From positions 1 to 62,175 of the forward strand of contig QIHI01000122.1 of NCBI GenBank assembly GCA_003230915.1: a stretch of DNA of 62,175 nucleotides, in the 5' to 3' direction. The position numbers and the translations under genes are program-made. Under the pieces are notes generated by a model, which was not told the DNA's origin, ran no database searches, and saw only the letters and a list, made by a program, of their open reading frames with translations. Below are positions 1 through 62,175 of the stretch, piece after piece. The DNA is from Kiritimatiellales bacterium. GTDB taxonomy: Bacteria; Verrucomicrobiota; Kiritimatiellia; Kiritimatiellales; Pontiellaceae. Every line of letters starts with the position of its first letter. Positions within the stretch are counted from its first letter, which is position 1.

Positions 1-3000
1 TTGCGTTCTTTGAGTGGGTTGCGTAGCGGGGCTGATTTTGCAGCAATATAGACGAGTCCTTCGCCAATGGCGTGTTCGATGCGATGTTCGAGTTCGGCGC
101 AGGGGCGTACTCTGTAGGTGTGGTCGGAGTTGATGAATACCTTGGGACCATCGACGAACTGAATGCAGAGGTTGAGCGGGGTGTTTCCGCGGAATTCGGT
201 GATGGCTTCCTTGAGTGTACCCATCACCGAGTCGTTCACGCCCATTTCCGGAAGATGAATGCTGACGCGGTCGCAGAAAAAAGTGGAGGATTGTTCGAGG
301 GGGAAAATTTCCAGAATCTGGAACTTCAGGTCGCCGCTGTCCTCCTCCATCATAATGCCACCAAACATGAGCGTGGCATCTTCGATAACCAGGTGGCCAA
401 ATTCTTCGAATGGTCCTGGAAAGATGATGGCGTTGATCGATCCCTCCAGCCCTTCGATACGGAAGGTCGCCATCGGCTTCTGGTCTTTTTTCGTGAAGAG
501 CTTGCGGGTTTCAACGACCATACCGCCGATACGAGTGCGTTCGCCCGCTGTCAGTTGTTGGATATCCTTTATGCGCTTAAGAGCAAATTTATTCAGCTCC
601 CACTCATAGCGAGCGAGCGGGTGGCCGGAGATATAGAAACCGATCAGCTCTTTTTCGGCAGCGAGCATTTCGGATTCCGACCAGAGTTTGGCTTCTGGAA
701 ACTCCTCGTCGGATCCGCTATCCACAGCCTCGCTGACGTCCATCATATCGAACATAGAGCACTGGCCGGAGACTTTGTCTTTAAGCGATTCGGCGGCCCG
801 CCCGATGGCGGTTTCGATGCCGTTAAACAGTCGGGCGCGGTGAACGCCGCCAAAGTCGAATGCACCGGAGCGAATCAAACTTTCAACCACCTTTTTATTT
901 GCGCTAGTGATCCGCGCACAAAAATCCATTACGCCAGCGAACGATCCATTGTCATCACGCTCCTTGACGATTTCTTCGACTACGCCTTCGCCGATCCCTT
1001 TGATGGCAGCCATACCAAAGCGGATGCCGCTTCCATCCTGCACGGCATTAAAACGGCCGATCGACTCGTTAACACTCGGCGGTAGAACTTCGATGCCGAC
1101 CTCCTTGGCTTCGGAAATAAAAGCGGTGAGCTTGTCGGAGTTGCCCATCTCGCCGGAGAGCAGGGCGGCCATAAATTCGGCAGGATAGTGTGCTTTGAGC
1201 CAGGCGGTCTGGTAGGTCACAAAGCCATAGGCAGTGGAATGCGATTTGTTGAAGCCGTACTCTGCGAACTTCTCGATGTTGTCGAAGATAGTTCCTGCGA
1301 GTTTAGCATCGATGCCATTGGTGATCTTGCACCCATCGACAAATTTACCACGCTGTTCGGCCATGACCTCGGGTTTTTTCTTGCCCATGGCGCGGCGGAG
1401 GATATCCCCTTCGCCGAGCGTGAAGCCGGCCAGCTTTTGCGCGGCTTGTTGAATCTGCTCCTGATAAACGATGATTCCGTGGGTTTCTTTCAGGATTGGT
1501 TCGAGTAGGGGATGATCGTAGAGGATTTCCTTCTGTCCGTGCTTACGTTTAATGAAGAGCGGGATGAACTGCATCGGGCCGGGACGATAGAGTGCGAGGA
1601 TGGCGATGATATCTTCGATACAGTCGGGTGCGACCTGCCGGAGGGTATCGCGCATACCGCTGGATTCCAACTGGAAGATGCCGACGGTATCGCCGCGTGC
1701 CAGAAGCTCGAAGGTCTTGGCATCGTCGATCGGTAGTTTTTCAGGATCAAGATCGATCCCATGGTTACGTTTGATCAGGGCATAGGTTTCGTGGATGATG
1801 GTCAGGGTTTTTAGGCCGAGGAAGTCCATCTTCAGTAGACCGATATCCTCGGTGGGGCCTTTCTCAAACTGAACGACGATTAGTTTTTCCTTTTGCTCGC
1901 GCATGAGTGGGATGATCTCAATCAGCGGTTTTTCACCAATCACCACCCCGGCGGCGTGCATGCCAGTGTGGCGTGGAAGGCCTTCGAGCAACCGAGCGTA
2001 TTTCATGATGCGCCGAGCATCCGGCTCGCTGTGAGTGGCCGCCTTGAATTCGGGACTTTCCGCGAGCGCCTTTTCGAGTGTTGTGCCGGGCGTTTCGGGA
2101 ATCATCTTGGCGAGGCGATCGCAGTAAGGCAGCGGAATTTCAAGCACACGGCCGAGGTCGCGCATCAATGTTTTTGCGCCGAGGGTTCCAAAAGTAATGA
2201 TTTGCGCAACACAATCCTCACCATATTTATCGCGCACATATTTGATGACCTCGTGGCGCTTGGTGGGGCAGAAGTCGATGTCGAAGTCTGGAGGCGAGAC
2301 CCGATCCGGATTGAGGAACCGTTCGAAAATCAGACTATATTTGAGCGGGTCAATCGTTGTAATGGACAGTGAGTAGGAGAGTAGCGAACCCGCACCTGAT
2401 CCGCGTCCGGGGCCAACGGGGACGCCTTGGCGGCGCGCCCATTGGATAAAGTCCTGCACGACGAGAAAATAGTTAATGTAGTTGGTTTTCTCGATAATGC
2501 TCACTTCGTAGTAGAAGCGTTCATTAATCTCTTTTTCACGCTCGTTCTTGGGTTGGTCGAGGTCGGTGAGTTTGTAGAGGCTTTCGAGCCCGGTTTTCCC
2601 GAGGTGGATGAGATAGCTCTTTTTATCGGAGAACTCTTCGGGAAGTTCGAACGTAGGAAAATGGAGCCGTTCGGCCGGGAGGTCGAACTCGAATTCGACG
2701 TTGCACCGGTGAGCGATCTCGACCGTGTTGGCAATGGCCTCGGGATGGTTGGGGAAAAGACCGGCCATTTCTTCACCGCTTTTCATATAGTACTGCTCGC
2801 CCTTGTACCGGAATCGGCCGGAATCGGCCACGAGATCTCCGCGCTGGAGGCAGGTGAGTACATCGTGCGCTTCGGCGTGCTCTTGGCGGATATAGTGGAC
2901 ATCGTTACTGGCGACTAAGGGCAAACCCGTCGCTTCGGCCACCTTGAGGATATTTTCGCGCGCGATTTTTTCATCGTCGAAGCTGTGGTCTTCGAGTGCG

Positions 3001-3518
3001 AGGAAAAAGTTGTTCTCCCCCAGAATATCGGAATATTCGTGCGCGAGCTCAATGGCGCGGTCGGTATTACCAAGTCTGCAGGCTTCGTTCACTTCTGCGC
3101 GGAGACTGGCGGAGATTCCAATGAGGCCCTTGCTGTATTTGCGGAGCAGTGCCTTATCGATGCGCGGTTTGTAGTAGAAGCCATCGAGGGAGGCGTAGGA
3201 GACAAGTTTAATGAGGTTGTGATAGCCTTCCTGCGTTTCGGCCAGCAGTACGAGGTGCATGTTGTTGCGTTGGGATGTTTTTTCCTCCATGCCGAGGCGG
3301 GCAATGTAGACCTCGCAGCCAATGATGGGTTTGATCCCATTGCTTCGGCAGGTTTTATAGAAATCTACGGCGCCGCAGAGTGCCCCGTGGTCGGTGATCG
3401 CTAGCTGCTCCATGCCCATATCTTTAGCCGCCGCGACAGCCTCTTTGATCTTCACCGAGCTATCGAGCAGGCTGTAGCTGGTATGGAAATGTAGATGACA
3501 AAATGGTACGTGATTCAC
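1..3518 (-). CDS. dnaE: DNA polymerase III alpha subunit (3' end cut by window edge)
   Basis: Catalytic subunit of the replicative DNA polymerase III. The reading frame starts at a GTG (3516-3518) preceded by a purine-rich GGAGAGGGAG ribosome site and stays open for about 1,170 codons to the window edge. The N-terminus is a PHP domain ([12 protein letters not shown], then ITDHGALCG). The polymerase active site [11 protein letters not shown] is encoded near 2270-2305. A helix-hairpin-helix region ([12 protein letters not shown]) and a C-terminal OB-fold region follow. Length matches type-1 DnaE, so only the last few residues should be missing. It lies upstream of nothing else on its strand here; ogt begins 105 bp away on the same strand. 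Family assignment is secure. Confidence 0.97.
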
Positions 3519-3623
3519 GGAACTCCCTCTCCAAGGCTGGAATAAGGAACAAGATAAAATTCCGTGGACGGGATGAACAGATAAAACTTTCGACGGGAGG
3601 TTTTTTGTCCGGTCGGGATCGAT

Positions 3624-4133
3624 TTATCTAGCGTTCTCAAAGGTAAGCAGGAGTTCTTTCCACGGGAGGCCACAGGAAAATCCACCAAGACCGCCGTTGG
3701 AGCCAACGACGCGGTGGCAGGGGATAAAGAGCGGTACCGGGTTTTTGCCGCAAGCACTGCCAACGGCGCGGACAGCGTTGGGGCGACCGATGGCTTGAGC
3801 TAGTTCGCCATAGGTTTTGGTCTCCCCCGGCGGAATTTCGGCGATGGCTCGCCAGACCTGTTGTTGGAAGTCGGTTCCCTCGAGTTCAGCCAAGGTCGGG
3901 GGCGTGGAATTACTTCCAGAGAAAACGGCGGCAATGAAGGATGAGACCAGATCGTTCCCATCTTTCACAATGGCGAAAGGAGCATCCGGTCGCTTTAATA
4001 GAAAAGGCAGCCTGCAACCGCCAACCTTTCCGTCGACCAGTTCGATCTCAATGATTCCCCATGTGGTGGAGATTTGAACCGCAGATGACTGAACATGGAA
4101 TTCTGAATTCCGGAGCGGGTTACTTTTCTTCAT
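3624..4133 (-). CDS. ogt: methylated-DNA--protein-cysteine S-methyltransferase
   Basis: Suicide DNA-repair protein that takes the alkyl group from O6-alkylguanine onto an active-site cysteine. The 169-residue protein has the helix-turn-helix region (GETKTYGELAQAIGRPNAV), the RAVG finger and the active-site motif IPCHRV with Cys139, followed by GGLGGFSCG as is usual. It is the short Ogt/MGMT type with no Ada N-terminal regulatory domain. It is co-oriented with dnaE and the lipoprotein gene upstream, but the gaps give no strong operon evidence. Confidence 0.95.
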   Translation of the reverse strand: MKKSNPLRNSEFHVQSSAVQISTTWGIIEIELVDGKVGGCRLPFLLKRPDAPFAIVKDGNDLVSSFIAAVFSGSNSTPPTLAELEGTDFQQQVWRAIAEIPPGETKTYGELAQAIGRPNAVRAVGSACGKNPVPLFIPCHRVVGSNGGLGGFSCGLPWKELLLTFENAR

Positions 4134-4176
4134 CCTATATTTTCCTGTTTAGGATTGAACATTCAGGCGGCCGCGC

Positions 4177-4896
4177 CTAGCGATTTGGAATAACGAGCGT
4201 CTGGCCGACACGCAGGTCGCCGGGGCTGTTCATACGATCTCGGTTAGCTTGGTAGATTATATCGTATTCGCCGTCACCGTAGAATTTCTTGGCGATCTTG
4301 GTGAGGTTGTCGCCGGAAACCACGGTATAGATCTGGTGGGTGGCTTCGACGGAGCTTTCGGGTTTAGTACTTTTGGGGATGGTTTGGCTGACCCTCTTTT
4401 CCGAGGAGATCTCTATCGCGGTTTTAGGTCGAGCAGTCGCCTTCGGCTGTGCCGCGAGTTTTCGTTTGAGTTGGTCGTTTTCTTGTAGCAGTTGGTCGCG
4501 CTCCTGTATAGCGCGGAAGGCGCCGGATTGTGTTAGGATTGCATTGGCCAGTGCAACCTGCACCTTCTCGATTTGCTCTTGAATGAATTCCACTTTCTCG
4601 GAGTTGGGGCGTAGTTCGAGGTAGCGTTTGTAGTAGAAGATCGAGCTGATGTAGTCCGGCTTGTACTGGTGGTAGATCGTGGCGAGATCGAGGTTGGGGC
4701 GTGCCATACTGGGGTTGTTTTCGAGGACCTGCTTGAAGGCCTTCTCCGCTTGGTTCCAATCCTTGATTTCCATATAGGCCTGCCCCTGCTTTACGAGTGG
4801 ATTTCGTTCTTCTTTCGCATCGCTGGATTGGGCACTTTTATCGCAACCACAGAGGGCGAGGAGGGCGATGAATAGCGGGATCTGAATGAAGCGCAT
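4177..4896 (-). CDS. TPR and LysM domain lipoprotein
   Basis: Probable cell-envelope lipoprotein. The signal peptide ends in a lipobox (LLALCGC, Cys18). Residues about 35-105 form two to three TPR-like helical hairpins (AYMEIKDWNQAEKAFKQVL). A coiled-coil stretch (residues about 125-145) and a charged linker follow. The last 50 residues are a LysM peptidoglycan-binding domain (YTVVSGDNLTKIAKKFYGD through RVGQTLVIPNR). TPR plus LysM suggests a scaffold held on peptidoglycan. No enzymatic domain is visible and the partner is unknown. It lies 23 bp from the apbE stop, but on the downstream side of dnaE-ogt transcription. Confidence 0.85.
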   Translation of the reverse strand: MRFIQIPLFIALLALCGCDKSAQSSDAKEERNPLVKQGQAYMEIKDWNQAEKAFKQVLENNPSMARPNLDLATIYHQYKPDYISSIFYYKRYLELRPNSEKVEFIQEQIEKVQVALANAILTQSGAFRAIQERDQLLQENDQLKRKLAAQPKATARPKTAIEISSEKRVSQTIPKSTKPESSVEATHQIYTVVSGDNLTKIAKKFYGDGEYDIIYQANRDRMNSPGDLRVGQTLVIPNR

Positions 4897-4919
4897 GGAT
4901 TTTGTCCTTTTTAGTGAAT

Positions 4920-5966
4920 TTAGTCGGTGGGAACATAGCGCGTTGCGGCTACGAAGCCCGAACTAAATTTTTCGGATATTTTTCCGTCCGCGCCGCGCAC
5001 GAGAAACATCGCCTCGACCTTCGGCCGATCCTCCACCCAGATCAACCCTTCGATAGCCCCCATCACAAACAGCGCGGTGGCCATGCCGTCGGCATCCATG
5101 CAGTTCGGGGCAACGACCGTTACGCTAGCCGTATTCGACAGCACGGCACGACCGGAGCGCGGGTCGAGGATGTGTGAATAGAGTACGCCACCCTGCTGGA
5201 TATAGTTGCGGTAGTTACCTGAGGTTGCCACCGCGCCTTCCGTTAGGTTGACAACGCCCTGAAGCTTGTCATCCATCGGATTGCTGGTGGGGTACTGGAT
5301 GCCGACGCGCCACGGAACGCCGTCGGGGTTGGTGCCGCGCACCACGACCTCGCCCCCGATTTCAGCAAACCAGTTTTCATAGCCAGCTTCATCGAGTAGT
5401 TGGCCGATGGCATCCACGCCATAGCCCTTGGCGATCGCACCGAGGGACAGCTGTACGTCGGGCGCGGCTTTCCAAAGAGCACCGGACGAATCGATCCAAA
5501 ATTTGTCCCATCCGGTGTTCGACTTGGTTTGGGCAATGTCTGCATCGGACGGAACCTTACGCTCCTCGCCCTCGCTGCCGAATCCCCATAGGTTGAGTAG
5601 AGGTTGCAGGGTGGGGTCGAATGCACCGCTCGTCATTTTGCTTAGTTCAAGCGCCCGCTGGACGACAGTGGAAAAAGAATCTGAAGCAGAGAAAGGTCCG
5701 GATTCATCCGACAGATTGAAGTGTGAAATTTCGCTATCTGGATCCCACGTCGACATTTGACGATTGATCGCCACGAGCTCGGCATCGATTTGGAGAGATA
5801 GATCGTGGATCGCATTACGTGTTAGATAGCCTTTGAACGTTACGCTGTAGCCCGTGCCCATGGTTCCACCCGTAAGGATAGGATTCTTTACGAAAAAGCT
5901 CTTCACACCGAATGCAAGCACCAGCGCGAGGCCGAGAATGATTTGAATGATTTTTTTGCGTGGCAT
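4920..5966 (-). CDS. apbE: FAD:protein FMN transferase (ApbE family)
   Basis: Covalently attaches FMN from FAD to Thr/Ser of periplasmic flavoproteins such as Rnf and Nqr subunits. The 348-residue protein starts with a single uncleaved-looking membrane anchor (IIQIILGLALVLAFGV), with no clear lipobox. The ApbE hallmarks follow: GGTMGTGYSV, SLGAIAKGYGVDAIG, IGGEVVVRG and HILDPRSGRAV. Its start codon overlaps the ridA stop (TAATG), so the two are translationally coupled. No Rnf or Nqr genes lie in this window, so its target is elsewhere. Confidence 0.95.
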   Translation of the reverse strand: MPRKKIIQIILGLALVLAFGVKSFFVKNPILTGGTMGTGYSVTFKGYLTRNAIHDLSLQIDAELVAINRQMSTWDPDSEISHFNLSDESGPFSASDSFSTVVQRALELSKMTSGAFDPTLQPLLNLWGFGSEGEERKVPSDADIAQTKSNTGWDKFWIDSSGALWKAAPDVQLSLGAIAKGYGVDAIGQLLDEAGYENWFAEIGGEVVVRGTNPDGVPWRVGIQYPTSNPMDDKLQGVVNLTEGAVATSGNYRNYIQQGGVLYSHILDPRSGRAVLSNTASVTVVAPNCMDADGMATALFVMGAIEGLIWVEDRPKVEAMFLVRGADGKISEKFSSGFVAATRYVPTD

Positions 5967-6346
5967 TAGACTTTTGCAATCCCTTCGATTTCAACTAAAG
6001 CTCCCTTCGGAAGGGCGGCGACTTGGATGGTCGAGCGCGCGGGGGCGTTGTCTTCGCCGAAGTATTCGGCATAGAGGGTATTGAGTTCCGGAAAGTCAGC
6101 CATGTCGGTAAGGAAGACCGTCGTTTTAATGACATCGTCGAGGGTGCTGCCCGCCGCTTCGATAACGCTTTTGAGGTTTTCCAGAACCTGAATGGTTTGC
6201 TCGCGGATGCCGCCGGGAACCATTTCACCGGTCGTTGGATTAATCGGAATCTGCCCGGAAGTGAATAGCAGGTGCCCGCTTGTTATGGCTTGGTTATATG
6301 GCCCGATCGGTACCGGGGCATTTTCAGTATTAATGACGTGTTTCAT
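5966..6346 (-). CDS. ridA: RidA family deaminase (2-iminobutanoate/2-iminopropanoate)
   Basis: Hydrolyses reactive enamine/imine intermediates released by PLP-dependent dehydratases. At 126 residues it has the full family length, with the motifs [32 protein letters not shown] and the catalytic Arg in [20 protein letters not shown]. It overlaps the upstream secreted-protein gene by four bases (ATGA) and apbE by one base, giving a tight three-gene unit. A serine dehydratase, whose product is the kind of imine RidA removes, is encoded elsewhere in the window (43.5 kb). Confidence 0.95.
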
Positions 6347-7527
6347 GGGGTTACTCCTTTCTGTTTTTCGGCGATCGATTGCAGGAGCATGGCGAGAACG
6401 CGCTGGGCGGAACCTTCCAGCTCTTCGGCATCGAGAATGTTAACACAATAAGGAAAAAGAAGCGGCGACTGCTCGCAGTTGCTTCGTAGTGACCATAGCG
6501 CAGATTGGAAGACGGCTTCGAGCCTTCCGATTCGGAAGATTTCGGGATCTTCTATATTCAATTCGCCCGCTTTGATCTGGTCAAGGATACCCTGATGCTT
6601 GATCAGGTTTAATGAGGAGGTCAACTGCCGGATCGGCTGAATGCGCCCGGTCGCAAAATATTCCGCCCAAAGCATGTCGAGCTGGCTTCCGGTGGTAATC
6701 TCGGCGTAGGGGTTGGGCGTGCGCCCGGCCTTCATAGCCTGTTCGAAGCCCTTGAAGTTGCTCGGCAAGGTGGGTAGATCGGCGGTCCGGTCCATTAAGA
6801 TGAACACCAGAATAATATCCTTTTGTTGTTTCGGGGTTCCATCGGCGAAGGCCTTAAGTAGATGGGGTGTGAGGAAGTCATTGTTTTCGAAGACCGTCTT
6901 GAAAAACCAGATGGCCGACCAGAGCGGATTGCCATCTTCATCTATAAAGGAGTGCTCGGTTTGCAGGAAAGAGGCGAGCGCTAGAGAGGGGTTCGGCGTG
7001 GTGGGATAGCTGGAGAATAGGTCGTCTCGCTCCTCCGTCGTCAGCGTTTTAAGTATAAATTCCTTTTGCTCAATCACAACGGTTTGTCGGTTGGTCTGGC
7101 TGGAAACATGGTCAACTGCAGTAATATTGATCGTATATTCGCCGTAAGGATCTTCGGGGTCAAAGCAAAGGCGCATCACCGCGCGTGCGGCCAGCAGATT
7201 AGGCGGCGATGCCGCGCCCTTATGGCCGTCGCAGTGTTTAAGCGATTCATCGATGGAACCGTCGGGGCGGAGGACTTCAATGTCGTAGGTAATGTGGGTG
7301 TGCCCATTAGAGGTGGTTCCATAGTTCTTGAAAAAGGGAATGACGTTAAAATATTCACCCTTGGCGACGCTAGAAACGAGGTTGATCTGAGGCGTAAAAC
7401 CCTCCGGAACGGCATACCACCAGTCCATCGAAGCAGCCTGACGAGTCGGCGCGATCATGAAATCGAATGCTTCGCCGCTGGCGGATAGGGCTAGAAATAA
7501 GATGAGTGCAGGGATGATTTTTTTCAT
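6343..7527 (-). CDS. secreted protein of unknown function
   Basis: I do not recognise the family. The 394-residue product has a clear signal peptide ([20 protein letters not shown]) and no further membrane segments, so it is probably periplasmic. The first 150 residues look beta-rich, with an extended [17 protein letters not shown] stretch resembling an immunoglobulin-like fold. The remainder looks helical. It has few cysteines and no catalytic motif that I can name. It heads the unit that continues into ridA (ATGA overlap) and apbE, so coexpression with them is likely. The toxin gene ends 2 bp upstream. Confidence 0.7.
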
Positions 7528-7529
7528 GC

Positions 7530-7805
7530 TTAGTATACCTCGCCGTGCGACCCGATATCCACGGGGATAATGGATTTATCCGTCACTAAAAAGGTGAGCG
7601 TGATTCGGTAGCTCATGTTAATGGATATCGAGTGCAGGTCGCTCAGTTTTCCCTTTAATGGGTGCATTCTTAAGGAAGGGTGGTGCGGGTTGAGTTCGAG
7701 TAGAGATATCGTCTTCTCGTACTGTTTTAATATTTCGGGGTGTTTCTTTAGGAATTTCCCGGCGCGCTTGTTGTAGCCCTCGGTATAGATGATCTTATAG
7801 TTCAT
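7530..7805 (-). CDS. RelE/ParE-superfamily toxin
   Basis: Probable ribosome-dependent mRNA interferase or gyrase poison of a type II toxin-antitoxin pair. I place the start at ATG 7803-7805 (MNYKIIYTEGYNKRAGKFL) because it overlaps the antitoxin stop in the coupled ATGAACTATAA arrangement; a longer frame exists upstream but lies inside the antitoxin gene. The 91-residue protein has the toxin pattern of an N-terminal helical hairpin, then HPLKGKL, SYRITLTFL and a terminal IGSHGEVY. The HPLKG/Y/R pattern and C-terminal DIGSHGEVY favour a YafQ/RelE mRNase fold, but the target cannot be settled from sequence. Confidence 0.85.
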   Translation of the reverse strand: MNYKIIYTEGYNKRAGKFLKKHPEILKQYEKTISLLELNPHHPSLRMHPLKGKLSDLHSISINMSYRITLTFLVTDKSIIPVDIGSHGEVY

Positions 7806-8052
7806 CAGTAATTCGCCGAATATGATCCGCCACGCTTTCGGAAACATAGCGTCCCGCAGTCAGATCCCGTTTGGTTTCGAGAAGAGCCGCCTCGAGTTCG
7901 CACTCCCGGAAATGAGTATAGGCATCCATATCCATGACTACGTAGCGATTTTGGCCTCGGATAGTGATCACCACCTCCTCGTTTTCCTTTAAAATAGGGT
8001 CAAAGATCGAAACCCCCTTCTTTTTCAACTCATTCGCTGTGATCGTTGTCAT
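7795..8052 (-). CDS. Phd/YefM-type antitoxin
   Basis: Antitoxin and probable autorepressor paired with the downstream RelE-type toxin. The 85-residue protein has the Phd/YefM N-terminal DNA-binding fold (MTTITANELKKKGVSIF, then VVITIRGQNRYVVMDMDAY). Its C-terminal tail carries the toxin-binding region. A strong GGAGG ribosome site (8061-8065 on the plus strand as CCTCC) lies 8 nt before the ATG. An imperfect palindrome upstream (8082-8101) is a good operator candidate. Confidence 0.88.
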   Translation of the reverse strand: MTTITANELKKKGVSIFDPILKENEEVVITIRGQNRYVVMDMDAYTHFRECELEAALLETKRDLTAGRYVSESVADHIRRITDEL

Positions 8053-8081
8053 AATAAAAACCTCCTTTGGAGAGCTGTATA

Positions 8082-8101
8082 AAGTACTGTTTGAAGTGCT
8101 T
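8082..8101 (-). promoter_or_regulatory. candidate antitoxin operator (imperfect inverted repeat)
   Basis: Read on the minus strand this is AAGCACT, 6 bases, AGTACTT: two 7-bp half-sites with one mismatch. It lies 30-49 bp before the antitoxin ATG, just after a TTTACA -35-like hexamer. This is the usual place for autorepression by a YefM/Phd protein. The symmetry is visible directly; the function is inferred. Confidence 0.5.
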
Positions 8102-8150
8102 TTGTAAACACTAAAAAGGAGGTAAATAGGGGTTCGGACGCGTAAATCGG

Positions 8151-8178
8151 TTGACTCCCTTGCGATTCAACATACACT
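8151..8178 (+). promoter_or_regulatory. candidate sigma-70 promoter for the restriction-modification operon
   Basis: TTGACT at 8151-8156 and TACACT at 8173-8178 are separated by 16 bases and point toward the methylase-helicase operon. The 345 bases between the antitoxin and the operon (8053-8397) otherwise hold only the divergent antitoxin control region and an untranslated leader of about 200 bases. I see no gene in that leader. Confidence 0.4.
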
Positions 8179-8397
8179 CCGATCCTGAATTACATCTGAA
8201 TATTTTTGCGTGTAGACGCAGTACGTTTCGCCTCAAAACGACCAATTTTGTGAAACCAAAAAACTACTTGTTGAAGCGCCTCTGATCGGGGCGGCTTCTT
8301 CATGTTTTTTGGTGGGCGCTTGGTCGTGCCTGAGGCGAGGCATGTCGAGGTCGCCCTCTTTTTTTTTGGTGACCGGAACGAGCCGGAGCCAGAGAAA

Positions 8398-9156
8398 TTG
8401 AGCCAGATCAAAAGCAAGAAGCGGGTGAGCGATCACGGAGAGGTATTTACCCCGGCGTGGATGGTCGAGGCGATGCTCGACCTGGTGAAGGACGAGTCGG
8501 AAAGAATTGATTCCCGTTTTCTAGAACCGGCGTGCGGGGATGGAAACTTTCTCGTGCAGATCCTGAAGCGCAAGTTGGCTGCCGTAGAACTCAAGTACGG
8601 CAAATCCGACTTCGAGCGCCGATACTATGCTTTGCTCGCGATCATGTGCATCTATGGCATCGAACTGCTGCCGGACAACATCGCCGATTGCCGCGCGAAT
8701 TTACTGAAAATCCTTGCCGAGTATCTAAATTTGGATGAGTCGGCCGAACTCTATCGCGCTGCATCTTATGTATTGTCGCAAAACCTCGTGCATGGCGATG
8801 CACTCAAAATGCGCACTCACGATGATCAACCGATTACCTTTGCCGAGTGGGGTCCTCTGGGAAAAGGAAAATTCCAGCGGCGCGACTTTCGTTTCGACAC
8901 GCTAACGCTCTCGTCGGCCTTCAATGAAGAGGACTCACTCTTCGCTAACCTTGGCCAGCACGAGATCTTCACGCCTGCCAAAACCTACCCACCCATGACG
9001 GTGAGCGAACTTTCTTCGCTTGATGTTGCGCGCCCCCTTCGGGAGGCATGCCCTACAACGTTAAGTGATGAGTTTTCGGAATCAGAAAAAGGTGTAGGAC
9101 GTGACTCTTTGCGCAGCAAAGGTCGCGTTAATAACCTTCCGAAGGAGGCCATATGA
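8398..9156 (+). CDS. SAM-binding N6-adenine methylase-like subunit of a restriction-modification system
   Basis: First gene of a coupled three-gene operon. I prefer the TTG start at 8398, giving MSQIKSKKRVSDHGEVFTP, because methylases of this kind usually begin just before the HGEVFTP segment; the upstream ATG (8302) adds 32 low-complexity residues. Residues about 10-60 carry FTPAWMVEAMLDLV and the SAM-binding motif FLEPACGDGNFL. A second acidic motif (VHGDALKM) follows. No NPPY catalytic motif is present, so it is probably a partner subunit and not a complete enzyme. Its last 40 or so residues are encoded by a palindromic element (9047-9126) and look like a foreign extension. The stop overlaps the next start (ATGA), with a strong AAGGAGG before it. 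Confidence 0.75.
   Translation: MSQIKSKKRVSDHGEVFTPAWMVEAMLDLVKDESERIDSRFLEPACGDGNFLVQILKRKLAAVELKYGKSDFERRYYALLAIMCIYGIELLPDNIADCRANLLKILAEYLNLDESAELYRAASYVLSQNLVHGDALKMRTHDDQPITFAEWGPLGKGKFQRRDFRFDTLTLSSAFNEEDSLFANLGQHEIFTPAKTYPPMTVSELSSLDVARPLREACPTTLSDEFSESEKGVGRDSLRSKGRVNNLPKEAI
9047..9126. repeat. palindromic element inside the methylase-subunit gene
   Basis: Two nested inverted repeats lie in the 3' end of the gene. CCTACA (9052-9057) pairs with TGTAGG (9093-9098), and GTGACTCTTTGC (9101-9112) folds over a GCA loop onto GCAAAGGTCGC (9116-9126) with one bulge. The encoded tail (from about PLREACPTTL onward) is polar and unlike the rest of the protein. It resembles protein-coding palindromic elements known from other bacteria. 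Whether it recurs in this genome cannot be seen from this window. Confidence 0.5.
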
Positions 9157-10727
9157 GTTCTCAGGCCAGTTTTACCCTGCGCAATCGCAACCCGGATGTG
9201 TTGACGTGCATTGCCAATCTTTCCAACGACGAGGTATTTACCCCTCCGGAGTTTGCTAATCGAATGCTGGATACGCTGACCGAAGCATGGGCGGCCGATA
9301 ATGACGGAGCGAATATCTGGGCGGATAAGACGGTACGATTTCTTGACCCATTTACGAAGTCGGGCGTGTTCCTGCGCGAAATAACGAGCCGCCTCACCAA
9401 AGGTTTGGCGGATGAGATTCCTGATTTAGAAGAGCGCGTCAACCACATCCTCACGAAGCAGGTGTACGGTATCGCCATTACGCATCTTACCAGCTTGCTT
9501 GCACGGCGAAGCGTGTATTGCTCGAAATATGCAAACGGCGAGCACTCCATTGCCAATGGTTTTGACAATGATGCTGGCCATGTGTGGTTTGAGCGCATGG
9601 AACACACATGGAAAAAGGGTAGGTGCAAGTTTTGCGGGGCCAATCAGGCGACCTATGACCGTGGCGGAGTGCTGGAAACTCACGCTTATGCGTTTATTCA
9701 TACGGATAATATCAAGACTCGGGTGACCGAGTTATTTGGAGAATACATGCAATTCGACGTTATTATTGGAAATCCACCGTACCAACTTGGCTCAGATGGC
9801 GGGACTCGCGCTGTGCCGATTTATCAACACTTCGTCGAGCAGGCAAAGAAGCTTGAACCACGTTTCCTCTCTATGGTCATACCGTCGCGATGGATGGCTT
9901 CTGGTCTTGGGCTTACCGAGTTCCGCCAGACAATGCTCAGTGATCGGCGTATGCGGGAACTGGTGGATTATCCTGCGGCAAACGATGTGTTCCCTGGTGT
10001 CGAGGTGAAAGCGGGCATTTGCTACTTTCTCTGGGATGCAACACACGACGGCGATTGCGACGTGACAACCATTCGGGGCGGAGAGATTTTTGGCCCAGCG
10101 GCGCGGAACCTCGATGAGAATGATGTGTTTGTGCGGGATTCGCGCGCCATGTCTATTCTGCGAAAGGTACAGAAACGTGGCGAACCGTCCATTAACTCAA
10201 TTCTTGCTCGCGACAAGGAGTTTGGCTGGACGTCAAACTTCGATGGCTTCCACGGGACGAAACGCGATGGGGACTTGCCACTCTACTATATTCGAAAAAT
10301 GAAGCGCGCCGTGGGCTACATTGCGCGCACGGCAGTCACCAAGAGTGCACATCTAATTGATACATGGAAAGTCCTTGTTCCCCAGGCATTCAATGGTGGA
10401 GATAGTGTCCCTCATCAAATTTTGGGAAAACCGCTGATCGCTCCATCGCCGTCGGTTTGCACTCAGTCGTTCTTGTTCTTTAATGTTGGTTCGAGTGATG
10501 AGGCCAAGAGCCTCCAGTCGTATTACACGACCAGGTTCTTTCGTTTCCTCGTCTCGATTCGGAAAATAACTCAGCATGCGACCCACGCCACTTACACATG
10601 GGTTCCGATGCAGACATGGGATCGCACGTGGACAGACGATGCCCTCTATGAGAGCTACGGCGTCACGAAAGACGAGATTGAATTCATCAACAGCATGATT
10701 CGACCGATGGGTGAAATTGATGAGTAA
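9153..10727 (+). CDS. Eco57I-type DNA adenine methyltransferase
   Basis: Probable catalytic N6-adenine methylase of the operon, 524 residues. It has EVFTPPEFANRMLD at the start and a modified SAM motif FLDPFTKSGVFLREI in place of the usual DPxxGSG. A CxxC zinc-ribbon half (KGRCKFCGANQ) and the catalytic motif VIIGNPPYQ (about residue 206) follow. The C-terminal half, with many aromatic and basic residues, is the likely target-recognition region. It starts within the stop of the preceding gene, and the helicase start lies within its own stop region. The pairing of two SAM-motif proteins, only one with NPPY, suggests a heteromeric methylase. This is inference. Confidence 0.88.
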   Translation: MSSQASFTLRNRNPDVLTCIANLSNDEVFTPPEFANRMLDTLTEAWAADNDGANIWADKTVRFLDPFTKSGVFLREITSRLTKGLADEIPDLEERVNHILTKQVYGIAITHLTSLLARRSVYCSKYANGEHSIANGFDNDAGHVWFERMEHTWKKGRCKFCGANQATYDRGGVLETHAYAFIHTDNIKTRVTELFGEYMQFDVIIGNPPYQLGSDGGTRAVPIYQHFVEQAKKLEPRFLSMVIPSRWMASGLGLTEFRQTMLSDRRMRELVDYPAANDVFPGVEVKAGICYFLWDATHDGDCDVTTIRGGEIFGPAARNLDENDVFVRDSRAMSILRKVQKRGEPSINSILARDKEFGWTSNFDGFHGTKRDGDLPLYYIRKMKRAVGYIARTAVTKSAHLIDTWKVLVPQAFNGGDSVPHQILGKPLIAPSPSVCTQSFLFFNVGSSDEAKSLQSYYTTRFFRFLVSIRKITQHATHATYTWVPMQTWDRTWTDDALYESYGVTKDEIEFINSMIRPMGEIDE

Positions 10728-13275
10728 GACCATTGCGGAAATTCTCGAACCGAAGCCGGAAGTCCTGCCACGCATTTACGCCTACTCGATTGCAGACAGG
10801 GTGCATACAGGACTTCTCAAAGTAGGGAAGACCTCGCGCGACGTAAAACAGCGTATTGCTGAGCAACTAAAAACGGCTGCCATCAAGAACTACCGGATTG
10901 AGCTGGACGAGTTGGCTGAGCGCGATGACGGTTCCATCTTTTCCGATCACGAAGTGCGCGCGGCACTCGTCACAAAAGGGTTCGAGAATGCCGAGTTGGA
11001 GTGGATGCGATGTTCGGTGGCGGATGTGAAAACCGCGCTCGCTGAACTGCGCACCGGCCAGCGGTTCACCGGTACGCATCACGAAACCTTTGCGATGCGG
11101 CGTGAGCAGGTCGAAGCCGTGAATAAGACCTTCGACTATTACCAATCGATCTGGGCAGAAAACAAGAGCGCGGTTCCGCGTTTTCTTTGGAATGCTAAGA
11201 TGCGTTTCGGCAAAACATTTACGGCCTATCAGTTGGCAAGAAAACTCAAAGCCAAGCGCGTGCTGGTGCTGACTTTCAAGCCCGCGGTGGAGGATGCCTG
11301 GCAGACTGACCTTGAATCTCATGTGGACTTCGATGGGTGGCAGTACCTCTCGCGTTCGTCCGGCAGTGATCCGATGCAGATTGATCGAGAGAAGCCGGTG
11401 GTTTATTTTGGTTCCTTCCAGGATTTGCTGGGTCGCGACACGGCGGGAAACATTAAGTCCAAGAACGAATGGCTTCATGTGGTGAATTGGGATCTTGTGG
11501 TATTCGACGAATACCACTTTGGCGCGTGGCGGGAGACGGCGAAGGAGTTGTTCGAAGGCGAGGAGGAGGCCGTTGCGAAAAAGGAAACCAAGCTGGAATA
11601 CGCCGCCGATCTGGAAAGTGTGAATGAAGATCTTGGTGAGCTTTCGGAGAAGGAAACCGAGTTCCTACCCATTACGACCAAGGCGTATGTCTATCTCTCC
11701 GGAACCCCCTTCAAGGCGTTGGCCACGGGTGAGTTCATTGAGGAGCAAATTTTCAACTGGACCTATACCGACGAGCAACGCGCCAAGGAAGAATGGGACT
11801 ATCGAACCGCAGAACAAGGAACTCCGAATCACGAAAGGAATCCCTATGCCTCGCTTCCTCAAATGCGTCTGCTGACCTATCAGATGCCCGACGAACTCCT
11901 GGCAATCGCAAGCGGCGGGGAGTTTGACGAGTTCGATCTGAATGCCTTCTTTGGGGCGTCGGGAACGGGTGTGTTGGCGCAGTTCAGGCACAAGAGCGAT
12001 GTGCAGAAGTGGCTGGATATTATCCGGGGCGGGTATGCGTCCAAGTCAGTAGAGCATCTAAAAACGGGATCGCGGCCCCCATTTCCGTACTCGGATGTGC
12101 GGCTTTTACCCTATCTTCAGCATTCATTCTGGTTTATGCCAAATGTCGCGTCCTGCCATGCGATGGCCAATCTGCTGGCAGAGAAACACAACACCTTCTG
12201 GTACGACTACGAGGCCATTGTCTCAGCAGGTGCCTCGGCGGGTATCGGGCTAGCTGCGTTGCCGCCCGTGCGCAAGGCCATCGGGAGCGGATTCGAGACG
12301 AAGACTATTGTATTGTCGTGCGGCAAGCTCACCACCGGGATCACGGTGCCGCAGTGGTCATCCATTTTGATGCTGCGCAACCTCAAATCGCCCGAAACCT
12401 ACTTTCAGGCCGCATTTCGCGTTCAGTCACCGTGGTCTCTAAAGAACCCCAACGGTGACAATCCCAACGAGGAGGAAATCCTCAAGCCCGTTTGTTTCGT
12501 CTTTGATTTTGCTCCCACCCGTGCCCTGCGGCAGATCTCGGAGTATGGGATTGGCTTGTCCCCCAACGAACCGAACCCCGAGAATGCAGTCAGAGATCTC
12601 GTATCGTTCCTGCCGGTGCTGGCCTACGATGGTGCGAATATGACGCAGATTGACGCGGGAGGTATTCTCGACATCGCGATGGCGGGTACCTCGGCCACGC
12701 TGCTGGCTCGCAAGTGGGAGAGCGCGTTGCTCGTCAATGTGGACAATGGCACTCTGCGCCGCATCCTCGATAATCCGAAAGCGATGGCTGCAGTGGGGCG
12801 CATTGAAGGATGGCGTTCACTGGGCGATAATATTATTGAGACCATCATTAACAAGAGCGAGAAGGTCAAAGAGCTCAAGAATAAGGCGAAAGGCGGTGAC
12901 TTGACTCCCAAAGAGAAAAAAGAGCTCAGCGCCGAGGAGAAAGAGTATAAATCCAAGCGCAAGCTCATCCAGGAAAAGCTGATTAAGTTCGCGACGCGTA
13001 TCCCAGCATTCATGTATCTAACTGACTTTCGAGAGAACACTTTGCAGGACGTGATTACCAAGCTAGAGCCTGAACTGTTCATGACCGTCACGGGTCTGAC
13101 CGTGCAAGATTTTCACCTGCTTGTGAGCCTTCGGGTGTTCAACACCGAGCAAATGAATCAAGCTGTTTTTGCCTTCCGACGCTATGAAGACGCGTCGCTC
13201 CGCTACACGGGGATCGATAGTCATGAGGGGCTGACTCATTACGGGCTGTATAATACCGTAGTGGCGGTTGAATGA
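10720..13275 (+). CDS. DEAD-type helicase with GIY-YIG/T5orf172-like N-terminal domain (restriction subunit)
   Basis: Likely restriction effector of the operon, 851 residues. The start at 10720 overlaps the methylase stop (ATGAGTAA). Residues about 15-110 resemble GIY-YIG-superfamily nucleases of the T5orf172/MUG113 kind (IYAYSI, GLLKVGKTSRDVKQRI). A superfamily 2 helicase core follows: Walker A-like AKMRFGKTFTAYQLA, Walker B VVFDEYHFG, motif III LSGTPF, and motif VI-like QAAFRVQSPW. A lysine-rich coiled segment lies near residue 720. The nuclease assignment is by motif order only and the catalytic Arg/Glu were not verified. It could translocate DNA, cut it, or both. Confidence 0.82.
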   Translation: MSKTIAEILEPKPEVLPRIYAYSIADRVHTGLLKVGKTSRDVKQRIAEQLKTAAIKNYRIELDELAERDDGSIFSDHEVRAALVTKGFENAELEWMRCSVADVKTALAELRTGQRFTGTHHETFAMRREQVEAVNKTFDYYQSIWAENKSAVPRFLWNAKMRFGKTFTAYQLARKLKAKRVLVLTFKPAVEDAWQTDLESHVDFDGWQYLSRSSGSDPMQIDREKPVVYFGSFQDLLGRDTAGNIKSKNEWLHVVNWDLVVFDEYHFGAWRETAKELFEGEEEAVAKKETKLEYAADLESVNEDLGELSEKETEFLPITTKAYVYLSGTPFKALATGEFIEEQIFNWTYTDEQRAKEEWDYRTAEQGTPNHERNPYASLPQMRLLTYQMPDELLAIASGGEFDEFDLNAFFGASGTGVLAQFRHKSDVQKWLDIIRGGYASKSVEHLKTGSRPPFPYSDVRLLPYLQHSFWFMPNVASCHAMANLLAEKHNTFWYDYEAIVSAGASAGIGLAALPPVRKAIGSGFETKTIVLSCGKLTTGITVPQWSSILMLRNLKSPETYFQAAFRVQSPWSLKNPNGDNPNEEEILKPVCFVFDFAPTRALRQISEYGIGLSPNEPNPENAVRDLVSFLPVLAYDGANMTQIDAGGILDIAMAGTSATLLARKWESALLVNVDNGTLRRILDNPKAMAAVGRIEGWRSLGDNIIETIINKSEKVKELKNKAKGGDLTPKEKKELSAEEKEYKSKRKLIQEKLIKFATRIPAFMYLTDFRENTLQDVITKLEPELFMTVTGLTVQDFHLLVSLRVFNTEQMNQAVFAFRRYEDASLRYTGIDSHEGLTHYGLYNTVVAVE

Positions 13276-13303
13276 GTTGTGCATTAGAGAATCTCTAAAC
13301 AAA

Positions 13304-13417
13304 TTCAAATGCTACGAGGACACCAGCTTGAGCTATTCAGGAATAAACCGTCATAAAGGCGAGGATGTCGGTTTATTTAGTATGATGATTCGCCCAATGG
13401 AGGCTCCCAGTGAGTAA
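13304..13417 (+). pseudogene. relic of a second copy of the helicase C-terminus
   Basis: Starting 29 bases after the helicase stop, an open frame of 37 codons reads FKCYEDTSLSYSGINRHKG, closely matching the helicase tail FRRYEDASLRYTGIDSHEG (12 of 19 identical). It then ends SMMIRPMEAPSE, which resembles the methylase tail SMIRPMGEIDE. It has no start codon or ribosome site. It is therefore a decayed or recombined fragment of a related system, not a gene. The alignment was done by eye. Confidence 0.7.
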
Positions 13418-13424
13418 TGGGGCT

Positions 13425-13711
13425 TTAAATTTGCTCCAGCCAATGCCGAGGGTCTTGCCTCAAGTGCATGATGCAATGAGGATGGTTTCGTTGCGGGCTA
13501 CATACAAAATTCCATAAGGGAAACGATCGGTAAGATAACGTCGGGAACGCGAAGAGAAAATTGGCCAGGGGGTGGGGTGTTGCTAAATTCGTTTGAAGCC
13601 TTTTTTTACTTCTGCCGCAAGTTCATATCCAAGTCCCGGGCATTGATGGTTGTAGTATTCGACAATCTCCGCGAGTTCCTGTTCGGCACAGGCTAGAACG
13701 ATCAAATTCAT
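13425..13711 (-). pseudogene. broken ParE/RelE-type toxin gene
   Basis: The minus strand from ATG 13709-13711 encodes a ParE-like toxin: AEQELAEIVEYYNHQCPGLG, later FPYGILYVARNETILIA and finally MHLRQDPRHWLEQI. An in-frame TAG stands at codon 43 (13583-13585). A second break near 13465 shifts the last 14 codons out of frame. All parts of the family are present in order, so the gene decayed in place. It overlaps the antitoxin relic's stop in the usual TCATGA arrangement. Confidence 0.8.
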
Positions 13712-13853
13712 GATTTTGAAATTCGCTTAAAGACCTCGTCGGCGGAGGATGCCTTTATTTTTCCCGCGTCAAAGGCATCGATACGGGATTCAATCTCTGT
13801 TGCCCAGGCTTCATCTATCGTGGATTCCACCTGTACTAAGCTCGCCGAGATCG
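13708..13853 (-). pseudogene. truncated addiction-module antitoxin
   Basis: The C-terminal part of a short antitoxin of the 'addiction module component' family: DEAWATEIESRIDAFDAG, then KASSADEVFKRISKS and a TGA that overlaps the toxin start. The N-terminal 25 or so residues, including the start, are not recognisable upstream of about 13853. Together with the broken toxin next door this is a dead toxin-antitoxin locus. Confidence 0.75.
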
Positions 13854-13897
13854 TCACCCATCCATTAGCACCGTTGTCCTGGAGGTTCTGAGTTTTT

Positions 13898-13957
13898 TTG
13901 ACGGGATAACGGGATGGACAAGGATTTTACAGAATGATTCTGTCCTAATCATTCTGT
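13898..13957. repeat. intergenic dispersed-type repeat with perfect stem-loop
   Basis: GACGGGATAACGGGATGGACAAG runs into a perfect 11-bp stem: ACAGAATGATT (13929-13939), a 7-base loop, AATCATTCTGT (13947-13957). The left part is built of GACGGGAT-like units. This resembles the 'ACAGGATTAACAGGAT' class of intergenic repeats common in environmental bacteria. It supplies the last codons and the stop of mutY and may also act as a transcript 3' end, although no T-run follows on the minus strand. Confidence 0.55.
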
Positions 13958-15036
13958 TGAATAATCTGGCGTTCCAGCGCGTCAATCACATACAGGTCGG
14001 CCTTGGAATAGGGAACCTTGCGCAGGTCGGAAGTATCCAACCACTGGAAGTTCTGACATTCGATGGGGCGGGGTCGGCCGGATTTTATTTTGGCGAAGTA
14101 GGTGTGCATTTCCATCGTAAAGTGGCTGTAGGCATGTTTGACGGTAATGAGGAAATCGCCGGTTTCGATGTTGATTCCTAACTCTTCCTTCAGCTCGCGG
14201 ACAATGCACTGCTGGATCGTTTCTCCGGTCTCCCGCTTGCCGCCGGGGAATTCCCACAGGCCGCCGAGCATGTCCTCGTCCCGCCGCTGGGCAATCAGCA
14301 CCTCGCCTTTGCGGTTGGTGACGACCGCTGCGCCGACGACAATGTGAGGAACTTTCTTCTTTGGGGCTTTGATGGGGTAGTCGGTCGGACGACCGGACTC
14401 ATGCCCGAGGCATACGTGGGATATGGGACAGCTACCGCACTGCGGGTTTTTCGGTAGGCAAATGGTGGCACCAAGCTCCATCATGGCTTCGTTGAAGTTG
14501 CCGGCCTCGCCCTTCACAAGCAGGTCGTCGGCGAGCTGCTGGAGTTCCTTTTTTGCGGTAGTGGAGCGGGTGTCCTTCGTATAAGCGAAGAGGCGCGAGA
14601 GCACGCGGATGACGTTGCCATCAAGTACGGCAAGATCGAGGTTGAAGGCGAGGGAACCGATCGCGGCGGTGGTATAGCTGCCGATGCCGGGCAGTTTAAT
14701 AATTTCTTCCGCCGTTTTCGGAAAGCGGCCGCGGTGTTCGTCAGTAATGATCTGCGCCGCCTTATGCAGGTTACGGGCTCGGGAATAATAACCTAGGCCC
14801 TCCCACTGTTTGAGCACATCTTCCTGCGAGGCCGCCGCGAGCGATTTGAGCGACGGGAAGCGCTTCATGAAGCGGTTAAAGTAGGGGATCACTTGATCGA
14901 CGCGCGTCTGCTGGAGCATCAACTCGGAGATCCAGACACGGTAGGGTGTGCGGTTGCTGCGCCACGGCATGGCGCGCCGATTGGTCGCAAACCACGGCAG
15001 GAGTTTGGTGCGAATTGCGCGCTTGGCATGCTTCAC
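13945..15036 (-). CDS. mutY: A/G-specific adenine DNA glycosylase with C-terminal Nudix domain
   Basis: Removes adenine mispaired with 8-oxoguanine. The GTG start (15034-15036) overlaps the TGA of the HAD gene, so the two are coupled; the longer frame upstream is only an overlap with that gene. The 363-residue protein has SELMLQQTRVDQV, the helix-hairpin-helix LPGIGSYTTAAIGS, the catalytic Asp in LDGNVIRVLSR and a C-x6-C-x2-C-x5-C iron-sulfur motif (CLPKNPQCGSCPISHVC). The C-terminal domain carries an intact Nudix box (GKRETGE, then RELKEELGI). In most MutY proteins this domain only recognises 8-oxoG and the box is degenerate, so hydrolase activity is possible here. Confidence 0.95.
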   Translation of the reverse strand: MKHAKRAIRTKLLPWFATNRRAMPWRSNRTPYRVWISELMLQQTRVDQVIPYFNRFMKRFPSLKSLAAASQEDVLKQWEGLGYYSRARNLHKAAQIITDEHRGRFPKTAEEIIKLPGIGSYTTAAIGSLAFNLDLAVLDGNVIRVLSRLFAYTKDTRSTTAKKELQQLADDLLVKGEAGNFNEAMMELGATICLPKNPQCGSCPISHVCLGHESGRPTDYPIKAPKKKVPHIVVGAAVVTNRKGEVLIAQRRDEDMLGGLWEFPGGKRETGETIQQCIVRELKEELGINIETGDFLITVKHAYSHFTMEMHTYFAKIKSGRPRPIECQNFQWLDTSDLRKVPYSKADLYVIDALERQIIQQND

Positions 15037-15812
15037 CCGAGAATGTCTCCGACGCCATCGAGGATCAGGTCGGGGCGGTAGGCGAAGGAGTCGACATCTT
15101 CGCGCGAGGTCACGCCGCTGAGTACCAGAACGGTAGTGATCTCTGATTCCAGTCCGGCAACAATATCGGTATCCATGCGGTCGCCTACAATGACGGTCTC
15201 CTCGCGGCGGCATCCGATCTTCTTGAGCGCGGTACGCATCATCAAGGGATTGGGCTTGCCGACAAAGTAAGCCTTGTTTCCAGTGGCCTGCTCGATCGGT
15301 GAAATCAGTGCGCCGGTGGAGGGTACGATGCCTTGCTCGGTCGGACCAGTGAGGTCGGGATTGGTGCCGATGAGCTTGGCGCCTTGCTGGACAAACTTTA
15401 CTGCGCGCAGAATATTTTCGTAGGTATAGTTGCGCGATTCGCCGACGATGACATAGTCGGGATCAACGTCGTTCATGGTGATGCCAGCGTCGTAGAGGGC
15501 GTTGATTAGTCCGGTTTCCCCGATAACGTATGCGGTACTACCGGGCGTCTGCTTGGCAACGAATGCGGCCGTGGCCAGCGCGCTGGTGTAGAAGTGTTTC
15601 TTGTCGACCTCCAGACCCAGACGCGCGAGCTTTTCCTGTAGTTCGCGCGGCGCTCGCTCGCTACTATTGGTTAGGAAGAGGAAGTGCTTTTCTGCCTTTT
15701 TCAACCAGTTAACGAATTCTGTTACACCGGGAAGTAGCTTATTGCCGTGGTAGATGACGCCGTCCATATCGCAGATGAAAGCCTTCTTGCTACGGATTTT
15801 TTCCATGGTCAT
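15033..15812 (-). CDS. HAD-IIA family phosphatase (NagD/PGP-like)
   Basis: Cytosolic phosphatase of the HAD superfamily, 259 residues. Motif I is FICDMDGVIYHG with both catalytic aspartates. Motif II is FLTNSS. Motif III Lys lies in AYFVGKPNPLMM, and motif IV is VIVGDRMDTDIVAG. The C2 cap insertion between motifs II and III is of the NagD/4-nitrophenylphosphatase type, and the substrate is unknown. A start two codons in (Met3) is equally possible. It is coupled to mutY by a GTGA overlap and lies 17 bp downstream of the CNNM gene. Confidence 0.92.
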   Translation of the reverse strand: MTMEKIRSKKAFICDMDGVIYHGNKLLPGVTEFVNWLKKAEKHFLFLTNSSERAPRELQEKLARLGLEVDKKHFYTSALATAAFVAKQTPGSTAYVIGETGLINALYDAGITMNDVDPDYVIVGESRNYTYENILRAVKFVQQGAKLIGTNPDLTGPTEQGIVPSTGALISPIEQATGNKAYFVGKPNPLMMRTALKKIGCRREETVIVGDRMDTDIVAGLESEITTVLVLSGVTSREDVDSFAYRPDLILDGVGDILG

Positions 15813-15829
15813 GTTCTCTCTACTTAAAA

Positions 15830-17086
15830 TTAAACCGGCGGCTTGGGAACCATTTTCACGACTTGGATCTGCCGTTGGGTGGCGGAGTGGATGTGCAATG
15901 TGTAGCCGGGAGCCTCCAGAGTTTCTCCAGGCGTCGGGATGCGGCCAAGCTTGGCGAAGATATAGCCGCCGAACGAGTCGTATTCATCGCACTCCGGGAA
16001 TTTTACGCTCAGCTCCTCGTTCAGGTCGATGATCGGCATGCGAGCCTGCACCATGACCGAGCCGTCCGGTCGCCGGTGCAGCTCGCTCTCCTTGAGGTCA
16101 TACTCATCCTCGATCTCGCCGACGAGCTCCTCGATGATGTCCTCCATCGAAACCAGCCCCTCGGTGCCGCCATATTCACCGACCACCAGCGCCAGTTGCG
16201 AATGCGTCCGCTTCATCAGCTGCATTAGGTCGTTGATCGGCATGGTTTCCGGCACAAAGTCGATCTTCTTCACCAGCTGGCTAATGGGCGTTGTACCTTC
16301 CTCACCGGCACATAGCCGGAGTAGATCCTTCACATGTACCATGCCGATCACATCGTCGATATTCTCGTGGTAGATGGGGAAGCGCGAGTGGCGTGACTCC
16401 TTCACCTGTTCGATGCACTCGCCGACCGTCAGCGTATCCTTGAGTCCGCTGATATCAATGCGTGGCGTCATGATTTCGCGGGTAACGGTATCGCCGAATT
16501 CGAAAACACTACGGATGATTTCCCGCTCTTCCTCTTCCAGATCGTCCTCGTCGGTTTCCTCGATCAGGTTCTTGATTTCATCTTCCGGCGAGGGGCGGTC
16601 GTCTTCGTCCGAGGCCGACATGGCGTGGTGCAGTAGCCGATCTTCGATAAACTGCAACGGCCGGACAAAGGGATACATTAGCAACGTGAGCAACCCAATG
16701 GCCGGAAGTGCCGCGAGCGAAATACGGTCGGCATAGCTCTCCGAAAGCACGTGCGGGACAATGCGCACAACCAGCATGTAGAAGAGCGATAGGAAAAACA
16801 TGGAAATCACCATGAACCCAGTTCCACAATTCTTCAGCGCAAGGTAGAAGAGAATGAAGGTGGCGATGGCCGTCAGCGTCAGGAACAGCCGCGTGGTTTT
16901 CCCAAGCAGGAGCCAGCGGGATTGCCAGAATTGCAGTCGTTGGGTCTGCCGCCCCTCGCGCTCGATCAATCGCGGCAAGCCAGCATCGCCCGTGGAACGG
17001 AGCGAGGCATAAACCGAAGCCAGAATGCAGGCCAGCACAAGGGTTGCCAGACTGTAGAGCAAATACTGCGGATGGATTTTGTTCAT
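15830..17086 (-). CDS. CNNM/CorC-HlyC family membrane protein with CBS pair
   Basis: Probable divalent-cation (Mg2+/Co2+) export or resistance protein. At 418 residues it has a DUF21/CNNM membrane domain of about four helices (residues 5-150), then an acidic linker (EETDEDDLEEEEREI). A CBS pair follows (TREIMTPRIDI, SRFPIYHENIDDVIGMVHVKDLL, ALVVGEYGGTEGLVSMEDIIEELVGEI). The C-terminal CorC/HlyC domain ends at DSFGGYIFAKLGRIPTPGE. Transport itself is not proven for all relatives. Confidence 0.93.
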   Translation of the reverse strand: MNKIHPQYLLYSLATLVLACILASVYASLRSTGDAGLPRLIEREGRQTQRLQFWQSRWLLLGKTTRLFLTLTAIATFILFYLALKNCGTGFMVISMFFLSLFYMLVVRIVPHVLSESYADRISLAALPAIGLLTLLMYPFVRPLQFIEDRLLHHAMSASDEDDRPSPEDEIKNLIEETDEDDLEEEEREIIRSVFEFGDTVTREIMTPRIDISGLKDTLTVGECIEQVKESRHSRFPIYHENIDDVIGMVHVKDLLRLCAGEEGTTPISQLVKKIDFVPETMPINDLMQLMKRTHSQLALVVGEYGGTEGLVSMEDIIEELVGEIEDEYDLKESELHRRPDGSVMVQARMPIIDLNEELSVKFPECDEYDSFGGYIFAKLGRIPTPGETLEAPGYTLHIHSATQRQIQVVKMVPKPPV

Positions 17087-17248
17087 TTAATGTCCTGTTG
17101 GGGAATACCAGTCGACAGGTAAGAGTTAAGCGAACACCGCCCGCCATGACCAGCCAAACCCGTAACGAAAAAACCGTTAGTCCTGCGTTGACGGTATTCT
17201 TAAGCGGTGCTACGTTCCGCCTTCAAATTTCCGATTCAAGTTGGAAAG

Positions 17249-17326
17249 CGGGGCATAGCTCAGCCTGGCTAGAGCGCTACACTGGGGGTGTAGAGGTCGC
17301 AGGTTCAAATCCTGTTGCCCCGACCA
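17249..17326 (+). tRNA. tRNA-Pro (GGG anticodon), CCA encoded
   Basis: A full cloverleaf can be drawn. The acceptor stem is CGGGGCA/TGCCCCG, the D-arm AGCTCAGCCTGGCTAGAGC, the anticodon stem CTACA/TGTAG around loop CTGGGGG (anticodon GGG), the T-arm GCAGGTTCAAATCCTGT, and ACCA is encoded at the 3' end. Confidence 0.95.
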
Positions 17327-17384
17327 TTTAAACCCAACAATCGCGAGGTCGAAGGCGGTTTGTAACTTCATCATGCAAGACTTT

Positions 17385-17740
17385 ATCATATCGAACCGAA
17401 GCCGGTTCCACCAGCGCCTTCGCCGATGATTCCGATCCGTCCTATTTCCGCACGGTCAGCGATTATATCCATTTGAAGTCGCCGTCGAAGAGGCCGGAGT
17501 GGATTGGAGGTGGAAGGGATCTTGAATGTCTGCGGCATCTCTGATGATTCGCTTAAATCCCAACACGCCTACCGAGCCTATATGGATGCGCCATCAATCC
17601 CTTCTGATGAAAGCTCAGGATGCTTCCGATTCGATGGTATGGAAGCGGATGGAGCGCACTTTTAATTTACGGTCTACCGAGGCGCTTTTGGGCGGCTTGA
17701 CTCGGTGGATGGAACGGGCATAATGGCACGCTTTAACGGG
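17385..17740 (+). pseudogene. relic of a REP-associated/IS200-type (Y1) transposase
   Basis: The frame shifts several times, but recognisable pieces run in order. YFRTVSDYIHL is the well-conserved YLRTVSDYIHLNP segment of Y1 transposases and is encoded at about 17436-17475. SQHAYRAYMDAPS and then CFRFDGMEADGAHF end in a stop. There is no intact start or catalytic His-Tyr region. It fills the stretch between tRNA-Pro and the ABC cluster, where I see no other gene. Confidence 0.6.
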
Positions 17741-17753
17741 ATAGGCTGTTTTT

Positions 17754-18692
17754 ATGATCAAGGTTGAAGGCGTAACGAAAAAGTATCCGGCACGCACCGC
17801 TGTAGACAATATTTCGTTCGAGGTTAATCGCGGTGAGATTGTGGGTTTCTTGGGGCCAAATGGGGCGGGGAAAACTACCACAATGCGCATGTTGACGGGA
17901 TATCTTTCGATGAATTCCGGGAGGATCGAGGTGGCGGGCTACGATGTTGCTAAGTACCCGCAGGAGGTGCGACGACGCATTGGCTATCTACCCGAAAGCT
18001 GCCCGCTCTATCCGGAAATGCGCGTGGATGAATACCTGCGCTTCCGTGCTGAACTCAAGGGCGTGAAAGTTTCGGCTCGCAAAGCGAAGATGGCTGAGGT
18101 GAAGGAGCAGTGCGGACTGACGGAGGTTGGTAAACGTATTATCGGGCAACTTTCGAAGGGATACAGACAGCGCGTGGGACTGGCCGACAGCCTGATTCAT
18201 GATCCCGATCTATTAATCCTCGACGAGCCGACTGTGGGGCTCGACCCCTACCAGATCCGGCAGGTGCGCGAATTGATCAAACAATTGACCGAACGGCACA
18301 CTATCCTGCTATGCACCCATATCCTTCCCGAAGTGGAGGCGATCTGCGAGCGCATCCTGATTATCAACGAGGGGAAGATTGTTGCGGCCGACACGGAGGC
18401 AAACCTCCATAAAAAGTTTCACGCCTGTGCGGTAATCGAAATGGAGATTACGGCGGATAAGTCGGAGGCACTTTCCAAGATTGGCGCGATTGAGGGGGTG
18501 GATGTGCGCTCGGCGAGCGAGCTGGAAGATGGCTGGCTGTGGCTGGAGCTCGAGGCCGATTCATCGGAAATGCGTGTGGAACTGTTCAACCTCGCTGTCA
18601 CGGAAGGATGGGCATTGCGGGAGCTGAGCGAGCAAGAACATTCATTGGAAGAAACCTTTGTCCAGATTACCCGCAACACGAAGGGAACATAA
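17754..18692 (+). CDS. ABC transporter ATP-binding protein (GldA-like)
   Basis: ATPase of an ABC-2-type exporter, 312 residues. It has Walker A GPNGAGKTTT, Q-loop YLPESCPLY, signature LSKGYRQRVGLA, Walker B LLILDEPTVGLDP and the H-loop CTHIL. A C-terminal domain of about 90 residues follows, as in GldA/NatA-type ATPases. The permease start overlaps its stop (TAATG). The gene order ATPase-permease-GldG-DUF4340 is the arrangement known from gliding bacteroidetes and, as a generic cluster, from many PVC bacteria and myxobacteria. The substrate is unknown. Confidence 0.94.
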   Translation: MIKVEGVTKKYPARTAVDNISFEVNRGEIVGFLGPNGAGKTTTMRMLTGYLSMNSGRIEVAGYDVAKYPQEVRRRIGYLPESCPLYPEMRVDEYLRFRAELKGVKVSARKAKMAEVKEQCGLTEVGKRIIGQLSKGYRQRVGLADSLIHDPDLLILDEPTVGLDPYQIRQVRELIKQLTERHTILLCTHILPEVEAICERILIINEGKIVAADTEANLHKKFHACAVIEMEITADKSEALSKIGAIEGVDVRSASELEDGWLWLELEADSSEMRVELFNLAVTEGWALRELSEQEHSLEETFVQITRNTKGT

Positions 18693-19441
18693 TGAGTACA
18701 TTCTTTAGTCTCTTTAAGAAGGAGCTCCATACCTGTTTTCTTTCGCCGATCGCCTTTGTGGTTCTGTTCTTCTTCTGGGTTTTAACCGGGCTAAATTTTT
18801 GGTGGCTGCTGGTTCAGTTGGCGGATGGCGAGTCGCTGACGATGGCGACGCAGCAGACTTTTGGGGGCTTGATTAGCTTTAGCCTGCTGGTGGTGGTTCC
18901 ACTGGTCACAATGCGGTTATTTTCCGAAGAGCGCAAGTTGGGCACGCTGGAGTCGTTGTTGACCACTCCTCTGACAGCTGTTGAACTAGTGGCGGCTAAG
19001 TTTGCCGGATCGCTGGTGTTTTATCTGGTGTTATGGCTGCCGGTGGTGGCGTACGCGCTCATTCAGCAGCACCTCGGCCCAGAGGAGGTTGTGCAGTTTC
19101 CCGATTTTGGGGCCATGCGTTCGGGGTTCCTTGGTGTTGTGCTGGTGGGGGGACTGTATCTTTCCATCGGACTACTGATGTCGAGCCTGACCTCAAATCA
19201 AATTGTGGCGGCCATCTCCGGTTTTGCGCTGTTGTCGATCTTCTTTTTCTCGACGCTGTTCATGGCCTACACCTCGCCGAATCCCTCGGCGCGGATTGCC
19301 GGGCAGTACCTTTCGCCATTTGCCCACCTGCTGGACTTTTCCCGTGGCATGATGGACAGCCGTACGATCGTTCTTTATCTCTCCTACACCGCGTGGTTCC
19401 TGTTTTCCGCAGTGAAGGTGGTTGAATCCAAACGAGCCTGA
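18692..19441 (+). CDS. ABC-2 type transporter permease (GldF-like)
   Basis: Membrane component of the exporter, 249 residues, starting at ATG 18692 inside the ATPase stop. It has six predicted helices (first AFVVLFFFWVLTGLNFWWLL; last region YLSYTAWFLFSAVKVV). The motif RLFSEERKLGTLESLLTTPL in the first cytoplasmic part is typical of this ABC-2 subfamily. Confidence 0.92.
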   Translation: MSTFFSLFKKELHTCFLSPIAFVVLFFFWVLTGLNFWWLLVQLADGESLTMATQQTFGGLISFSLLVVVPLVTMRLFSEERKLGTLESLLTTPLTAVELVAAKFAGSLVFYLVLWLPVVAYALIQQHLGPEEVVQFPDFGAMRSGFLGVVLVGGLYLSIGLLMSSLTSNQIVAAISGFALLSIFFFSTLFMAYTSPNPSARIAGQYLSPFAHLLDFSRGMMDSRTIVLYLSYTAWFLFSAVKVVESKRA

Positions 19442-19481
19442 TGAACTAAAATCCAACCGTCCAAACAGGGAAAACCTTCAA

Positions 19482-20918
19482 ATGAAACGAATCCTATCCA
19501 ACCTAAATTTAGTGGCCGCTGTGCTGCTTGCATTTGTGCTGGTACAGTTAGTCAACTTTATTGCGCTACGCAATGCGAAACGCTGGGACTGGAGCACCCG
19601 GCAATACTACGCCCTGTCCGAAAAAACCACTAACCTGTTATCCGAATTAGAGCACCGTGTTGAGATCATTGTGTTTTTCCAGGAGGAGCACCTGCTCTAT
19701 TTCGACATCGAAAACCTGCTGGAGGAGTATCAATACCAATCGCGCAACATCCACGTGGAATGGGTCGATCCCGCCCGTGATTTGGCGCGCACCGAAAAGC
19801 TCGCTGAAAAATACGGGCTGACCGAAGCTCAGGTGGTGGTTTTTGATATGGACGGGAAAAGCAAGGTGGTAAAGGAGTCCGACATAGCCGGCTACAAGAT
19901 GGTTAAAAGACGTCGAGAACCCGTCATGTCAGCGTTCAAGGGCGAGCAAGCCTTTTCCAGCGCAATCCAAGGGTTGGTGCAAGGCGAGACTCCGGTGGTT
20001 TATTTCCTTGTCGGCCACGACGAGCGGCGCGTAACCGAGTTTGATCAGGTCGCCGGATATTCAACCATCGGAAATCTTATTTTCCGCGATAATCTTGAGA
20101 TCAAGGAGCTTTTGCTGACTGGGGAAAAGAAAATCCCCGAAGATGCCGCCGTTCTAGTGATTGCTGGGCCATCGAAGGCAATGAACTCCGCCGAGGCCGA
20201 GATGGTCGAGGATTATCTCAGCCGCAGCGGGCGGGTAATGCTACTGCTCGATGCCATGAAAACGACGGGGCTCGAACCCATGTTGCGCCGCTGGGGTGTC
20301 GCCCTGCGTAATGACTTTGTGCTCGATCCGGAAAATACGCTCAAAGGCTCCGATGTCTACATTCGCAGCTACTACGAACATCCCATCACCCTGCGCATGA
20401 GCGGTGCCGGTGCCCGCTTCCATTTGCCTCGCTCGATCGAACCGTTACTGCTGGACGATCCAGAGGTCGGAACCGAAGACCGTCCCTCGGTAGTGCAGTT
20501 GGCGATGACCTCGGATAAAAGTTGGTCCGAAACCCAAGTCGGCGAACCCGCCGCTAAGTATGATGAAAACTCGGGCGACCTCCGCGGCCCATTCTCGCTG
20601 GCGGTGGCGGTGGAGCGTGGCGCCACCCAAAAGATGCTCGACGTGCAGATTCGTCCGTCGCGTATGGTGGTCTTCGGCGACTCGGACTTTGTTTCGAACG
20701 GGGCTTTGGCCGGGGGCGACCAAGATTTATTCATGAGCGCGCTCAACTGGCTGCTCGACCGCGAGGCACTCATGGCCATCGGGCCGAAGCCGATTGAGGA
20801 AATCAAACTCAGTCTATCCCGCAAGCAGCTGACTGATTTATTTTGGATCAATATTGCCGGTATTCCGGCGCTCGCTGGAGGGATGGGACTGCTGGTATGG
20901 TTTCGTCGGCGAAAATAG
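19482..20918 (+). CDS. GldG-family ABC transporter auxiliary protein
   Basis: Membrane-anchored extracytoplasmic partner of the exporter. I choose ATG 19482 (MKRILSNLNLVAAVLLAFVL), which puts a transmembrane helix at the N-terminus; an in-frame start at 19422 would overlap the permease. The 478-residue protein has the DUF7088/GldG region (YYALSEKTTNLLSEL), then the ABC_transp_aux domain (PVVYFLVGHDERRV through RMVVFGDSDFVSNGAL). A second helix near the C-terminus (IAGIPALAGGMGLLVWF) ends in basic residues. It is followed closely by the DUF4340 gene. Confidence 0.9.
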   Translation: MKRILSNLNLVAAVLLAFVLVQLVNFIALRNAKRWDWSTRQYYALSEKTTNLLSELEHRVEIIVFFQEEHLLYFDIENLLEEYQYQSRNIHVEWVDPARDLARTEKLAEKYGLTEAQVVVFDMDGKSKVVKESDIAGYKMVKRRREPVMSAFKGEQAFSSAIQGLVQGETPVVYFLVGHDERRVTEFDQVAGYSTIGNLIFRDNLEIKELLLTGEKKIPEDAAVLVIAGPSKAMNSAEAEMVEDYLSRSGRVMLLLDAMKTTGLEPMLRRWGVALRNDFVLDPENTLKGSDVYIRSYYEHPITLRMSGAGARFHLPRSIEPLLLDDPEVGTEDRPSVVQLAMTSDKSWSETQVGEPAAKYDENSGDLRGPFSLAVAVERGATQKMLDVQIRPSRMVVFGDSDFVSNGALAGGDQDLFMSALNWLLDREALMAIGPKPIEEIKLSLSRKQLTDLFWINIAGIPALAGGMGLLVWFRRRK

Positions 20919-20926
20919 GATATTTT

Positions 20927-22717
20927 ATGACAAAGGGTCGTTCTACTTTAATTCTACTCGCCGGTATCGTGGTGCTGGGGACATTCATCTTCATTCAAGA
21001 AACCTGGCGGGCCAAGGTGCCGTCGAAAGAATATCGCCGCATCCAGCTATTTGACCTTAGCCCAGATACACTCGTTTCGATCCAGTTTAAATACACCAAC
21101 ACGGTGGTGGATTGCGTGAAAGACAACGGGGTTTGGATGACAGGCGGTTCCGAACGGGAACTGGGTCGCGCAGATGTTGCGATGATTCATAAGATGGTGG
21201 CGGGTCTGAATTCAATCGGTAAAGGGACAACGATCACAGCCGAGCATCTGGAAATGCGCGGGATAGATGCTGCGGAATATGGTCTGGCAAACTCTGCGCT
21301 CCGTATTTCGGCGGTTGATAACAAAGGTCGGCACACGTGGTGGATTGGGCGCAAGGCTCCGCTAGGAAAAATGCTCTATGCCAAAATAGGGAGTGGCGAC
21401 GATATCTACACCATTCCGGCTCGATTGCTGGATATCGTGCCCACTCAGCCCGACGAGCTCCGCGATCGTACGTTGTTTTCTGGAAAGACGACGGGCACCC
21501 GTCGTATTGAGCTTCGAGGCTCCAGTGGCTTTGTCCAGATTCTGAACGATTCGAAAGAGGGTTGGAAAATCCAACAGCCTCTGGTCGCACCGGCCGACCC
21601 TCAGGCCGTGGAAGGACTGCTCGAAAATCTATATCGTTTGCGCATCGAAGATTTTGAGTCCGAAAATGTGTCGGACTTCGCGATTTATGGCCTGCAGGGC
21701 GAGGCCCGGCAAATCGCCCTCGGCGGAGCCGATGACACCTCGCGCATGCTGGTGATCGGCGACGAAATTTCTGGCCGACCTGGAATGGTCTATGCCCGCC
21801 GGACGGACGATACCTCTGTATTTGCGCTCAAGGCCGAAGTCCTCGACCTGCTGAATATTAAGCTGAATGAGCTTCGCGATGTCCGTGTGTTGCCGCTTCC
21901 GGCAAAGGATATTTCCTATATCTCGGTGACTCGGGGAACCGAACAGATTGAGCTCGTGCAAGGCGAGTCCAACTCCTGGACCCTCACCAAGCCTGTCTCG
22001 TGGGAAGCCGATGCCCGAGCTGTCGGTAAGGTTTTAAAGTTTTGGGATACCGCCGTCATCACGGAGTTTGATGAAACCAACACCACCTTCGCCGTAGAGT
22101 GGACGTTGCTATTTGGCTCGGAGGGACTGGGCGAAACCAACCGAATTGATATTTTGTCGACCCTTGGCGAAAGGAATGGACTGCTCATCCGGCGTAACGG
22201 AGAGCCTACAGTCTGCCGGATCAATCTTCCACGGATCCCCGACTCCATCCTGGATCCGCTGGAATATAAGGATCGGACGCTATGGACACTCCAGCCGGAG
22301 AACATTCAAAAAATTTCGGTAAAGAAAAGTAAACATCCCCGTCAGGTGATCGAGCGCTTAGCGGATGGAACCTTTGCGGTTGAGGCAACCAACGCCACTG
22401 TTCAAGTTGACCAGGGGATGGTTGGGATTTGGTTGAATGAACTGGCAGAGGTTTCAACCTCGGGCTATGTGATCTACAATCCTCGCGACCTGTCCATCTA
22501 TGGTTTGGCAGATCCGGCGGTTACCTTGCACGTGGGGCTGGCGGGAACCAACCAGCTGGGGCGGGTTCTACTGATTGGGCAGGAAGCCGCAGAGGGGTTC
22601 TATGCCATGGTGAAGGGTCGCGATGTAGTCTTCATTCTCGACAAGACTTTCGTGAATATGCTTTCCGCCGGCCTGATCGTGGAACCGGAGCCGATCGTTC
22701 CGAATACGGATCAATGA
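20927..22717 (+). CDS. DUF4340 domain-containing membrane protein
   Basis: A 596-residue protein with one N-terminal anchor (STLILLAGIVVLGTFIFI) and a large outer part. The outer part contains repeated DUF4340 units; the AAEYGLANSALRI/FAIYGLQGEARQI/LSIYGLADPAVTL phrases recur at about 120-residue and longer intervals. The start at 20927 gives the anchor; an upstream frame overlaps gldG. In known genomes DUF4340 genes follow gldG-type genes, as here, but no biochemical role is established. Its stop overlaps the AsmA-like gene (ATGA). Confidence 0.88.
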   Translation: MTKGRSTLILLAGIVVLGTFIFIQETWRAKVPSKEYRRIQLFDLSPDTLVSIQFKYTNTVVDCVKDNGVWMTGGSERELGRADVAMIHKMVAGLNSIGKGTTITAEHLEMRGIDAAEYGLANSALRISAVDNKGRHTWWIGRKAPLGKMLYAKIGSGDDIYTIPARLLDIVPTQPDELRDRTLFSGKTTGTRRIELRGSSGFVQILNDSKEGWKIQQPLVAPADPQAVEGLLENLYRLRIEDFESENVSDFAIYGLQGEARQIALGGADDTSRMLVIGDEISGRPGMVYARRTDDTSVFALKAEVLDLLNIKLNELRDVRVLPLPAKDISYISVTRGTEQIELVQGESNSWTLTKPVSWEADARAVGKVLKFWDTAVITEFDETNTTFAVEWTLLFGSEGLGETNRIDILSTLGERNGLLIRRNGEPTVCRINLPRIPDSILDPLEYKDRTLWTLQPENIQKISVKKSKHPRQVIERLADGTFAVEATNATVQVDQGMVGIWLNELAEVSTSGYVIYNPRDLSIYGLADPAVTLHVGLAGTNQLGRVLLIGQEAAEGFYAMVKGRDVVFILDKTFVNMLSAGLIVEPEPIVPNTDQ

Positions 22718-25185
22718 GCTTGTTGCATTTCAACCGCCGTCTCACGAAAGGAACGTATCACGCGGTTCGGGTTTTCGTCGGGTTGGTATCGACCTTTGTG
22801 GTTCTGCTGATCGTCGCGTTGGTTTTTCTACGGCTGTACGGGGTTCCCGGGCCGCTGCTCCGGGAAATAATCCGCCGCGTCAATGTTGCGGGAATCCCTG
22901 TCGAAGTGGAAGGTATTACCCTCACACTGCACGGATGGCGCGCGGAAGAGGTTCGCTACTACAGTGATAATCCGGACGACCTAGACCCCTTATTCCAGTT
23001 TAGCCAGGTCTTCTTTTCGGCGCGAAGCCATGCGCGGTCGGATGTGGATTCCGAGGGGTGGAACGTGAGTGTTAAAGCGGTTGGGATTCGCGTGAACCCT
23101 TCGGTAGAGTGGGGAGTGGTCATTCCTCAAGATAGCCCGTGCCATCAAGTGGAGCAGATCAAAGTATCGCTGAGGTTCCTTTCCGACCGTATTGAGCTTT
23201 CCCACGGAGAAATGGATTGGCTGGGATCGCGCTTTTATGTGAACGGGACGATCTTAAAGAAAATCGGAGAAAGCGAGTGGGCTACAGCGCCTCGGAAGCA
23301 GCAAACCCTTTCCCCGACCTTCATTACTGAACAGCAATTCCAGAACTTTGAGAGTCGCCTAAAAATGCTCACGCTTCCGAATGGAGCCACTATCGATATC
23401 GACTTTTTGATCGATACCGCAGACTATGCCGCCAGTCGGATGAGCCTCTCCGTCGATGCCCCGGATCTGAGCTTTCGCGCGATCGATTTTTCACGGGCAG
23501 AAATAAGGGCATCCTATGCCTATCCGACGATTCAGATTGAACGTGTAGGACTGTTTCAGGATAAGCAATCGATTCAAGTGAGCGGGGAATACAAGCTGGA
23601 TAGCAAGGTGGCATCCGGCTCGCTCTTCAACACAATCACCTCAAACCAGCTATTACTGATTTTACCAGATGGGATTCACCATCAGCTCAGCCGGTCTGGA
23701 TTGCGGATCGATCACCTTCCTCGATTGGATCTCAACGTTGGTCCGGCTCCGGCGAAGGAATTATTGAACCAACTTTCAGGAACATTTTCCATTCGTGGAG
23801 TGGGCTACCACGGCATAGAATTCGAAGTCTTGCGCGGGCTGGTTCGCCGGGAAAATGGTCGGCTCGAATTCACAAAGCTGCAAGGTACGATACTGGGGCA
23901 GGAAGAAAGGGCGGACGAAATGGGTAGCGCCATGCACGGCGGTTCTGCCGAAGGTTCGGTGTTCTGGAATGGAAATACGCGCGAGTTTGGTGTGGACCTC
24001 GATGCCAGCCTCGATCCGAATATTCTGGTGCAGGCTCTGTCTCCGGTAAAGATCGCGACCAACATTATCCGCCGCTTTAGATTCAAGGACAGACCCCCGC
24101 AAGGGCATGTATCGCTAGGGGCGAATGTGGACGATTGGAGTACATTCTATATCGATATTCAGGCTGTGGGTAACGATGTGGAGTTCCAAGGGGAGCCTTT
24201 TAATTCAATCAACATCACCGAAACCTATCGGCACGGCCGACTTAATCTCGATCCCATTGCCGCCATGCAGGGAGCTGATTTCCTCAAAGGATCTGCCCTG
24301 TTGGATTTTCACGAATCCACCGTATCCTTCGATATGCTAAGTAGTATGAATCCTGCCGCCTTAGAAGACCTGATCTATGCGCCCATTAACCTGTTCGGCA
24401 ACCATATCAATGCTGGAGGGGCGATTCGTCTTGCGGCGCGCGGTGTTTTCGATTGGGGGAGCATGCGGCAGACCGATTTCATAGCAACGGTCGAGGCGGA
24501 GACGTTTCAGATTCCCATTGCTCAGTTCGATCACTTTTCCGCCACGGTCATTGGCGATGGTCCGTTGATCACGGTAACCAATGCTGTATTCAGCCTCTAT
24601 GATGGAGAGGGGAATGGCGGGCTTTCCTTGACTTGGGATCCCGCCCTGAACATTCTTCCCTACAATGCCGACCTCTCTTTTTCCAAGATCGATTTCCAGA
24701 AGTTCCGTGCATTTTCTAATAGCGACCGACCGATCAATGTATCAGGAGAAATGGAAGGGAAAGCCCATATCGAGGCGGACTTCTCGACGAACTTTTTTGC
24801 ATCAGCCAATGGCAACGGTTTTGTGAGTATCCACGATGGGCAACTGGCTGATTTGCCGCTTTTCACCGGGTTTTCTAGGCTGATGCGCAGGATATTTCCT
24901 TCCTTCAAAATCTTTTCTATTACCCGTCTTAAAGGAAATTTTACCCTCGAAAATGGGGTTGTTTTATCTGAAGATGCTCTATTCGAAGGTAATGTGATCA
25001 GTGCTAAAGGACGAGGAAGTTACACTCCTTCCAGCGGCTTTGATGCCTACGTTCAGGCACAAACTCTGGGTGAAGGTAAAATTTCATCGGTCGTACGCGT
25101 CATTACCAATCCCTTGTTGAAACTCTTCGAAATGAAGCTGACCGGAACTCTAGAAGACCCCGTCTGGAACCTAGAAAAATTTTGA
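22714..25185 (+). CDS. large membrane-anchored AsmA/DUF3971-like protein
   Basis: An 823-residue protein with one N-terminal helix (VFVGLVSTFVVLLIVALVFL) and a long beta-rich body. The YTPSSGFDAYVQAQTL and LTGTLEDPVWNLEKF ending is typical of AsmA-like C-terminal regions. AsmA/TamB-like proteins are proposed to form lipid-transfer bridges between membranes. It is coupled to the DUF4340 gene by a four-base overlap, which makes it the fifth member of the ABC cluster. The family assignment rests on architecture and is moderate. Confidence 0.75.
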   Translation: MSLLHFNRRLTKGTYHAVRVFVGLVSTFVVLLIVALVFLRLYGVPGPLLREIIRRVNVAGIPVEVEGITLTLHGWRAEEVRYYSDNPDDLDPLFQFSQVFFSARSHARSDVDSEGWNVSVKAVGIRVNPSVEWGVVIPQDSPCHQVEQIKVSLRFLSDRIELSHGEMDWLGSRFYVNGTILKKIGESEWATAPRKQQTLSPTFITEQQFQNFESRLKMLTLPNGATIDIDFLIDTADYAASRMSLSVDAPDLSFRAIDFSRAEIRASYAYPTIQIERVGLFQDKQSIQVSGEYKLDSKVASGSLFNTITSNQLLLILPDGIHHQLSRSGLRIDHLPRLDLNVGPAPAKELLNQLSGTFSIRGVGYHGIEFEVLRGLVRRENGRLEFTKLQGTILGQEERADEMGSAMHGGSAEGSVFWNGNTREFGVDLDASLDPNILVQALSPVKIATNIIRRFRFKDRPPQGHVSLGANVDDWSTFYIDIQAVGNDVEFQGEPFNSINITETYRHGRLNLDPIAAMQGADFLKGSALLDFHESTVSFDMLSSMNPAALEDLIYAPINLFGNHINAGGAIRLAARGVFDWGSMRQTDFIATVEAETFQIPIAQFDHFSATVIGDGPLITVTNAVFSLYDGEGNGGLSLTWDPALNILPYNADLSFSKIDFQKFRAFSNSDRPINVSGEMEGKAHIEADFSTNFFASANGNGFVSIHDGQLADLPLFTGFSRLMRRIFPSFKIFSITRLKGNFTLENGVVLSEDALFEGNVISAKGRGSYTPSSGFDAYVQAQTLGEGKISSVVRVITNPLLKLFEMKLTGTLEDPVWNLEKF

Positions 25186-25221
25186 ATATTCACCGATAAA
25201 AGGGTAGAAGTGGGTTAGCAA

Positions 25222-25665
25222 ATGAATGAACTACATCCCAGTTTCTGGGCCGCCTTATTTGGCTGGCTCATCGCGCAAACCATCAAGATGGCGTGTAGCC
25301 TGCTCGAAACCAAGCGGCTGGACTTCAGCTATATGGTGAGTACCGGCGGCATGCCCAGCGCGCACTCGGCGATGGTCTGCTCGCTGGCCACTTCACTTGG
25401 ATTGTGTAATGGATTCGATTCGGCGATCTTTACCTTGGGACTCGCCTTTGCCCTAGTGATCATGTTCGATGCCCAGAGCGTACGAGCCGCCGCCGGCGAG
25501 CAAGCCAAGCTGCTCAATCAAATCGTCGACGAGCTCCTGCGGGAACACCACCTCTCGGAACAAAAGCTTAAGGAACTGCTTGGTCACACACGTATGGAGG
25601 TTTTCATGGGCATGTTCACCGGCATTGCTACGGCCTTCGCCACCTTTCGCTTCATCTATCCGTAG
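25222..25665 (+). CDS. divergent PAP2 family (DUF212) membrane protein
   Basis: A 147-residue integral membrane protein of the YuiD-like divergent PAP2 family. It has AQTIKMACSLLE at the start, the signature GGMPSAHSAMVCSLATS (the equivalent of the PAP2 SGH region), and ALVIMFDAQSVRAAAGEQA with the conserved Asp. GHTRMEVFMGMFTGI follows. Members are putative phosphatases of unknown substrate. It lies 37 bp after the AsmA-like gene and converges with the exchanger. Confidence 0.9.
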   Translation: MNELHPSFWAALFGWLIAQTIKMACSLLETKRLDFSYMVSTGGMPSAHSAMVCSLATSLGLCNGFDSAIFTLGLAFALVIMFDAQSVRAAAGEQAKLLNQIVDELLREHHLSEQKLKELLGHTRMEVFMGMFTGIATAFATFRFIYP

Positions 25666-25672
25666 GCCGCCA

Positions 25673-26719
25673 CTACATCAAAAAGAGGGCCGCTACGATA
25701 TAGATGCTCACCATAATTCCTGCGGTCGTGAGCGTGGCCTTTCGGCTCCGAGTTCGGAGTAGCGTCCCTGCCAGCAGAGTGAGCAGCAGAATCAACCCCA
25801 CACTGTTCCAATGTTTGGAAGAGGCGTGATGGAGTAGGCTTCCACCGCGCATCGCTACATCAGCCGCAAAGAGAATCAGTAGGTTGAACAGGTTGCTGCC
25901 TAGCACATTCCCGACGGCCATTTCAAGGAATCCCATGCGGACGCTGGCGATCGAAATCACCAGCTCCGGCAGACTCGTAGAGATGGCCAGGAAGAGGGTT
26001 CCGATCAGGCTAGCCTCCAACCCGAGGCCGCCTTGCTCCGGCGGGAGCGCCATGCGCGAACCCAGAACCGAAAGCGCGACCCCTCCGCCGATAATCAAGA
26101 GGCAAAGCCCGCCAAGCGTGCCGTAGAAACGAGGCGCGGGTAGGTGAGCCAGTACTTGTTCGGCAGGTAGATGTTTTTCCTCTTCGGCCGCCTTCTGTTG
26201 TTGGCGATGTTCGCGCCGCAGGATGAAGCCATAGGCCACCGGAAGTAGGATAACTAATCCGCTACATTGAAGTCCGGGAACGAAGGCTGCAGAGCGCCCA
26301 GCCACAAGAAATGCCGCCGCAAAAATTGCCAGTAGTCCGAGGCCATAGAGCGTTGAATCGGTGTGGGGGGACTTCAACTGTGTCGGGGAAAACTTGCGGG
26401 GGAATAGCAGAGCCACCAGCGCAAGAATCAGCAGGTTAAAGATATTCGAACCCAGCATATTTCCCGTCGCTAGATCTGCACCTTGAGAAGGGTCTGCACA
26501 TTGGATCACCGAGGTAAGCGACACCACCAGCTCCGGTAAACTGGTCACCGCCGCGAGAAAGATTAAACCGATCAGTCCACTACACAATCCCGTACGGTTG
26601 CCCAGCGCATCGCCGTAGATGCTCAGCCGAATCCCTGCCACCACCACTACGGCAGCCGTCACCATAAAGGCGAGCAACAGCCCCGTCTGTGTTCCGATCA
26701 GTTGTTCAAAAAATAGCAT
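25673..26719 (-). CDS. calcium/sodium antiporter (CaCA family, YrbG-like)
   Basis: Ten-helix cation exchanger of 348 residues with the two inverted alpha-repeats of the family. The first is TSLPELVVSLTSV ... GNMLGSNIFNLLIL; the second is TSLPELVISIASV ... GNVLGSNLFNLLIL. The conserved acidic and Asn residues that bind cations are present in both. A charged cytosolic linker of about 30 residues (RREHRQQQKAAEEEKHLP) separates the halves. The gene stands alone between convergent and divergent neighbours. Confidence 0.93.
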   Translation of the reverse strand: MLFFEQLIGTQTGLLLAFMVTAAVVVVAGIRLSIYGDALGNRTGLCSGLIGLIFLAAVTSLPELVVSLTSVIQCADPSQGADLATGNMLGSNIFNLLILALVALLFPRKFSPTQLKSPHTDSTLYGLGLLAIFAAAFLVAGRSAAFVPGLQCSGLVILLPVAYGFILRREHRQQQKAAEEEKHLPAEQVLAHLPAPRFYGTLGGLCLLIIGGGVALSVLGSRMALPPEQGGLGLEASLIGTLFLAISTSLPELVISIASVRMGFLEMAVGNVLGSNLFNLLILFAADVAMRGGSLLHHASSKHWNSVGLILLLTLLAGTLLRTRSRKATLTTAGIMVSIYIVAALFLM

Positions 26720-26893
26720 GAAGAGGTTCTACAACAGTTTATCGCCTCCGAACATCTTTTTCCCGGAAGGCGATTGAAAAAATGTTTAAGATGAGTTTCT
26801 GGAGGAATAAACCTCGGCCGATTCGACGGGATTCAAATTTACAGGCTACACAGCGGCATTTAACTTTACAGGCCACATAAATACCTGCCGATA

Positions 26894-28231
26894 ATGCATT
26901 GTTTTTACCCTATGGATCGTTATCTTCTGAGCATGCGCTTATTTATTTCCATGGGGATTCTTTTGCTTCCGCTGGTTGCCTCATCATCCACGTTGCGACT
27001 GGAGGGCGACCGTGCTTGGCTGGTAGCCGACGAAGCACCGCTGTCGAAGGTGCTGGAGCTGTTCGCACAACGCGGGGTGGAGGTATTGATCGATCCAACC
27101 CTGCAACTCAATCGGATTTCCGGCGAGTGGGAAAATACCAAGGTTGACCGGTTGATTGGGCAGCTGGTGCAGCCGCATAACTATCTGCTTGAATGGAAAA
27201 AAACCACGGGACCGCTCGGCGACCTTTATCAAATATCAGCCATCCGTATTTTCTCTGACGGCAACGCGGCGGCCGCTCGCCCACTGTCCGACAAGGGCAG
27301 GGTGCTCGATGTGGTTGAGGGCGCGAACGGCACTCACTATCTTCGAGCAGAACTTATGGTTGGCTTCAAAGAAGGATCCACCATCGACGACCTGACTGCA
27401 CTGCTTGCCAAAATTGGGGGTACTGTGATTGAGGTGATCGATCCGCCTGGTATCTATCGTATCAAGCTCAACGAGGGGATGCCGGTCGAGAAGGCGGTAG
27501 AAATTGCGAGAGCACATGCCTGGGTGGAAGGTGCCGAACCCAATCTCGCATTTCCAAATATGGGAATCCAAGCCTCTCCAACGACCGCCAGCGGTGGAGG
27601 CATCAATCTGCACCTGCAACCCGGTGAAACCGCCGTCGCCGTTTTTGACTCGGGTCTAGACCCAAAATACGCCGATCTTGCCTTCATTCGCGGAGCGTAC
27701 AACGCGATTGACCCCGCAGCGGAAATGTCCGACCCGACCGGTCATGGTACGCTGGTGGCCTTAGTGGCTTCAGGCGCGATTACCCCGCTCGGAGCAACTG
27801 AATCAACACAAGGTGTTCCCGTGTTGGCCGTGCGTGTTTTTGATGAAAATGGTTTCACTTCTGCGGATACCATTATGCGAGCGATTGATTACGCGTTAAA
27901 TTCGGACGTTGAAATCATTAACCTAAGTTTTGGAACGTACGATGAAATTGGATTTATTGATGATGCGTTGAATTATGCAGCTCAACAGGGCGTCGCGATT
28001 GTCGTGGCGGCGGGAAACGATGACGTTGAAATTTCGATGAATCCTGCGGCCAGCCCCTTCACCCTTTCGATCGGAGCAAAAAATCAAGATGGCAGTATTG
28101 CCGATTATTCCAACACAGGGGATACGATTACAGGCTACGAATATGGTTCGGTGGTGTTCGAAGGGAAAAAATATGATGGAACCTCTTTTGCCAGCCCGTA
28201 TTGGACGTACAATCTGGCCACTGAAAAGTAA
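26894..28231 (+). CDS. subtilisin-like serine protease with STN-like N-terminal domain, C-terminally shortened
   Basis: Exported S8-family protease, 445 residues. Several Met codons are possible; a signal peptide (LFISMGILLLPLVASSS) follows in every case. Residues about 45-110 resemble a secretin/TonB short N-terminal domain (APLSKVLELFAQRGVEVLID). A protease propeptide-like region (ELMVGFKEGSTIDDL) comes next. The catalytic triad is visible: Asp in AVFDSGLD (about 252), His in GHGTLVALVASG (about 282) and Ser in DGTSFASP (about 431). The protein ends only about 14 residues after the serine, so the terminal helix and strand of the fold are missing. It may be a truncated, inactive remnant. Confidence 0.8.
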   Translation: MHCFYPMDRYLLSMRLFISMGILLLPLVASSSTLRLEGDRAWLVADEAPLSKVLELFAQRGVEVLIDPTLQLNRISGEWENTKVDRLIGQLVQPHNYLLEWKKTTGPLGDLYQISAIRIFSDGNAAAARPLSDKGRVLDVVEGANGTHYLRAELMVGFKEGSTIDDLTALLAKIGGTVIEVIDPPGIYRIKLNEGMPVEKAVEIARAHAWVEGAEPNLAFPNMGIQASPTTASGGGINLHLQPGETAVAVFDSGLDPKYADLAFIRGAYNAIDPAAEMSDPTGHGTLVALVASGAITPLGATESTQGVPVLAVRVFDENGFTSADTIMRAIDYALNSDVEIINLSFGTYDEIGFIDDALNYAAQQGVAIVVAAGNDDVEISMNPAASPFTLSIGAKNQDGSIADYSNTGDTITGYEYGSVVFEGKKYDGTSFASPYWTYNLATEK

Positions 28232-28234
28232 GGC

Positions 28235-28249
28235 TTCCAAGGCTTGGAA
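28235..28249. repeat. short perfect palindrome between protease and NAD kinase genes
   Basis: TTCCAAG, one base, CTTGGAA: a 7-bp perfect inverted repeat directly after the protease stop. It could be part of a small intergenic repeat. Its position suggests the same rearrangement that ended the protease gene early, but that is inference. Confidence 0.4.
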
Positions 28250-28278
28250 AGCTGGGGAGAGGTTTCTATACTTCGGGC

Positions 28279-29139
28279 ATGAAGAAGATTGGCATCGTTG
28301 TAAATACAAAGCGGCCGCGTGCAGAAGGCATTCTGTCCGAACTGCGGTGTTTGGCCGAAGGGTATGACTTCGCGCTCTATGCGGAAAATGCCGAGATGGC
28401 CGAACTCCTGGGCGCGGTGCATCTACCGGTTGAGTTGTTCGCAGAAAAGGTGGACATCGCGTTGGCGATGGGGGGCGACGGCACAGTCCTTTACACCGCC
28501 CGAGCGCTACATAGAACCCCAATTCCCATCATGGGTATCAATCTCGGGAGCCTTGGATTTCTCACCAGCGTGGGCGATTCGGAGATGGCGCAGGCTCTAA
28601 AGGCTATCGCGGATGAGAGCTATAAGGTTTCGGTGCGCGACGTTGCCGAATGCCGCATTTTCCAGAACGGGACAGCGGTAGGTGAGGAACCCTCGCTTAA
28701 TGATATCGTACTAGGGTGGGGTACATCATCGCGCATCGTTACCCTAAACCTTTCCATTGATGGCGAGGTGGTTGGCTCGTTCATGTGCGACGGCATGATG
28801 GTTTCTACACCGACCGGCAGTACGGGCCATTCGCTTTCAGCAGGCGGACCCATTCTGCATCCGGGAGTTTCTGGTTTTGGGATTAATGTAATCTGTCCGC
28901 ACACACTTAGCTCCCGTCCGCTGGTGGTACCCAACTCTAGCCTGATCGAGATCGATGTGACCCATGCGGCCAAGGAACTGATTCTCTCCATCGACGGACA
29001 GGATGAATATAAGATCGAGCAGGGCGATCGAATCGAGATTCGCCGTAGTCCCCATCCAGCCAAATTTTTACAGCTCTCCGGGCACAGTTACTTTGCCGTG
29101 CTTGCCAAAAAACTCCACTGGCGTGGTTCGAGTCTCTAG
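28279..29139 (+). CDS. nadK: NAD kinase
   Basis: Phosphorylates NAD+ to NADP+. At 286 residues it has the family length. The ATP-binding motif is AMGGDGTVLYTARAL, followed by NLGSLGFLTSVGD. The NAD-binding SLNDIVLGWG and the TPTGSTGHSLSAGGPILHPG signature are complete. The N-terminus KKIGIVVNTKRPRAEG is typical. It stands 47 bp after the protease gene and has no obvious operon partner. Confidence 0.97.
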   Translation: MKKIGIVVNTKRPRAEGILSELRCLAEGYDFALYAENAEMAELLGAVHLPVELFAEKVDIALAMGGDGTVLYTARALHRTPIPIMGINLGSLGFLTSVGDSEMAQALKAIADESYKVSVRDVAECRIFQNGTAVGEEPSLNDIVLGWGTSSRIVTLNLSIDGEVVGSFMCDGMMVSTPTGSTGHSLSAGGPILHPGVSGFGINVICPHTLSSRPLVVPNSSLIEIDVTHAAKELILSIDGQDEYKIEQGDRIEIRRSPHPAKFLQLSGHSYFAVLAKKLHWRGSSL

Positions 29140-29149
29140 GAGATCTCTT

Positions 29150-29580
29150 TGCGCATAGCGGCTTCACACCGATTTTGCGGCATGTCGCGTCGGACATGGT
29201 TAGATTTGATTTCGACCCACTGTAGCTCGTTGGATTCATCTGAGGCCAGATATGGCGTGAAGGAATCAGCCTTCGTCCCCCGTTTTGACTTCCTAATCCG
29301 TAGCCAGGCAGAGAGAGGCTTCCAACAAGGAGCAGGGACGTCGTCCCCGGCTCTGGAACCACGTTAATAAAGCTTTCGCTATATCCACTCTCAAAGCTTT
29401 GAACATGAAGGCCAACGCGCAGGTCTTCAGTTCCCAGTGCGCTCAAAAATCGTAGGTGTCGTCATAGCTCATAATGAGTTCTACGCTGTCGTAGGGGTTG
29501 ATGCCGTAGAAGTTGAATAGCTCCGCGTGGGCAATCAATGACGAGACGGCGAGCGCCGCAGTAGCTAGTAAATACTTCAT
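29150..29580 (-). pseudogene. frameshifted PEP-CTERM surface protein gene
   Basis: From ATG 29578-29580, with a good GGAAGGA ribosome site 8 nt upstream, the frame encodes a signal peptide (MKYLLATAALAVSSLIAHA) and a short mature part. It stops at 29443. In a second frame the sequence continues as GTEDLRVGLHVQSFESGYSE to the sorting motif VVPEPGTTSLLLVGSLSL (VPEP encoded near 29348-29362). The basic tail (RIRKSKRG) lies in yet another frame. PEP-CTERM proteins are anchored by exosortase and tied to exopolysaccharide. No exosortase lies in this window. Two frameshifts make this a probable dead gene. Confidence 0.7.
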
Positions 29581-29994
29581 GAGTTTGATCCTTCCAATAT
29601 CAACCCGTGTCTCCCGAAACAGGAGCCCCTCCTCTACTCGCATTCTGAGGATCATTAAGAGTATTCTATAAAAACACGAGTGCCGGTAAACTTTTTTGAT
29701 CTCAATCTCATTTTATAGTTTGGTCTTTCTTCGGACAGTAGAAAACATCCCAAAACAGGATTTTTTGACGCTTAAAATGTGTCTGAGATGTTTCTCGGAT
29801 AGCAGAGCGGTGTCAGAGACAGATAAGGCAACCGGAAAATCCTGTGATTTTATAGGCAGGAACAAGTTTTTTAAGAATTTCACCTGTTTTTACAGGTTAC
29901 CGAAACTTTACCGGACAGTCGTGGCGTTTATTCTTAAATTAAGAAGGAGATCCTATCTTGAAGATAGGTTTGGAAATGGGGCGACATTGATGCA
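29581..29994. other. gene-free stretch with two hairpin/palindrome motifs
   Basis: No gene is supported in these 414 bases; a 100-codon open frame (29696-29998) has no ribosome site and an odd composition. Two symmetric motifs are visible. ACCTGT-TTTT-ACAGGT lies at 29882-29897. CCTATCTT-G-AAGATAGG, a perfect 8+1+8 palindrome, lies at 29952-29968, 27 bases before the VanZ-like gene. The second could be an operator or a leader hairpin for that gene. Confidence 0.45.
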
Positions 29995-31134
29995 ATGAAT
30001 GGTAGTTTTCGTGCTGGTATGAATGATTGGAAGAATAAATTCAAAAAGCGGATTCCCGCACTGGCTCTACTGTTGGTTACAGTGCTTTTTTGGTCGGTAT
30101 ACGATCGCTATGAGGTTGCGGGTTCCGCGTTGCTGGAAGCCCCCTCATTGGCTGATGGAACGAGGGTTCGAGGGGGAGTTTTTGGCCGTGCGGGTCGCTT
30201 TTCCCTGAATGTTCTCCCCGGCGGAAAACCGGCACGTATCAGCTTCAGCCTGCCTGCGGCCACCGACCATGAATTCATCCGCGTTCGCGCACGCATTAAG
30301 GTGGATGGAGTGGTGGAAGGGAAGCACTCGTGGAACTGCGCCCGGTTGCTCGTGACGCAATACGATGCGGATAATAAGTGGATGTCCGGACACCACGGGC
30401 TAGTCGCGGAAAAGGGGACCAAGGATTGGGAGGCACACGAGGATGTATTCAAGATATTTCCGAAAGCCGATCGTGCCGATCTGGTCTTACAACAGTCGGG
30501 CTCCGAGGGGTCGGCGGAGTTTGACCAAATTGAGGCGCAACCCGTGCGCTTCCGCGCCTCATTCGTGGGATGGCGTGTCTTCTTCGCCGTGTTATGGTTT
30601 TTGGCGGCGATCCTCTATTTTCCGCGCTGTCGCCTACACCAGCGTAAGCTCAAGATTTTGATTTTCCTGAACGCCGCTGCTATCCTGGCCGGCACCTTGA
30701 TGCCAAGTGATTGGATCATTACCGGTTCGGAAAAAATTCAGTCCACCCTTCATGAGTTACGCACATCCGAACCGTCGCCGACAAAGATCCTGGCTTCGGA
30801 AAAAAATAAAAAACCCGCCCCAACTTCCCCTCAGAAGCAGATGGATTGGTTCATGGAGATGAACCTCGAGACGCATCAAGCGGGGCATTTCATATTGTTT
30901 GCCTCGCTCTGCTTTTTGGTCTATTGCTCTGCGGCACTGGAGCGGCAGCATCCGATCTACTTTGCCAAGGTGGGGTTCGATATCCTGATTTTCGCCGCAG
31001 TCACCGAAGCGCTCCAGTTTCTCACGACCGATCGCACAGCGGGCATCCTCGACCTGCGTACTGACCTCTATGGCATGGCGGCAGCCTTGGTGGTCTTTCT
31101 TGCGGTACGGCCGATTCTTCTAAAACGAGGTTAG
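29995..31134 (+). CDS. VanZ-like family membrane protein
   Basis: A 379-residue protein. It has an N-terminal helix (IPALALLLVTVLFWSVY), an outer beta-rich domain of about 150 residues, and then a helix near residue 190 (VFFAVLWFLAAILYF). A VanZ-like C-terminal region of four helices carries HQAGHFILFASLCFLVYC, EALQFLTTDRTAGILDLRTDLYGMAAAL. VanZ-like proteins are common in exopolysaccharide and exosortase-related loci; the molecular role is unknown. A later Met (30019) could also be the start. Confidence 0.78.
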   Translation: MNGSFRAGMNDWKNKFKKRIPALALLLVTVLFWSVYDRYEVAGSALLEAPSLADGTRVRGGVFGRAGRFSLNVLPGGKPARISFSLPAATDHEFIRVRARIKVDGVVEGKHSWNCARLLVTQYDADNKWMSGHHGLVAEKGTKDWEAHEDVFKIFPKADRADLVLQQSGSEGSAEFDQIEAQPVRFRASFVGWRVFFAVLWFLAAILYFPRCRLHQRKLKILIFLNAAAILAGTLMPSDWIITGSEKIQSTLHELRTSEPSPTKILASEKNKKPAPTSPQKQMDWFMEMNLETHQAGHFILFASLCFLVYCSAALERQHPIYFAKVGFDILIFAAVTEALQFLTTDRTAGILDLRTDLYGMAAALVVFLAVRPILLKRG

Positions 31135-31138
31135 GGGT

Positions 31139-31168
31139 TTGACTTGTTAGGCAATGGTTTCTTATATT
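31139..31168 (+). promoter_or_regulatory. candidate sigma-70 promoter for the efflux lipoprotein gene
   Basis: TTGACT (31139-31144), an 18-base spacer and TATATT (31163-31168) match the consensus well. They lie 36 bases before the preferred ATG at 31204. Confidence 0.55.
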
Positions 31169-31203
31169 CAGCAACAAGGCCAAAAATCATGCCGGAGTAT
31201 TCT

Positions 31204-32628
31204 ATGAAAAAACATCTGCTGTCGTCCTTCGCCATTTTCGGCGTCATCCTTTTAAACGGTTGTATGTCGGTCGGTCCAAATTACGAAGAGCCGGAAACCG
31301 TACTGCCGGATGCGTGGCACGCAGCCGTGCAGGAGGAGTTTGAATCCGGCGAACCCGACCTGCAAACCTGGTGGACTGTTTTCGGTGACGACATGCTGAA
31401 CGCCCTCATCACCAAGGCCTCGACCAATAACCTCGATCTAAAAACCGCCGCCGCACGCATTGAACAAGCCGCCGCATTGCGTGGCGTGAGCGCCAGCCAA
31501 TATTGGCCCGATATCGTGGCCGGAGGGGCCGCGAATGTGGTGCAGAGCACCACGGCCCAAACCCCGCCCGGAACCGACCGGCAGAGCGATCTCTACCAAG
31601 CCGGCCTTTCGATGGCCTGGGAGCTCGATCTGTGGGGGCGCGTTCGTCGTTCGGTGGAATCGGCCGATGCTTCATTGCAGGCCAGCATCGAAAACTATCG
31701 CGATATCCTCGTGGTGCTTTATGCCGACATTGCGACCAGTTATATCGACGTCCGTACGCTGCAGGAACGCATTACCTTAGCAAAGAATAACCTAGAGGCG
31801 CAATTGGAGACGATGGAGTTGACCCAAAACCGCTTCGATTCGGGGCTGGTTCCGGCGCTGGACGTTTCGCAATCCCAGTTGAACAGCTCGCGCACTGAAT
31901 CGGCTATTCCTCCACTCAAACAATCGCTGATTGAAGCGATTAACCGACTGGGCGTACTGACGGGCGAGATGCCTTATGCGTTGCTAAAGGAATTGGAAGC
32001 TCCGCAACCGATCCCTGCTTCAACCGCCACGAAAATTGCGCTCGGTGTGCCTGCGGAATTACTGCGCCAACGCCCAGATATTCGCCGGGCCGAGCGGGAG
32101 CTCGCCGCGCAAAATGCACTAATCGGTGCGACCCAGGCGGAGCTCTATCCGACGCTCACCTTGCCGGGATCATTGACGCTTGAAGCCCCGTCCAGCGGCG
32201 ACTTTTTCAGTAGCGACAACGTGGTCTATAGTTTTGGCCCCCAGCTCCGCTGGAATATTTTCAGCGCAGGTCGCATCCGCAACCAAGTTGATGCTGAACG
32301 CGCAGGTACAAAAGCTGTGCGGTATGTTTATGAACAAACCGTGCTGCTGGCACTCGAAGAGGTCGAAGGCTCGATGGCGGCCTACGCCAACGAGCAGGAT
32401 CGAATCGGATCGCTTGAAACCGCAGAAGAGGCGGCGCAGAAGTCGGTCGATCTCGTCACCGAGCTCTATAAATCCGGCCTGACCGATTTCCAAAATGTGC
32501 TTAACATGGAGCAGGCCTTGCTCGAACAGCAGGATGCGCTCGCAACCAGTCACGGCCAGATTAGTTTAAACCTCGTAAGCATTTACAAGGCGCTGGGCGG
32601 AGGCTGGTCTCCGCCGACGGAAGAATGA
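31204..32628 (+). CDS. RND efflux outer-membrane lipoprotein (NodT family)
   Basis: TolC-like outer-membrane channel subunit, 474 residues from ATG 31204 with GGAG 7 nt upstream. The lipoprotein signal ends in LLNGC and is followed by MSVGPNYEEPE, a hallmark of this family. Two OEP domains contain long helices (LDLKTAAARIEQAAALRGVSAS; SLETAEEAAQKSVDLVTELY) and the RRAERELAAQNALIGATQAELYPTLTLPG core. The usual RND pump and adaptor genes are not adjacent. The next gene, an ion channel, overlaps by four bases. Confidence 0.93.
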   Translation: MKKHLLSSFAIFGVILLNGCMSVGPNYEEPETVLPDAWHAAVQEEFESGEPDLQTWWTVFGDDMLNALITKASTNNLDLKTAAARIEQAAALRGVSASQYWPDIVAGGAANVVQSTTAQTPPGTDRQSDLYQAGLSMAWELDLWGRVRRSVESADASLQASIENYRDILVVLYADIATSYIDVRTLQERITLAKNNLEAQLETMELTQNRFDSGLVPALDVSQSQLNSSRTESAIPPLKQSLIEAINRLGVLTGEMPYALLKELEAPQPIPASTATKIALGVPAELLRQRPDIRRAERELAAQNALIGATQAELYPTLTLPGSLTLEAPSSGDFFSSDNVVYSFGPQLRWNIFSAGRIRNQVDAERAGTKAVRYVYEQTVLLALEEVEGSMAAYANEQDRIGSLETAEEAAQKSVDLVTELYKSGLTDFQNVLNMEQALLEQQDALATSHGQISLNLVSIYKALGGGWSPPTEE

Positions 32629-33308
32629 GCCTAAAAAATTCCATTCTCAAAGAGATCTTAAAAGGGCGATTCAGCCTATTACTGTTCTCTATCGTCTTCA
32701 TGTTTTTAGTGCTTCCACTGGTTCCCGTAGAACAAGTTTTTTTGGATCAGAGCGTTGGAATCTTCGGCTTGATTATATTGCTCAGCTGCCTGCGAGTGAT
32801 CACGAAAAACCGAGGTTTCTTTATTTTTATGGTGGTGTTGTCGCTGGTGAATTTGGTGATTGGAAGTACGGAACTTTTATCCCAAACCAATTCAGATAGC
32901 TTCAAAACCTGGGGGCTGGCCTTTCGCTTGATCTACTACTTGCTCGTGTTCATCAGCATCATGAGCCACGTGCTCGACCAAAGCCCCGTCACCAGCGATA
33001 AGATTGCAGGCTCGATTTCAGCTTACATTTTATTGGGGATTGTCTGGTCGGTGGTCTACACGCTCTTCCAGCATCTCCAGCCCGGAAGTTTTGTGATTCC
33101 AGAGCACCTCCAGACGGATAGTACTACTGGAATTTGGGCGGTCTATTTCAGTTTCACCACACTCACCACACTCGGATACGGAGATATCACCCCTCACCTC
33201 CCCGCCGCCCAGACGTATGCCATTATGGAGGCCGCCTGCGGTCAGATTTTTCTCACCGTCCTGGTTGCCCGACTCGTTGCGCTACAGATTATCCATAGCC
33301 GTACATAG
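32625..33308 (+). CDS. potassium channel family protein
   Basis: A 227-residue membrane protein with about six helices. The last two form an ion-channel pore module with the K+ selectivity filter TTLGYGD. No voltage-sensor arginine ladder and no RCK/TrkA-N domain are visible, so gating is unknown. It overlaps the efflux lipoprotein gene (ATGA), which suggests cotranscription, although a functional link is not obvious. Confidence 0.88.
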   Translation: MSLKNSILKEILKGRFSLLLFSIVFMFLVLPLVPVEQVFLDQSVGIFGLIILLSCLRVITKNRGFFIFMVVLSLVNLVIGSTELLSQTNSDSFKTWGLAFRLIYYLLVFISIMSHVLDQSPVTSDKIAGSISAYILLGIVWSVVYTLFQHLQPGSFVIPEHLQTDSTTGIWAVYFSFTTLTTLGYGDITPHLPAAQTYAIMEAACGQIFLTVLVARLVALQIIHSRT

Positions 33309-33334
33309 TGACCGTTGAGCCGATAGTGCTCGTT

Positions 33335-34363
33335 TTATTTCGGCGCGATTTTTGGTAACACGTCCACATCCACGGTTTCCATCCAACGCTTCAGGGCACC
33401 CCACCCTTCGAATCCCATTAACCCATTGATATAGCGATACCCGTCGCCATAATCTGGATCGGGACACTCCACAATCCCGTGGAGGACATCGGCATAGTTC
33501 CGCCGCTGACAGAGCTCCGCGGCGGCTTGCTGGCAAAGGCCCTCGTGCACCCAAAGGGGAGCCTCTTTCAAACGCGGAAAATGTTCATGGATCAGGTCGT
33601 GCATCAGCTCGTGGGTAGCCGTGACTCGGAACACAGAATCGTGCAGGTGGTCGACAATATAAATCTTTTCTCGGTCCAACTCAGGAGCCTCCTTCCATCC
33701 CCCGAAAAGGCCCTTCTTGGTCATCATCGTTTGGCGGCTATAGAGTCCACGCACCGAAACCGGCGAATCGCTCTTCCGGAGATGTTTTGAAAGACGCTGC
33801 ATTTCGTTTTTATCCACCAGCACCAGCTCTGGAATCGAAGCATGCTTTAGTGAGGTCCACGCCTCAAGCTGTCGACGAGCGCGGTCATAATTTTGCTGCG
33901 CAACTTTCTGGTCCTTTACCGCCCAGCGCATGCAAGCCACGCAAATCTCCCGCCCGTCGTTCAGCGTGGTGGGATAGGCCCCCGGTAGACCGCATGAAAA
34001 GCACGTTGGGGTCTTTTCCATGCAGCGTTCGCAGTACGTGTATTGCGTGACTGTAAATCCCTTTTTGATTGGAACATTGCAGATTTTGCACTTGGGTAAG
34101 GTGGTTCGAAAACAAACATCACCGCAGAAGATCTTTCCATCTGACTTGCGGTATTCGCCCCGAATGATCTTGCCGCAAATGGAGCATTTCGGGCGCAATT
34201 CATCAACGCACGCCTTGGAGCAACACGTCTGTCCGTCGTAGGTCCACGTTCCTCTTTGCAGCCGGATTCCGCACACGTCGCACCGGTCCGATTTTGCATC
34301 TACCGATGCTCCGGCACAGCAGAGAGTCGCCGTGAACCACCGTCTAGAGAGATTCCGATTCAT
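33335..34363 (-). CDS. DA1-like zinc peptidase with LIM/zinc-ribbon N-terminus
   Basis: A 342-residue protein. The N-terminal half has at least four CxxC-type zinc-binding pairs (CDVCG, CSKAC, CSICG, CKICN, CERC, CFSCG) arranged like LIM domains. The C-terminal half has a gluzincin-type peptidase motif: HELMH at residues 251-255, and 18 residues later the third ligand in VHEGLCQ (Glu274). The EGLCQ phrase matches the EGICQ of plant DA1 peptidases, which are ubiquitin-activated growth regulators. Bacterial relatives exist but are functionally unstudied as far as I know. The first 23 residues may be a weak signal sequence. It converges with the K+ channel gene. Confidence 0.78.
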   Translation of the reverse strand: MNRNLSRRWFTATLCCAGASVDAKSDRCDVCGIRLQRGTWTYDGQTCCSKACVDELRPKCSICGKIIRGEYRKSDGKIFCGDVCFRTTLPKCKICNVPIKKGFTVTQYTYCERCMEKTPTCFSCGLPGAYPTTLNDGREICVACMRWAVKDQKVAQQNYDRARRQLEAWTSLKHASIPELVLVDKNEMQRLSKHLRKSDSPVSVRGLYSRQTMMTKKGLFGGWKEAPELDREKIYIVDHLHDSVFRVTATHELMHDLIHEHFPRLKEAPLWVHEGLCQQAAAELCQRRNYADVLHGIVECPDPDYGDGYRYINGLMGFEGWGALKRWMETVDVDVLPKIAPK

Positions 34364-34382
34364 AGAGGAATATTAGCGAGTC

Positions 34383-36473
34383 TCAGTGTCTTCCGCGACC
34401 CTGCATTGAATCTTTCCCGCTCTTCTGCCGGTCGGCATTAGGTAGGGCGATGTCCATCAAGTCGGCTTGGGTACTGAGTAGAAGCAGGCGGAGCTGGTCT
34501 TCGATGTGGACGGGGTAGGGCAGAACTCGCATTTGTAATAATACCTGCACTTGGTTGGGCGTGAGGTTTAGCCCTTTGTACTTGGTCTTCAAAACAAATG
34601 TGCACCCTTCTTTCCAGCCGGAGCAGCCATAGGCGATTTTACCTTTGATGACGTTCTTCCCGCAGAGGGGACAGTTGCCCGCCCGGTCGGTATCGAGTTG
34701 GGTAATCGTGCTGTTTTTGATCAACGTACGGGTATAGGAAAAGATGCCATCCATGAAATCGGAAGCCTGGGCTTCGGATCGCTCGATCTGTTTGAGTTTT
34801 TCCTCCCATTCGCCGGTCATTTCGGGCGACTTCAAAAGGGGATCGTGAATTAGGGCAATCAGGCAACGCCCCATATCGGTGGCGCGGATCTGCTTTTTGT
34901 CACGATGGATATAGTTGCGGCGAATTAGCGTTTCAATAATAGCCGCACGGGTGGCGGGCGTACCAATGCCGCGTTCCTTCAACACTTCGCGCAGCGCATC
35001 GTCCCCAACCCATTTTCCCGCTGCCTCCATGGCACCGAGCAGGGAGTTTTCGGTGAATGCCTTGGGCGGCTTGGTCTTTCCCTCTCGAATAGATGGCTCA
35101 TGCTCGCCGCTTTCGCCCTTTTCAAAGGTCGGCAAGGTCTGGTCGTCATCGTCCTTCTTCTTTTTCTTTTTCGGGAAGAGTACCATCCAGCCAGATTCAA
35201 GAACTTGCGTACCTTTAGCCTGAAATTTCACTCCGGCACTTTCACCATCCACCGTCGTGACCTTTTTGATGCAGATCGGGTAGAACGCGGCAATAAATTG
35301 GGTGGTGATAGCATCATAAACCATCTGCTCGTTAACGCCGAGCGAGCGAGGAATGATCCCGGTCGGGATGACGGCATGGTGGTCAGTAATTTTCTTGTCG
35401 TCGACGATGCGTTTAGTAAAAGAAAGCTTGGAAAGATCCAGCGGCTGGATTTGCTCGGTGCGGATGGCCTTCAACTGCTCGAGGATTTTCGGGATACGTG
35501 GTTTCATGTCGGCGCTAAGATAACGCGAGTCGGTCCGCGGATAGGTGACGAGTTTGGCTTCGTAAAGGTTTTGGGTTGCGGCGAGTGTGTCGGCGGCGGA
35601 GAGGCCGCTGCTTTTGTTGATTTCGCGCTGGAGCGTGGTGAGATCGAAGAGTTGCGGGGGTTGTTCCTTCTTCTGTTTGCCGCTCACCCCGGTGATGGTA
35701 AAGGGCTGGCCGGTGATTTTTTCGAGCAATTCCTGCGCCGCTTCAGTGGTGGAAAAACGATCACCGGAATATTTAAAGACCACCTCACGATATTGGGAGG
35801 CCAACTCCCAAAAGGCTTCGGGGCGGAACTTAAAGATTTTGTCGTCGCGCTGAACAATCATGGCCAATATGGGAGTTTGTACTCGGCCAATGCTCCAGAG
35901 CACGCGATCATCGCCCGCCGCAAGGCGGCCATGGCGGACGGTGAAACAGCGTGTGGCATTGAGGCCGACAATCCAGTCGGATTCGCTACGGCAACGGGCA
36001 GCGTGGTAGAGCGGATCGTAGTCGTGGCCGTCCTTCAGTTCCTTGAATGCCTCTTTGATGGCTTCGGGCGTGAGCGAACTGAGCCACAGACGTTTGATCG
36101 GCTTTTCCTCGCAACCACTTAGCGCGAGAATATAGCGGAAGATCAGTTCGCCCTCGCGCCCAGCATCCGTGGCGCAGACAATTTCCTCGGCTTCCTGACA
36201 AAGCCGCTTGATGGTCTCGAACTGCTCGGCCACGCCGGGGTTTTCAATCAGCTTGAGCTTGAATTCATCGGGGATGAAAGGGAGCGAGTCGAGCGACCAT
36301 CTTTTGAGGGCGGGGTCATACTCTCCCGGTTCAAGTAAGGTGACCAGATGCCCGAACGCCCAAGTAATGGCGCAACCACGCCCTTCGATGTAACCCTTTT
36401 TTTTGCCCGTAATTTTCAGGACGTTGGCAATGTCCCGCGCGACCGACGGTTTTTCTGTGATGACAACTTTCAT
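34383..36473 (-). CDS. topB: DNA topoisomerase III
   Basis: Type IA topoisomerase of 696 residues. The TOPRIM domain is at the N-terminus (KVVITEKPSVARDIANVL, later CATDAGREGELIFRY). The catalytic tyrosine is in VTYPRTDSRYLS. RGIGTPATRAAIIETLIRR and a C-terminal zinc ribbon (CPLCGKNVIKGKIAYGC) are as expected for TopB. The C-terminal 60 residues after the ribbon are an unusual short extension. It decatenates single-stranded-linked DNA and usually works with a RecQ helicase, which is not in this window. Confidence 0.96.
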   Translation of the reverse strand: MKVVITEKPSVARDIANVLKITGKKKGYIEGRGCAITWAFGHLVTLLEPGEYDPALKRWSLDSLPFIPDEFKLKLIENPGVAEQFETIKRLCQEAEEIVCATDAGREGELIFRYILALSGCEEKPIKRLWLSSLTPEAIKEAFKELKDGHDYDPLYHAARCRSESDWIVGLNATRCFTVRHGRLAAGDDRVLWSIGRVQTPILAMIVQRDDKIFKFRPEAFWELASQYREVVFKYSGDRFSTTEAAQELLEKITGQPFTITGVSGKQKKEQPPQLFDLTTLQREINKSSGLSAADTLAATQNLYEAKLVTYPRTDSRYLSADMKPRIPKILEQLKAIRTEQIQPLDLSKLSFTKRIVDDKKITDHHAVIPTGIIPRSLGVNEQMVYDAITTQFIAAFYPICIKKVTTVDGESAGVKFQAKGTQVLESGWMVLFPKKKKKKDDDDQTLPTFEKGESGEHEPSIREGKTKPPKAFTENSLLGAMEAAGKWVGDDALREVLKERGIGTPATRAAIIETLIRRNYIHRDKKQIRATDMGRCLIALIHDPLLKSPEMTGEWEEKLKQIERSEAQASDFMDGIFSYTRTLIKNSTITQLDTDRAGNCPLCGKNVIKGKIAYGCSGWKEGCTFVLKTKYKGLNLTPNQVQVLLQMRVLPYPVHIEDQLRLLLLSTQADLMDIALPNADRQKSGKDSMQGRGRH

Positions 36474-36479
36474 TTATAA

Positions 36480-36545
36480 ACCACAGAGGACACGGAGGGG
36501 CGCAGAGGAGTATGATATTCGAGGGGGGCTGTGTTCCTCTGTGGT
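36480..36545. repeat. inverted-repeat element upstream of topB
   Basis: ACCACAGAGGACAC (36480-36493) and GTGTTCCTCTGTGGT (36531-36545) form a stem of about 14 bp with a single one-base indel, around a purine-rich loop. The 'ACCACAGAGGACACGGAGG' wording recurs in intergenic repeats of many unrelated bacteria. It sits between the rhodanese gene and topB and would fold in the RNA leader of topB. Confidence 0.6.
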
Positions 36546-36558
36546 AAAAGCCATACTC

Positions 36559-36891
36559 TTATTGTCCGAGTATATTGCGCATCTGCTGCAGACCGCCGCC
36601 GTTGACGATGTGGGTGTAGCCCGCGCTCTCGAGCGAGTGCTGGGCGGCAGTCGATCGGATACCGGCTTGGCAGTAGACAATAATCGTGCTCGTTTTATTT
36701 TTTTCGTGTTGTGCGATCTCGTGGGAAATCACGTTATGGGGGATATTGATAGCTCCCTCAATATGCCCGCCGGAAAACTCGTCCACCGTGCGCACGTCGA
36801 TCACCAACGCGCCACCTTTGATCAAAGCCGGGATATCAACATCCTTGTTCGCACTGCTGCCAAATAAAATTTTCGTTAAAAGACTCATCAT
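36559..36891 (-). CDS. rhodanese-like domain protein
   Basis: A single-domain rhodanese of about 110 residues. It has VIDVRTVDEFSGGHIEGAINIPHN and the active-site loop IVYCQAGIRSTAA with the catalytic cysteine. The start is one of two adjacent ATGs (36891 or 36888). Such proteins carry persulfide sulfur or act as redox/regulatory modules. Nothing in the neighbourhood names the acceptor. Confidence 0.9.
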   Translation of the reverse strand: MMSLLTKILFGSSANKDVDIPALIKGGALVIDVRTVDEFSGGHIEGAINIPHNVISHEIAQHEKNKTSTIIVYCQAGIRSTAAQHSLESAGYTHIVNGGGLQQMRNILGQ

Positions 36892-36915
36892 AACCACCAC
36901 TATTCATTTTAAAAA

Positions 36916-38639
36916 CTAGAGTTTGAATTGCTTCTCCAGCCCCTTGCTGGATTCAAAAAAGAATTCGGTTTCACAAATTTTTAGCGTCACTTTGCTCCCA
37001 TTGGCGGTAAGCACGATGGCATCGCCGGGATGACGGGTAAGCCAGATATTGGCGAGGGTGATGGCGCGTTCAATGCCGTCGCCGCGCTGGAAGTTCCAAA
37101 CTTCGTCGGGTTGGGCGACTCGAGAACCGTCGTAGATCGATTCGTTGGGCATTTTTTCGAAGGTTTGGAGCAACGCTTCGTCGTCAAGCTCCTTCGTGGC
37201 CTTGATGCAGGCGGGGTTGCGTTCGAGCGCGGCCTTGAGGAAAGGTTGCCAGTCGGTAGCAGAGAGGTCGCGACTTGCATAGAAGGCGAGGTCGGCCACG
37301 CGGTGCGAGCTTCGCAGGCCTCCCAGATATTTAACGATCTCTTCGCGCTCTATGCCGGGTTGGATTTCGATGGGTCCAGGGCCATTAAAGGTCTTGCTTG
37401 CCGTGTCGGGAAGTTCAGGGTCGAGGTGAATGAAATCGACGAGGCCTTCGATGACAGACATCTTACGATCCATATCGCTGGTGCAGTCAATCTTGTCGGC
37501 AAGGCCGGTCATACTGACTTCATCGAAGTGGGAGATGGGATTCCCTTTTAGATAATCCGCTAGTTTATTAAGCTGAATGCGGTCGGGGATGGGGGCGGTG
37601 TAGAAGTCGTATTCGTCAATTTGGTTGAGCAGTTTGTCGCAGGTTGCTTTATCGGAGACCTTGTAGGGGCTGCCATGTTCATAGGCGAAGGCGCGTTCGA
37701 TGGGCAGGTATTGCTCCTGACCGTGGCCTGGAAGCATTTTTGGTGTTCGGAGCGATCACGCAGGAAGTTAGCGAGCATTTCGTAGGTGATATCGGTGGTG
37801 GTGAACGCATCAAGCTTTTCGCGGAACAGCTCGAAGCTATCGGGAGAAATGGTGGCTTCGGGATAGACGGTGTGGATGTAGCCGGTGTTGTTGGCCACGA
37901 TGGTAACCTGCTCGTGGCGCAGGGCGCGCTGCGCCCGGGCAGTGAGGTCGGTGCCGTTGAACCACATGTTCTTGGTCACAAGCCGACGGTTGTTGGTCAG
38001 CACACCGTCGTTCACGTTAATGAAGTTTTGCGAGTGTAGCGGGGTGGCGAGCAGGAAGATGTCTTCGAGCGGAATATCGCAAATGACGAAGAGCGCGGCG
38101 GCATAGAGCGTGGAGAGCGAGACGCATTCACCAGCACCAGCGCGGTAGCTTTCTTTGTGCTTGAAGGCGTCCATGGCTTCGAGCGTTTCGGTTTTCCAGT
38201 AGGGAATGGTCTCGGAGGTGTATTTATCGAGGCCGAAATGCTTGCGGATATCGAGCGAGAAATAATGCTTGTCGCCCTCATAGCCGAAGAGCGCGTTGCT
38301 CTGGCTGATGGACTTTTCGTCCATGAAAGGGGCGAAGCGCGCCATTTCGGCTGCCTTTGTGGTCAAACCCCAGGTGTCGAGGTCGAGGTTGAATTCGTAG
38401 TGGTCGATAATGAACTGCTTGAGCCGCTGGATTTTTTTGTAGGGCTTCATCGTGTCGAGTTTGCGGAACCAGTCGTGGTTCTTCCACTCCCAGATGCGCG
38501 GCGACATGATATTGGCCAGCACTAGGCTGTAGAGCAGCTCTGGGAAGACAAAGATTTCCATGTCAGAAAGCGAGATGGCGGAGGAATATTTTTCAAGCTG
38601 CTCGGCGGGGATTTCTGGATATGGCTTCATGCGGTGCAT
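36916..38639 (-). pseudogene. transglutaminase-like protein gene interrupted by one frameshift
   Basis: Two adjoining frames make one protein of about 570 residues. The first runs from the Met near 38639 (MHRMKPYPEIPAEQLEKYSS) to SEHQK. The second continues as MLPGHGQEQYLPIERAFAYE to the stop at 36916. The switch lies in a run of five T (plus strand 37737-37741); one added base restores the frame. The first part contains a papain-fold candidate: Cys in RAGAGECVSLSTLYAAAL and His in ATPLHSQNF. I know no named function. The clean single break could be a real mutation, a slippery-run event or an assembly error. Confidence 0.65.
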
Positions 38640-38767
38640 TGTAGAGTCCCAATACACATTTAAAAGCAAACATTGGCTGGAAAAATTCGCATATTTTGGT
38701 GGGCGGATTTTTTGGTTTTCGGGCGTTGACTCGTTTTGGACGGATGGGTATACATACTGCTTTTCAC

Positions 38768-38854
38768 GCACCCGTGGTGAAATTGGTAGACACGCAAGAT
38801 TCAGGTTCTTGTGCCAGCAATGGCGTGATGGTTCGACTCCATTCGGGTGCACCA
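38768..38854 (+). tRNA. tRNA-Leu (CAG anticodon), CCA encoded
   Basis: An 87-base class II tRNA. The acceptor is GCACCCG/CGGGTGC, the D-arm GTGAAATTGGTAGACAC. The anticodon stem CAAGA/TCTTG frames loop TTCAGGT (anticodon CAG), then comes a variable arm, the T-arm GGTTCGACTCC and ACCA. Confidence 0.95.
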
Positions 38855-38952
38855 ACTCTCGGCGATGTAGCATTCCTCCGGAAGTACGGGCGCGTGATTA
38901 TCGAATCGCTAAATCATGGTCGCAGGGCATCGAAGCCCTCAAGAGCGAGAAG

Positions 38953-39426
38953 CTAATTCTTGTTTTGCATTTCAAGCGAGCTGAGTTCCAGTGTCTGTTT
39001 GCTTAGCTCAATTTGCTCGTGCTGCTCCATCACCAGAAGATTTTCAAAGACCTCTCGTACTTTGGCATTTGAGCATTTGGCGGCCATTTCTCGGTAGAAT
39101 TTAATCAGGCAGGCATCAAAATGCATGGCCGCTTCTACGACATCGGCAACCGTCATTTCCGGTTTGATTTCGAACTCGTCGATCTGCACCTGTGCTGATG
39201 CGGTGGATCCGTATTGCATGTAGGTATCGAGTACATTATCGGAGACCTGCTCCTTAAATTCCTTCAGGCATTCGTCGAGATAGTTTTCGTGGCGGCTCAT
39301 GTAGTCGAGCAGGGCTCGCGTGTGTTCCGCCGATGCATCATCCTTGAGCTCCTCATAGAATTTACTCAACCGCCGATGGAATTTGCGGGCTTGATCCAAT
39401 ACATCTTTGGTTTGATCGAACGGCAT
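38953..39426 (-). CDS. ferritin-like/rubrerythrin-like helical protein
   Basis: A 157-residue, all-helical, acidic protein. A four-helix bundle pattern is suggested by HRRLSKFYEELKDDA, YMSRHENYLDECLKEF, AAMHFDACLIKFYREMA and LLVMEQHEQIELSKQTLEL. The ExxH-like pairs (RHENYLDE, EQHEQIE) resemble diiron ligands. I cannot name the family with certainty. It may be a small iron-binding or stress protein. It is monocistronic next to tRNA-Leu. Confidence 0.7.
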   Translation of the reverse strand: MPFDQTKDVLDQARKFHRRLSKFYEELKDDASAEHTRALLDYMSRHENYLDECLKEFKEQVSDNVLDTYMQYGSTASAQVQIDEFEIKPEMTVADVVEAAMHFDACLIKFYREMAAKCSNAKVREVFENLLVMEQHEQIELSKQTLELSSLEMQNKN

Positions 39427-39540
39427 AATATGACCTCCATATGTCTAATGGGAGTATTTTAAGCAGTCAAAAGGGGGTGTCAACTCGCCATTTGTCTCAA
39501 AGGAGGATTTGGAGACGTCTTCTACAGGGCGCAGGGTTGG

Positions 39541-39915
39541 CTAGAATTGTCCCGTATGCAGCAACACCAAGGTGCAGGCTTCTTCGGTCTGGATGCCCTG
39601 TTGCTCCAAAGCCTGTTTCAGCTCTGGGCTTTCGGTTCCGGGGTTGAAAATTACACGGTTTGGACGCAGTACGAGGAATTCTTCCTTGAGCGGGATGGCG
39701 CGCGCGGGAGATAGATAGACGGTGAGTGTATCTACCGCTTCGCTAATTTCTGACAGGGCGGCGGCCACCGGAAGTCCCTCGATCTCTGCGATTGTGGGGT
39801 GGACTGGAATGACTTGGTGGCCGTGTTTAAGCAGAAGTCGGACGGTTTGGTTTGAATAGCGTTCCGGATTTTGGCTTGCGCCAAGCACCGCCACTGTTTT
39901 TTTTATTTCATTCAT
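39541..39915 (-). CDS. CoA-binding protein (YccU-like)
   Basis: A 124-residue Rossmann-fold protein of the CoA_binding_2 family. It has VAVLGASQNPERYSNQTVRLL, HQVIPVHPTIAEIEGLPV, DTLTVYLSPARA and RVIFNPGTESPEL. The family binds CoA but has no assigned reaction. Close relatives are encoded singly in many genomes. Confidence 0.9.
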   Translation of the reverse strand: MNEIKKTVAVLGASQNPERYSNQTVRLLLKHGHQVIPVHPTIAEIEGLPVAAALSEISEAVDTLTVYLSPARAIPLKEEFLVLRPNRVIFNPGTESPELKQALEQQGIQTEEACTLVLLHTGQF

Positions 39916-40068
39916 AATTCAGATCCCCTGAGAGTTGAACCCATATTTTAGCAAACGTTTTAATCCTTGAACATCGTGAACGTCAGTGAGTTCAGATTCG
40001 GAAGTAAAAGATTGTGGATGATCAAGCCCTTCACTAGATTGGTTCGATTCGTTACCAAAGGAGAATGC

Positions 40069-40797
40069 ATGAAAGGAATTAAGAGAATATTAGTGGCCAT
40101 ATTAGTTGCGTTACCGCTAGCGGGCTTGGCTGACGAAGTGACAAACGTCACGTATAAAAGTAGTGCGGCCTTGGGGGCAACCTACAAGGATGGAAACACC
40201 GAAAAATCATTGTTTACCATGACCCTAAAGGGGGATCGGCTTTCGCTGCTGAACGACTGGCTTAACACGTTGTATGGCGAGTATGGCAAGACCGAGGGGG
40301 ACCAGACTGAGGGCCAATTGCGCGGCCAGAGCGACTGGCGGCATAAGTTCGGCGGTAAGAACTTCTTTGGCGGCGTGTTTGGGGAGGCCTATCACGACAC
40401 GATCAAGCAGATCCGCACCCGGCTAAAAATAGGGCCTAATCTTGGCTACTACTTCATCAACGAAGAGGCCATGAAATTCGATGTGAGTGCGGGTATAAAC
40501 TGGGTTTACGAGCGGACGGCAACGACCGAGGGTGATTTCTCCGAGCTTCGCGTGGCCGCCCATTATGTATGGGATTTCACGGAAACGGCATCCTACTATC
40601 TCAATGTTGAATACAGCGCAAACGTCGAGGATACCGACGATGGCAACGGATTGCTCGTAACCGGTTTGAAAAGTAAGGTCGCGGAAAATCTCGCCCTGTT
40701 CGTAGAGCTACGCGACGAGTACGACAACACTCCGAATGGCGTGGGAGTGGATCATAACGATGTAACCGTCTCTGCCGGCCTCAACTACGATTTTTAG
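40069..40797 (+). CDS. DUF481 outer-membrane protein (YdiY-like)
   Basis: A 242-residue exported beta-barrel-type protein. ATG 40069 has GGAGA just upstream and opens a standard signal peptide (MKGIKRILVAILVALPLAGLA). An earlier in-frame Met (39967) would add an implausible basic leader. The rest is alternating beta strands ending in NDVTVSAGLNYDF, with a terminal Phe as expected of barrels. Function is unknown. A strong terminator follows. Confidence 0.88.
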   Translation: MKGIKRILVAILVALPLAGLADEVTNVTYKSSAALGATYKDGNTEKSLFTMTLKGDRLSLLNDWLNTLYGEYGKTEGDQTEGQLRGQSDWRHKFGGKNFFGGVFGEAYHDTIKQIRTRLKIGPNLGYYFINEEAMKFDVSAGINWVYERTATTEGDFSELRVAAHYVWDFTETASYYLNVEYSANVEDTDDGNGLLVTGLKSKVAENLALFVELRDEYDNTPNGVGVDHNDVTVSAGLNYDF

Positions 40798-40820
40798 GCT
40801 GAGTTCGTTGGGAAATACTA

Positions 40821-40849
40821 AAGCCGCTCGATCTTCGGGCGGCTTTTTC
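40821..40849 (+). terminator. rho-independent terminator after the DUF481 gene
   Basis: AAGCCGC, an 11-base loop and GCGGCTT form a 7-bp GC-rich stem followed directly by a T tract. It lies 24 bases past the stop. Confidence 0.85.
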
Positions 40850-40881
40850 TGTAGGAGGGATCGATGATCTTGCCTCAGCCG

Positions 40882-41631
40882 TTACCGGCAGTATTCCACC
40901 ACGTCGCGATAGGACATCGCGCCGCCGAACAGATCGAGCGCGGAGCCGACCGTAACATCGATCCGCCCGCCACCTGTCGTATTCAGTTTTTCCAGATCGT
41001 CGAACGAGTGGACGCCGCCGGCATAGGTGCAGGGAATTGGTGCATGCGCGGCTAGCAATGCGATTAACTCTTCGTCGATGCCCTGCTGCTTGCCTTCCAC
41101 ATCGACACCGTGCACCAGAAATTCACAACAGCTTTCCGATAGCTGGGAGAGCATTTCAGCAGTCACGCCGGTTTCGGTGAAGGTTTGCCAGCGATCGGTC
41201 ACAACAAAATATTGACCCTCTTTTTTGCGGCAGCTCAGATCCAGCACCAGCCGCTCTTTACCAATTGTGGAGACCAACCGCCCGAGCCACTCCAGATTAA
41301 TTTGTCCGTCGCTAAAAATTGCTGAGGTAACGATCACCTGCGCCGCGCCAGCATCGAGCCATTCGGTCGCGTTATCCGCTGTGACCCCGCCGCCTACCTG
41401 CAGACCGCCCGGCCAGGCAGCAAGTGCCTTGCGTGCGGCATCGTCGTTTCCGGTTCCGAGCTTGATCACGTGGCCACCGGTGAGTCCGTCGTTTTTATAG
41501 AGTTCGGCAAACCAGACCGGGGACTTCTCGGAGACAAAGTTGGTTTCCGGTTCCTGACCATCGGCGAGCGATCCACCGATAATCTGTTTAACTTGTCCGT
41601 TATGCAGGTCGATGCAGGGTCTGAAGTTCAT
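40882..41631 (-). CDS. hisA: phosphoribosylformimino-AICAR isomerase, eukaryotic type
   Basis: Catalyses the ProFAR-to-PRFAR Amadori step of histidine synthesis. The 249-residue TIM barrel has the catalytic Asp pair (PCIDLHNGQVKQI; LVLDLSCRKK), GGLQVGGGVTADNA and phosphate-binding YAGGVHSFDDL. The wording (TNFVSEKSPVWFAELYK, HVIKLG, HGVDVEGKQQGID) follows the yeast HIS6/plant form more than the common bacterial HisA. No other his gene is adjacent. Confidence 0.9.
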   Translation of the reverse strand: MNFRPCIDLHNGQVKQIIGGSLADGQEPETNFVSEKSPVWFAELYKNDGLTGGHVIKLGTGNDDAARKALAAWPGGLQVGGGVTADNATEWLDAGAAQVIVTSAIFSDGQINLEWLGRLVSTIGKERLVLDLSCRKKEGQYFVVTDRWQTFTETGVTAEMLSQLSESCCEFLVHGVDVEGKQQGIDEELIALLAAHAPIPCTYAGGVHSFDDLEKLNTTGGGRIDVTVGSALDLFGGAMSYRDVVEYCR

Positions 41632-41690
41632 TGGTTTCTATAGTGCCCAGTTACGTATTCTAAAACAAGGGTCAAAAAAGGGACAATAAA

Positions 41691-41948
41691 ATGAAGCTAC
41701 CAAAACCGACAATCAAGAAAATGCATTACTCTAGCGGTTCACCTTACTGGCAAGTCTCCTGCTCGGTCTCCGGCACCCGCTACCGCAAGAAACACGAAAG
41801 CGAAGAAGCCGCCAGATAGGATTCCGTGCGCCTCATGCGTACGTCCCTCTCAGGATTGACACCAGCAGAACATGCAGCTACGAAACAAGTCATTCATATT
41901 CTAAAGAAAAGCGATAATCCCGATGCGCCTATCCTCTGTTGGTGGTGA
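41691..41948 (+). pseudogene. recombinase-like N-terminal fragment with in-frame stop
   Basis: From ATG 41691 the frame reads MKLPKPTIKKMHYSSGSPYW, then RYRKKHESEEAAR, an amber stop at 41817-41819, then LTPAEHAATKQVIHILKK and a final stop. The short basic beta-rich start resembles the arm-binding domain of tyrosine recombinases, but no catalytic domain follows. The rest of 41632-42172 holds only the gap promoter region. Assignment is tentative. Confidence 0.45.
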
Positions 41949-42086
41949 ATTAAAGAAAGGTTCATTGCCGCTTCGTTGCCATCGCGGTGCGCCAGCCTCA
42001 CCACGTGTCTGGTATAGGGTACTATTCCTCCAAAGTGGACATTTTAATGTACAGTCTAGCTTTGGTGAAAAAGCAGTTTCTGAGGA

Positions 42087-43168
<1,082 letters not shown>

Positions 43169-43196
43169 TCCCCGCTATAATCACGATTGAAAAAAG

Positions 43197-43221
43197 CGTC
43201 CCGTTTCGGGGCGTTTTTTTT
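43197..43221 (+). terminator. rho-independent terminator after gap
   Basis: CGTCCCG, a TTT loop and CGGGGCG (one G-T pair) are followed by a run of eight T. This lies 28 bases past the gap stop. Confidence 0.88.
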
Positions 43222-43503
43222 ATGCTTACATTAGTTCCCTTCCTGCTCCCCTCATGGATTTCATCAACAATTCGGCTACTCGGTCATCTGTCACGCTTCG
43301 CGGCGGCACTCTTTATTACCGCGTTTGGTTATTTCTTATGGGTGGGGCTAGCCGGGTAGAGTGGTTCTGCCTAAGCCGGTAGTCCTAAAATCAGGGTTCA
43401 GCGTACATGGTTAGCGGGATGGAACGTCAAAGGTCGTTTCTTCGTTTCCTGTTGCTCTGGTTTCGCTCGCATTCACTGCATACTTTTGTTGGCTGGGGTG
43501 TTT
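43222..43503. other. boundary stretch between gap and the cassette array
   Basis: No gene is supported here. A 45-codon membrane-like frame (43223-43359) begins inside the terminator T-run and has no ribosome site. A possible decayed last attC lies at about 43418-43490: on the minus strand AGCCAAC, then a poorly pairing middle, then GACGTTCC. I do not count it as a proven site. Confidence 0.4.
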
Positions 43504-44883
43504 TTAACATTCAGTTATTGTAACGGCGAGGCCACCTAAAGATGTTTCCTTGAATTTTACAGACATCTCTTCACCCGTTTGTTTCATTGCGGCAATACAT
43601 TTATCCAATGACATAAAGTGCTTACCCGTCCCACGTATGGCAAGAGATGCAGCAGCATATGCCTTGATTGCACCAAAACCATTCCTCTCAATACAAGGGA
43701 CTTGAACAAGCCCACCGACAGGGTCACAGGTCATGCCGAGATGGTGTTCGAGTGCAATTTCAGCCGCATGCTCTATTTGCTGGGCCGTACCACCCCGAAC
43801 AGCACATAATCCCGCGGCCGCCATGGAGGCCGCGGCACCCACCTCTCCTTGACACCCTACTTCCGCTCCTGAAATTGAGCTAAGATGTTTAATGAGGCCA
43901 CCAATAGCACTGGCGGTTAATAAAAAATCCCTCACTTGATGGATCGTTCCGTCTTCACGCGTTATGAAATAATACAGCACTGCAGGCATTACGCCCGCTG
44001 CACCATTTGTAGGCGCAGTAACCACCATATGTCCTGCAGCATTTTCTTCGTTTACTGCCATTGCATAGGCGCACAACCAGTCATTAACATCCGCTTTATT
44101 GGGTTCATCTTGAAGTTGCTGATGCAACACTTTTGCACGTCGAGGGATGTTTAGCCCCCCGGGTAGGATTCCTTCTGTGCTTAATCCTCTTTTGATGCAC
44201 TGTTTCATAGCATTCCAAATTGAATCCAAACCCTTATTTAGAGCCTCTTCTGAGATAAACACGGTTTCATTAGTTCGCTTCATCTCTGCAATGGATAACT
44301 CACTCTCAGTTGACATATCCATCATTAATTGAGCTGAATCAAAACCATAGGGAAACGAATCTACAGCTTTCATTTTAAGCGGGGCAACCAATTGTTTAAT
44401 TTCGATGGATGTATTGATAAAACCACCACCAATCGAGAAATAAGTTTCTGAAACCAGCACGTTCTTTTTTTCATCAAGCAACTCAAAAATCATACCGTTT
44501 GGGTGCTCTTTAAGAGGCTCGCCCGGATCAAAAATAATATCCTCACTGGCGCAAAATTTAGCACGATGAGTGCTATCGATCTCAAGGGATGTATTTCCCC
44601 AGATATTCTTAACCAGAGGGTCCAAGTCCTGTTTGACTACATCTTTCGGTAAGTAATTGTTCAGCCCTAGCGCTACTGCACGATCCGTTGCATGACCTTT
44701 GCCTGTAGCGGATAAAGACCCCTTTAACGTGCAACGAATAGCAATGTCTTGGGGTGTTTCGTTTTTTAAACAATATTTTCTTACGAGTTGGATAAATTCA
44801 CATGCAGCCAGCATAGGACCCATCGTATGAGAGCTTGATGGTCCAATTCCAATTTTTAAAAGATCAAGAGTGCTAATAAACAT
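43504..44883 (-). CDS. sdaA: L-serine ammonia-lyase (iron-sulfur, single-chain)
   Basis: Deaminates L-serine to pyruvate and ammonia using a 4Fe-4S cluster. I choose Met 44883 ([23 protein letters not shown]), the family's usual beginning; a frame start at 44919 reaches into the attC site. At 459 residues it has the fused beta-alpha form with [23 protein letters not shown] and cluster cysteines in [11 protein letters not shown] and [20 protein letters not shown]-terminal Cys (VTITEC) is present, like the tail cysteine that ligands the cluster in type 2 enzymes. It is AT-richer than its neighbours and is the last cassette in the array. Confidence 0.95.
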
Positions 44884-44917
44884 TTGTTCAACCTGTTTTA
44901 ATTTAGTTTTTTTATAC

Positions 44918-44989
44918 ATCTAACGGCTTGAGCTCACCTGCGAGATAAACGCGCAGCGTTTTGGCATCAGCTGTAGCGATTTGTTAAGC
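44918..44989 (-). repeat. attC site between cassettes 4 and 5
   Basis: On the minus strand: GCTTAAC (perfect RYYYAAC), AAATCGCTACAGCTGATGCC, a central hairpin AAACGC-TGC-GCGTTT, CAGGTGAGCTCAAGCC and GTTAGAT (perfect GTTRRRY). At 72 bases it is within the normal attC range. Confidence 0.75.
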
Positions 44990-44995
44990 ATGTTC

Positions 44996-45646
44996 TTAAC
45001 TAATACCTGATTTTCTTGTAACTGAAGAACTCCTCTCTTTAACAAAAATCCAGGATACGTTCAGGAAATAGAAGGCCCATAGAACAATTGCACAAAACTT
45101 AAATACATCCTCACTTTGACGCAAACCCGTTGGAAAAATTTTCAACAGATCAATCACGCTCGACAGGCCAAAACAAGCCAAAGCAACAAAAAGAAGAATC
45201 CACGGAGTCAACCCGATGACAGATCTAGAATACAAAATCATTGAGACAATAAAAATTAAATAGAACATATGAAATAAAATCTCAGGAATCCCTATAATAT
45301 CTGCGAATTCGTCGTGAAATAACAAGATATCATCCAGTCCCATAAACAAACCAATCATACCCCCTAAGATAATAATTCTGTAAGTACTGACATCTGAAAG
45401 TCGGCAACCCAAAAGTTTCCGTGCAATGATCCCAGTCACGAGTGTTGCAGAACCTGCGATCAACCATATCGTGCTTCCAAGAAGCGAGAAATAGGCAAAA
45501 TACGCCGGAACCTTTGCGGCTCGGTACGGATCTCGAGTTAAGTTTTTCACAGGAACGTCCACCATATCCGCCACTAAATATATGGTACCTGCACCTATGA
45601 TTGCGGTAACGAATGCAGCGAGGTATATGAGCCAAAACTTCTTCAT
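44996..45646 (-). CDS. integral membrane protein (cassette gene)
   Basis: A 216-residue protein with about six hydrophobic helices (first LIYLAAFVTAIIGAGTIYLV; last CAIVLWAFYFLNVSWIFV). It carries an acidic GLDDILLFHDEFADIIG loop. No family is recognised. AGGAGAT stands just before its ATG. It fills the cassette between attC sites 45714 and 44918. Confidence 0.75.
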   Translation of the reverse strand: MKKFWLIYLAAFVTAIIGAGTIYLVADMVDVPVKNLTRDPYRAAKVPAYFAYFSLLGSTIWLIAGSATLVTGIIARKLLGCRLSDVSTYRIIILGGMIGLFMGLDDILLFHDEFADIIGIPEILFHMFYLIFIVSMILYSRSVIGLTPWILLFVALACFGLSSVIDLLKIFPTGLRQSEDVFKFCAIVLWAFYFLNVSWIFVKERSSSVTRKSGIS

Positions 45647-45713
45647 CTTTATCTCCTGTTATTGCGGTCGGTACTAAAAGAAATGGGGTCAAGCTGGGGT
45701 TGCTTCAATCTGT

Positions 45714-45774
45714 ACCGAACGGCTGCGAGCTGAGCGGCACGATTTATCGTGTCCGCTCCAGCGAGTTGTTAGTT
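45714..45774 (-). repeat. attC site between cassettes 3 and 4
   Basis: On the minus strand: ACTAAC, CTCGCTGgAGCGGaCACGAT, two-base loop, ATCGTGCCGCTCAGCTCG and GTTCGGT. The arms pair perfectly except for an extra G and an extra A (lower case), the extrahelical bases of attC sites. It is 79/86 identical to the region starting at 47127 when the flank is included. Confidence 0.85.
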
Positions 45775-45798
45775 ATCGTTTGATAGCCATAGTTTCAC

Positions 45799-47106
45799 TT
45801 ATTCGATGATCCTCATCCTGTCTTGCATCTTGACAGCAATAATCCTGTTTTCAATTAAGGACTGATCTGCACAGAAACCAATGAGGTGTCCAGCGACAGA
45901 ATCTTGGATGTCTGTCGTAGAAAGTGAAGGTTGTTTCCCGCTAATGTAGTCTAGAAAATCTTGAACCAGTCTTTTGTCTCCCCCTCCATGACCACCGTGA
46001 GCGCCAGTCATATCTCCCGTTATATTCAGGTCAACGATCTCATCCGTAAACTCGTGTCCCGGTCGTGGATCAATCTGGCGAATCGTGAACCTGTTGTCTT
46101 CAAGGCACCCCTGAATCTCGCCATGGGTTCCAATCAGGTGGATCGAACGAGATGGCTTGGAGGTGCCACCGATCATATTCAGCGTTGCCGTGCACCCGTC
46201 TTCGAATTCAACAAGGACAGACTGATGATCAACCACATTCATGTCGGTCTTCCAGACACATTGGCCGTAGGGGCTGGTCTTGAGCGATTCAATCTTGTCC
46301 TCGAGGGTGGGTTTGTCTGTGTGCTCCAACGAATCCCATACATAGAAAGACCACCGTTCAGGATGATCAATATAGTGTTTCTGTGCAGAATACAGGCAGT
46401 TTTTTTCAATTGGGCAGTCAATCAGGCAACGGGTGCCTGCTTCAGGTGGTGCGTTTTCCGGACTGAACTGAAAATTGCTGCCAAAACTGGTGACATTGGT
46501 GGGGTAAATGCCACTCTTCATCCAAGCGATCAGGTCCAGATCATGGCAGGACTTTGCCATGAGCATTGTGGATTGACAGTAGTCGGAGCGATTCCACTTA
46601 CCGCGTATAAATCCGACAGCCATATGATGATAAGAAACGTGCTCTGTCGTCTGGACGTTGATAACCTCACCGATCAGTCCATCTGCAATTCGCCTCCGAA
46701 TCTCTGCGTAGAACGGAGTGTGGCGCAAGACGTGGCAGATTACAACTTTTCGCCCGGTTCTACGGGCGGCGGATACGAGTGCCCACATCTCCTCTTCGTT
46801 GGTTGCAAATGGTTTCTCTAGAAGCATGTCGTACCCGCGAGTCAGTAGGGGCAGGGAGGTGGGGACGTGCTGGTCGTCCATCGTTCCGTTGATGATGAAG
46901 TCAGCTTGCTTGGGCTCTTTCGCCAAAGCCTCAGCAGACTCAAAACATTGCGATGGGTCGAGGCCGAATCGCTTTGCCGTTTGCTCTCGGCGCAAGGCCG
47001 ATGGGTCAGCCACGCCGACTACCTTCATTCGATCAGGGTAGGCGGTGGCATAGTACATTGCGCGGTGACCAGCTCCAACAATGATACAAGACAGTCTTTC
47101 TTTCAT
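45799..47106 (-). CDS. Gfo/Idh/MocA family oxidoreductase (cassette gene)
   Basis: NAD(P)-dependent sugar or cyclitol dehydrogenase-like protein of about 435 residues. The Rossmann start is CIIVGAGHRAMYYATAYPDR. The conserved EKP motif is in LLEKPFATNEEEMW. The catalytic-type SCHDLDLIAWM follows. A long insert with paired cysteines (CLIDCPIEKNC) is present. An AGGA site fits Met 47106 better than the ATG two codons earlier. The substrate cannot be read from sequence. Confidence 0.9.
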   Translation of the reverse strand: MKERLSCIIVGAGHRAMYYATAYPDRMKVVGVADPSALRREQTAKRFGLDPSQCFESAEALAKEPKQADFIINGTMDDQHVPTSLPLLTRGYDMLLEKPFATNEEEMWALVSAARRTGRKVVICHVLRHTPFYAEIRRRIADGLIGEVINVQTTEHVSYHHMAVGFIRGKWNRSDYCQSTMLMAKSCHDLDLIAWMKSGIYPTNVTSFGSNFQFSPENAPPEAGTRCLIDCPIEKNCLYSAQKHYIDHPERWSFYVWDSLEHTDKPTLEDKIESLKTSPYGQCVWKTDMNVVDHQSVLVEFEDGCTATLNMIGGTSKPSRSIHLIGTHGEIQGCLEDNRFTIRQIDPRPGHEFTDEIVDLNITGDMTGAHGGHGGGDKRLVQDFLDYISGKQPSLSTTDIQDSVAGHLIGFCADQSLIENRIIAVKMQDRMRIIE

Positions 47107-47118
47107 GGCCATTTTCCT

Positions 47119-47180
47119 ATCGAACAGGCTACGAGCTGAGCGGCACGATTTATCGTGTCCGCTCCAGCGAATTGTTAGCT
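47119..47180 (-). repeat. attC site between cassettes 2 and 3
   Basis: On the minus strand: AGCTAAC, AATTCGCTGgAGCGGaCACGAT, AA, ATCGTGCCGCTCAGCTCG and GTTCGAT. It has the same hairpin and extrahelical bases as the site at 45714; differences lie mainly in the core boxes and flanks. Confidence 0.85.
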
Positions 47181-47204
47181 ATCGCTTGATCGCCATAGAT
47201 TCAC

Positions 47205-48425
47205 TTAGTCGACGGCCTTGAATTTCTCAGCCTCCTTTGAGCCGCCGGTCACGTTGCCCTCGCTATAGGAGTGCGCCCCTGCACCCGCAAGTTTTCCTCC
47301 ATCAACTATGAGATATTCATTCCGAATCGGCTTACCATCGAACCAGCATTCCAATATCTCTCTGCTACCTGCGGCATATCTTGACTGTGCCGACAAAGAA
47401 GTGCCTGATGTGTGTGGTGTCATTGCATGGTGGGGCATGGTTCTCCACGGATGATCATTGGGTGCCGGTTGTGGAAACCAGACATCGCCTGCATAGCCGG
47501 CCAAATGACCACTCTCTAAGGCTTTTACGATAGCATCGCGGTCACAAATCTTTCCTCGAGCTGTATTAATCAGGTAGGCGCCACGCTTCATTTTGCTAAT
47601 CATTGTCTCATCAAACATATGCTCCGTCTCAGGATGAAGTGGGCAGTTGATGGTCACCACATCACATACTTTGATCATGGATTCAACACTCTCATGAAAG
47701 GTCAGGTTGAGTTCCTTTTCAATTTCAGCTGAAAGTCGGTGCCTGTCGGTATAATGAAGTTTCACATCAAAAGGATTCATTCTTTTGAGTACCGCGAGTC
47801 CAATACGACCTGCAGCAACGGTTCCCACGTTCATCCCTTCAATATCATACGACCTTGAAACACAGTCAGCGATGTTCCATCCTCCTTTGGTTACCCAATT
47901 GTACGATGGGATATAGTTGCGAACGAGCGACAATATCATCATGCAGACATGCTCCGCCACACTGATGCTATTACTATAGGTAATTTCGCAAACGGAAATA
48001 TTGCGATCTATCGCCGCCTGTAAATCAACGTGATCTGATCCAATACCAGCCGTAATTGCCAACTGAAGATTTTTGGCTTTTGCTATCCGCTCTGCCGTCA
48101 GATACGCAGGCCAAAAGGGTTGAGAGATCACTACATCTGCATCAACAAGCTCTCTTTCAAACACAGATTCCGGGCCATCTTTATCGGAGGTCACGACAAG
48201 TGTATGGCCACGCTCTTCCAGGAACTTACGCAGACCCAACTCACCAGAAACGCTGCCGAGAAGTGCGCCGGGAGTATGATCAATAGCTTGTGGAGAGGGC
48301 AAAGTTTGTCCGTCTGGGTAAGCATCCAGCTTAGGAATATCGTTGCGTGCGTAATTTGTGGGGTAGCCATCAACCGGATCGTCATATAGTACGCACACGA
48401 TTTTTGCATTGGTTATTTTCTTCAT
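47205..48425 (-). CDS. fdh: NAD-dependent formate dehydrogenase (cassette gene)
   Basis: Oxidises formate to CO2 with NAD+. The 406-residue D-2-hydroxyacid-dehydrogenase-fold protein matches the well-studied Pseudomonas sp. 101 enzyme almost along its whole length. It has VLYDDPVDGYPTNYARNDIP, QPFWPAYLTAERIAKAKNL, the active-site NSISVAEH (Asn146 equivalent), HYTDRHR (Asp for NAD specificity), TARGKICDRDA (Arg284), WFPQPAPNDHPWR (Gln313) and MTPHTSGTS (His332). The numbering is that of the Pseudomonas enzyme. AAGGAGATTGTT stands before its ATG. No metal or selenocysteine is needed for this class. It lies between two clear attC sites. Confidence 0.95.
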   Translation of the reverse strand: MKKITNAKIVCVLYDDPVDGYPTNYARNDIPKLDAYPDGQTLPSPQAIDHTPGALLGSVSGELGLRKFLEERGHTLVVTSDKDGPESVFERELVDADVVISQPFWPAYLTAERIAKAKNLQLAITAGIGSDHVDLQAAIDRNISVCEITYSNSISVAEHVCMMILSLVRNYIPSYNWVTKGGWNIADCVSRSYDIEGMNVGTVAAGRIGLAVLKRMNPFDVKLHYTDRHRLSAEIEKELNLTFHESVESMIKVCDVVTINCPLHPETEHMFDETMISKMKRGAYLINTARGKICDRDAIVKALESGHLAGYAGDVWFPQPAPNDHPWRTMPHHAMTPHTSGTSLSAQSRYAAGSREILECWFDGKPIRNEYLIVDGGKLAGAGAHSYSEGNVTGGSKEAEKFKAVD

Positions 48426-48443
48426 AACAATCTCCTTGAGTTA

Positions 48444-48505
48444 GGTTAACGCCTAAAATCAGCGGCAGCGTTTTTTTCCGTCCGGCTGGATTTTCCTTGT
48501 TAGCT
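48444..48505 (-). repeat. attC site between cassettes 1 and 2
   Basis: On the minus strand: AGCTAAC, AAAATCcAGCcGG paired with CCGCTGATTTT, and GTTAACC. Two extra C residues (lower case) bulge from an otherwise perfect stem. It lies immediately before the formate dehydrogenase ribosome site. Confidence 0.82.
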
Positions 48506-48652
48506 GATACACTTTCAAAATACCTCAAGAATTCCCTAGAGTCAGTAAAATAGTTAGGGTAAGCCGCATTCAATGAATGCATAGAACTTGCGGAAACCAA
48601 AAGGGATTACTTCAGGATGACCTCTTTTCGATGCGCATAACGTGAGCCTGAT

Positions 48653-49045
48653 TCAACGGGTGTTTTCACCGTAAGCTCGAATTTCTGGTTCTGCCAATTT
48701 TTTCCTTATTACGAAAATGCTCGCACCATGAGTGATGCAAAGGAGCAATGCACTACCCCACAATATTGACTGAATAATGTAGCAGGAAAATGTAATGGAG
48801 GAATGATGCTCTTTCATAAATCCGACATCAAAAAGGATCGTCAGAAATGCAATTAAAAATTGGATGATCCAGAATAATCTGCCGCCTTTAAAATAAGCTT
48901 TTAATACGAACCAACCGCTACAAATTAAAAATATAACCGATGCGAAATACCCATCCCATGATTCAGGATTCCATTTGGATTCATTATTAAATTTCTGCCA
49001 ATCCAGAATGGATAATGTTGTGAAGACGACGAACATCAACACCAT
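48653..49045 (-). CDS. small integral membrane protein (cassette gene)
   Basis: A 130-residue protein with four predicted helices (VLMFVVFTTLSIL, FASVIFLICSGWFVL, LFWIIQFLIAFLTILFDV, IIQSILWGSALLLCI) and a basic C-terminus. The family is not recognised. Its 3' end and its 5' flank carry similar roughly 50-base attC-like segments (48629-48679 and 49098-49147), so it looks like a cassette whose own attC has decayed. Confidence 0.6.
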   Translation of the reverse strand: MVLMFVVFTTLSILDWQKFNNESKWNPESWDGYFASVIFLICSGWFVLKAYFKGGRLFWIIQFLIAFLTILFDVGFMKEHHSSITFSCYIIQSILWGSALLLCITHGASIFVIRKKLAEPEIRAYGENTR

Positions 49046-49074
49046 TGTGTTTAAGATTTTTCATTTTTTTCTCT

Positions 49075-49152
49075 CCCCAACGTCCAAACTCACTTTCGGT
49101 GCGCATAAATATTGCCTTCAGAATCGGGCGTGTTCACCGTAAAGTGGAGAGA
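49075..49152 (-). repeat. decayed attC site at the head of the array
   Basis: CACTTTaCGGTG pairs with CACCGAAAGTG, leaving one extrahelical A, and GTTGGGG forms the right core box. The left core box is not recognisable. Confidence 0.55.
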
Positions 49153-49448
49153 ATTTCTCCGTCAAGGCTAGACACACGAAACCGCCGAGAAACCGCCTGA
49201 CACGCTCGAAAAGTGTAGCTCACACCAACGTTTTACACCGTTCCAGTTATAGTACGGACAAACGTCGACAAGGGGGTGGCAATTAAAAAGATGGTAGAGG
49301 GTGTTAGGGTGGGGTCAGAAAACTTGGTACTCGCTTGGTACTTGTTCTTGCAGCGGACAGTTGTAAATCAAGCAAGTGGGTCGTAGTGGGTGTGATGGGG
49401 TGATATTCCATAATACTCAACAATAGAGGGTTTTTATTAGGAAAAGAG
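49153..49448. other. gene-free stretch between the cassette array and tRNA-Thr
   Basis: Both strands were read and no gene, integrase or attI site is evident. Together with the decayed attC the gene-free interval is about 400 bases. Because it lies at the array head and next to a tRNA it is where an integrase relic would be expected, but I cannot support one. Confidence 0.4.
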
Positions 49449-49524
49449 TGGAGCCAATGATCCGAGTCGAACGGACGACCTATTCATTACGAATGAATTG
49501 CTCTACCAACTGAGCTACATTGGC
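49449..49524 (-). tRNA. tRNA-Thr (CGT anticodon), CCA encoded
   Basis: The acceptor is GCCAATG/CATTGGC with discriminator T and encoded CCA. The D-arm is GCTCAGTTGGTAGAGC, the anticodon loop TTCGTAA (CGT) sits on stem ATTCA/TGAAT, and the T-arm is CCGTTCGACTCGG. Confidence 0.95.
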
Positions 49525-49576
49525 TACTTGAATGAGTGAAAGTGTTTACGAAAAAGTACCTACTGGGTCAACCTCT

Positions 49577-51136
49577 CTATTTAGCATATTCAACGCAACG
49601 CATTTCGCGAATGACGGTAACGCGGACGATGCCGGGAATCTTGACTTCCCGGCCGATCTGTTTGGCGATATTGCGGGCCAGCAGCAGGGTTCCGTGGTCG
49701 TTGAACTTGTCAGGTTCGACCATGATGCGGATCTCACGACCGGCCTGGACAGCATAGCTGCTCTTGACCCCAGTGTATTGGTTGCAAATTTTCTCGATTT
49801 TTGAGAGGCGCTCAATGTAGAGGTCGGTGGTTTCCATGCGGGCTCCGGGACGGGCGGCGGTCATGGCATCAGCGGCATCGCACAGTACGGCATAGACGTT
49901 GGAGCGATCCATGTCTTCGTGCTGGGAGCCGATGGCCTTGTAGACCAGCGGATCCTCGCCATATTTACGTAGCAGGTTTTCGCCGATGCTGGCGTGTCCT
50001 CCCTCGATTTCGTGGTCGAGTGCCTTGCCGATGTCGTGGAAGATGCCGCAGCGCTTGGCAATCTTGGTATCGAGGCCCAGTTCGGCGGCCATCATGGAGA
50101 TGAGGTGAGCGGCTTCGACAGAGTGGTCTAGCACGTTTTGCTTGTAGCTCGTGCGGAACTTGAGCTTGCCGAGAATCTGCACCAGCTCGGGGGCGACACC
50201 GGTGATGCCAAGACCGAAAAGGGCTTCTTCGCCGGCATGGCGCATGGTGGTATCGAGGTCTGTGCGAACTTTCGCGACGGTTTCTTCGATGCGGACGGGG
50301 TGGATACGACCGTCTTCGATGAGCTCCGTGAGCGCCACGCGTGCCACCTCGCGGCGGATGGGGTCGAAACTCGACAATACGACGAGTTCTGGGGTTTCGT
50401 CGATGAGAACATTGACGCCGGTGACGGCTTCGAAGGATTTTATGTTGCGCCCTTCCTTGCCGATGATCCGCCCCTTGATATCATCGCTTACGAGCGGGAC
50501 GTTGCTGGTGGTGATATCGCTGACCGTATCCGCAGCGTAGCGCTGGACCGCGATGGAAATCAGTTCGCGGGCTTTTTTCTCCGCCTCTTGCTTGGCGGCT
50601 CGCTGGGCGTGCCGAATCAAACCTTGGGTCTCGCCCTCCAGTTCGTTCTCCATACGGCTCATGATGACTTTTCGGGCTTCGTCCTTGGATAGGCTGGCGG
50701 CGTCCTCGATCCGTAGGTTCTCATCGCGGATAAGCTCTTCGAGCTTGTTCTGCTTTTCCTTCAGCCCATCCTTTTGATCATGGATTTCGGTCAGGCGACC
50801 GGTGAGCTGGAGTTCCTTGCTACTGAGCATGTCGAGTTTGGAGGAAAGAGTTTTTTCCCGCTCCACAACGCGCTTTTCCAGATCGAGGATATCCTTGCGC
50901 TGGGAACTGATTTCCTTCTCGGATTTTTCCCGTGCGCGCAACACGGCATCCTTGGCCAGTACTTTGGCCTCGCGGCGCATCACGTCGGCCTCCCGCTCGG
51001 CCTCGCTCAGAATGGATTTACTCTGTTTGCTGGCCGCGATGGCGTTGGTCTTGCTAATATAAGCATGGAAAAAGAAACCTAATATAATAAAGGCGATATT
51101 GATGACGAGCGCCTGCCCGGTGAACATTTCTTCCAT
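49577..51136 (-). CDS. rny: ribonuclease Y
   Basis: Membrane-anchored endoribonuclease that starts mRNA decay. The 519-residue protein has an N-terminal helix (LVINIAFIILGFFFHAYI) and a long charged coiled coil (residues about 30-200). A KH domain follows (IIGKEGRNIKSFEAVTGVNV), then an HD domain with HSVEAAHLISMM and CGIFHDIGKALDHE. An AAGGAGG site precedes the ATG. It stands downstream of rarA and the cyclo-ligase on the same strand. Confidence 0.97.
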   Translation of the reverse strand: MEEMFTGQALVINIAFIILGFFFHAYISKTNAIAASKQSKSILSEAEREADVMRREAKVLAKDAVLRAREKSEKEISSQRKDILDLEKRVVEREKTLSSKLDMLSSKELQLTGRLTEIHDQKDGLKEKQNKLEELIRDENLRIEDAASLSKDEARKVIMSRMENELEGETQGLIRHAQRAAKQEAEKKARELISIAVQRYAADTVSDITTSNVPLVSDDIKGRIIGKEGRNIKSFEAVTGVNVLIDETPELVVLSSFDPIRREVARVALTELIEDGRIHPVRIEETVAKVRTDLDTTMRHAGEEALFGLGITGVAPELVQILGKLKFRTSYKQNVLDHSVEAAHLISMMAAELGLDTKIAKRCGIFHDIGKALDHEIEGGHASIGENLLRKYGEDPLVYKAIGSQHEDMDRSNVYAVLCDAADAMTAARPGARMETTDLYIERLSKIEKICNQYTGVKSSYAVQAGREIRIMVEPDKFNDHGTLLLARNIAKQIGREVKIPGIVRVTVIREMRCVEYAK

Positions 51137-51267
51137 GGTGAACCTCCTTTTCGTTGGTAAAACCGTTCTCCATGGAATACCCGAAGCAGTGTTGACGCAA
51201 CATCTGGGCAGAACGATCTTGTTATTTTTTAATTTTGAGAATCTTATACTGTGACAAGGGGTTTTGT

Positions 51268-51837
51268 CTAATGTTCGTTATGGACAACATTAATTTTTGT
51301 CTCGGTCACGAGCAGATCGACCGGTTTATCGTGCGCCTCGGCGGGGATTGTCGGAAGAATTTGGAAATTGAAGGCCACGGCGGCCGCAATGCCCGAAAAA
51401 CCGGCGAGCAGGCGGTCGTAGTAGCCGCCGCCGCGCCCCAGCCGGTTTCCCGCCCGATCGAACGCTACACCCGGAACGGCGATCAAATCGATTTGATCCA
51501 TGGAGACAAGGGCAGAAGATAGCGGTTCTTGGATACCGTAGTGACCTGTTGAATAGTGAGTTTCGGCCGTGACTTCAGCCATTTCATAGATTTTTTCTGC
51601 CGCATTGAAGATCGGAATGCAGGTGCGCTTGCCCGCGTTCCAGCAGGAGGAAAAAAGCAGGTCGAGATTCACCTCCCCGTCAATCGCCTTGTAGAGGGCG
51701 ACGGTTCTCGCAGGCGTGAAAGCTTCCAGCGTCTGGAAGTTTTCCACAATTCTCGTGCTTGCGGCTGTTAGCCACTGGAGATTCAGCACCCGGCACCTTG
51801 CCTCGATTTCCAGACGTAGTTGGGCTTTGGTACTCAT
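51268..51837 (-). CDS. 5-formyltetrahydrofolate cyclo-ligase
   Basis: Converts 5-formyl-THF to 5,10-methenyl-THF with ATP. The 189-residue protein has the N-terminal K/R-containing helix (STKAQLRLEIEARCRVL) and the signature IAVPGVAFDRAGNRLGRGGGYYDRLL. Its start overlaps the rarA stop (ATGA). The 131 bases between it and rny show no RNA gene that I can support. Confidence 0.95.
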   Translation of the reverse strand: MSTKAQLRLEIEARCRVLNLQWLTAASTRIVENFQTLEAFTPARTVALYKAIDGEVNLDLLFSSCWNAGKRTCIPIFNAAEKIYEMAEVTAETHYSTGHYGIQEPLSSALVSMDQIDLIAVPGVAFDRAGNRLGRGGGYYDRLLAGFSGIAAAVAFNFQILPTIPAEAHDKPVDLLVTETKINVVHNEH

Positions 51838-53159
51838 TTTTTTTCCTTCCTCAGGGAATCCCAGTGTTCGATGCGCTTGCGGAGGGTGGCTTCGTAGCCT
51901 TGGTCGGTCGGAGCGTAGTAGATTTTGTGGGTTGGAACATATTCCTGATCGGCAAAGTGTCCGTCACCGCTGTGGGCATATTGGTATTTAGCACCGCCTT
52001 GGTCGGGCTTGGGGCCGCTCTGTAGGTGCTTCGGAACCAGCAAGGTACGGCCATTCTCGACATCGGCCAGCGCGGCGTTGACGGCGAGGTAGGCCGCGTT
52101 GCTTTTCGGGGCGCAGGCGAGGTAAGTCGTGGCTTGCGAGAGCGTGATGCGCCCCTCCGGCATGCCGACGAATTCGACGGCCTGCATGGCCGAAACCGCA
52201 AGGGTCAGCCCGCGCGGGTCGGCGTTGCCGATATCTTCCGAGGCGAGGATCACGAGGCGGCGGGCGATGAAGCGCGGGTCTTCGCCGGCATAGAGCATCT
52301 TGGCTAGCCAATAGACGGCGGCGTTCGGGTCGGAGCCGCGCACGCTTTTGATGAAGGCCGAGATGGTGTCGTAGTGCTCGTCCTCGTCGTGGTCATAGTT
52401 CACCGCTTTTTTCTGCACCGACTCCTCGATCTCGTGCCGGGTCAAATGCACGATGCCGTTCTCCTGCGGCGGGGTGGTGAGTGCGGCGATTTCCAGTGCG
52501 TTGAGCGCGCGGCGGGCATCGCCTTCGCACACGGCGGCAAGGTGCGCCAGCCCATCGTCCGAAGCACTAACCAGCCCGTTCAGTCCGGTCGGCGCATCCA
52601 ACGCGCGCCGCAGTACTGTGACGATTGACTCCTCATCTAGCGGATTGAGCTGGAAAATCTGCGAGCGCGAGTTGAGCGGGGTGTTGATGAAAAAGCATGG
52701 ATTGTGGGTCGTTGCGCCAATTAGGACAATATCACCGTTCTCGACATAGGGGAGCAGTACATCCTGCTGTGCCTTGTTGAAGCGATGGATCTCGTCGATG
52801 AATAGGATAGTCTCCTGCTCATTCATCTTTTTCCTATGGCTGGCGCCTTCGAGCAGTTTGCGCAGGATCGCCACGTTGGCCAGCACGCCGCTGGTACGTT
52901 CAAAGCGGCGATTTGTGGTGGTGGCGATCACTTCTGCAAGTGTCGTTTTGCCACAGCCCGGCGGGCCGTAAAGAATAATGCTGTTGATGCGGTCGGCCTC
53001 GATGGCGCGACGCAGCAGTTTTTCATCGCCCAAGATATGGCCTTGTCCGACGATCTCATCGAGTACCTGCGGCCGCATGCGCGCCGCTAGTGGGGCGGTT
53101 CCCGTACCGGCCCGAGGTTTCGGGGCTTCGGATTGTTCCTCAAAAAGATCCATACGCAA
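51834..53159 (-). CDS. rarA: replication-associated recombination protein A (MgsA/RarA AAA+ ATPase)
   Basis: A clamp-loader-like ATPase acting at stalled forks, 441 residues. It has LAARMRPQVLDEIVGQGHIL, Walker A GPPGCGKTTLAE, Walker B ILFIDEIHRFNKAQQD, sensor 1 LIGATTHNP, and the C-terminal MgsA tetramerisation region (YPHTHKIYYAPTDQGYE-like ending). It is divergent from the DEAD-box helicase gene, with 144 bases between them. Confidence 0.95.
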   Translation of the reverse strand: MRMDLFEEQSEAPKPRAGTGTAPLAARMRPQVLDEIVGQGHILGDEKLLRRAIEADRINSIILYGPPGCGKTTLAEVIATTTNRRFERTSGVLANVAILRKLLEGASHRKKMNEQETILFIDEIHRFNKAQQDVLLPYVENGDIVLIGATTHNPCFFINTPLNSRSQIFQLNPLDEESIVTVLRRALDAPTGLNGLVSASDDGLAHLAAVCEGDARRALNALEIAALTTPPQENGIVHLTRHEIEESVQKKAVNYDHDEDEHYDTISAFIKSVRGSDPNAAVYWLAKMLYAGEDPRFIARRLVILASEDIGNADPRGLTLAVSAMQAVEFVGMPEGRITLSQATTYLACAPKSNAAYLAVNAALADVENGRTLLVPKHLQSGPKPDQGGAKYQYAHSGDGHFADQEYVPTHKIYYAPTDQGYEATLRKRIEHWDSLRKEKK

Positions 53160-53303
53160 AAGGTAGCGGGCTTTGCCGAGAATTTGAATCGCAAACGAAT
53201 GCGAATCGAGGATCGGTATTTGCTGGCGGAAGGACTCGAAATTATCCGAGACATATTGAACTATGTAGAATGTTTTTCAATCAATGACGGAGCCATTCTA
53301 AAG

Positions 53304-54443
53304 ATGAATTTTACAGACCTTGGAGTTTCGGATGCACTAGTGCAGGCTTTGGAAAAGGAAGGCATTACCACACCCATGCCAGTTCAGGAAGTCGCTATTT
53401 CTCCGCTGATGGAGGGGCGCGATGCGTATGTCTCGGCGGAGACCGGAACTGGAAAAACATTGGCCTATCTATTGCCTCTCTTCGAAAAAATCGATCCAGC
53501 AGTCCCCAACGCGCAGGCCATTGTTCTGGCGCCGACTCATGAGCTGGCATCCCAGATCCATCAGCAGGCATTGCGGCTGGCGCAGAACTCGGGTTCCTCG
53601 GTTAAGTCGCTCCTGCTTATCGGAGGAACAAGCACAAAACGACAACTCGAAAAATTAAAGAAAAAGCCACAGCTCGTTGTGGGTTCCGCCGGGCGCATTC
53701 TGGAATTGATCCGGTCGAAAAAACTAAAAACGCCAAAGGTGGGGATTGTGGTCGTCGATGAAGCCGACCGCATGCTGTTTGGGGAAAGTCTTCGTGCGGT
53801 ACGGGACATTATCCAATCCTTGCGGGGCGACAGACCGCAACTCCTATTTGTTTCAGCCACGGAACAGCGAACCAGCTCAGCCGAGGCGCAACAGCTTGCT
53901 CCAGAGATGGTTCAGCTCACGGCAGGCTCGAATCAGGTGAATGCCGATATCGAGCATATCTATTTTGTGGTCGAAGAACGCAATAAGGCGGATCTGCTGC
54001 GCCGGTTGATTCGTGCTATTGAACCTGACCGGGCGCTGGTCTTTGTTCATCGCAACAAAGGAGCCGAGTTGGTAAAATCCAAAATGGGACACTACCACAT
54101 ACCGGTGGCAGACCTGCACGGAGCTCACGGAAAAATAGAACGAAAGAAGGCGATGGAGGATATCCGAAGCGGCAAGGTAAATGTGCTGATCGCCTCCGAT
54201 GTGGCTGCACGCGGGCTGGACATCAAGGGTGTAACGCATATCTTCAACTATGATGCGCCGGCGGGTTCCAAAGATTACCTCCACCGCGTCGGCCGCACCG
54301 GTCGGGCGGGCGCACAAGGCTACGCAATTTCACTCATAACCCCGCAGGAAAACCGTCTCGTCGGCCGTTACGAGTCAGAGCTTAATATCACCCTGAACGA
54401 GGCGATCATTCGCGAAGGCTGCATCTACGCCGCCGACGCGTAG
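53304..54443 (+). CDS. DEAD-box RNA helicase
   Basis: A 379-residue ATP-dependent RNA helicase without long C-terminal extension. I choose ATG 53304 (MNFTDLGVSDALVQALEKEGI) because it begins exactly at the Q-motif; longer upstream frames have no such support. Motif I is AETGTGKT, Ia APTHELASQ, II VVDEADRM, III VSATEQ, V VLIASDVAARGLD and VI HRVGRTGRAG. The short length suggests ribosome assembly or RNA decay work, perhaps alongside RNase Y. Confidence 0.94.
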   Translation: MNFTDLGVSDALVQALEKEGITTPMPVQEVAISPLMEGRDAYVSAETGTGKTLAYLLPLFEKIDPAVPNAQAIVLAPTHELASQIHQQALRLAQNSGSSVKSLLLIGGTSTKRQLEKLKKKPQLVVGSAGRILELIRSKKLKTPKVGIVVVDEADRMLFGESLRAVRDIIQSLRGDRPQLLFVSATEQRTSSAEAQQLAPEMVQLTAGSNQVNADIEHIYFVVEERNKADLLRRLIRAIEPDRALVFVHRNKGAELVKSKMGHYHIPVADLHGAHGKIERKKAMEDIRSGKVNVLIASDVAARGLDIKGVTHIFNYDAPAGSKDYLHRVGRTGRAGAQGYAISLITPQENRLVGRYESELNITLNEAIIREGCIYAADA

Positions 54444-54518
54444 GTTATCGGTTTTTATGGTGGAAATTCGAGTATATCTGTACCACATTACCGCCCATTA
54501 ACTGAGAGGCCAAATTCC

Positions 54519-56702
54519 ATGAGTGATTTTATCCATAAACGCATTACCGATTCTGAAGCTTTGGATATGCTCCAGAACATGCCGACGGCCGAGCTTATGG
54601 CGCGTGCGGATGAAATTCGGCGGGCACGGCACGGCAACAAGACCTACTATGTACACAGCCACAACCTCAACCCCACCAACCTGTGCGTGGTCGAGTGCGG
54701 CCTCTGTTCCTTCTGGCGTCCCGAGGGTGCCGAGGACGCCTATATCACCACGCTGGAAGATGCCCGCGAAAATTTAGAAAAGGCACAGAACTGGGATCTG
54801 ACCGACCTACACATCGTCGGCGGCATGATTCCCGAACTGGATTTGGAATACTACGAAAACCTGTTCAAGCTCTCGCGCGAAATGCTGCCGGGCGTATTAC
54901 TACAGGGTATGACCGCCGTTGAAATCCATTGGATCGCGGGCAACGAGGGCATCTCCATCCGCGAGACTCTCGAACGCCTGAAAGCGGCTGGCTTTGGCTC
55001 GATCTCCGGCGGCGGCGCGGAAATCTTCCATCCGGACATCCGCAAAAAAATCGCCACCACCAAGATTCTCGCCCAGCAGTGGCTCGATGTTCACAAAGTG
55101 GCGCACGAATTGGATATCCCAACCAACGCCACGATGCTCTTCGGGCATATTGAAAAAGACGAACATATTATCGACCACCTTTCCCGCTTGCGCGAGCTAC
55201 AGGATGAAACCGGCGGCTTCCAAGCGGCGATCCCGCTTCCGTTCCAAACCAACGGAACTGCGCTCGGTTTGAAATATGGGCCTTCCGGCGATCGACAGGT
55301 GCGCGTGGCGGCAATCACCCGCATCTATCTCGACAACTTCCCGCACGTGCGCATGCTCGTCAACTACATGGATCGTAAGCTACTCGGCGTGCTGACCCAT
55401 AGCGGCGTCGACGACATCGGCGGAACCAGCCTCAACGAACGCATCGCCAAGGAGGGCGGTGCCCCGCAAAGCCAAAAATTCTTCACGGCTGCAGAGATGG
55501 AGGAATTCCTTGTGAACCACGGGCATACGCCCATCTTGACGAATAGCATCTATGCCCAGCTAGACGGCCAGCCCGACATTAACGCGCTGCCAGAGACCCC
55601 GGTTGTCTCCAGTCGCTGGAAGCCGATTCTCGACCGTGCGGAAGCGGGGGAACGGTTGAGTGCCGAAGATGCCGTGATCCTACACGACGAGGCTCCATTT
55701 CAGGAATTAGGCCGCGTGGCCGACCTTCGCCGCAAGCAAGATGTCCCCGGCGATCTCGCCACCTATGTCTTCGACAAAAATCTCAACACGACGAATGTCT
55801 GCGTGACCGACTGCAAATTCTGCGCATTCTACACCAAACCCGAAAGCGAACGGGGCTATGTCCGCTCACCGGAGCAGATTGTCGCGGCCACAAAGAAGGC
55901 CGCCGAAGCGGGAGCTACGCAAATCTTGATCCAAGGCGGGCTTCATCCGGAACTCAAGCTCGACTACTACGAAGCCTGCCTTTCCGGCATCCGCGATAAC
56001 GTCGATATTTGGATCCACTCGCTCTCGCCAACGGAAATCGAATACATCGCACAGGAGGAAGGAATCACCATCCGCGAATGCCTCCAGCGGCTGAAGGATG
56101 CCGGCCTACAATCCCTGCCAGGCGGTGGGGCGGAAATTCTCGTGGATGAAATCCGCCGGAAAATTAGCCCGAAAAAAACCCGCTCGCAGGCGTGGCTCGA
56201 CCTCATGGAAACCGCCAACGAGATCGGATTGAAGACTACAGCCACGATGGTCTATGGCTTCGGCGAAACCACCGCCCAGCGCGTGGAGCACTTGATTAAG
56301 GTACGCGAACTCCAAGACCGTACCGGCGGTTTTACCGCCTTCATCCCGTGGAGTTTTTCGCCGAATATGACCGATCTAGATTGCCCGCGCCTCCAGAACG
56401 GTGTGGACTATTTACGCATCGTCTCGATTGCCCGCCTGCTGCTCGACAACGTCAAGCACCTCCAGGCCGGTTGGGTGACCGAAGGCCCCGACGTATCGCA
56501 GCTTGCGCTCCAGTTCGGTGCCGATGACTACGGCGGGGTACTGATGACCGAAGAGGTTGTGAGCGCCACCGGAGTTGATTATGGCGTCAGCGAAGATCTG
56601 GTCATCAATCTCATCCGCGAAGCAGGCTGGACTCCCGCTCAACGCACTACACAATACGACCTCATCAAGGTCTATGATGAAGTGGAAACCGAAGTTAAAT
56701 AG
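54519..56702 (+). CDS. fused aminofutalosine synthase (MqnE) and dehypoxanthine futalosine cyclase (MqnC)
   Basis: Two radical-SAM enzymes of the futalosine route to menaquinone in one 727-residue chain. Each half has its own 4Fe-4S motif: C56-x3-C60-x2-C63 in NLCVVECGLCSFWRP, and C428-x3-C432-x2-C435 in NVCVTDCKFCAFYTK. The first half fits MqnE; the second has the MqnC wording ATYVFDKNLNTTNVCV and ends with VDYLRIVSIARLLLDN. Internal similarity between the halves (GGGAEIF/GGGAEIL, SIRETLERLKAAG/TIRECLQRLKDAG) shows paralogous domains. MqnE and MqnC are normally separate genes. The short linker near residues 370-415 has no extra domain. Confidence 0.9.
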   Translation: MSDFIHKRITDSEALDMLQNMPTAELMARADEIRRARHGNKTYYVHSHNLNPTNLCVVECGLCSFWRPEGAEDAYITTLEDARENLEKAQNWDLTDLHIVGGMIPELDLEYYENLFKLSREMLPGVLLQGMTAVEIHWIAGNEGISIRETLERLKAAGFGSISGGGAEIFHPDIRKKIATTKILAQQWLDVHKVAHELDIPTNATMLFGHIEKDEHIIDHLSRLRELQDETGGFQAAIPLPFQTNGTALGLKYGPSGDRQVRVAAITRIYLDNFPHVRMLVNYMDRKLLGVLTHSGVDDIGGTSLNERIAKEGGAPQSQKFFTAAEMEEFLVNHGHTPILTNSIYAQLDGQPDINALPETPVVSSRWKPILDRAEAGERLSAEDAVILHDEAPFQELGRVADLRRKQDVPGDLATYVFDKNLNTTNVCVTDCKFCAFYTKPESERGYVRSPEQIVAATKKAAEAGATQILIQGGLHPELKLDYYEACLSGIRDNVDIWIHSLSPTEIEYIAQEEGITIRECLQRLKDAGLQSLPGGGAEILVDEIRRKISPKKTRSQAWLDLMETANEIGLKTTATMVYGFGETTAQRVEHLIKVRELQDRTGGFTAFIPWSFSPNMTDLDCPRLQNGVDYLRIVSIARLLLDNVKHLQAGWVTEGPDVSQLALQFGADDYGGVLMTEEVVSATGVDYGVSEDLVINLIREAGWTPAQRTTQYDLIKVYDEVETEVK

Positions 56703-56711
56703 GACTTTACC

Positions 56712-57068
56712 ATGGCGAAGAATGTTCTCGGCGGAAACTTGGTGGTGTGTAGTGCGGATCCCCGAACGGGGTTCTTCCGGAATGGAAAGTGCGATACCTG
56801 TGGGGAGGACGAAGGCATGCACACAGTCTGTGTTGAATTAACGGCCGAGTTTCTTGAATTCTCCCGTGCACAGGGTAACGATCTATCGACTCCCATTCCC
56901 GAATACGGTTTCCCCGGCCTTCAGCCCGGCGATTTTTGGTGCCTCTGCCTGATGCGCTGGGTTCAGGCTCATGAAGCTGGTATGGCTCCCCGGATCAAAC
57001 TCGAGGCCACCCATGCTTCCGCCGTGGAATTCATCGACCTGAAACACCTCAAGGAATACGCGATTTAA
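56712..57068 (+). CDS. DUF2237 family protein
   Basis: A 118-residue cytosolic protein with the family's conserved phrases: NVLGGNLVVCSADPRTGFFR, GMHTVCVELTAEFLEFSRAQ, GNDLSTPIPEYGFPGL and WCLCLMRW. Several conserved cysteines are present. No function is established. It starts 10 bases after the mqn fusion gene, so it is probably cotranscribed. Confidence 0.9.
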   Translation: MAKNVLGGNLVVCSADPRTGFFRNGKCDTCGEDEGMHTVCVELTAEFLEFSRAQGNDLSTPIPEYGFPGLQPGDFWCLCLMRWVQAHEAGMAPRIKLEATHASAVEFIDLKHLKEYAI

Positions 57069-57280
57069 GGTTGTCCGAACGGCACCCCTTTCGGTCGATT
57101 GCACAGCTAGATAAAGAAAGAACAACCGTTAATATTAACATAAGTCTTTTCGTACTATTTCTTTATTTATATTCCAATGCAGGCGTATTTATTGTGGTGC
57201 AGAAAAATTTCTGCGGTTCATCCGGAAAGGGGGTCAAACTAGAATTACTTTAGGGCGTAAAGCGTAAAAAAAGGTAATTT

Positions 57281-58147
57281 TTAGGTGCGGATTTCTGTGT
57301 GGAACAATCCTTTTCGCCAGCCGATGATGACTGCGCCAAGAATCATCAGGATGGAATAGAGCTGTCCTTTGGTAAACCAGCCGAAGTAGAGGGTGCTGTC
57401 GGGCTCGCGGAAAAACTCCATGCCGATGCGGGCGAGGGCATACAGGACGAGAAAGCTGGAGCTTAGCGCACCAGGGCGCTTGCCCCATGCGGTGCGACGT
57501 AGCAGTAGCATGATCCCAAAAACAAGGAATCCTTCGGCGAAGGACTGGTAGAGTTGCGACGGGTGGCGTGGCATGAGCTCGCCGGTTTTGATCATTTTTT
57601 CAATCATTGGTCGGCTGTATTGGCCATAGTGCAGTCCAACCTCTTGCGGGAAGATAATACCCCAGTTAACAGGGGTGATGCGTCCCCACAGTTCGCCGTT
57701 AATAAAGTTGGCCAGACGTCCGAATGCGAAACCGAGTGCCGCCGTACAGGCCATATTATCGCCCAAATTCCAGAACGAATGCTGGTGTTTTTTCGCGTAC
57801 CACACCATGAAGAGGAGCACACCAACCAATCCGCCATGACTGGCCATGCCACCCTCCCAAACCTTAAAAAGATAGAGCGGGTTGCTCATAAATTCGGCGA
57901 AACCATAAAGTAATACATAGCCGAGCCGTCCGCCGAGGAAGACCCCGAAGAAGGCCAGTAACACCACAAAATTGCTTACCTCCGCCGTGGACACTTCAAA
58001 CTCGCCCTTCTTCGACCAGTGCCGTAGCAACAGAATCGCCGTGATGAAGCCGAGAAGGTAGGAGAGGCCATACCAGCGAACCGCCAGCGGGCCACCCAGT
58101 TCGAACACGATCGGGTTGATGTTGTGGATATAGTGTGTCATGCCCAA
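57281..58147 (-). CDS. lgt: prolipoprotein diacylglyceryl transferase
   Basis: Inner-membrane enzyme that adds diacylglycerol to lipobox cysteines, 288 residues. It has seven helices, LGYVLLYGF, the signature GRLANFINGELWGR and HPSQLYQSFAEG. It would process the two lipoproteins seen here (LysM/TPR and efflux channel). The 212 bases downstream, before the DUF2237 gene, are AT-rich and hold no gene. Confidence 0.96.
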   Translation of the reverse strand: MGMTHYIHNINPIVFELGGPLAVRWYGLSYLLGFITAILLLRHWSKKGEFEVSTAEVSNFVVLLAFFGVFLGGRLGYVLLYGFAEFMSNPLYLFKVWEGGMASHGGLVGVLLFMVWYAKKHQHSFWNLGDNMACTAALGFAFGRLANFINGELWGRITPVNWGIIFPQEVGLHYGQYSRPMIEKMIKTGELMPRHPSQLYQSFAEGFLVFGIMLLLRRTAWGKRPGALSSSFLVLYALARIGMEFFREPDSTLYFGWFTKGQLYSILMILGAVIIGWRKGLFHTEIRT

Positions 58148-58432
58148 CGACTATATGGAGCCGGATTTTGAAAGCAAAACGATTTTTTGGGAAAGGTTTT
58201 GAAGAGATTTGTAGTTTCGCTTTGAGACCACTCAGGATTGGCCGCCTCAAGGTGGAACTGCAACCCCGCATTTAGGGCGAATAACTCCCTAGGTAAAGCA
58301 ATTCTGCCATTCGGTCTAATAAACCTCGCAGAGAGCAATGGAAGGAATACCCATCCTTTCCAAACTTTGGGGAATTACAAGCGATGGCTCCCGCAGGGCT
58401 TAAGAAATCACTCAAAATAAGTGGAAAAACAT

Positions 58433-58462
58433 TTGACGCATAGTGGTTCGTAATGGCATAAG
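58433..58462 (+). promoter_or_regulatory. candidate promoter of the division cluster
   Basis: TTGACG (58433-58438), 18 bases and CATAAG (58457-58462) with a TG one base upstream (extended -10). It lies 35 bases before mraZ. The 349 bases between lgt and mraZ hold no gene. G-rich TGG repeats between the promoter and the start could be where MraZ binds its own control region, but the match is weak. Confidence 0.4.
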
Positions 58463-58496
58463 ATCCCATTAAAGGGAGTGGAATGGAGAGAATTAT

Positions 58497-58952
58497 ATGA
58501 TAGAGGCAAAGGATATTCAGGCCCTGTTTGTAGGTTCGTTTACGCATTCATTGGATGCAAAACGCCGGATTATCTTTCCGTCGAGTTGGCGAAACCTCAT
58601 GGACGGACGCAACCAGCTATTTGCTTTTCCGCATCCGGACGACAAATGCCTCTATCTCTATACGGCGGAGGAAATGATGCGTCGACTGAATCAACTGCGC
58701 GCGGGCGGCCTGATCGATAAAATGGATCAACAGGCAATCCGTTCCTTTGCGGCGGGGGCGGACATGCTGGTGTGGGATGCTCAAGGGCGGGTTCGCATCG
58801 GCGAAAACCTGCTGGCGCACACCGAGGTAAAAAATCAGGTGGTTTTGGTGGGAACGCTCACGCGCATTGAATTGTGGAGTGCCGAGAATTTTGATTTGGC
58901 TCTGCCGCAGGATTCGTCCGCAGCAGAAGATATTTTTTATGGCGGTTATTAA
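58497..58952 (+). CDS. mraZ: transcriptional regulator MraZ
   Basis: DNA-binding autoregulator at the head of the division/cell-wall cluster, 151 residues. It has two SpoVT/AbrB-like MraZ domains: FVGSFTHSLDAKRRIIFPSSW, and later DAQGRVRIGENLLAHTEV followed by VVLVGTLTRIELWS. GGAG lies 8 nt before the ATG. Its position before rsmH is the classical one, except for the extra small gene in between. Confidence 0.95.
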   Translation: MIEAKDIQALFVGSFTHSLDAKRRIIFPSSWRNLMDGRNQLFAFPHPDDKCLYLYTAEEMMRRLNQLRAGGLIDKMDQQAIRSFAAGADMLVWDAQGRVRIGENLLAHTEVKNQVVLVGTLTRIELWSAENFDLALPQDSSAAEDIFYGGY

Positions 58953-58971
58953 CGACGAAGGGGGATTCCGG

Positions 58972-59187
58972 ATGAGCATGCTGGATGTGGCAAAGTGTCT
59001 CTATTTTTCAAAATCGATCGATCTGTCGCGCGGCGAGGAGCGATTCTGGAATTTATCTATGGTGGATTCTGGGCATCTATTTTCCTGTTTAAATGCCAAC
59101 CGAACCCATCGAGATTGGCTGATTGAAGGCGAACAAGAAGAACGAGCCTCCGTTAAGCGGCCTGCTCTGATTTGGAAAGGAAAATAG
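58972..59187 (+). CDS. small unrecognised protein between mraZ and rsmH
   Basis: A 71-residue open frame (MSMLDVAKCLYFSKSIDLS) ending in ASVKRPALIWKGK. A GGGGG-containing ribosome site precedes ATG 58972; an earlier in-frame ATG (58939) would overlap mraZ. Its TAG stop overlaps the rsmH GTG (TAGTG), the coupling expected of a real operon gene. It is soluble, with no membrane segment. I do not recognise it, and mraZ-rsmH are usually adjacent. Confidence 0.6.
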   Translation: MSMLDVAKCLYFSKSIDLSRGEERFWNLSMVDSGHLFSCLNANRTHRDWLIEGEQEERASVKRPALIWKGK

Positions 59188-60116
59188 TGCATATACCGGT
59201 CATGCTTAACGAATGTCTGGAAGGGCTGATAACGGATCCATCTGGAATTTATGTGGATGGAACACTGGGTAACGGCGGACACTCGACAGCGATTTTAGAG
59301 CGGTTGGAGAGCGGGGGAATATTGATTGGGTTTGATCGCGACGTGGATGCGATCGAACGGGTGAAGGATAAACTGAAGGCGGGAGCGAGGAAACGGGTGG
59401 AACTGGTTCACGACAACTATGCAAACATGGCGGAACAGCTCGACCGGTTGGGTCTCGGCAAGGTGCAGGGCTTGTTGCTCGACCTTGGTGTAAGTTCTTT
59501 CCAGCTTGATCTCGCTGAGCGCGGCTTCAGTTTTCAGCACGACGGCCCGATTGATATGCGCATGGATCAGACGAGCGGGCAGACCGCTGCCGAGCTGGTA
59601 AACACGGCAGATGAGCAGGAGCTGGCCGACATTATCTACCGGTACGGCGAGGATCATGCCTCGCGTCGAATTGCCCGAGCCATTGTGGAAGCGCGAATGA
59701 AGATGCAGATTGAAACGACCGCACAGCTAGCCGGAATTATCGAACGTGCCAAGGGCGGGCGGAAGGGCAAGAAGATCCATCCAGCCACAAAAACCTTTCA
59801 GGCGCTACGCATGGCGGTGAACGACGAACTGGCGAGCATCGAACAGGTGTTGGAACAGATGGTGGAACGTGTGGCAGAAGGCGGCCGGATCGTGGTCTTG
59901 ACCTTTCACAGCTTGGAAGACCGGTTGGTGAAACAGTTTTTTAATCGCCACGTGCCGCGCGAGGAATCGTTACAGCAGGGTGGGGTGAGGCGGATCTACG
60001 AGGAGCCGCTGGTGAAATGGATTTGGAAAAAACCGCTGACGGCAAGCAACGAGGAGCAGGGCGCGAACCCGCGCTCGCGTTCGGCAAAATTGCGCGTGGT
60101 GGAGATAGGGGCATAG
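59187..60116 (+). CDS. rsmH: 16S rRNA (cytosine-1402-N4)-methyltransferase
   Basis: SAM-dependent rRNA methylase, 309 residues from GTG 59187 (HIPVMLNECLEGL), which has GGAAAGG 6 nt upstream. Motif I is YVDGTLGNGGHS. GFDRDVDAI, GLLLDLGVSSFQLD and RGFSFQHDGPIDMRMD follow. RIVVLTFHSLEDRLVKQFF is the C-terminal signature. It is the second classical gene of the cluster; ftsL starts 3 bases after its stop. Confidence 0.97.
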   Translation: MHIPVMLNECLEGLITDPSGIYVDGTLGNGGHSTAILERLESGGILIGFDRDVDAIERVKDKLKAGARKRVELVHDNYANMAEQLDRLGLGKVQGLLLDLGVSSFQLDLAERGFSFQHDGPIDMRMDQTSGQTAAELVNTADEQELADIIYRYGEDHASRRIARAIVEARMKMQIETTAQLAGIIERAKGGRKGKKIHPATKTFQALRMAVNDELASIEQVLEQMVERVAEGGRIVVLTFHSLEDRLVKQFFNRHVPREESLQQGGVRRIYEEPLVKWIWKKPLTASNEEQGANPRSRSAKLRVVEIGA

Positions 60117-60118
60117 GC

Positions 60119-60475
60119 ATGGCAGCGAAACGCAAAAAGAAAAAGATGAAGAAGAATCAGGTGCAAGTTCCGTTCCCGGTGCTGCTCGCAAATGTGCTGG
60201 TTCTGGTGGCCGTGCTGGGACTGAGCTATATGTGGCTCTGCTCCCGCTGCGATGCCCTCGGCAAAGATATCAAACGGAAGGAAGCCGAGCTGACGGCCGC
60301 GCAAAAACGACTAGTGAGTGAACAGGACCGCTGGTCTTATATCACCTCTCCGGCCAATCTCGAGCGTGCCATAAAGAAATACAAGCTGAATATGATGATG
60401 CCTCGCGAGGCGCAGATTGTCCGGGTGCGTTACCAGAGCGATGCGGGGAAAGGCTCGCTGACCTACAATAAATAG
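60119..60475 (+). CDS. ftsL: FtsL-like cell-division protein
   Basis: A 118-residue bitopic protein. It has a very basic cytoplasmic start (AAKRKKKKMKKNQ), one helix (VLLANVLVLVAVLGLSYMWL) and a periplasmic coiled coil (LGKDIKRKEAELTAAQKRL). The assignment rests on this architecture and on the position between rsmH and ftsI, because FtsL sequences diverge strongly. Confidence 0.8.
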   Translation: MAAKRKKKKMKKNQVQVPFPVLLANVLVLVAVLGLSYMWLCSRCDALGKDIKRKEAELTAAQKRLVSEQDRWSYITSPANLERAIKKYKLNMMMPREAQIVRVRYQSDAGKGSLTYNK

Positions 60476-60506
60476 GGATTCCAGAATGGAAGGCTAATCG
60501 AGAATA

Positions 60507-62175
60507 ATGGCACAAGTACGCTACAAGGGAAGGATTGCGTTGCTTTCAGCCGCAATCCTGATTGTTTTTACAGGCATCGGCATCCGGTTGGCTTTCTTGC
60601 ACCTACGTCCCGCAGAATGGGTGCGGGAACCGATCGAACAAGGGCGAATGTTTGAATGGAAGTCGATGGGTAATCGTGGCCGCATCGTCGACCGTAACGG
60701 CGAAATACTGGCGATGGATCTGGCGGCATACCATGTTTTCGTCGATCCCAAATACATCGCCGAACACGGCGATCCAAATGCGGTCTGCGAATATCTTGCG
60801 CAGGAGTTCCGCCTTTCACCGTCCGAAATCCATGAAAAGATTTCGGACACCTCCCGGCAGTACGTGCGCATCAAAAAATATGTACCCGGTCATCAGCTCG
60901 AACGTTTTGAACGCCGAGCCTATGGTGTGGTGTATACACCTGACGAACTCATCGCGGGTGTCGAAACCAATATCTACCTACGCGGGGTCGGGCTGGAGGA
61001 GGCACCGATCCGTACCTATCCCAAAGGGCCACTCATGGCGCACGTGGTTGGGTTTTCTAATCGAGAAGGGGTCGGCAGTGCCGGTATCGAACAACGGATG
61101 GACAGTTTCCTGCGTGGGCAAGCGGGTTTGCGCGTGGGCAAGAAAGATGGCCGTCGCCGCGAAATCTACCGCACCCGCACCGTGGATATCGAACCAAAGG
61201 ACGGTGCGAACGTAGTACTCACCCTAGATCAGCAGTTGCAATACGTCGTCGAAAAAACCATCGAGAAAATGTGTGCCGACTTCAATACCAAGGGCGGTTG
61301 GGCCATCGTTCAACAGGTGCGCACGGGCGAGATTTTGGCGATGGCCTCGTTCCCGACCTACGACCTCAATCGCTACGGCAAGGCACCTGTCGAGTGGCGG
61401 CGAAATCGCGCCATCGCCCTCAACTACGAACCCGGCTCCACCATGAAAGCGGCTATCATTGCCGCCGCTCTCGATCACGACGTAGTGAAAGAATCCGATA
61501 CATTTGATTGTGAAAATGGCTACTGGGTTTATGGCGGAAAGGCACTACGCGATAGCCATGGCGAGGGGATCATTTCCGTGGCAGACATCATCAAGGTTTC
61601 AAGTAATATCGGCACGGCCAAGATTGCGCTGAAGATGGGAGATCAATCAGTCTACGACAGCCTAAAGGCTTTCCATTTCGGCAGCCGGCTTGGGGTCGGT
61701 CTACCTGGAGAAGAGGGAGGCATTTTCTACTCGCCGAAGCATTGGTCGAAGATCAGCGCCACACGCATTAGCATGGGCCACGAGATCGGCGTAACCGCTC
61801 TGCAGGTGCTTTCCATGATTAATGCAATCGCCTACAACGGGGTGCAGATGAAGCCGATGATTGTCAAGCGCATCACCGCACCTGACGGCACAGTACTGCA
61901 GGAATACACCCCCGAAGAGCTGGGTCGGCCGCTTAGCCCAGATGCCGCTCGCCGTATGCGTAACTTGCTCGCGCGCGTAACGGAGGAGGGTGGAACCGGA
62001 ACCAAGGCAGCGGTAGAGGGCTACCACGTCGGCGGCAAGACCGGCACTGCGCAGAAGATCAAGCCGGCCTCCGAGGGCGGCGGCTACTATTCCAAAAATT
62101 TTATCTCGTCGTTCGTCGGCTTTCTTCCGGTGGAGAACCCGGAGATTGGCATCATCGTCGTGGCCGACGATCCGG
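60507..62175 (+). CDS. ftsI: peptidoglycan transpeptidase FtsI/PBP3 (3' end cut by window edge)
   Basis: Septal penicillin-binding protein. From ATG 60507 the frame is open for 556 codons to the edge. It has a short N-terminal helix (IALLSAAILIVFTGIGI) and the PBP dimer region with GNRGRIVDRNGEILA. The transpeptidase domain has the active-site EPGSTMKAA (SxxK), VSSNIG (SxN) and GGKTGTAQ (KTG), all intact. Only the last 50 or so residues should be missing. PASTA domains, if any, lie outside the window. Confidence 0.96.
   Translation, partial: MAQVRYKGRIALLSAAILIVFTGIGIRLAFLHLRPAEWVREPIEQGRMFEWKSMGNRGRIVDRNGEILAMDLAAYHVFVDPKYIAEHGDPNAVCEYLAQEFRLSPSEIHEKISDTSRQYVRIKKYVPGHQLERFERRAYGVVYTPDELIAGVETNIYLRGVGLEEAPIRTYPKGPLMAHVVGFSNREGVGSAGIEQRMDSFLRGQAGLRVGKKDGRRREIYRTRTVDIEPKDGANVVLTLDQQLQYVVEKTIEKMCADFNTKGGWAIVQQVRTGEILAMASFPTYDLNRYGKAPVEWRRNRAIALNYEPGSTMKAAIIAAALDHDVVKESDTFDCENGYWVYGGKALRDSHGEGIISVADIIKVSSNIGTAKIALKMGDQSVYDSLKAFHFGSRLGVGLPGEEGGIFYSPKHWSKISATRISMGHEIGVTALQVLSMINAIAYNGVQMKPMIVKRITAPDGTVLQEYTPEELGRPLSPDAARRMRNLLARVTEEGGTGTKAAVEGYHVGGKTGTAQKIKPASEGGGYYSKNFISSFVGFLPVENPEIGIIVVADDP

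Follow-up and report, generated by a model that had tools for sequence, protein, structure and literature searches.

Identification of the gene and its features

The window analyzed in this study, i.e., the whole stretch of 62,175 nucleotides of contig QIHI01000122.1, comes from a 1.9-Mb genome in 143 contigs whose relatives are Kiritimatiellales/Pontiellaceae such as Pontiella. One minus-strand gene in the window codes for a protein with a predicted leader, pairs of Cys residues and a HExxH-type peptidase domain. Its features are listed below in window coordinates.

33335-34363, minus strand: DA1-like peptidase gene, 342 amino acids plus stop (intact open reading frame, orthologues, purifying codon pattern)
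34295-34363, minus strand: predicted Tat signal peptide, residues 1-23, MNRNLSRRWFTATLCCAGASVDA (twin-arginine motif, TatC in the genome, low pLDDT; putative cleavage site)
34334-34348, minus strand: SRRWF motif within the predicted Tat signal peptide
34112-34282, minus strand: LIM-like module 1, Cys pairs 28/31, 48/52, 60/63 and 80/84, two predicted Cys4 sites with a 7-residue hinge (Cys conservation, LIM fold match)
33932-34090, minus strand: LIM-like module 2, Cys pairs 92/95, 111/114, 121/124 and 141/144 (Cys conservation; counterpart of the LIM-like domain of DA1, PMC5322733)
33338-33928, minus strand: DA1-like zincin peptidase domain, residues 146-342 (profile of PF12315-positive proteins, E 7e-20; PF12315 matches in 56/65 alignment members; pLDDT 88.3)
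33599-33613, minus strand: HELMH, residues 251-255 (H, E and H invariant in 66/66 homologues; alignment with the active-site helix of M1 aminopeptidases, E 4.5e-5)
33542-33544, minus strand: Glu274, predicted third zinc ligand (invariant in 66/66; located in the long helix that follows in the model)
33440-33451, minus strand: YGDG motif, residues 305-308, located in the C-terminal subdomain and characteristic of the family (conservation in 66 homologues)

In a comparison with the nearest orthologue, divergence at third codon positions was about threefold that at first and second positions (0.41 versus 0.13), an excess that identifies the frame at 33335-34363 as a selected protein-coding gene. 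It is the sole member of the DA1-like family found in its own genome. On the same strand of the window, two overlapping open reading frames (37560-38873 and 36916-37737, spanning 36916-38873) correspond to one continuous frame of more than 600 codons in the close relative L020, which indicates a frameshift near 37700 in the window copy, due either to an assembly error or to a broken gene.

Assignment to the DA1-like family

Direct searches of the protein against Pfam and NCBIfam gave nothing useful; PF12315, the DA1-like family, did not match it even at E 10. The only match of a single-sequence PDB search was NusB, a chance match. A convergent origin, in which a gluzincin was fused to unrelated zinc ribbons and is not a DA1 homologue, would agree with the missing PF12315 match and with weak matches to M1, DUF1570 and SprT; moreover, the HExxH...EG pattern is common among gluzincins. 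In an independent comparison, a profile built from PF12315-found proteins only was scored against the window protein, with E values given for a database of one million sequences and 200 shuffles as the control. The profile matched the window protein with E 1.3e-55 over fingers and peptidase and with E 7e-20 over the peptidase domain alone, whereas the best of the 200 shuffles reached 4-5 bits, i.e., chance level. Together with the order of LIM-like and peptidase domains, which is that of DA1, these values make convergence hardly tenable, and we strongly disfavor it.

The same link was visible from the side of the family. PF12315 matched 56 of the 65 members of the peptidase-domain alignment at E<=1 (best 1.8e-13) and, weakly, 6/18 proteins of the close alignment (best 0.0036). 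Open reading frames that were found by PF12315 and extracted also matched the orthologue profile A1, and many frames were common to both. Based on this independent profile chain, we assign both the peptidase and the LIM-like module preceding it to the DA1-like type: sequence comparison places the window protein as a bacterial member of the DA1-like (PF12315) metallopeptidase family. The assignment to DA1-like peptidases in the initial annotation, which had been made from the sequence alone, is thus upheld by the profile chain and by zincin-type sequence matches.

Among known proteins, close counterparts are the plant DA1/DAR proteins (MEROPS M102; PF12315; Arabidopsis DA1), in which four CxxC/H pairs likewise form a LIM-like domain ahead of a HExxH...E peptidase (PMC5322733). 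In the window protein, such a domain (pairs 92/95, 111/114, 121/124 and 141/144) is located directly N-terminal to the peptidase. The zinc site of plant DA1 is HEMMHx15EE, whereas that of the window protein is HExxH-x18-E. The latter also differs in having an export signal, an all-Cys first module with a 7-residue hinge and no ubiquitin-interacting motifs (UIMs). A Pfam scan of the window protein detected no UIM, and the first finger comes immediately after the signal peptide; because of this absence and the N-terminal export signal, the protein was not filed as a plant-type DA1. The suggestion that it reproduces DA1 architecture therefore stands for the LIM-like module followed by a peptidase, but not for the UIM, the canonical first LIM domain or the spacing of the zinc site (18 residues versus x15 in plants).

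The predicted zinc site and peptidase fold

HELMH (residues 251-255) is followed after 18 residues by E274 of the sequence EGLCQ (274-278). Across the phylum, H251, E252, H255, E274, G275, Y305, G306 and G308 were invariant in all 66 aligned homologues, and R310 was present in 64. Eighteen homologues could be aligned end to end with conservation of the finger Cys residues, H251, E252, H255 and E274; C114 was found in all but one. End-to-end conservation in these 18 proteins and invariance of the zinc site in 66/66 place the motif far beyond chance. The HELMH-x18-E and EGLCQ pattern with multiple Cys pairs, on which the initial annotation was built, is thus confirmed within an intact 342-residue frame.

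The similarity of profile A2 to M1 aminopeptidases (E 4.5e-5) was confined to the segment around the zinc site, about 37 residues, and did not cover the whole catalytic domain. Like the window protein, M1 enzymes (e.g., aminopeptidase N) carry a HELxH-x18-E zinc site on two helices; they differ in being without fingers and in showing no domain similarity past the active-site segment. In the predicted structure of the window protein (mean pLDDT 83.7 over its full length, 88.3 for the isolated peptidase domain and low for residues 1-23), HELMH and Glu274 are located in two successive long helices, as in gluzincins. When the isolated peptidase domain was compared with PDB folds, several zincins were near the top, none of them significant (E 0.3 and above); the PDB copy searched thus yielded no close solved relative. 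A solved structure of the DA1-like peptidase type was not found in the PDB searches either.

Conservation of the zinc site bears on whether the domain is an active enzyme. The protein could instead serve mainly as an exported zinc- or protein-binding scaffold with a zincin domain that is structural or degenerate in activity: the family is defined by its fingers as much as by its peptidase, and neither a substrate nor an operon partner was found. However, Glu252 and the three ligands are invariant in 66/66 homologues despite domain identity down to about 20%, a degree of conservation not expected had activity been lost. We consider the scaffold role unlikely and favor a functional metallopeptidase.

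Cysteine pairs and LIM-like modules

The region between the leader and the peptidase domain contains 16 Cys residues in eight CxxC/CxxxC pairs (28/31, 48/52, 60/63, 80/84, 92/95, 111/114, 121/124 and 141/144). Their spacing over residues 28-144 is regular (2-16-3-7-2-16-3-7-2-15-2-6-2-16-2), and the finger Cys residues are kept in nearly all 66 family members of the alignment. This pattern suggests that the eight pairs form four Cys4 sites, arranged in two modules and presumably occupied by zinc.

The best five PDB fold matches were all LIM structures (E 4.6e-5 to 8.5e-4, probability 0.99-1.00, low TM scores), and the top match was a tandem LIM, PINCH1 LIM4-5 (E 4.6e-5). Canonical LIM domains follow the pattern CxxC..HxxC-x2-CxxC..CxxC/H/D and so have hinges of 2 residues; in the window protein the hinges are 7 and 6 residues, the ligands are all Cys, and PF00412 did not match. 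Since the fold resembles LIM tandems but the canonical definition fails, LIM-like is the right term. The LIM-type zinc domains proposed earlier were accordingly retained as to fold, but not as canonical LIM domains, given the all-Cys first module and the lack of a PF00412 match.

Predicted export

The N-terminus carries a feature that had been overlooked, an export signal. The SRRWF motif is followed by a hydrophobic segment, TATLCCAGASV, and the twin-arginine motif is a conserved feature of the otherwise variable first 25 residues. An [STP]RRx[FM] motif near the N-terminus occurred in 16 of 17 Pontiellaceae orthologues versus 1/287 background open reading frames from the fetched loci. TatC is encoded in the window genome and in all 30 genomes searched. 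The family is not bound to Tat, since L015, one of the Pontiellaceae orthologues, starts with a Sec-like leader that contains no RR; homologues in other families have mostly ordinary hydrophobic Sec-like leaders, as judged by motif-based leader calls. These observations are explained most simply by a probable export of the family, through Tat in Pontiellaceae, and judging from these signals the window protein very likely acts outside the cytoplasm.

Bacterial ubiquitin-like systems exist, and plant DA1 is activated by ubiquitin; the protein might accordingly be a cytoplasmic protease with a regulatory role in a ubiquitin-like pathway of prokaryotes, its hydrophobic N-terminus acting as a membrane anchor. 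The conserved SRRxF leader and TatC, the Sec-like leaders elsewhere in the family and the absence of a UIM all speak against this. Searches of the window genome for ubiquitin or E2 gave no match, a weak negative as control genomes gave no match either, and no ubiquitin-pathway genes occurred among the neighbors scanned. We regard such a cytoplasmic role as very improbable. An exported location argues against peptidase activation by ubiquitylation, and the export signal is the strongest argument that ubiquitin probably plays no part in the function of this protein: the bacterial family, which is without ubiquitin-interacting motifs, is probably not ubiquitin-linked. The window protein is probably periplasmic, whereas plant DA1 is intracellular.

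Distribution and genomic context

A search of 58 other genomes returned orthologues with 54-80% identity in 17 of them (16 in the same genus group and one in the same family). An additional distant match (32%) in another family of the class is counted in a wider tally of 18/58. Among 388 Verrucomicrobiota genomes sampled, profile A1 had matches in 84 and PF12315 in 36; the DA1-like gene is therefore a widespread Verrucomicrobiota family and not an oddity of one bacterium. In the tree of the Verrucomicrobiota proteins, those from Pontiellaceae group together in a single clade with full support, and the identity of peptidase domains to that of the window protein falls to about 20% among family members. 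The PF12315-positive Verrucomicrobiota proteins L039-L068 (peptidase domains about 20-25% identical) share with the window protein the order of leader, Cys4 fingers and DA1-like peptidase and the same invariant residues; they differ in their Sec-like leaders and mostly HExxH-x16-E zinc sites, and some have one finger fewer.

Bacterial DA1 homologues, e.g., that of Roseiflexus, have already been reported (Dong et al. 2017; PMC5322733, citing Burroughs et al. 2011). The Roseiflexus protein, compared here by that description only, is bacterial like the window protein and has LIM-like fingers and DA1-like similarity, but belongs to a different phylum. The present analysis adds the export signals, the difference between Sec and Tat leaders and the wide occurrence of the family in Verrucomicrobiota; no description of family export, the Tat variant or this breadth was found in the limited literature examined.

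Several variants of copy number and architecture were also observed. Two neighboring DA1-like genes occur in several genomes of one genus (G153:C25, G209:C4, G144:C53, G147:C3, G341:C2 and G165:C15), likely by tandem duplication. One genome carries, besides its full copy (L012), a second, partial one at a contig end (L019; G026:C170); strain variation or bin mixture could account for it. A 694-codon frame at G230:C4:12640-13608 has five consecutive finger-module matches to profile A1 and no peptidase match, and is possibly a finger-only relative.

A conserved gene order, NADK-VanZ-OEP-K+ channel, in which the two middle genes are VanZ-like and outer-membrane efflux genes, lies convergent to the DA1-like gene in much of Pontiellaceae, indicating vertical inheritance of the gene within this family. 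A topoisomerase gene upstream, on the same strand, is common only to the window and its nearest relative. Other lineages have unrelated neighbors beside the gene (ptsH-ptsI, aldo/keto reductase). In four loci of other Verrucomicrobiota families (L103, L106, L107 and L110), the PTS gene ptsI is divergent from the DA1-like gene, with ptsH in 3/4. A scan of loci of Pontiellaceae and other lineages revealed no recurring neighbor gene that would name a substrate, and because the neighbors are convergent in Pontiellaceae and different in other lineages, no functional partner is claimed. Relatives of the protein were found in neither plasmids nor viral contigs, and there was no mobile context; a phage or plasmid origin is thus not indicated.

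Proposed function and evolution

Taken together, we think it likely that the gene encodes a Tat-exported bacterial DA1-like metallopeptidase, gated by its fingers and carrying out limited proteolysis. Folding would probably take place in the cytoplasm, where all four Cys4 fingers and the active site would acquire their zinc, and the SRRxF signal would then direct the protein in its folded state into the periplasm. After export, the pair of LIM-like modules may serve as a platform for binding and gating, through which one or a few protein partners reach the zincin domain. His251, His255 and Glu274 would hold zinc, while Glu252, as the general base, would activate water for limited proteolysis. 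In plant DA1, changing Cys residues of the third pair of the LIM-like domain abolished peptidase activity (PMC5322733), a precedent which, by analogy, suggests finger-controlled activity in the bacterial protein as well. The best-supported reading is that the protein acts as a finger-gated zinc endopeptidase on a limited set of extracytoplasmic proteins. Of this scheme, the coding gene, the DA1-like homology, the invariant zinc site, the LIM-like fold, the zincin-like active-site segment, the export motif and the presence of TatC were established computationally, and the export itself, zinc content, catalysis, gating and substrate are inferred.

How this relates to the plant enzymes is more tentative. 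It is possible, if somewhat short of probable, that DA1-type peptidases began as exported bacterial proteases under the control of LIM-like fingers, that one of them became cytosolic in land plants, where ubiquitylation replaced extracytoplasmic activation, and that Pontiellaceae shifted from Sec to Tat so that the fingers are zinc-loaded before export.

Being compact, free of UIMs and probably exported, the bacterial protein could offer a reduced system for asking whether LIM-like fingers alone gate the active site. In addition, a Tat-exported protein with sixteen finger Cys residues would be a useful case for understanding why zinc-finger proteins might need folded export.
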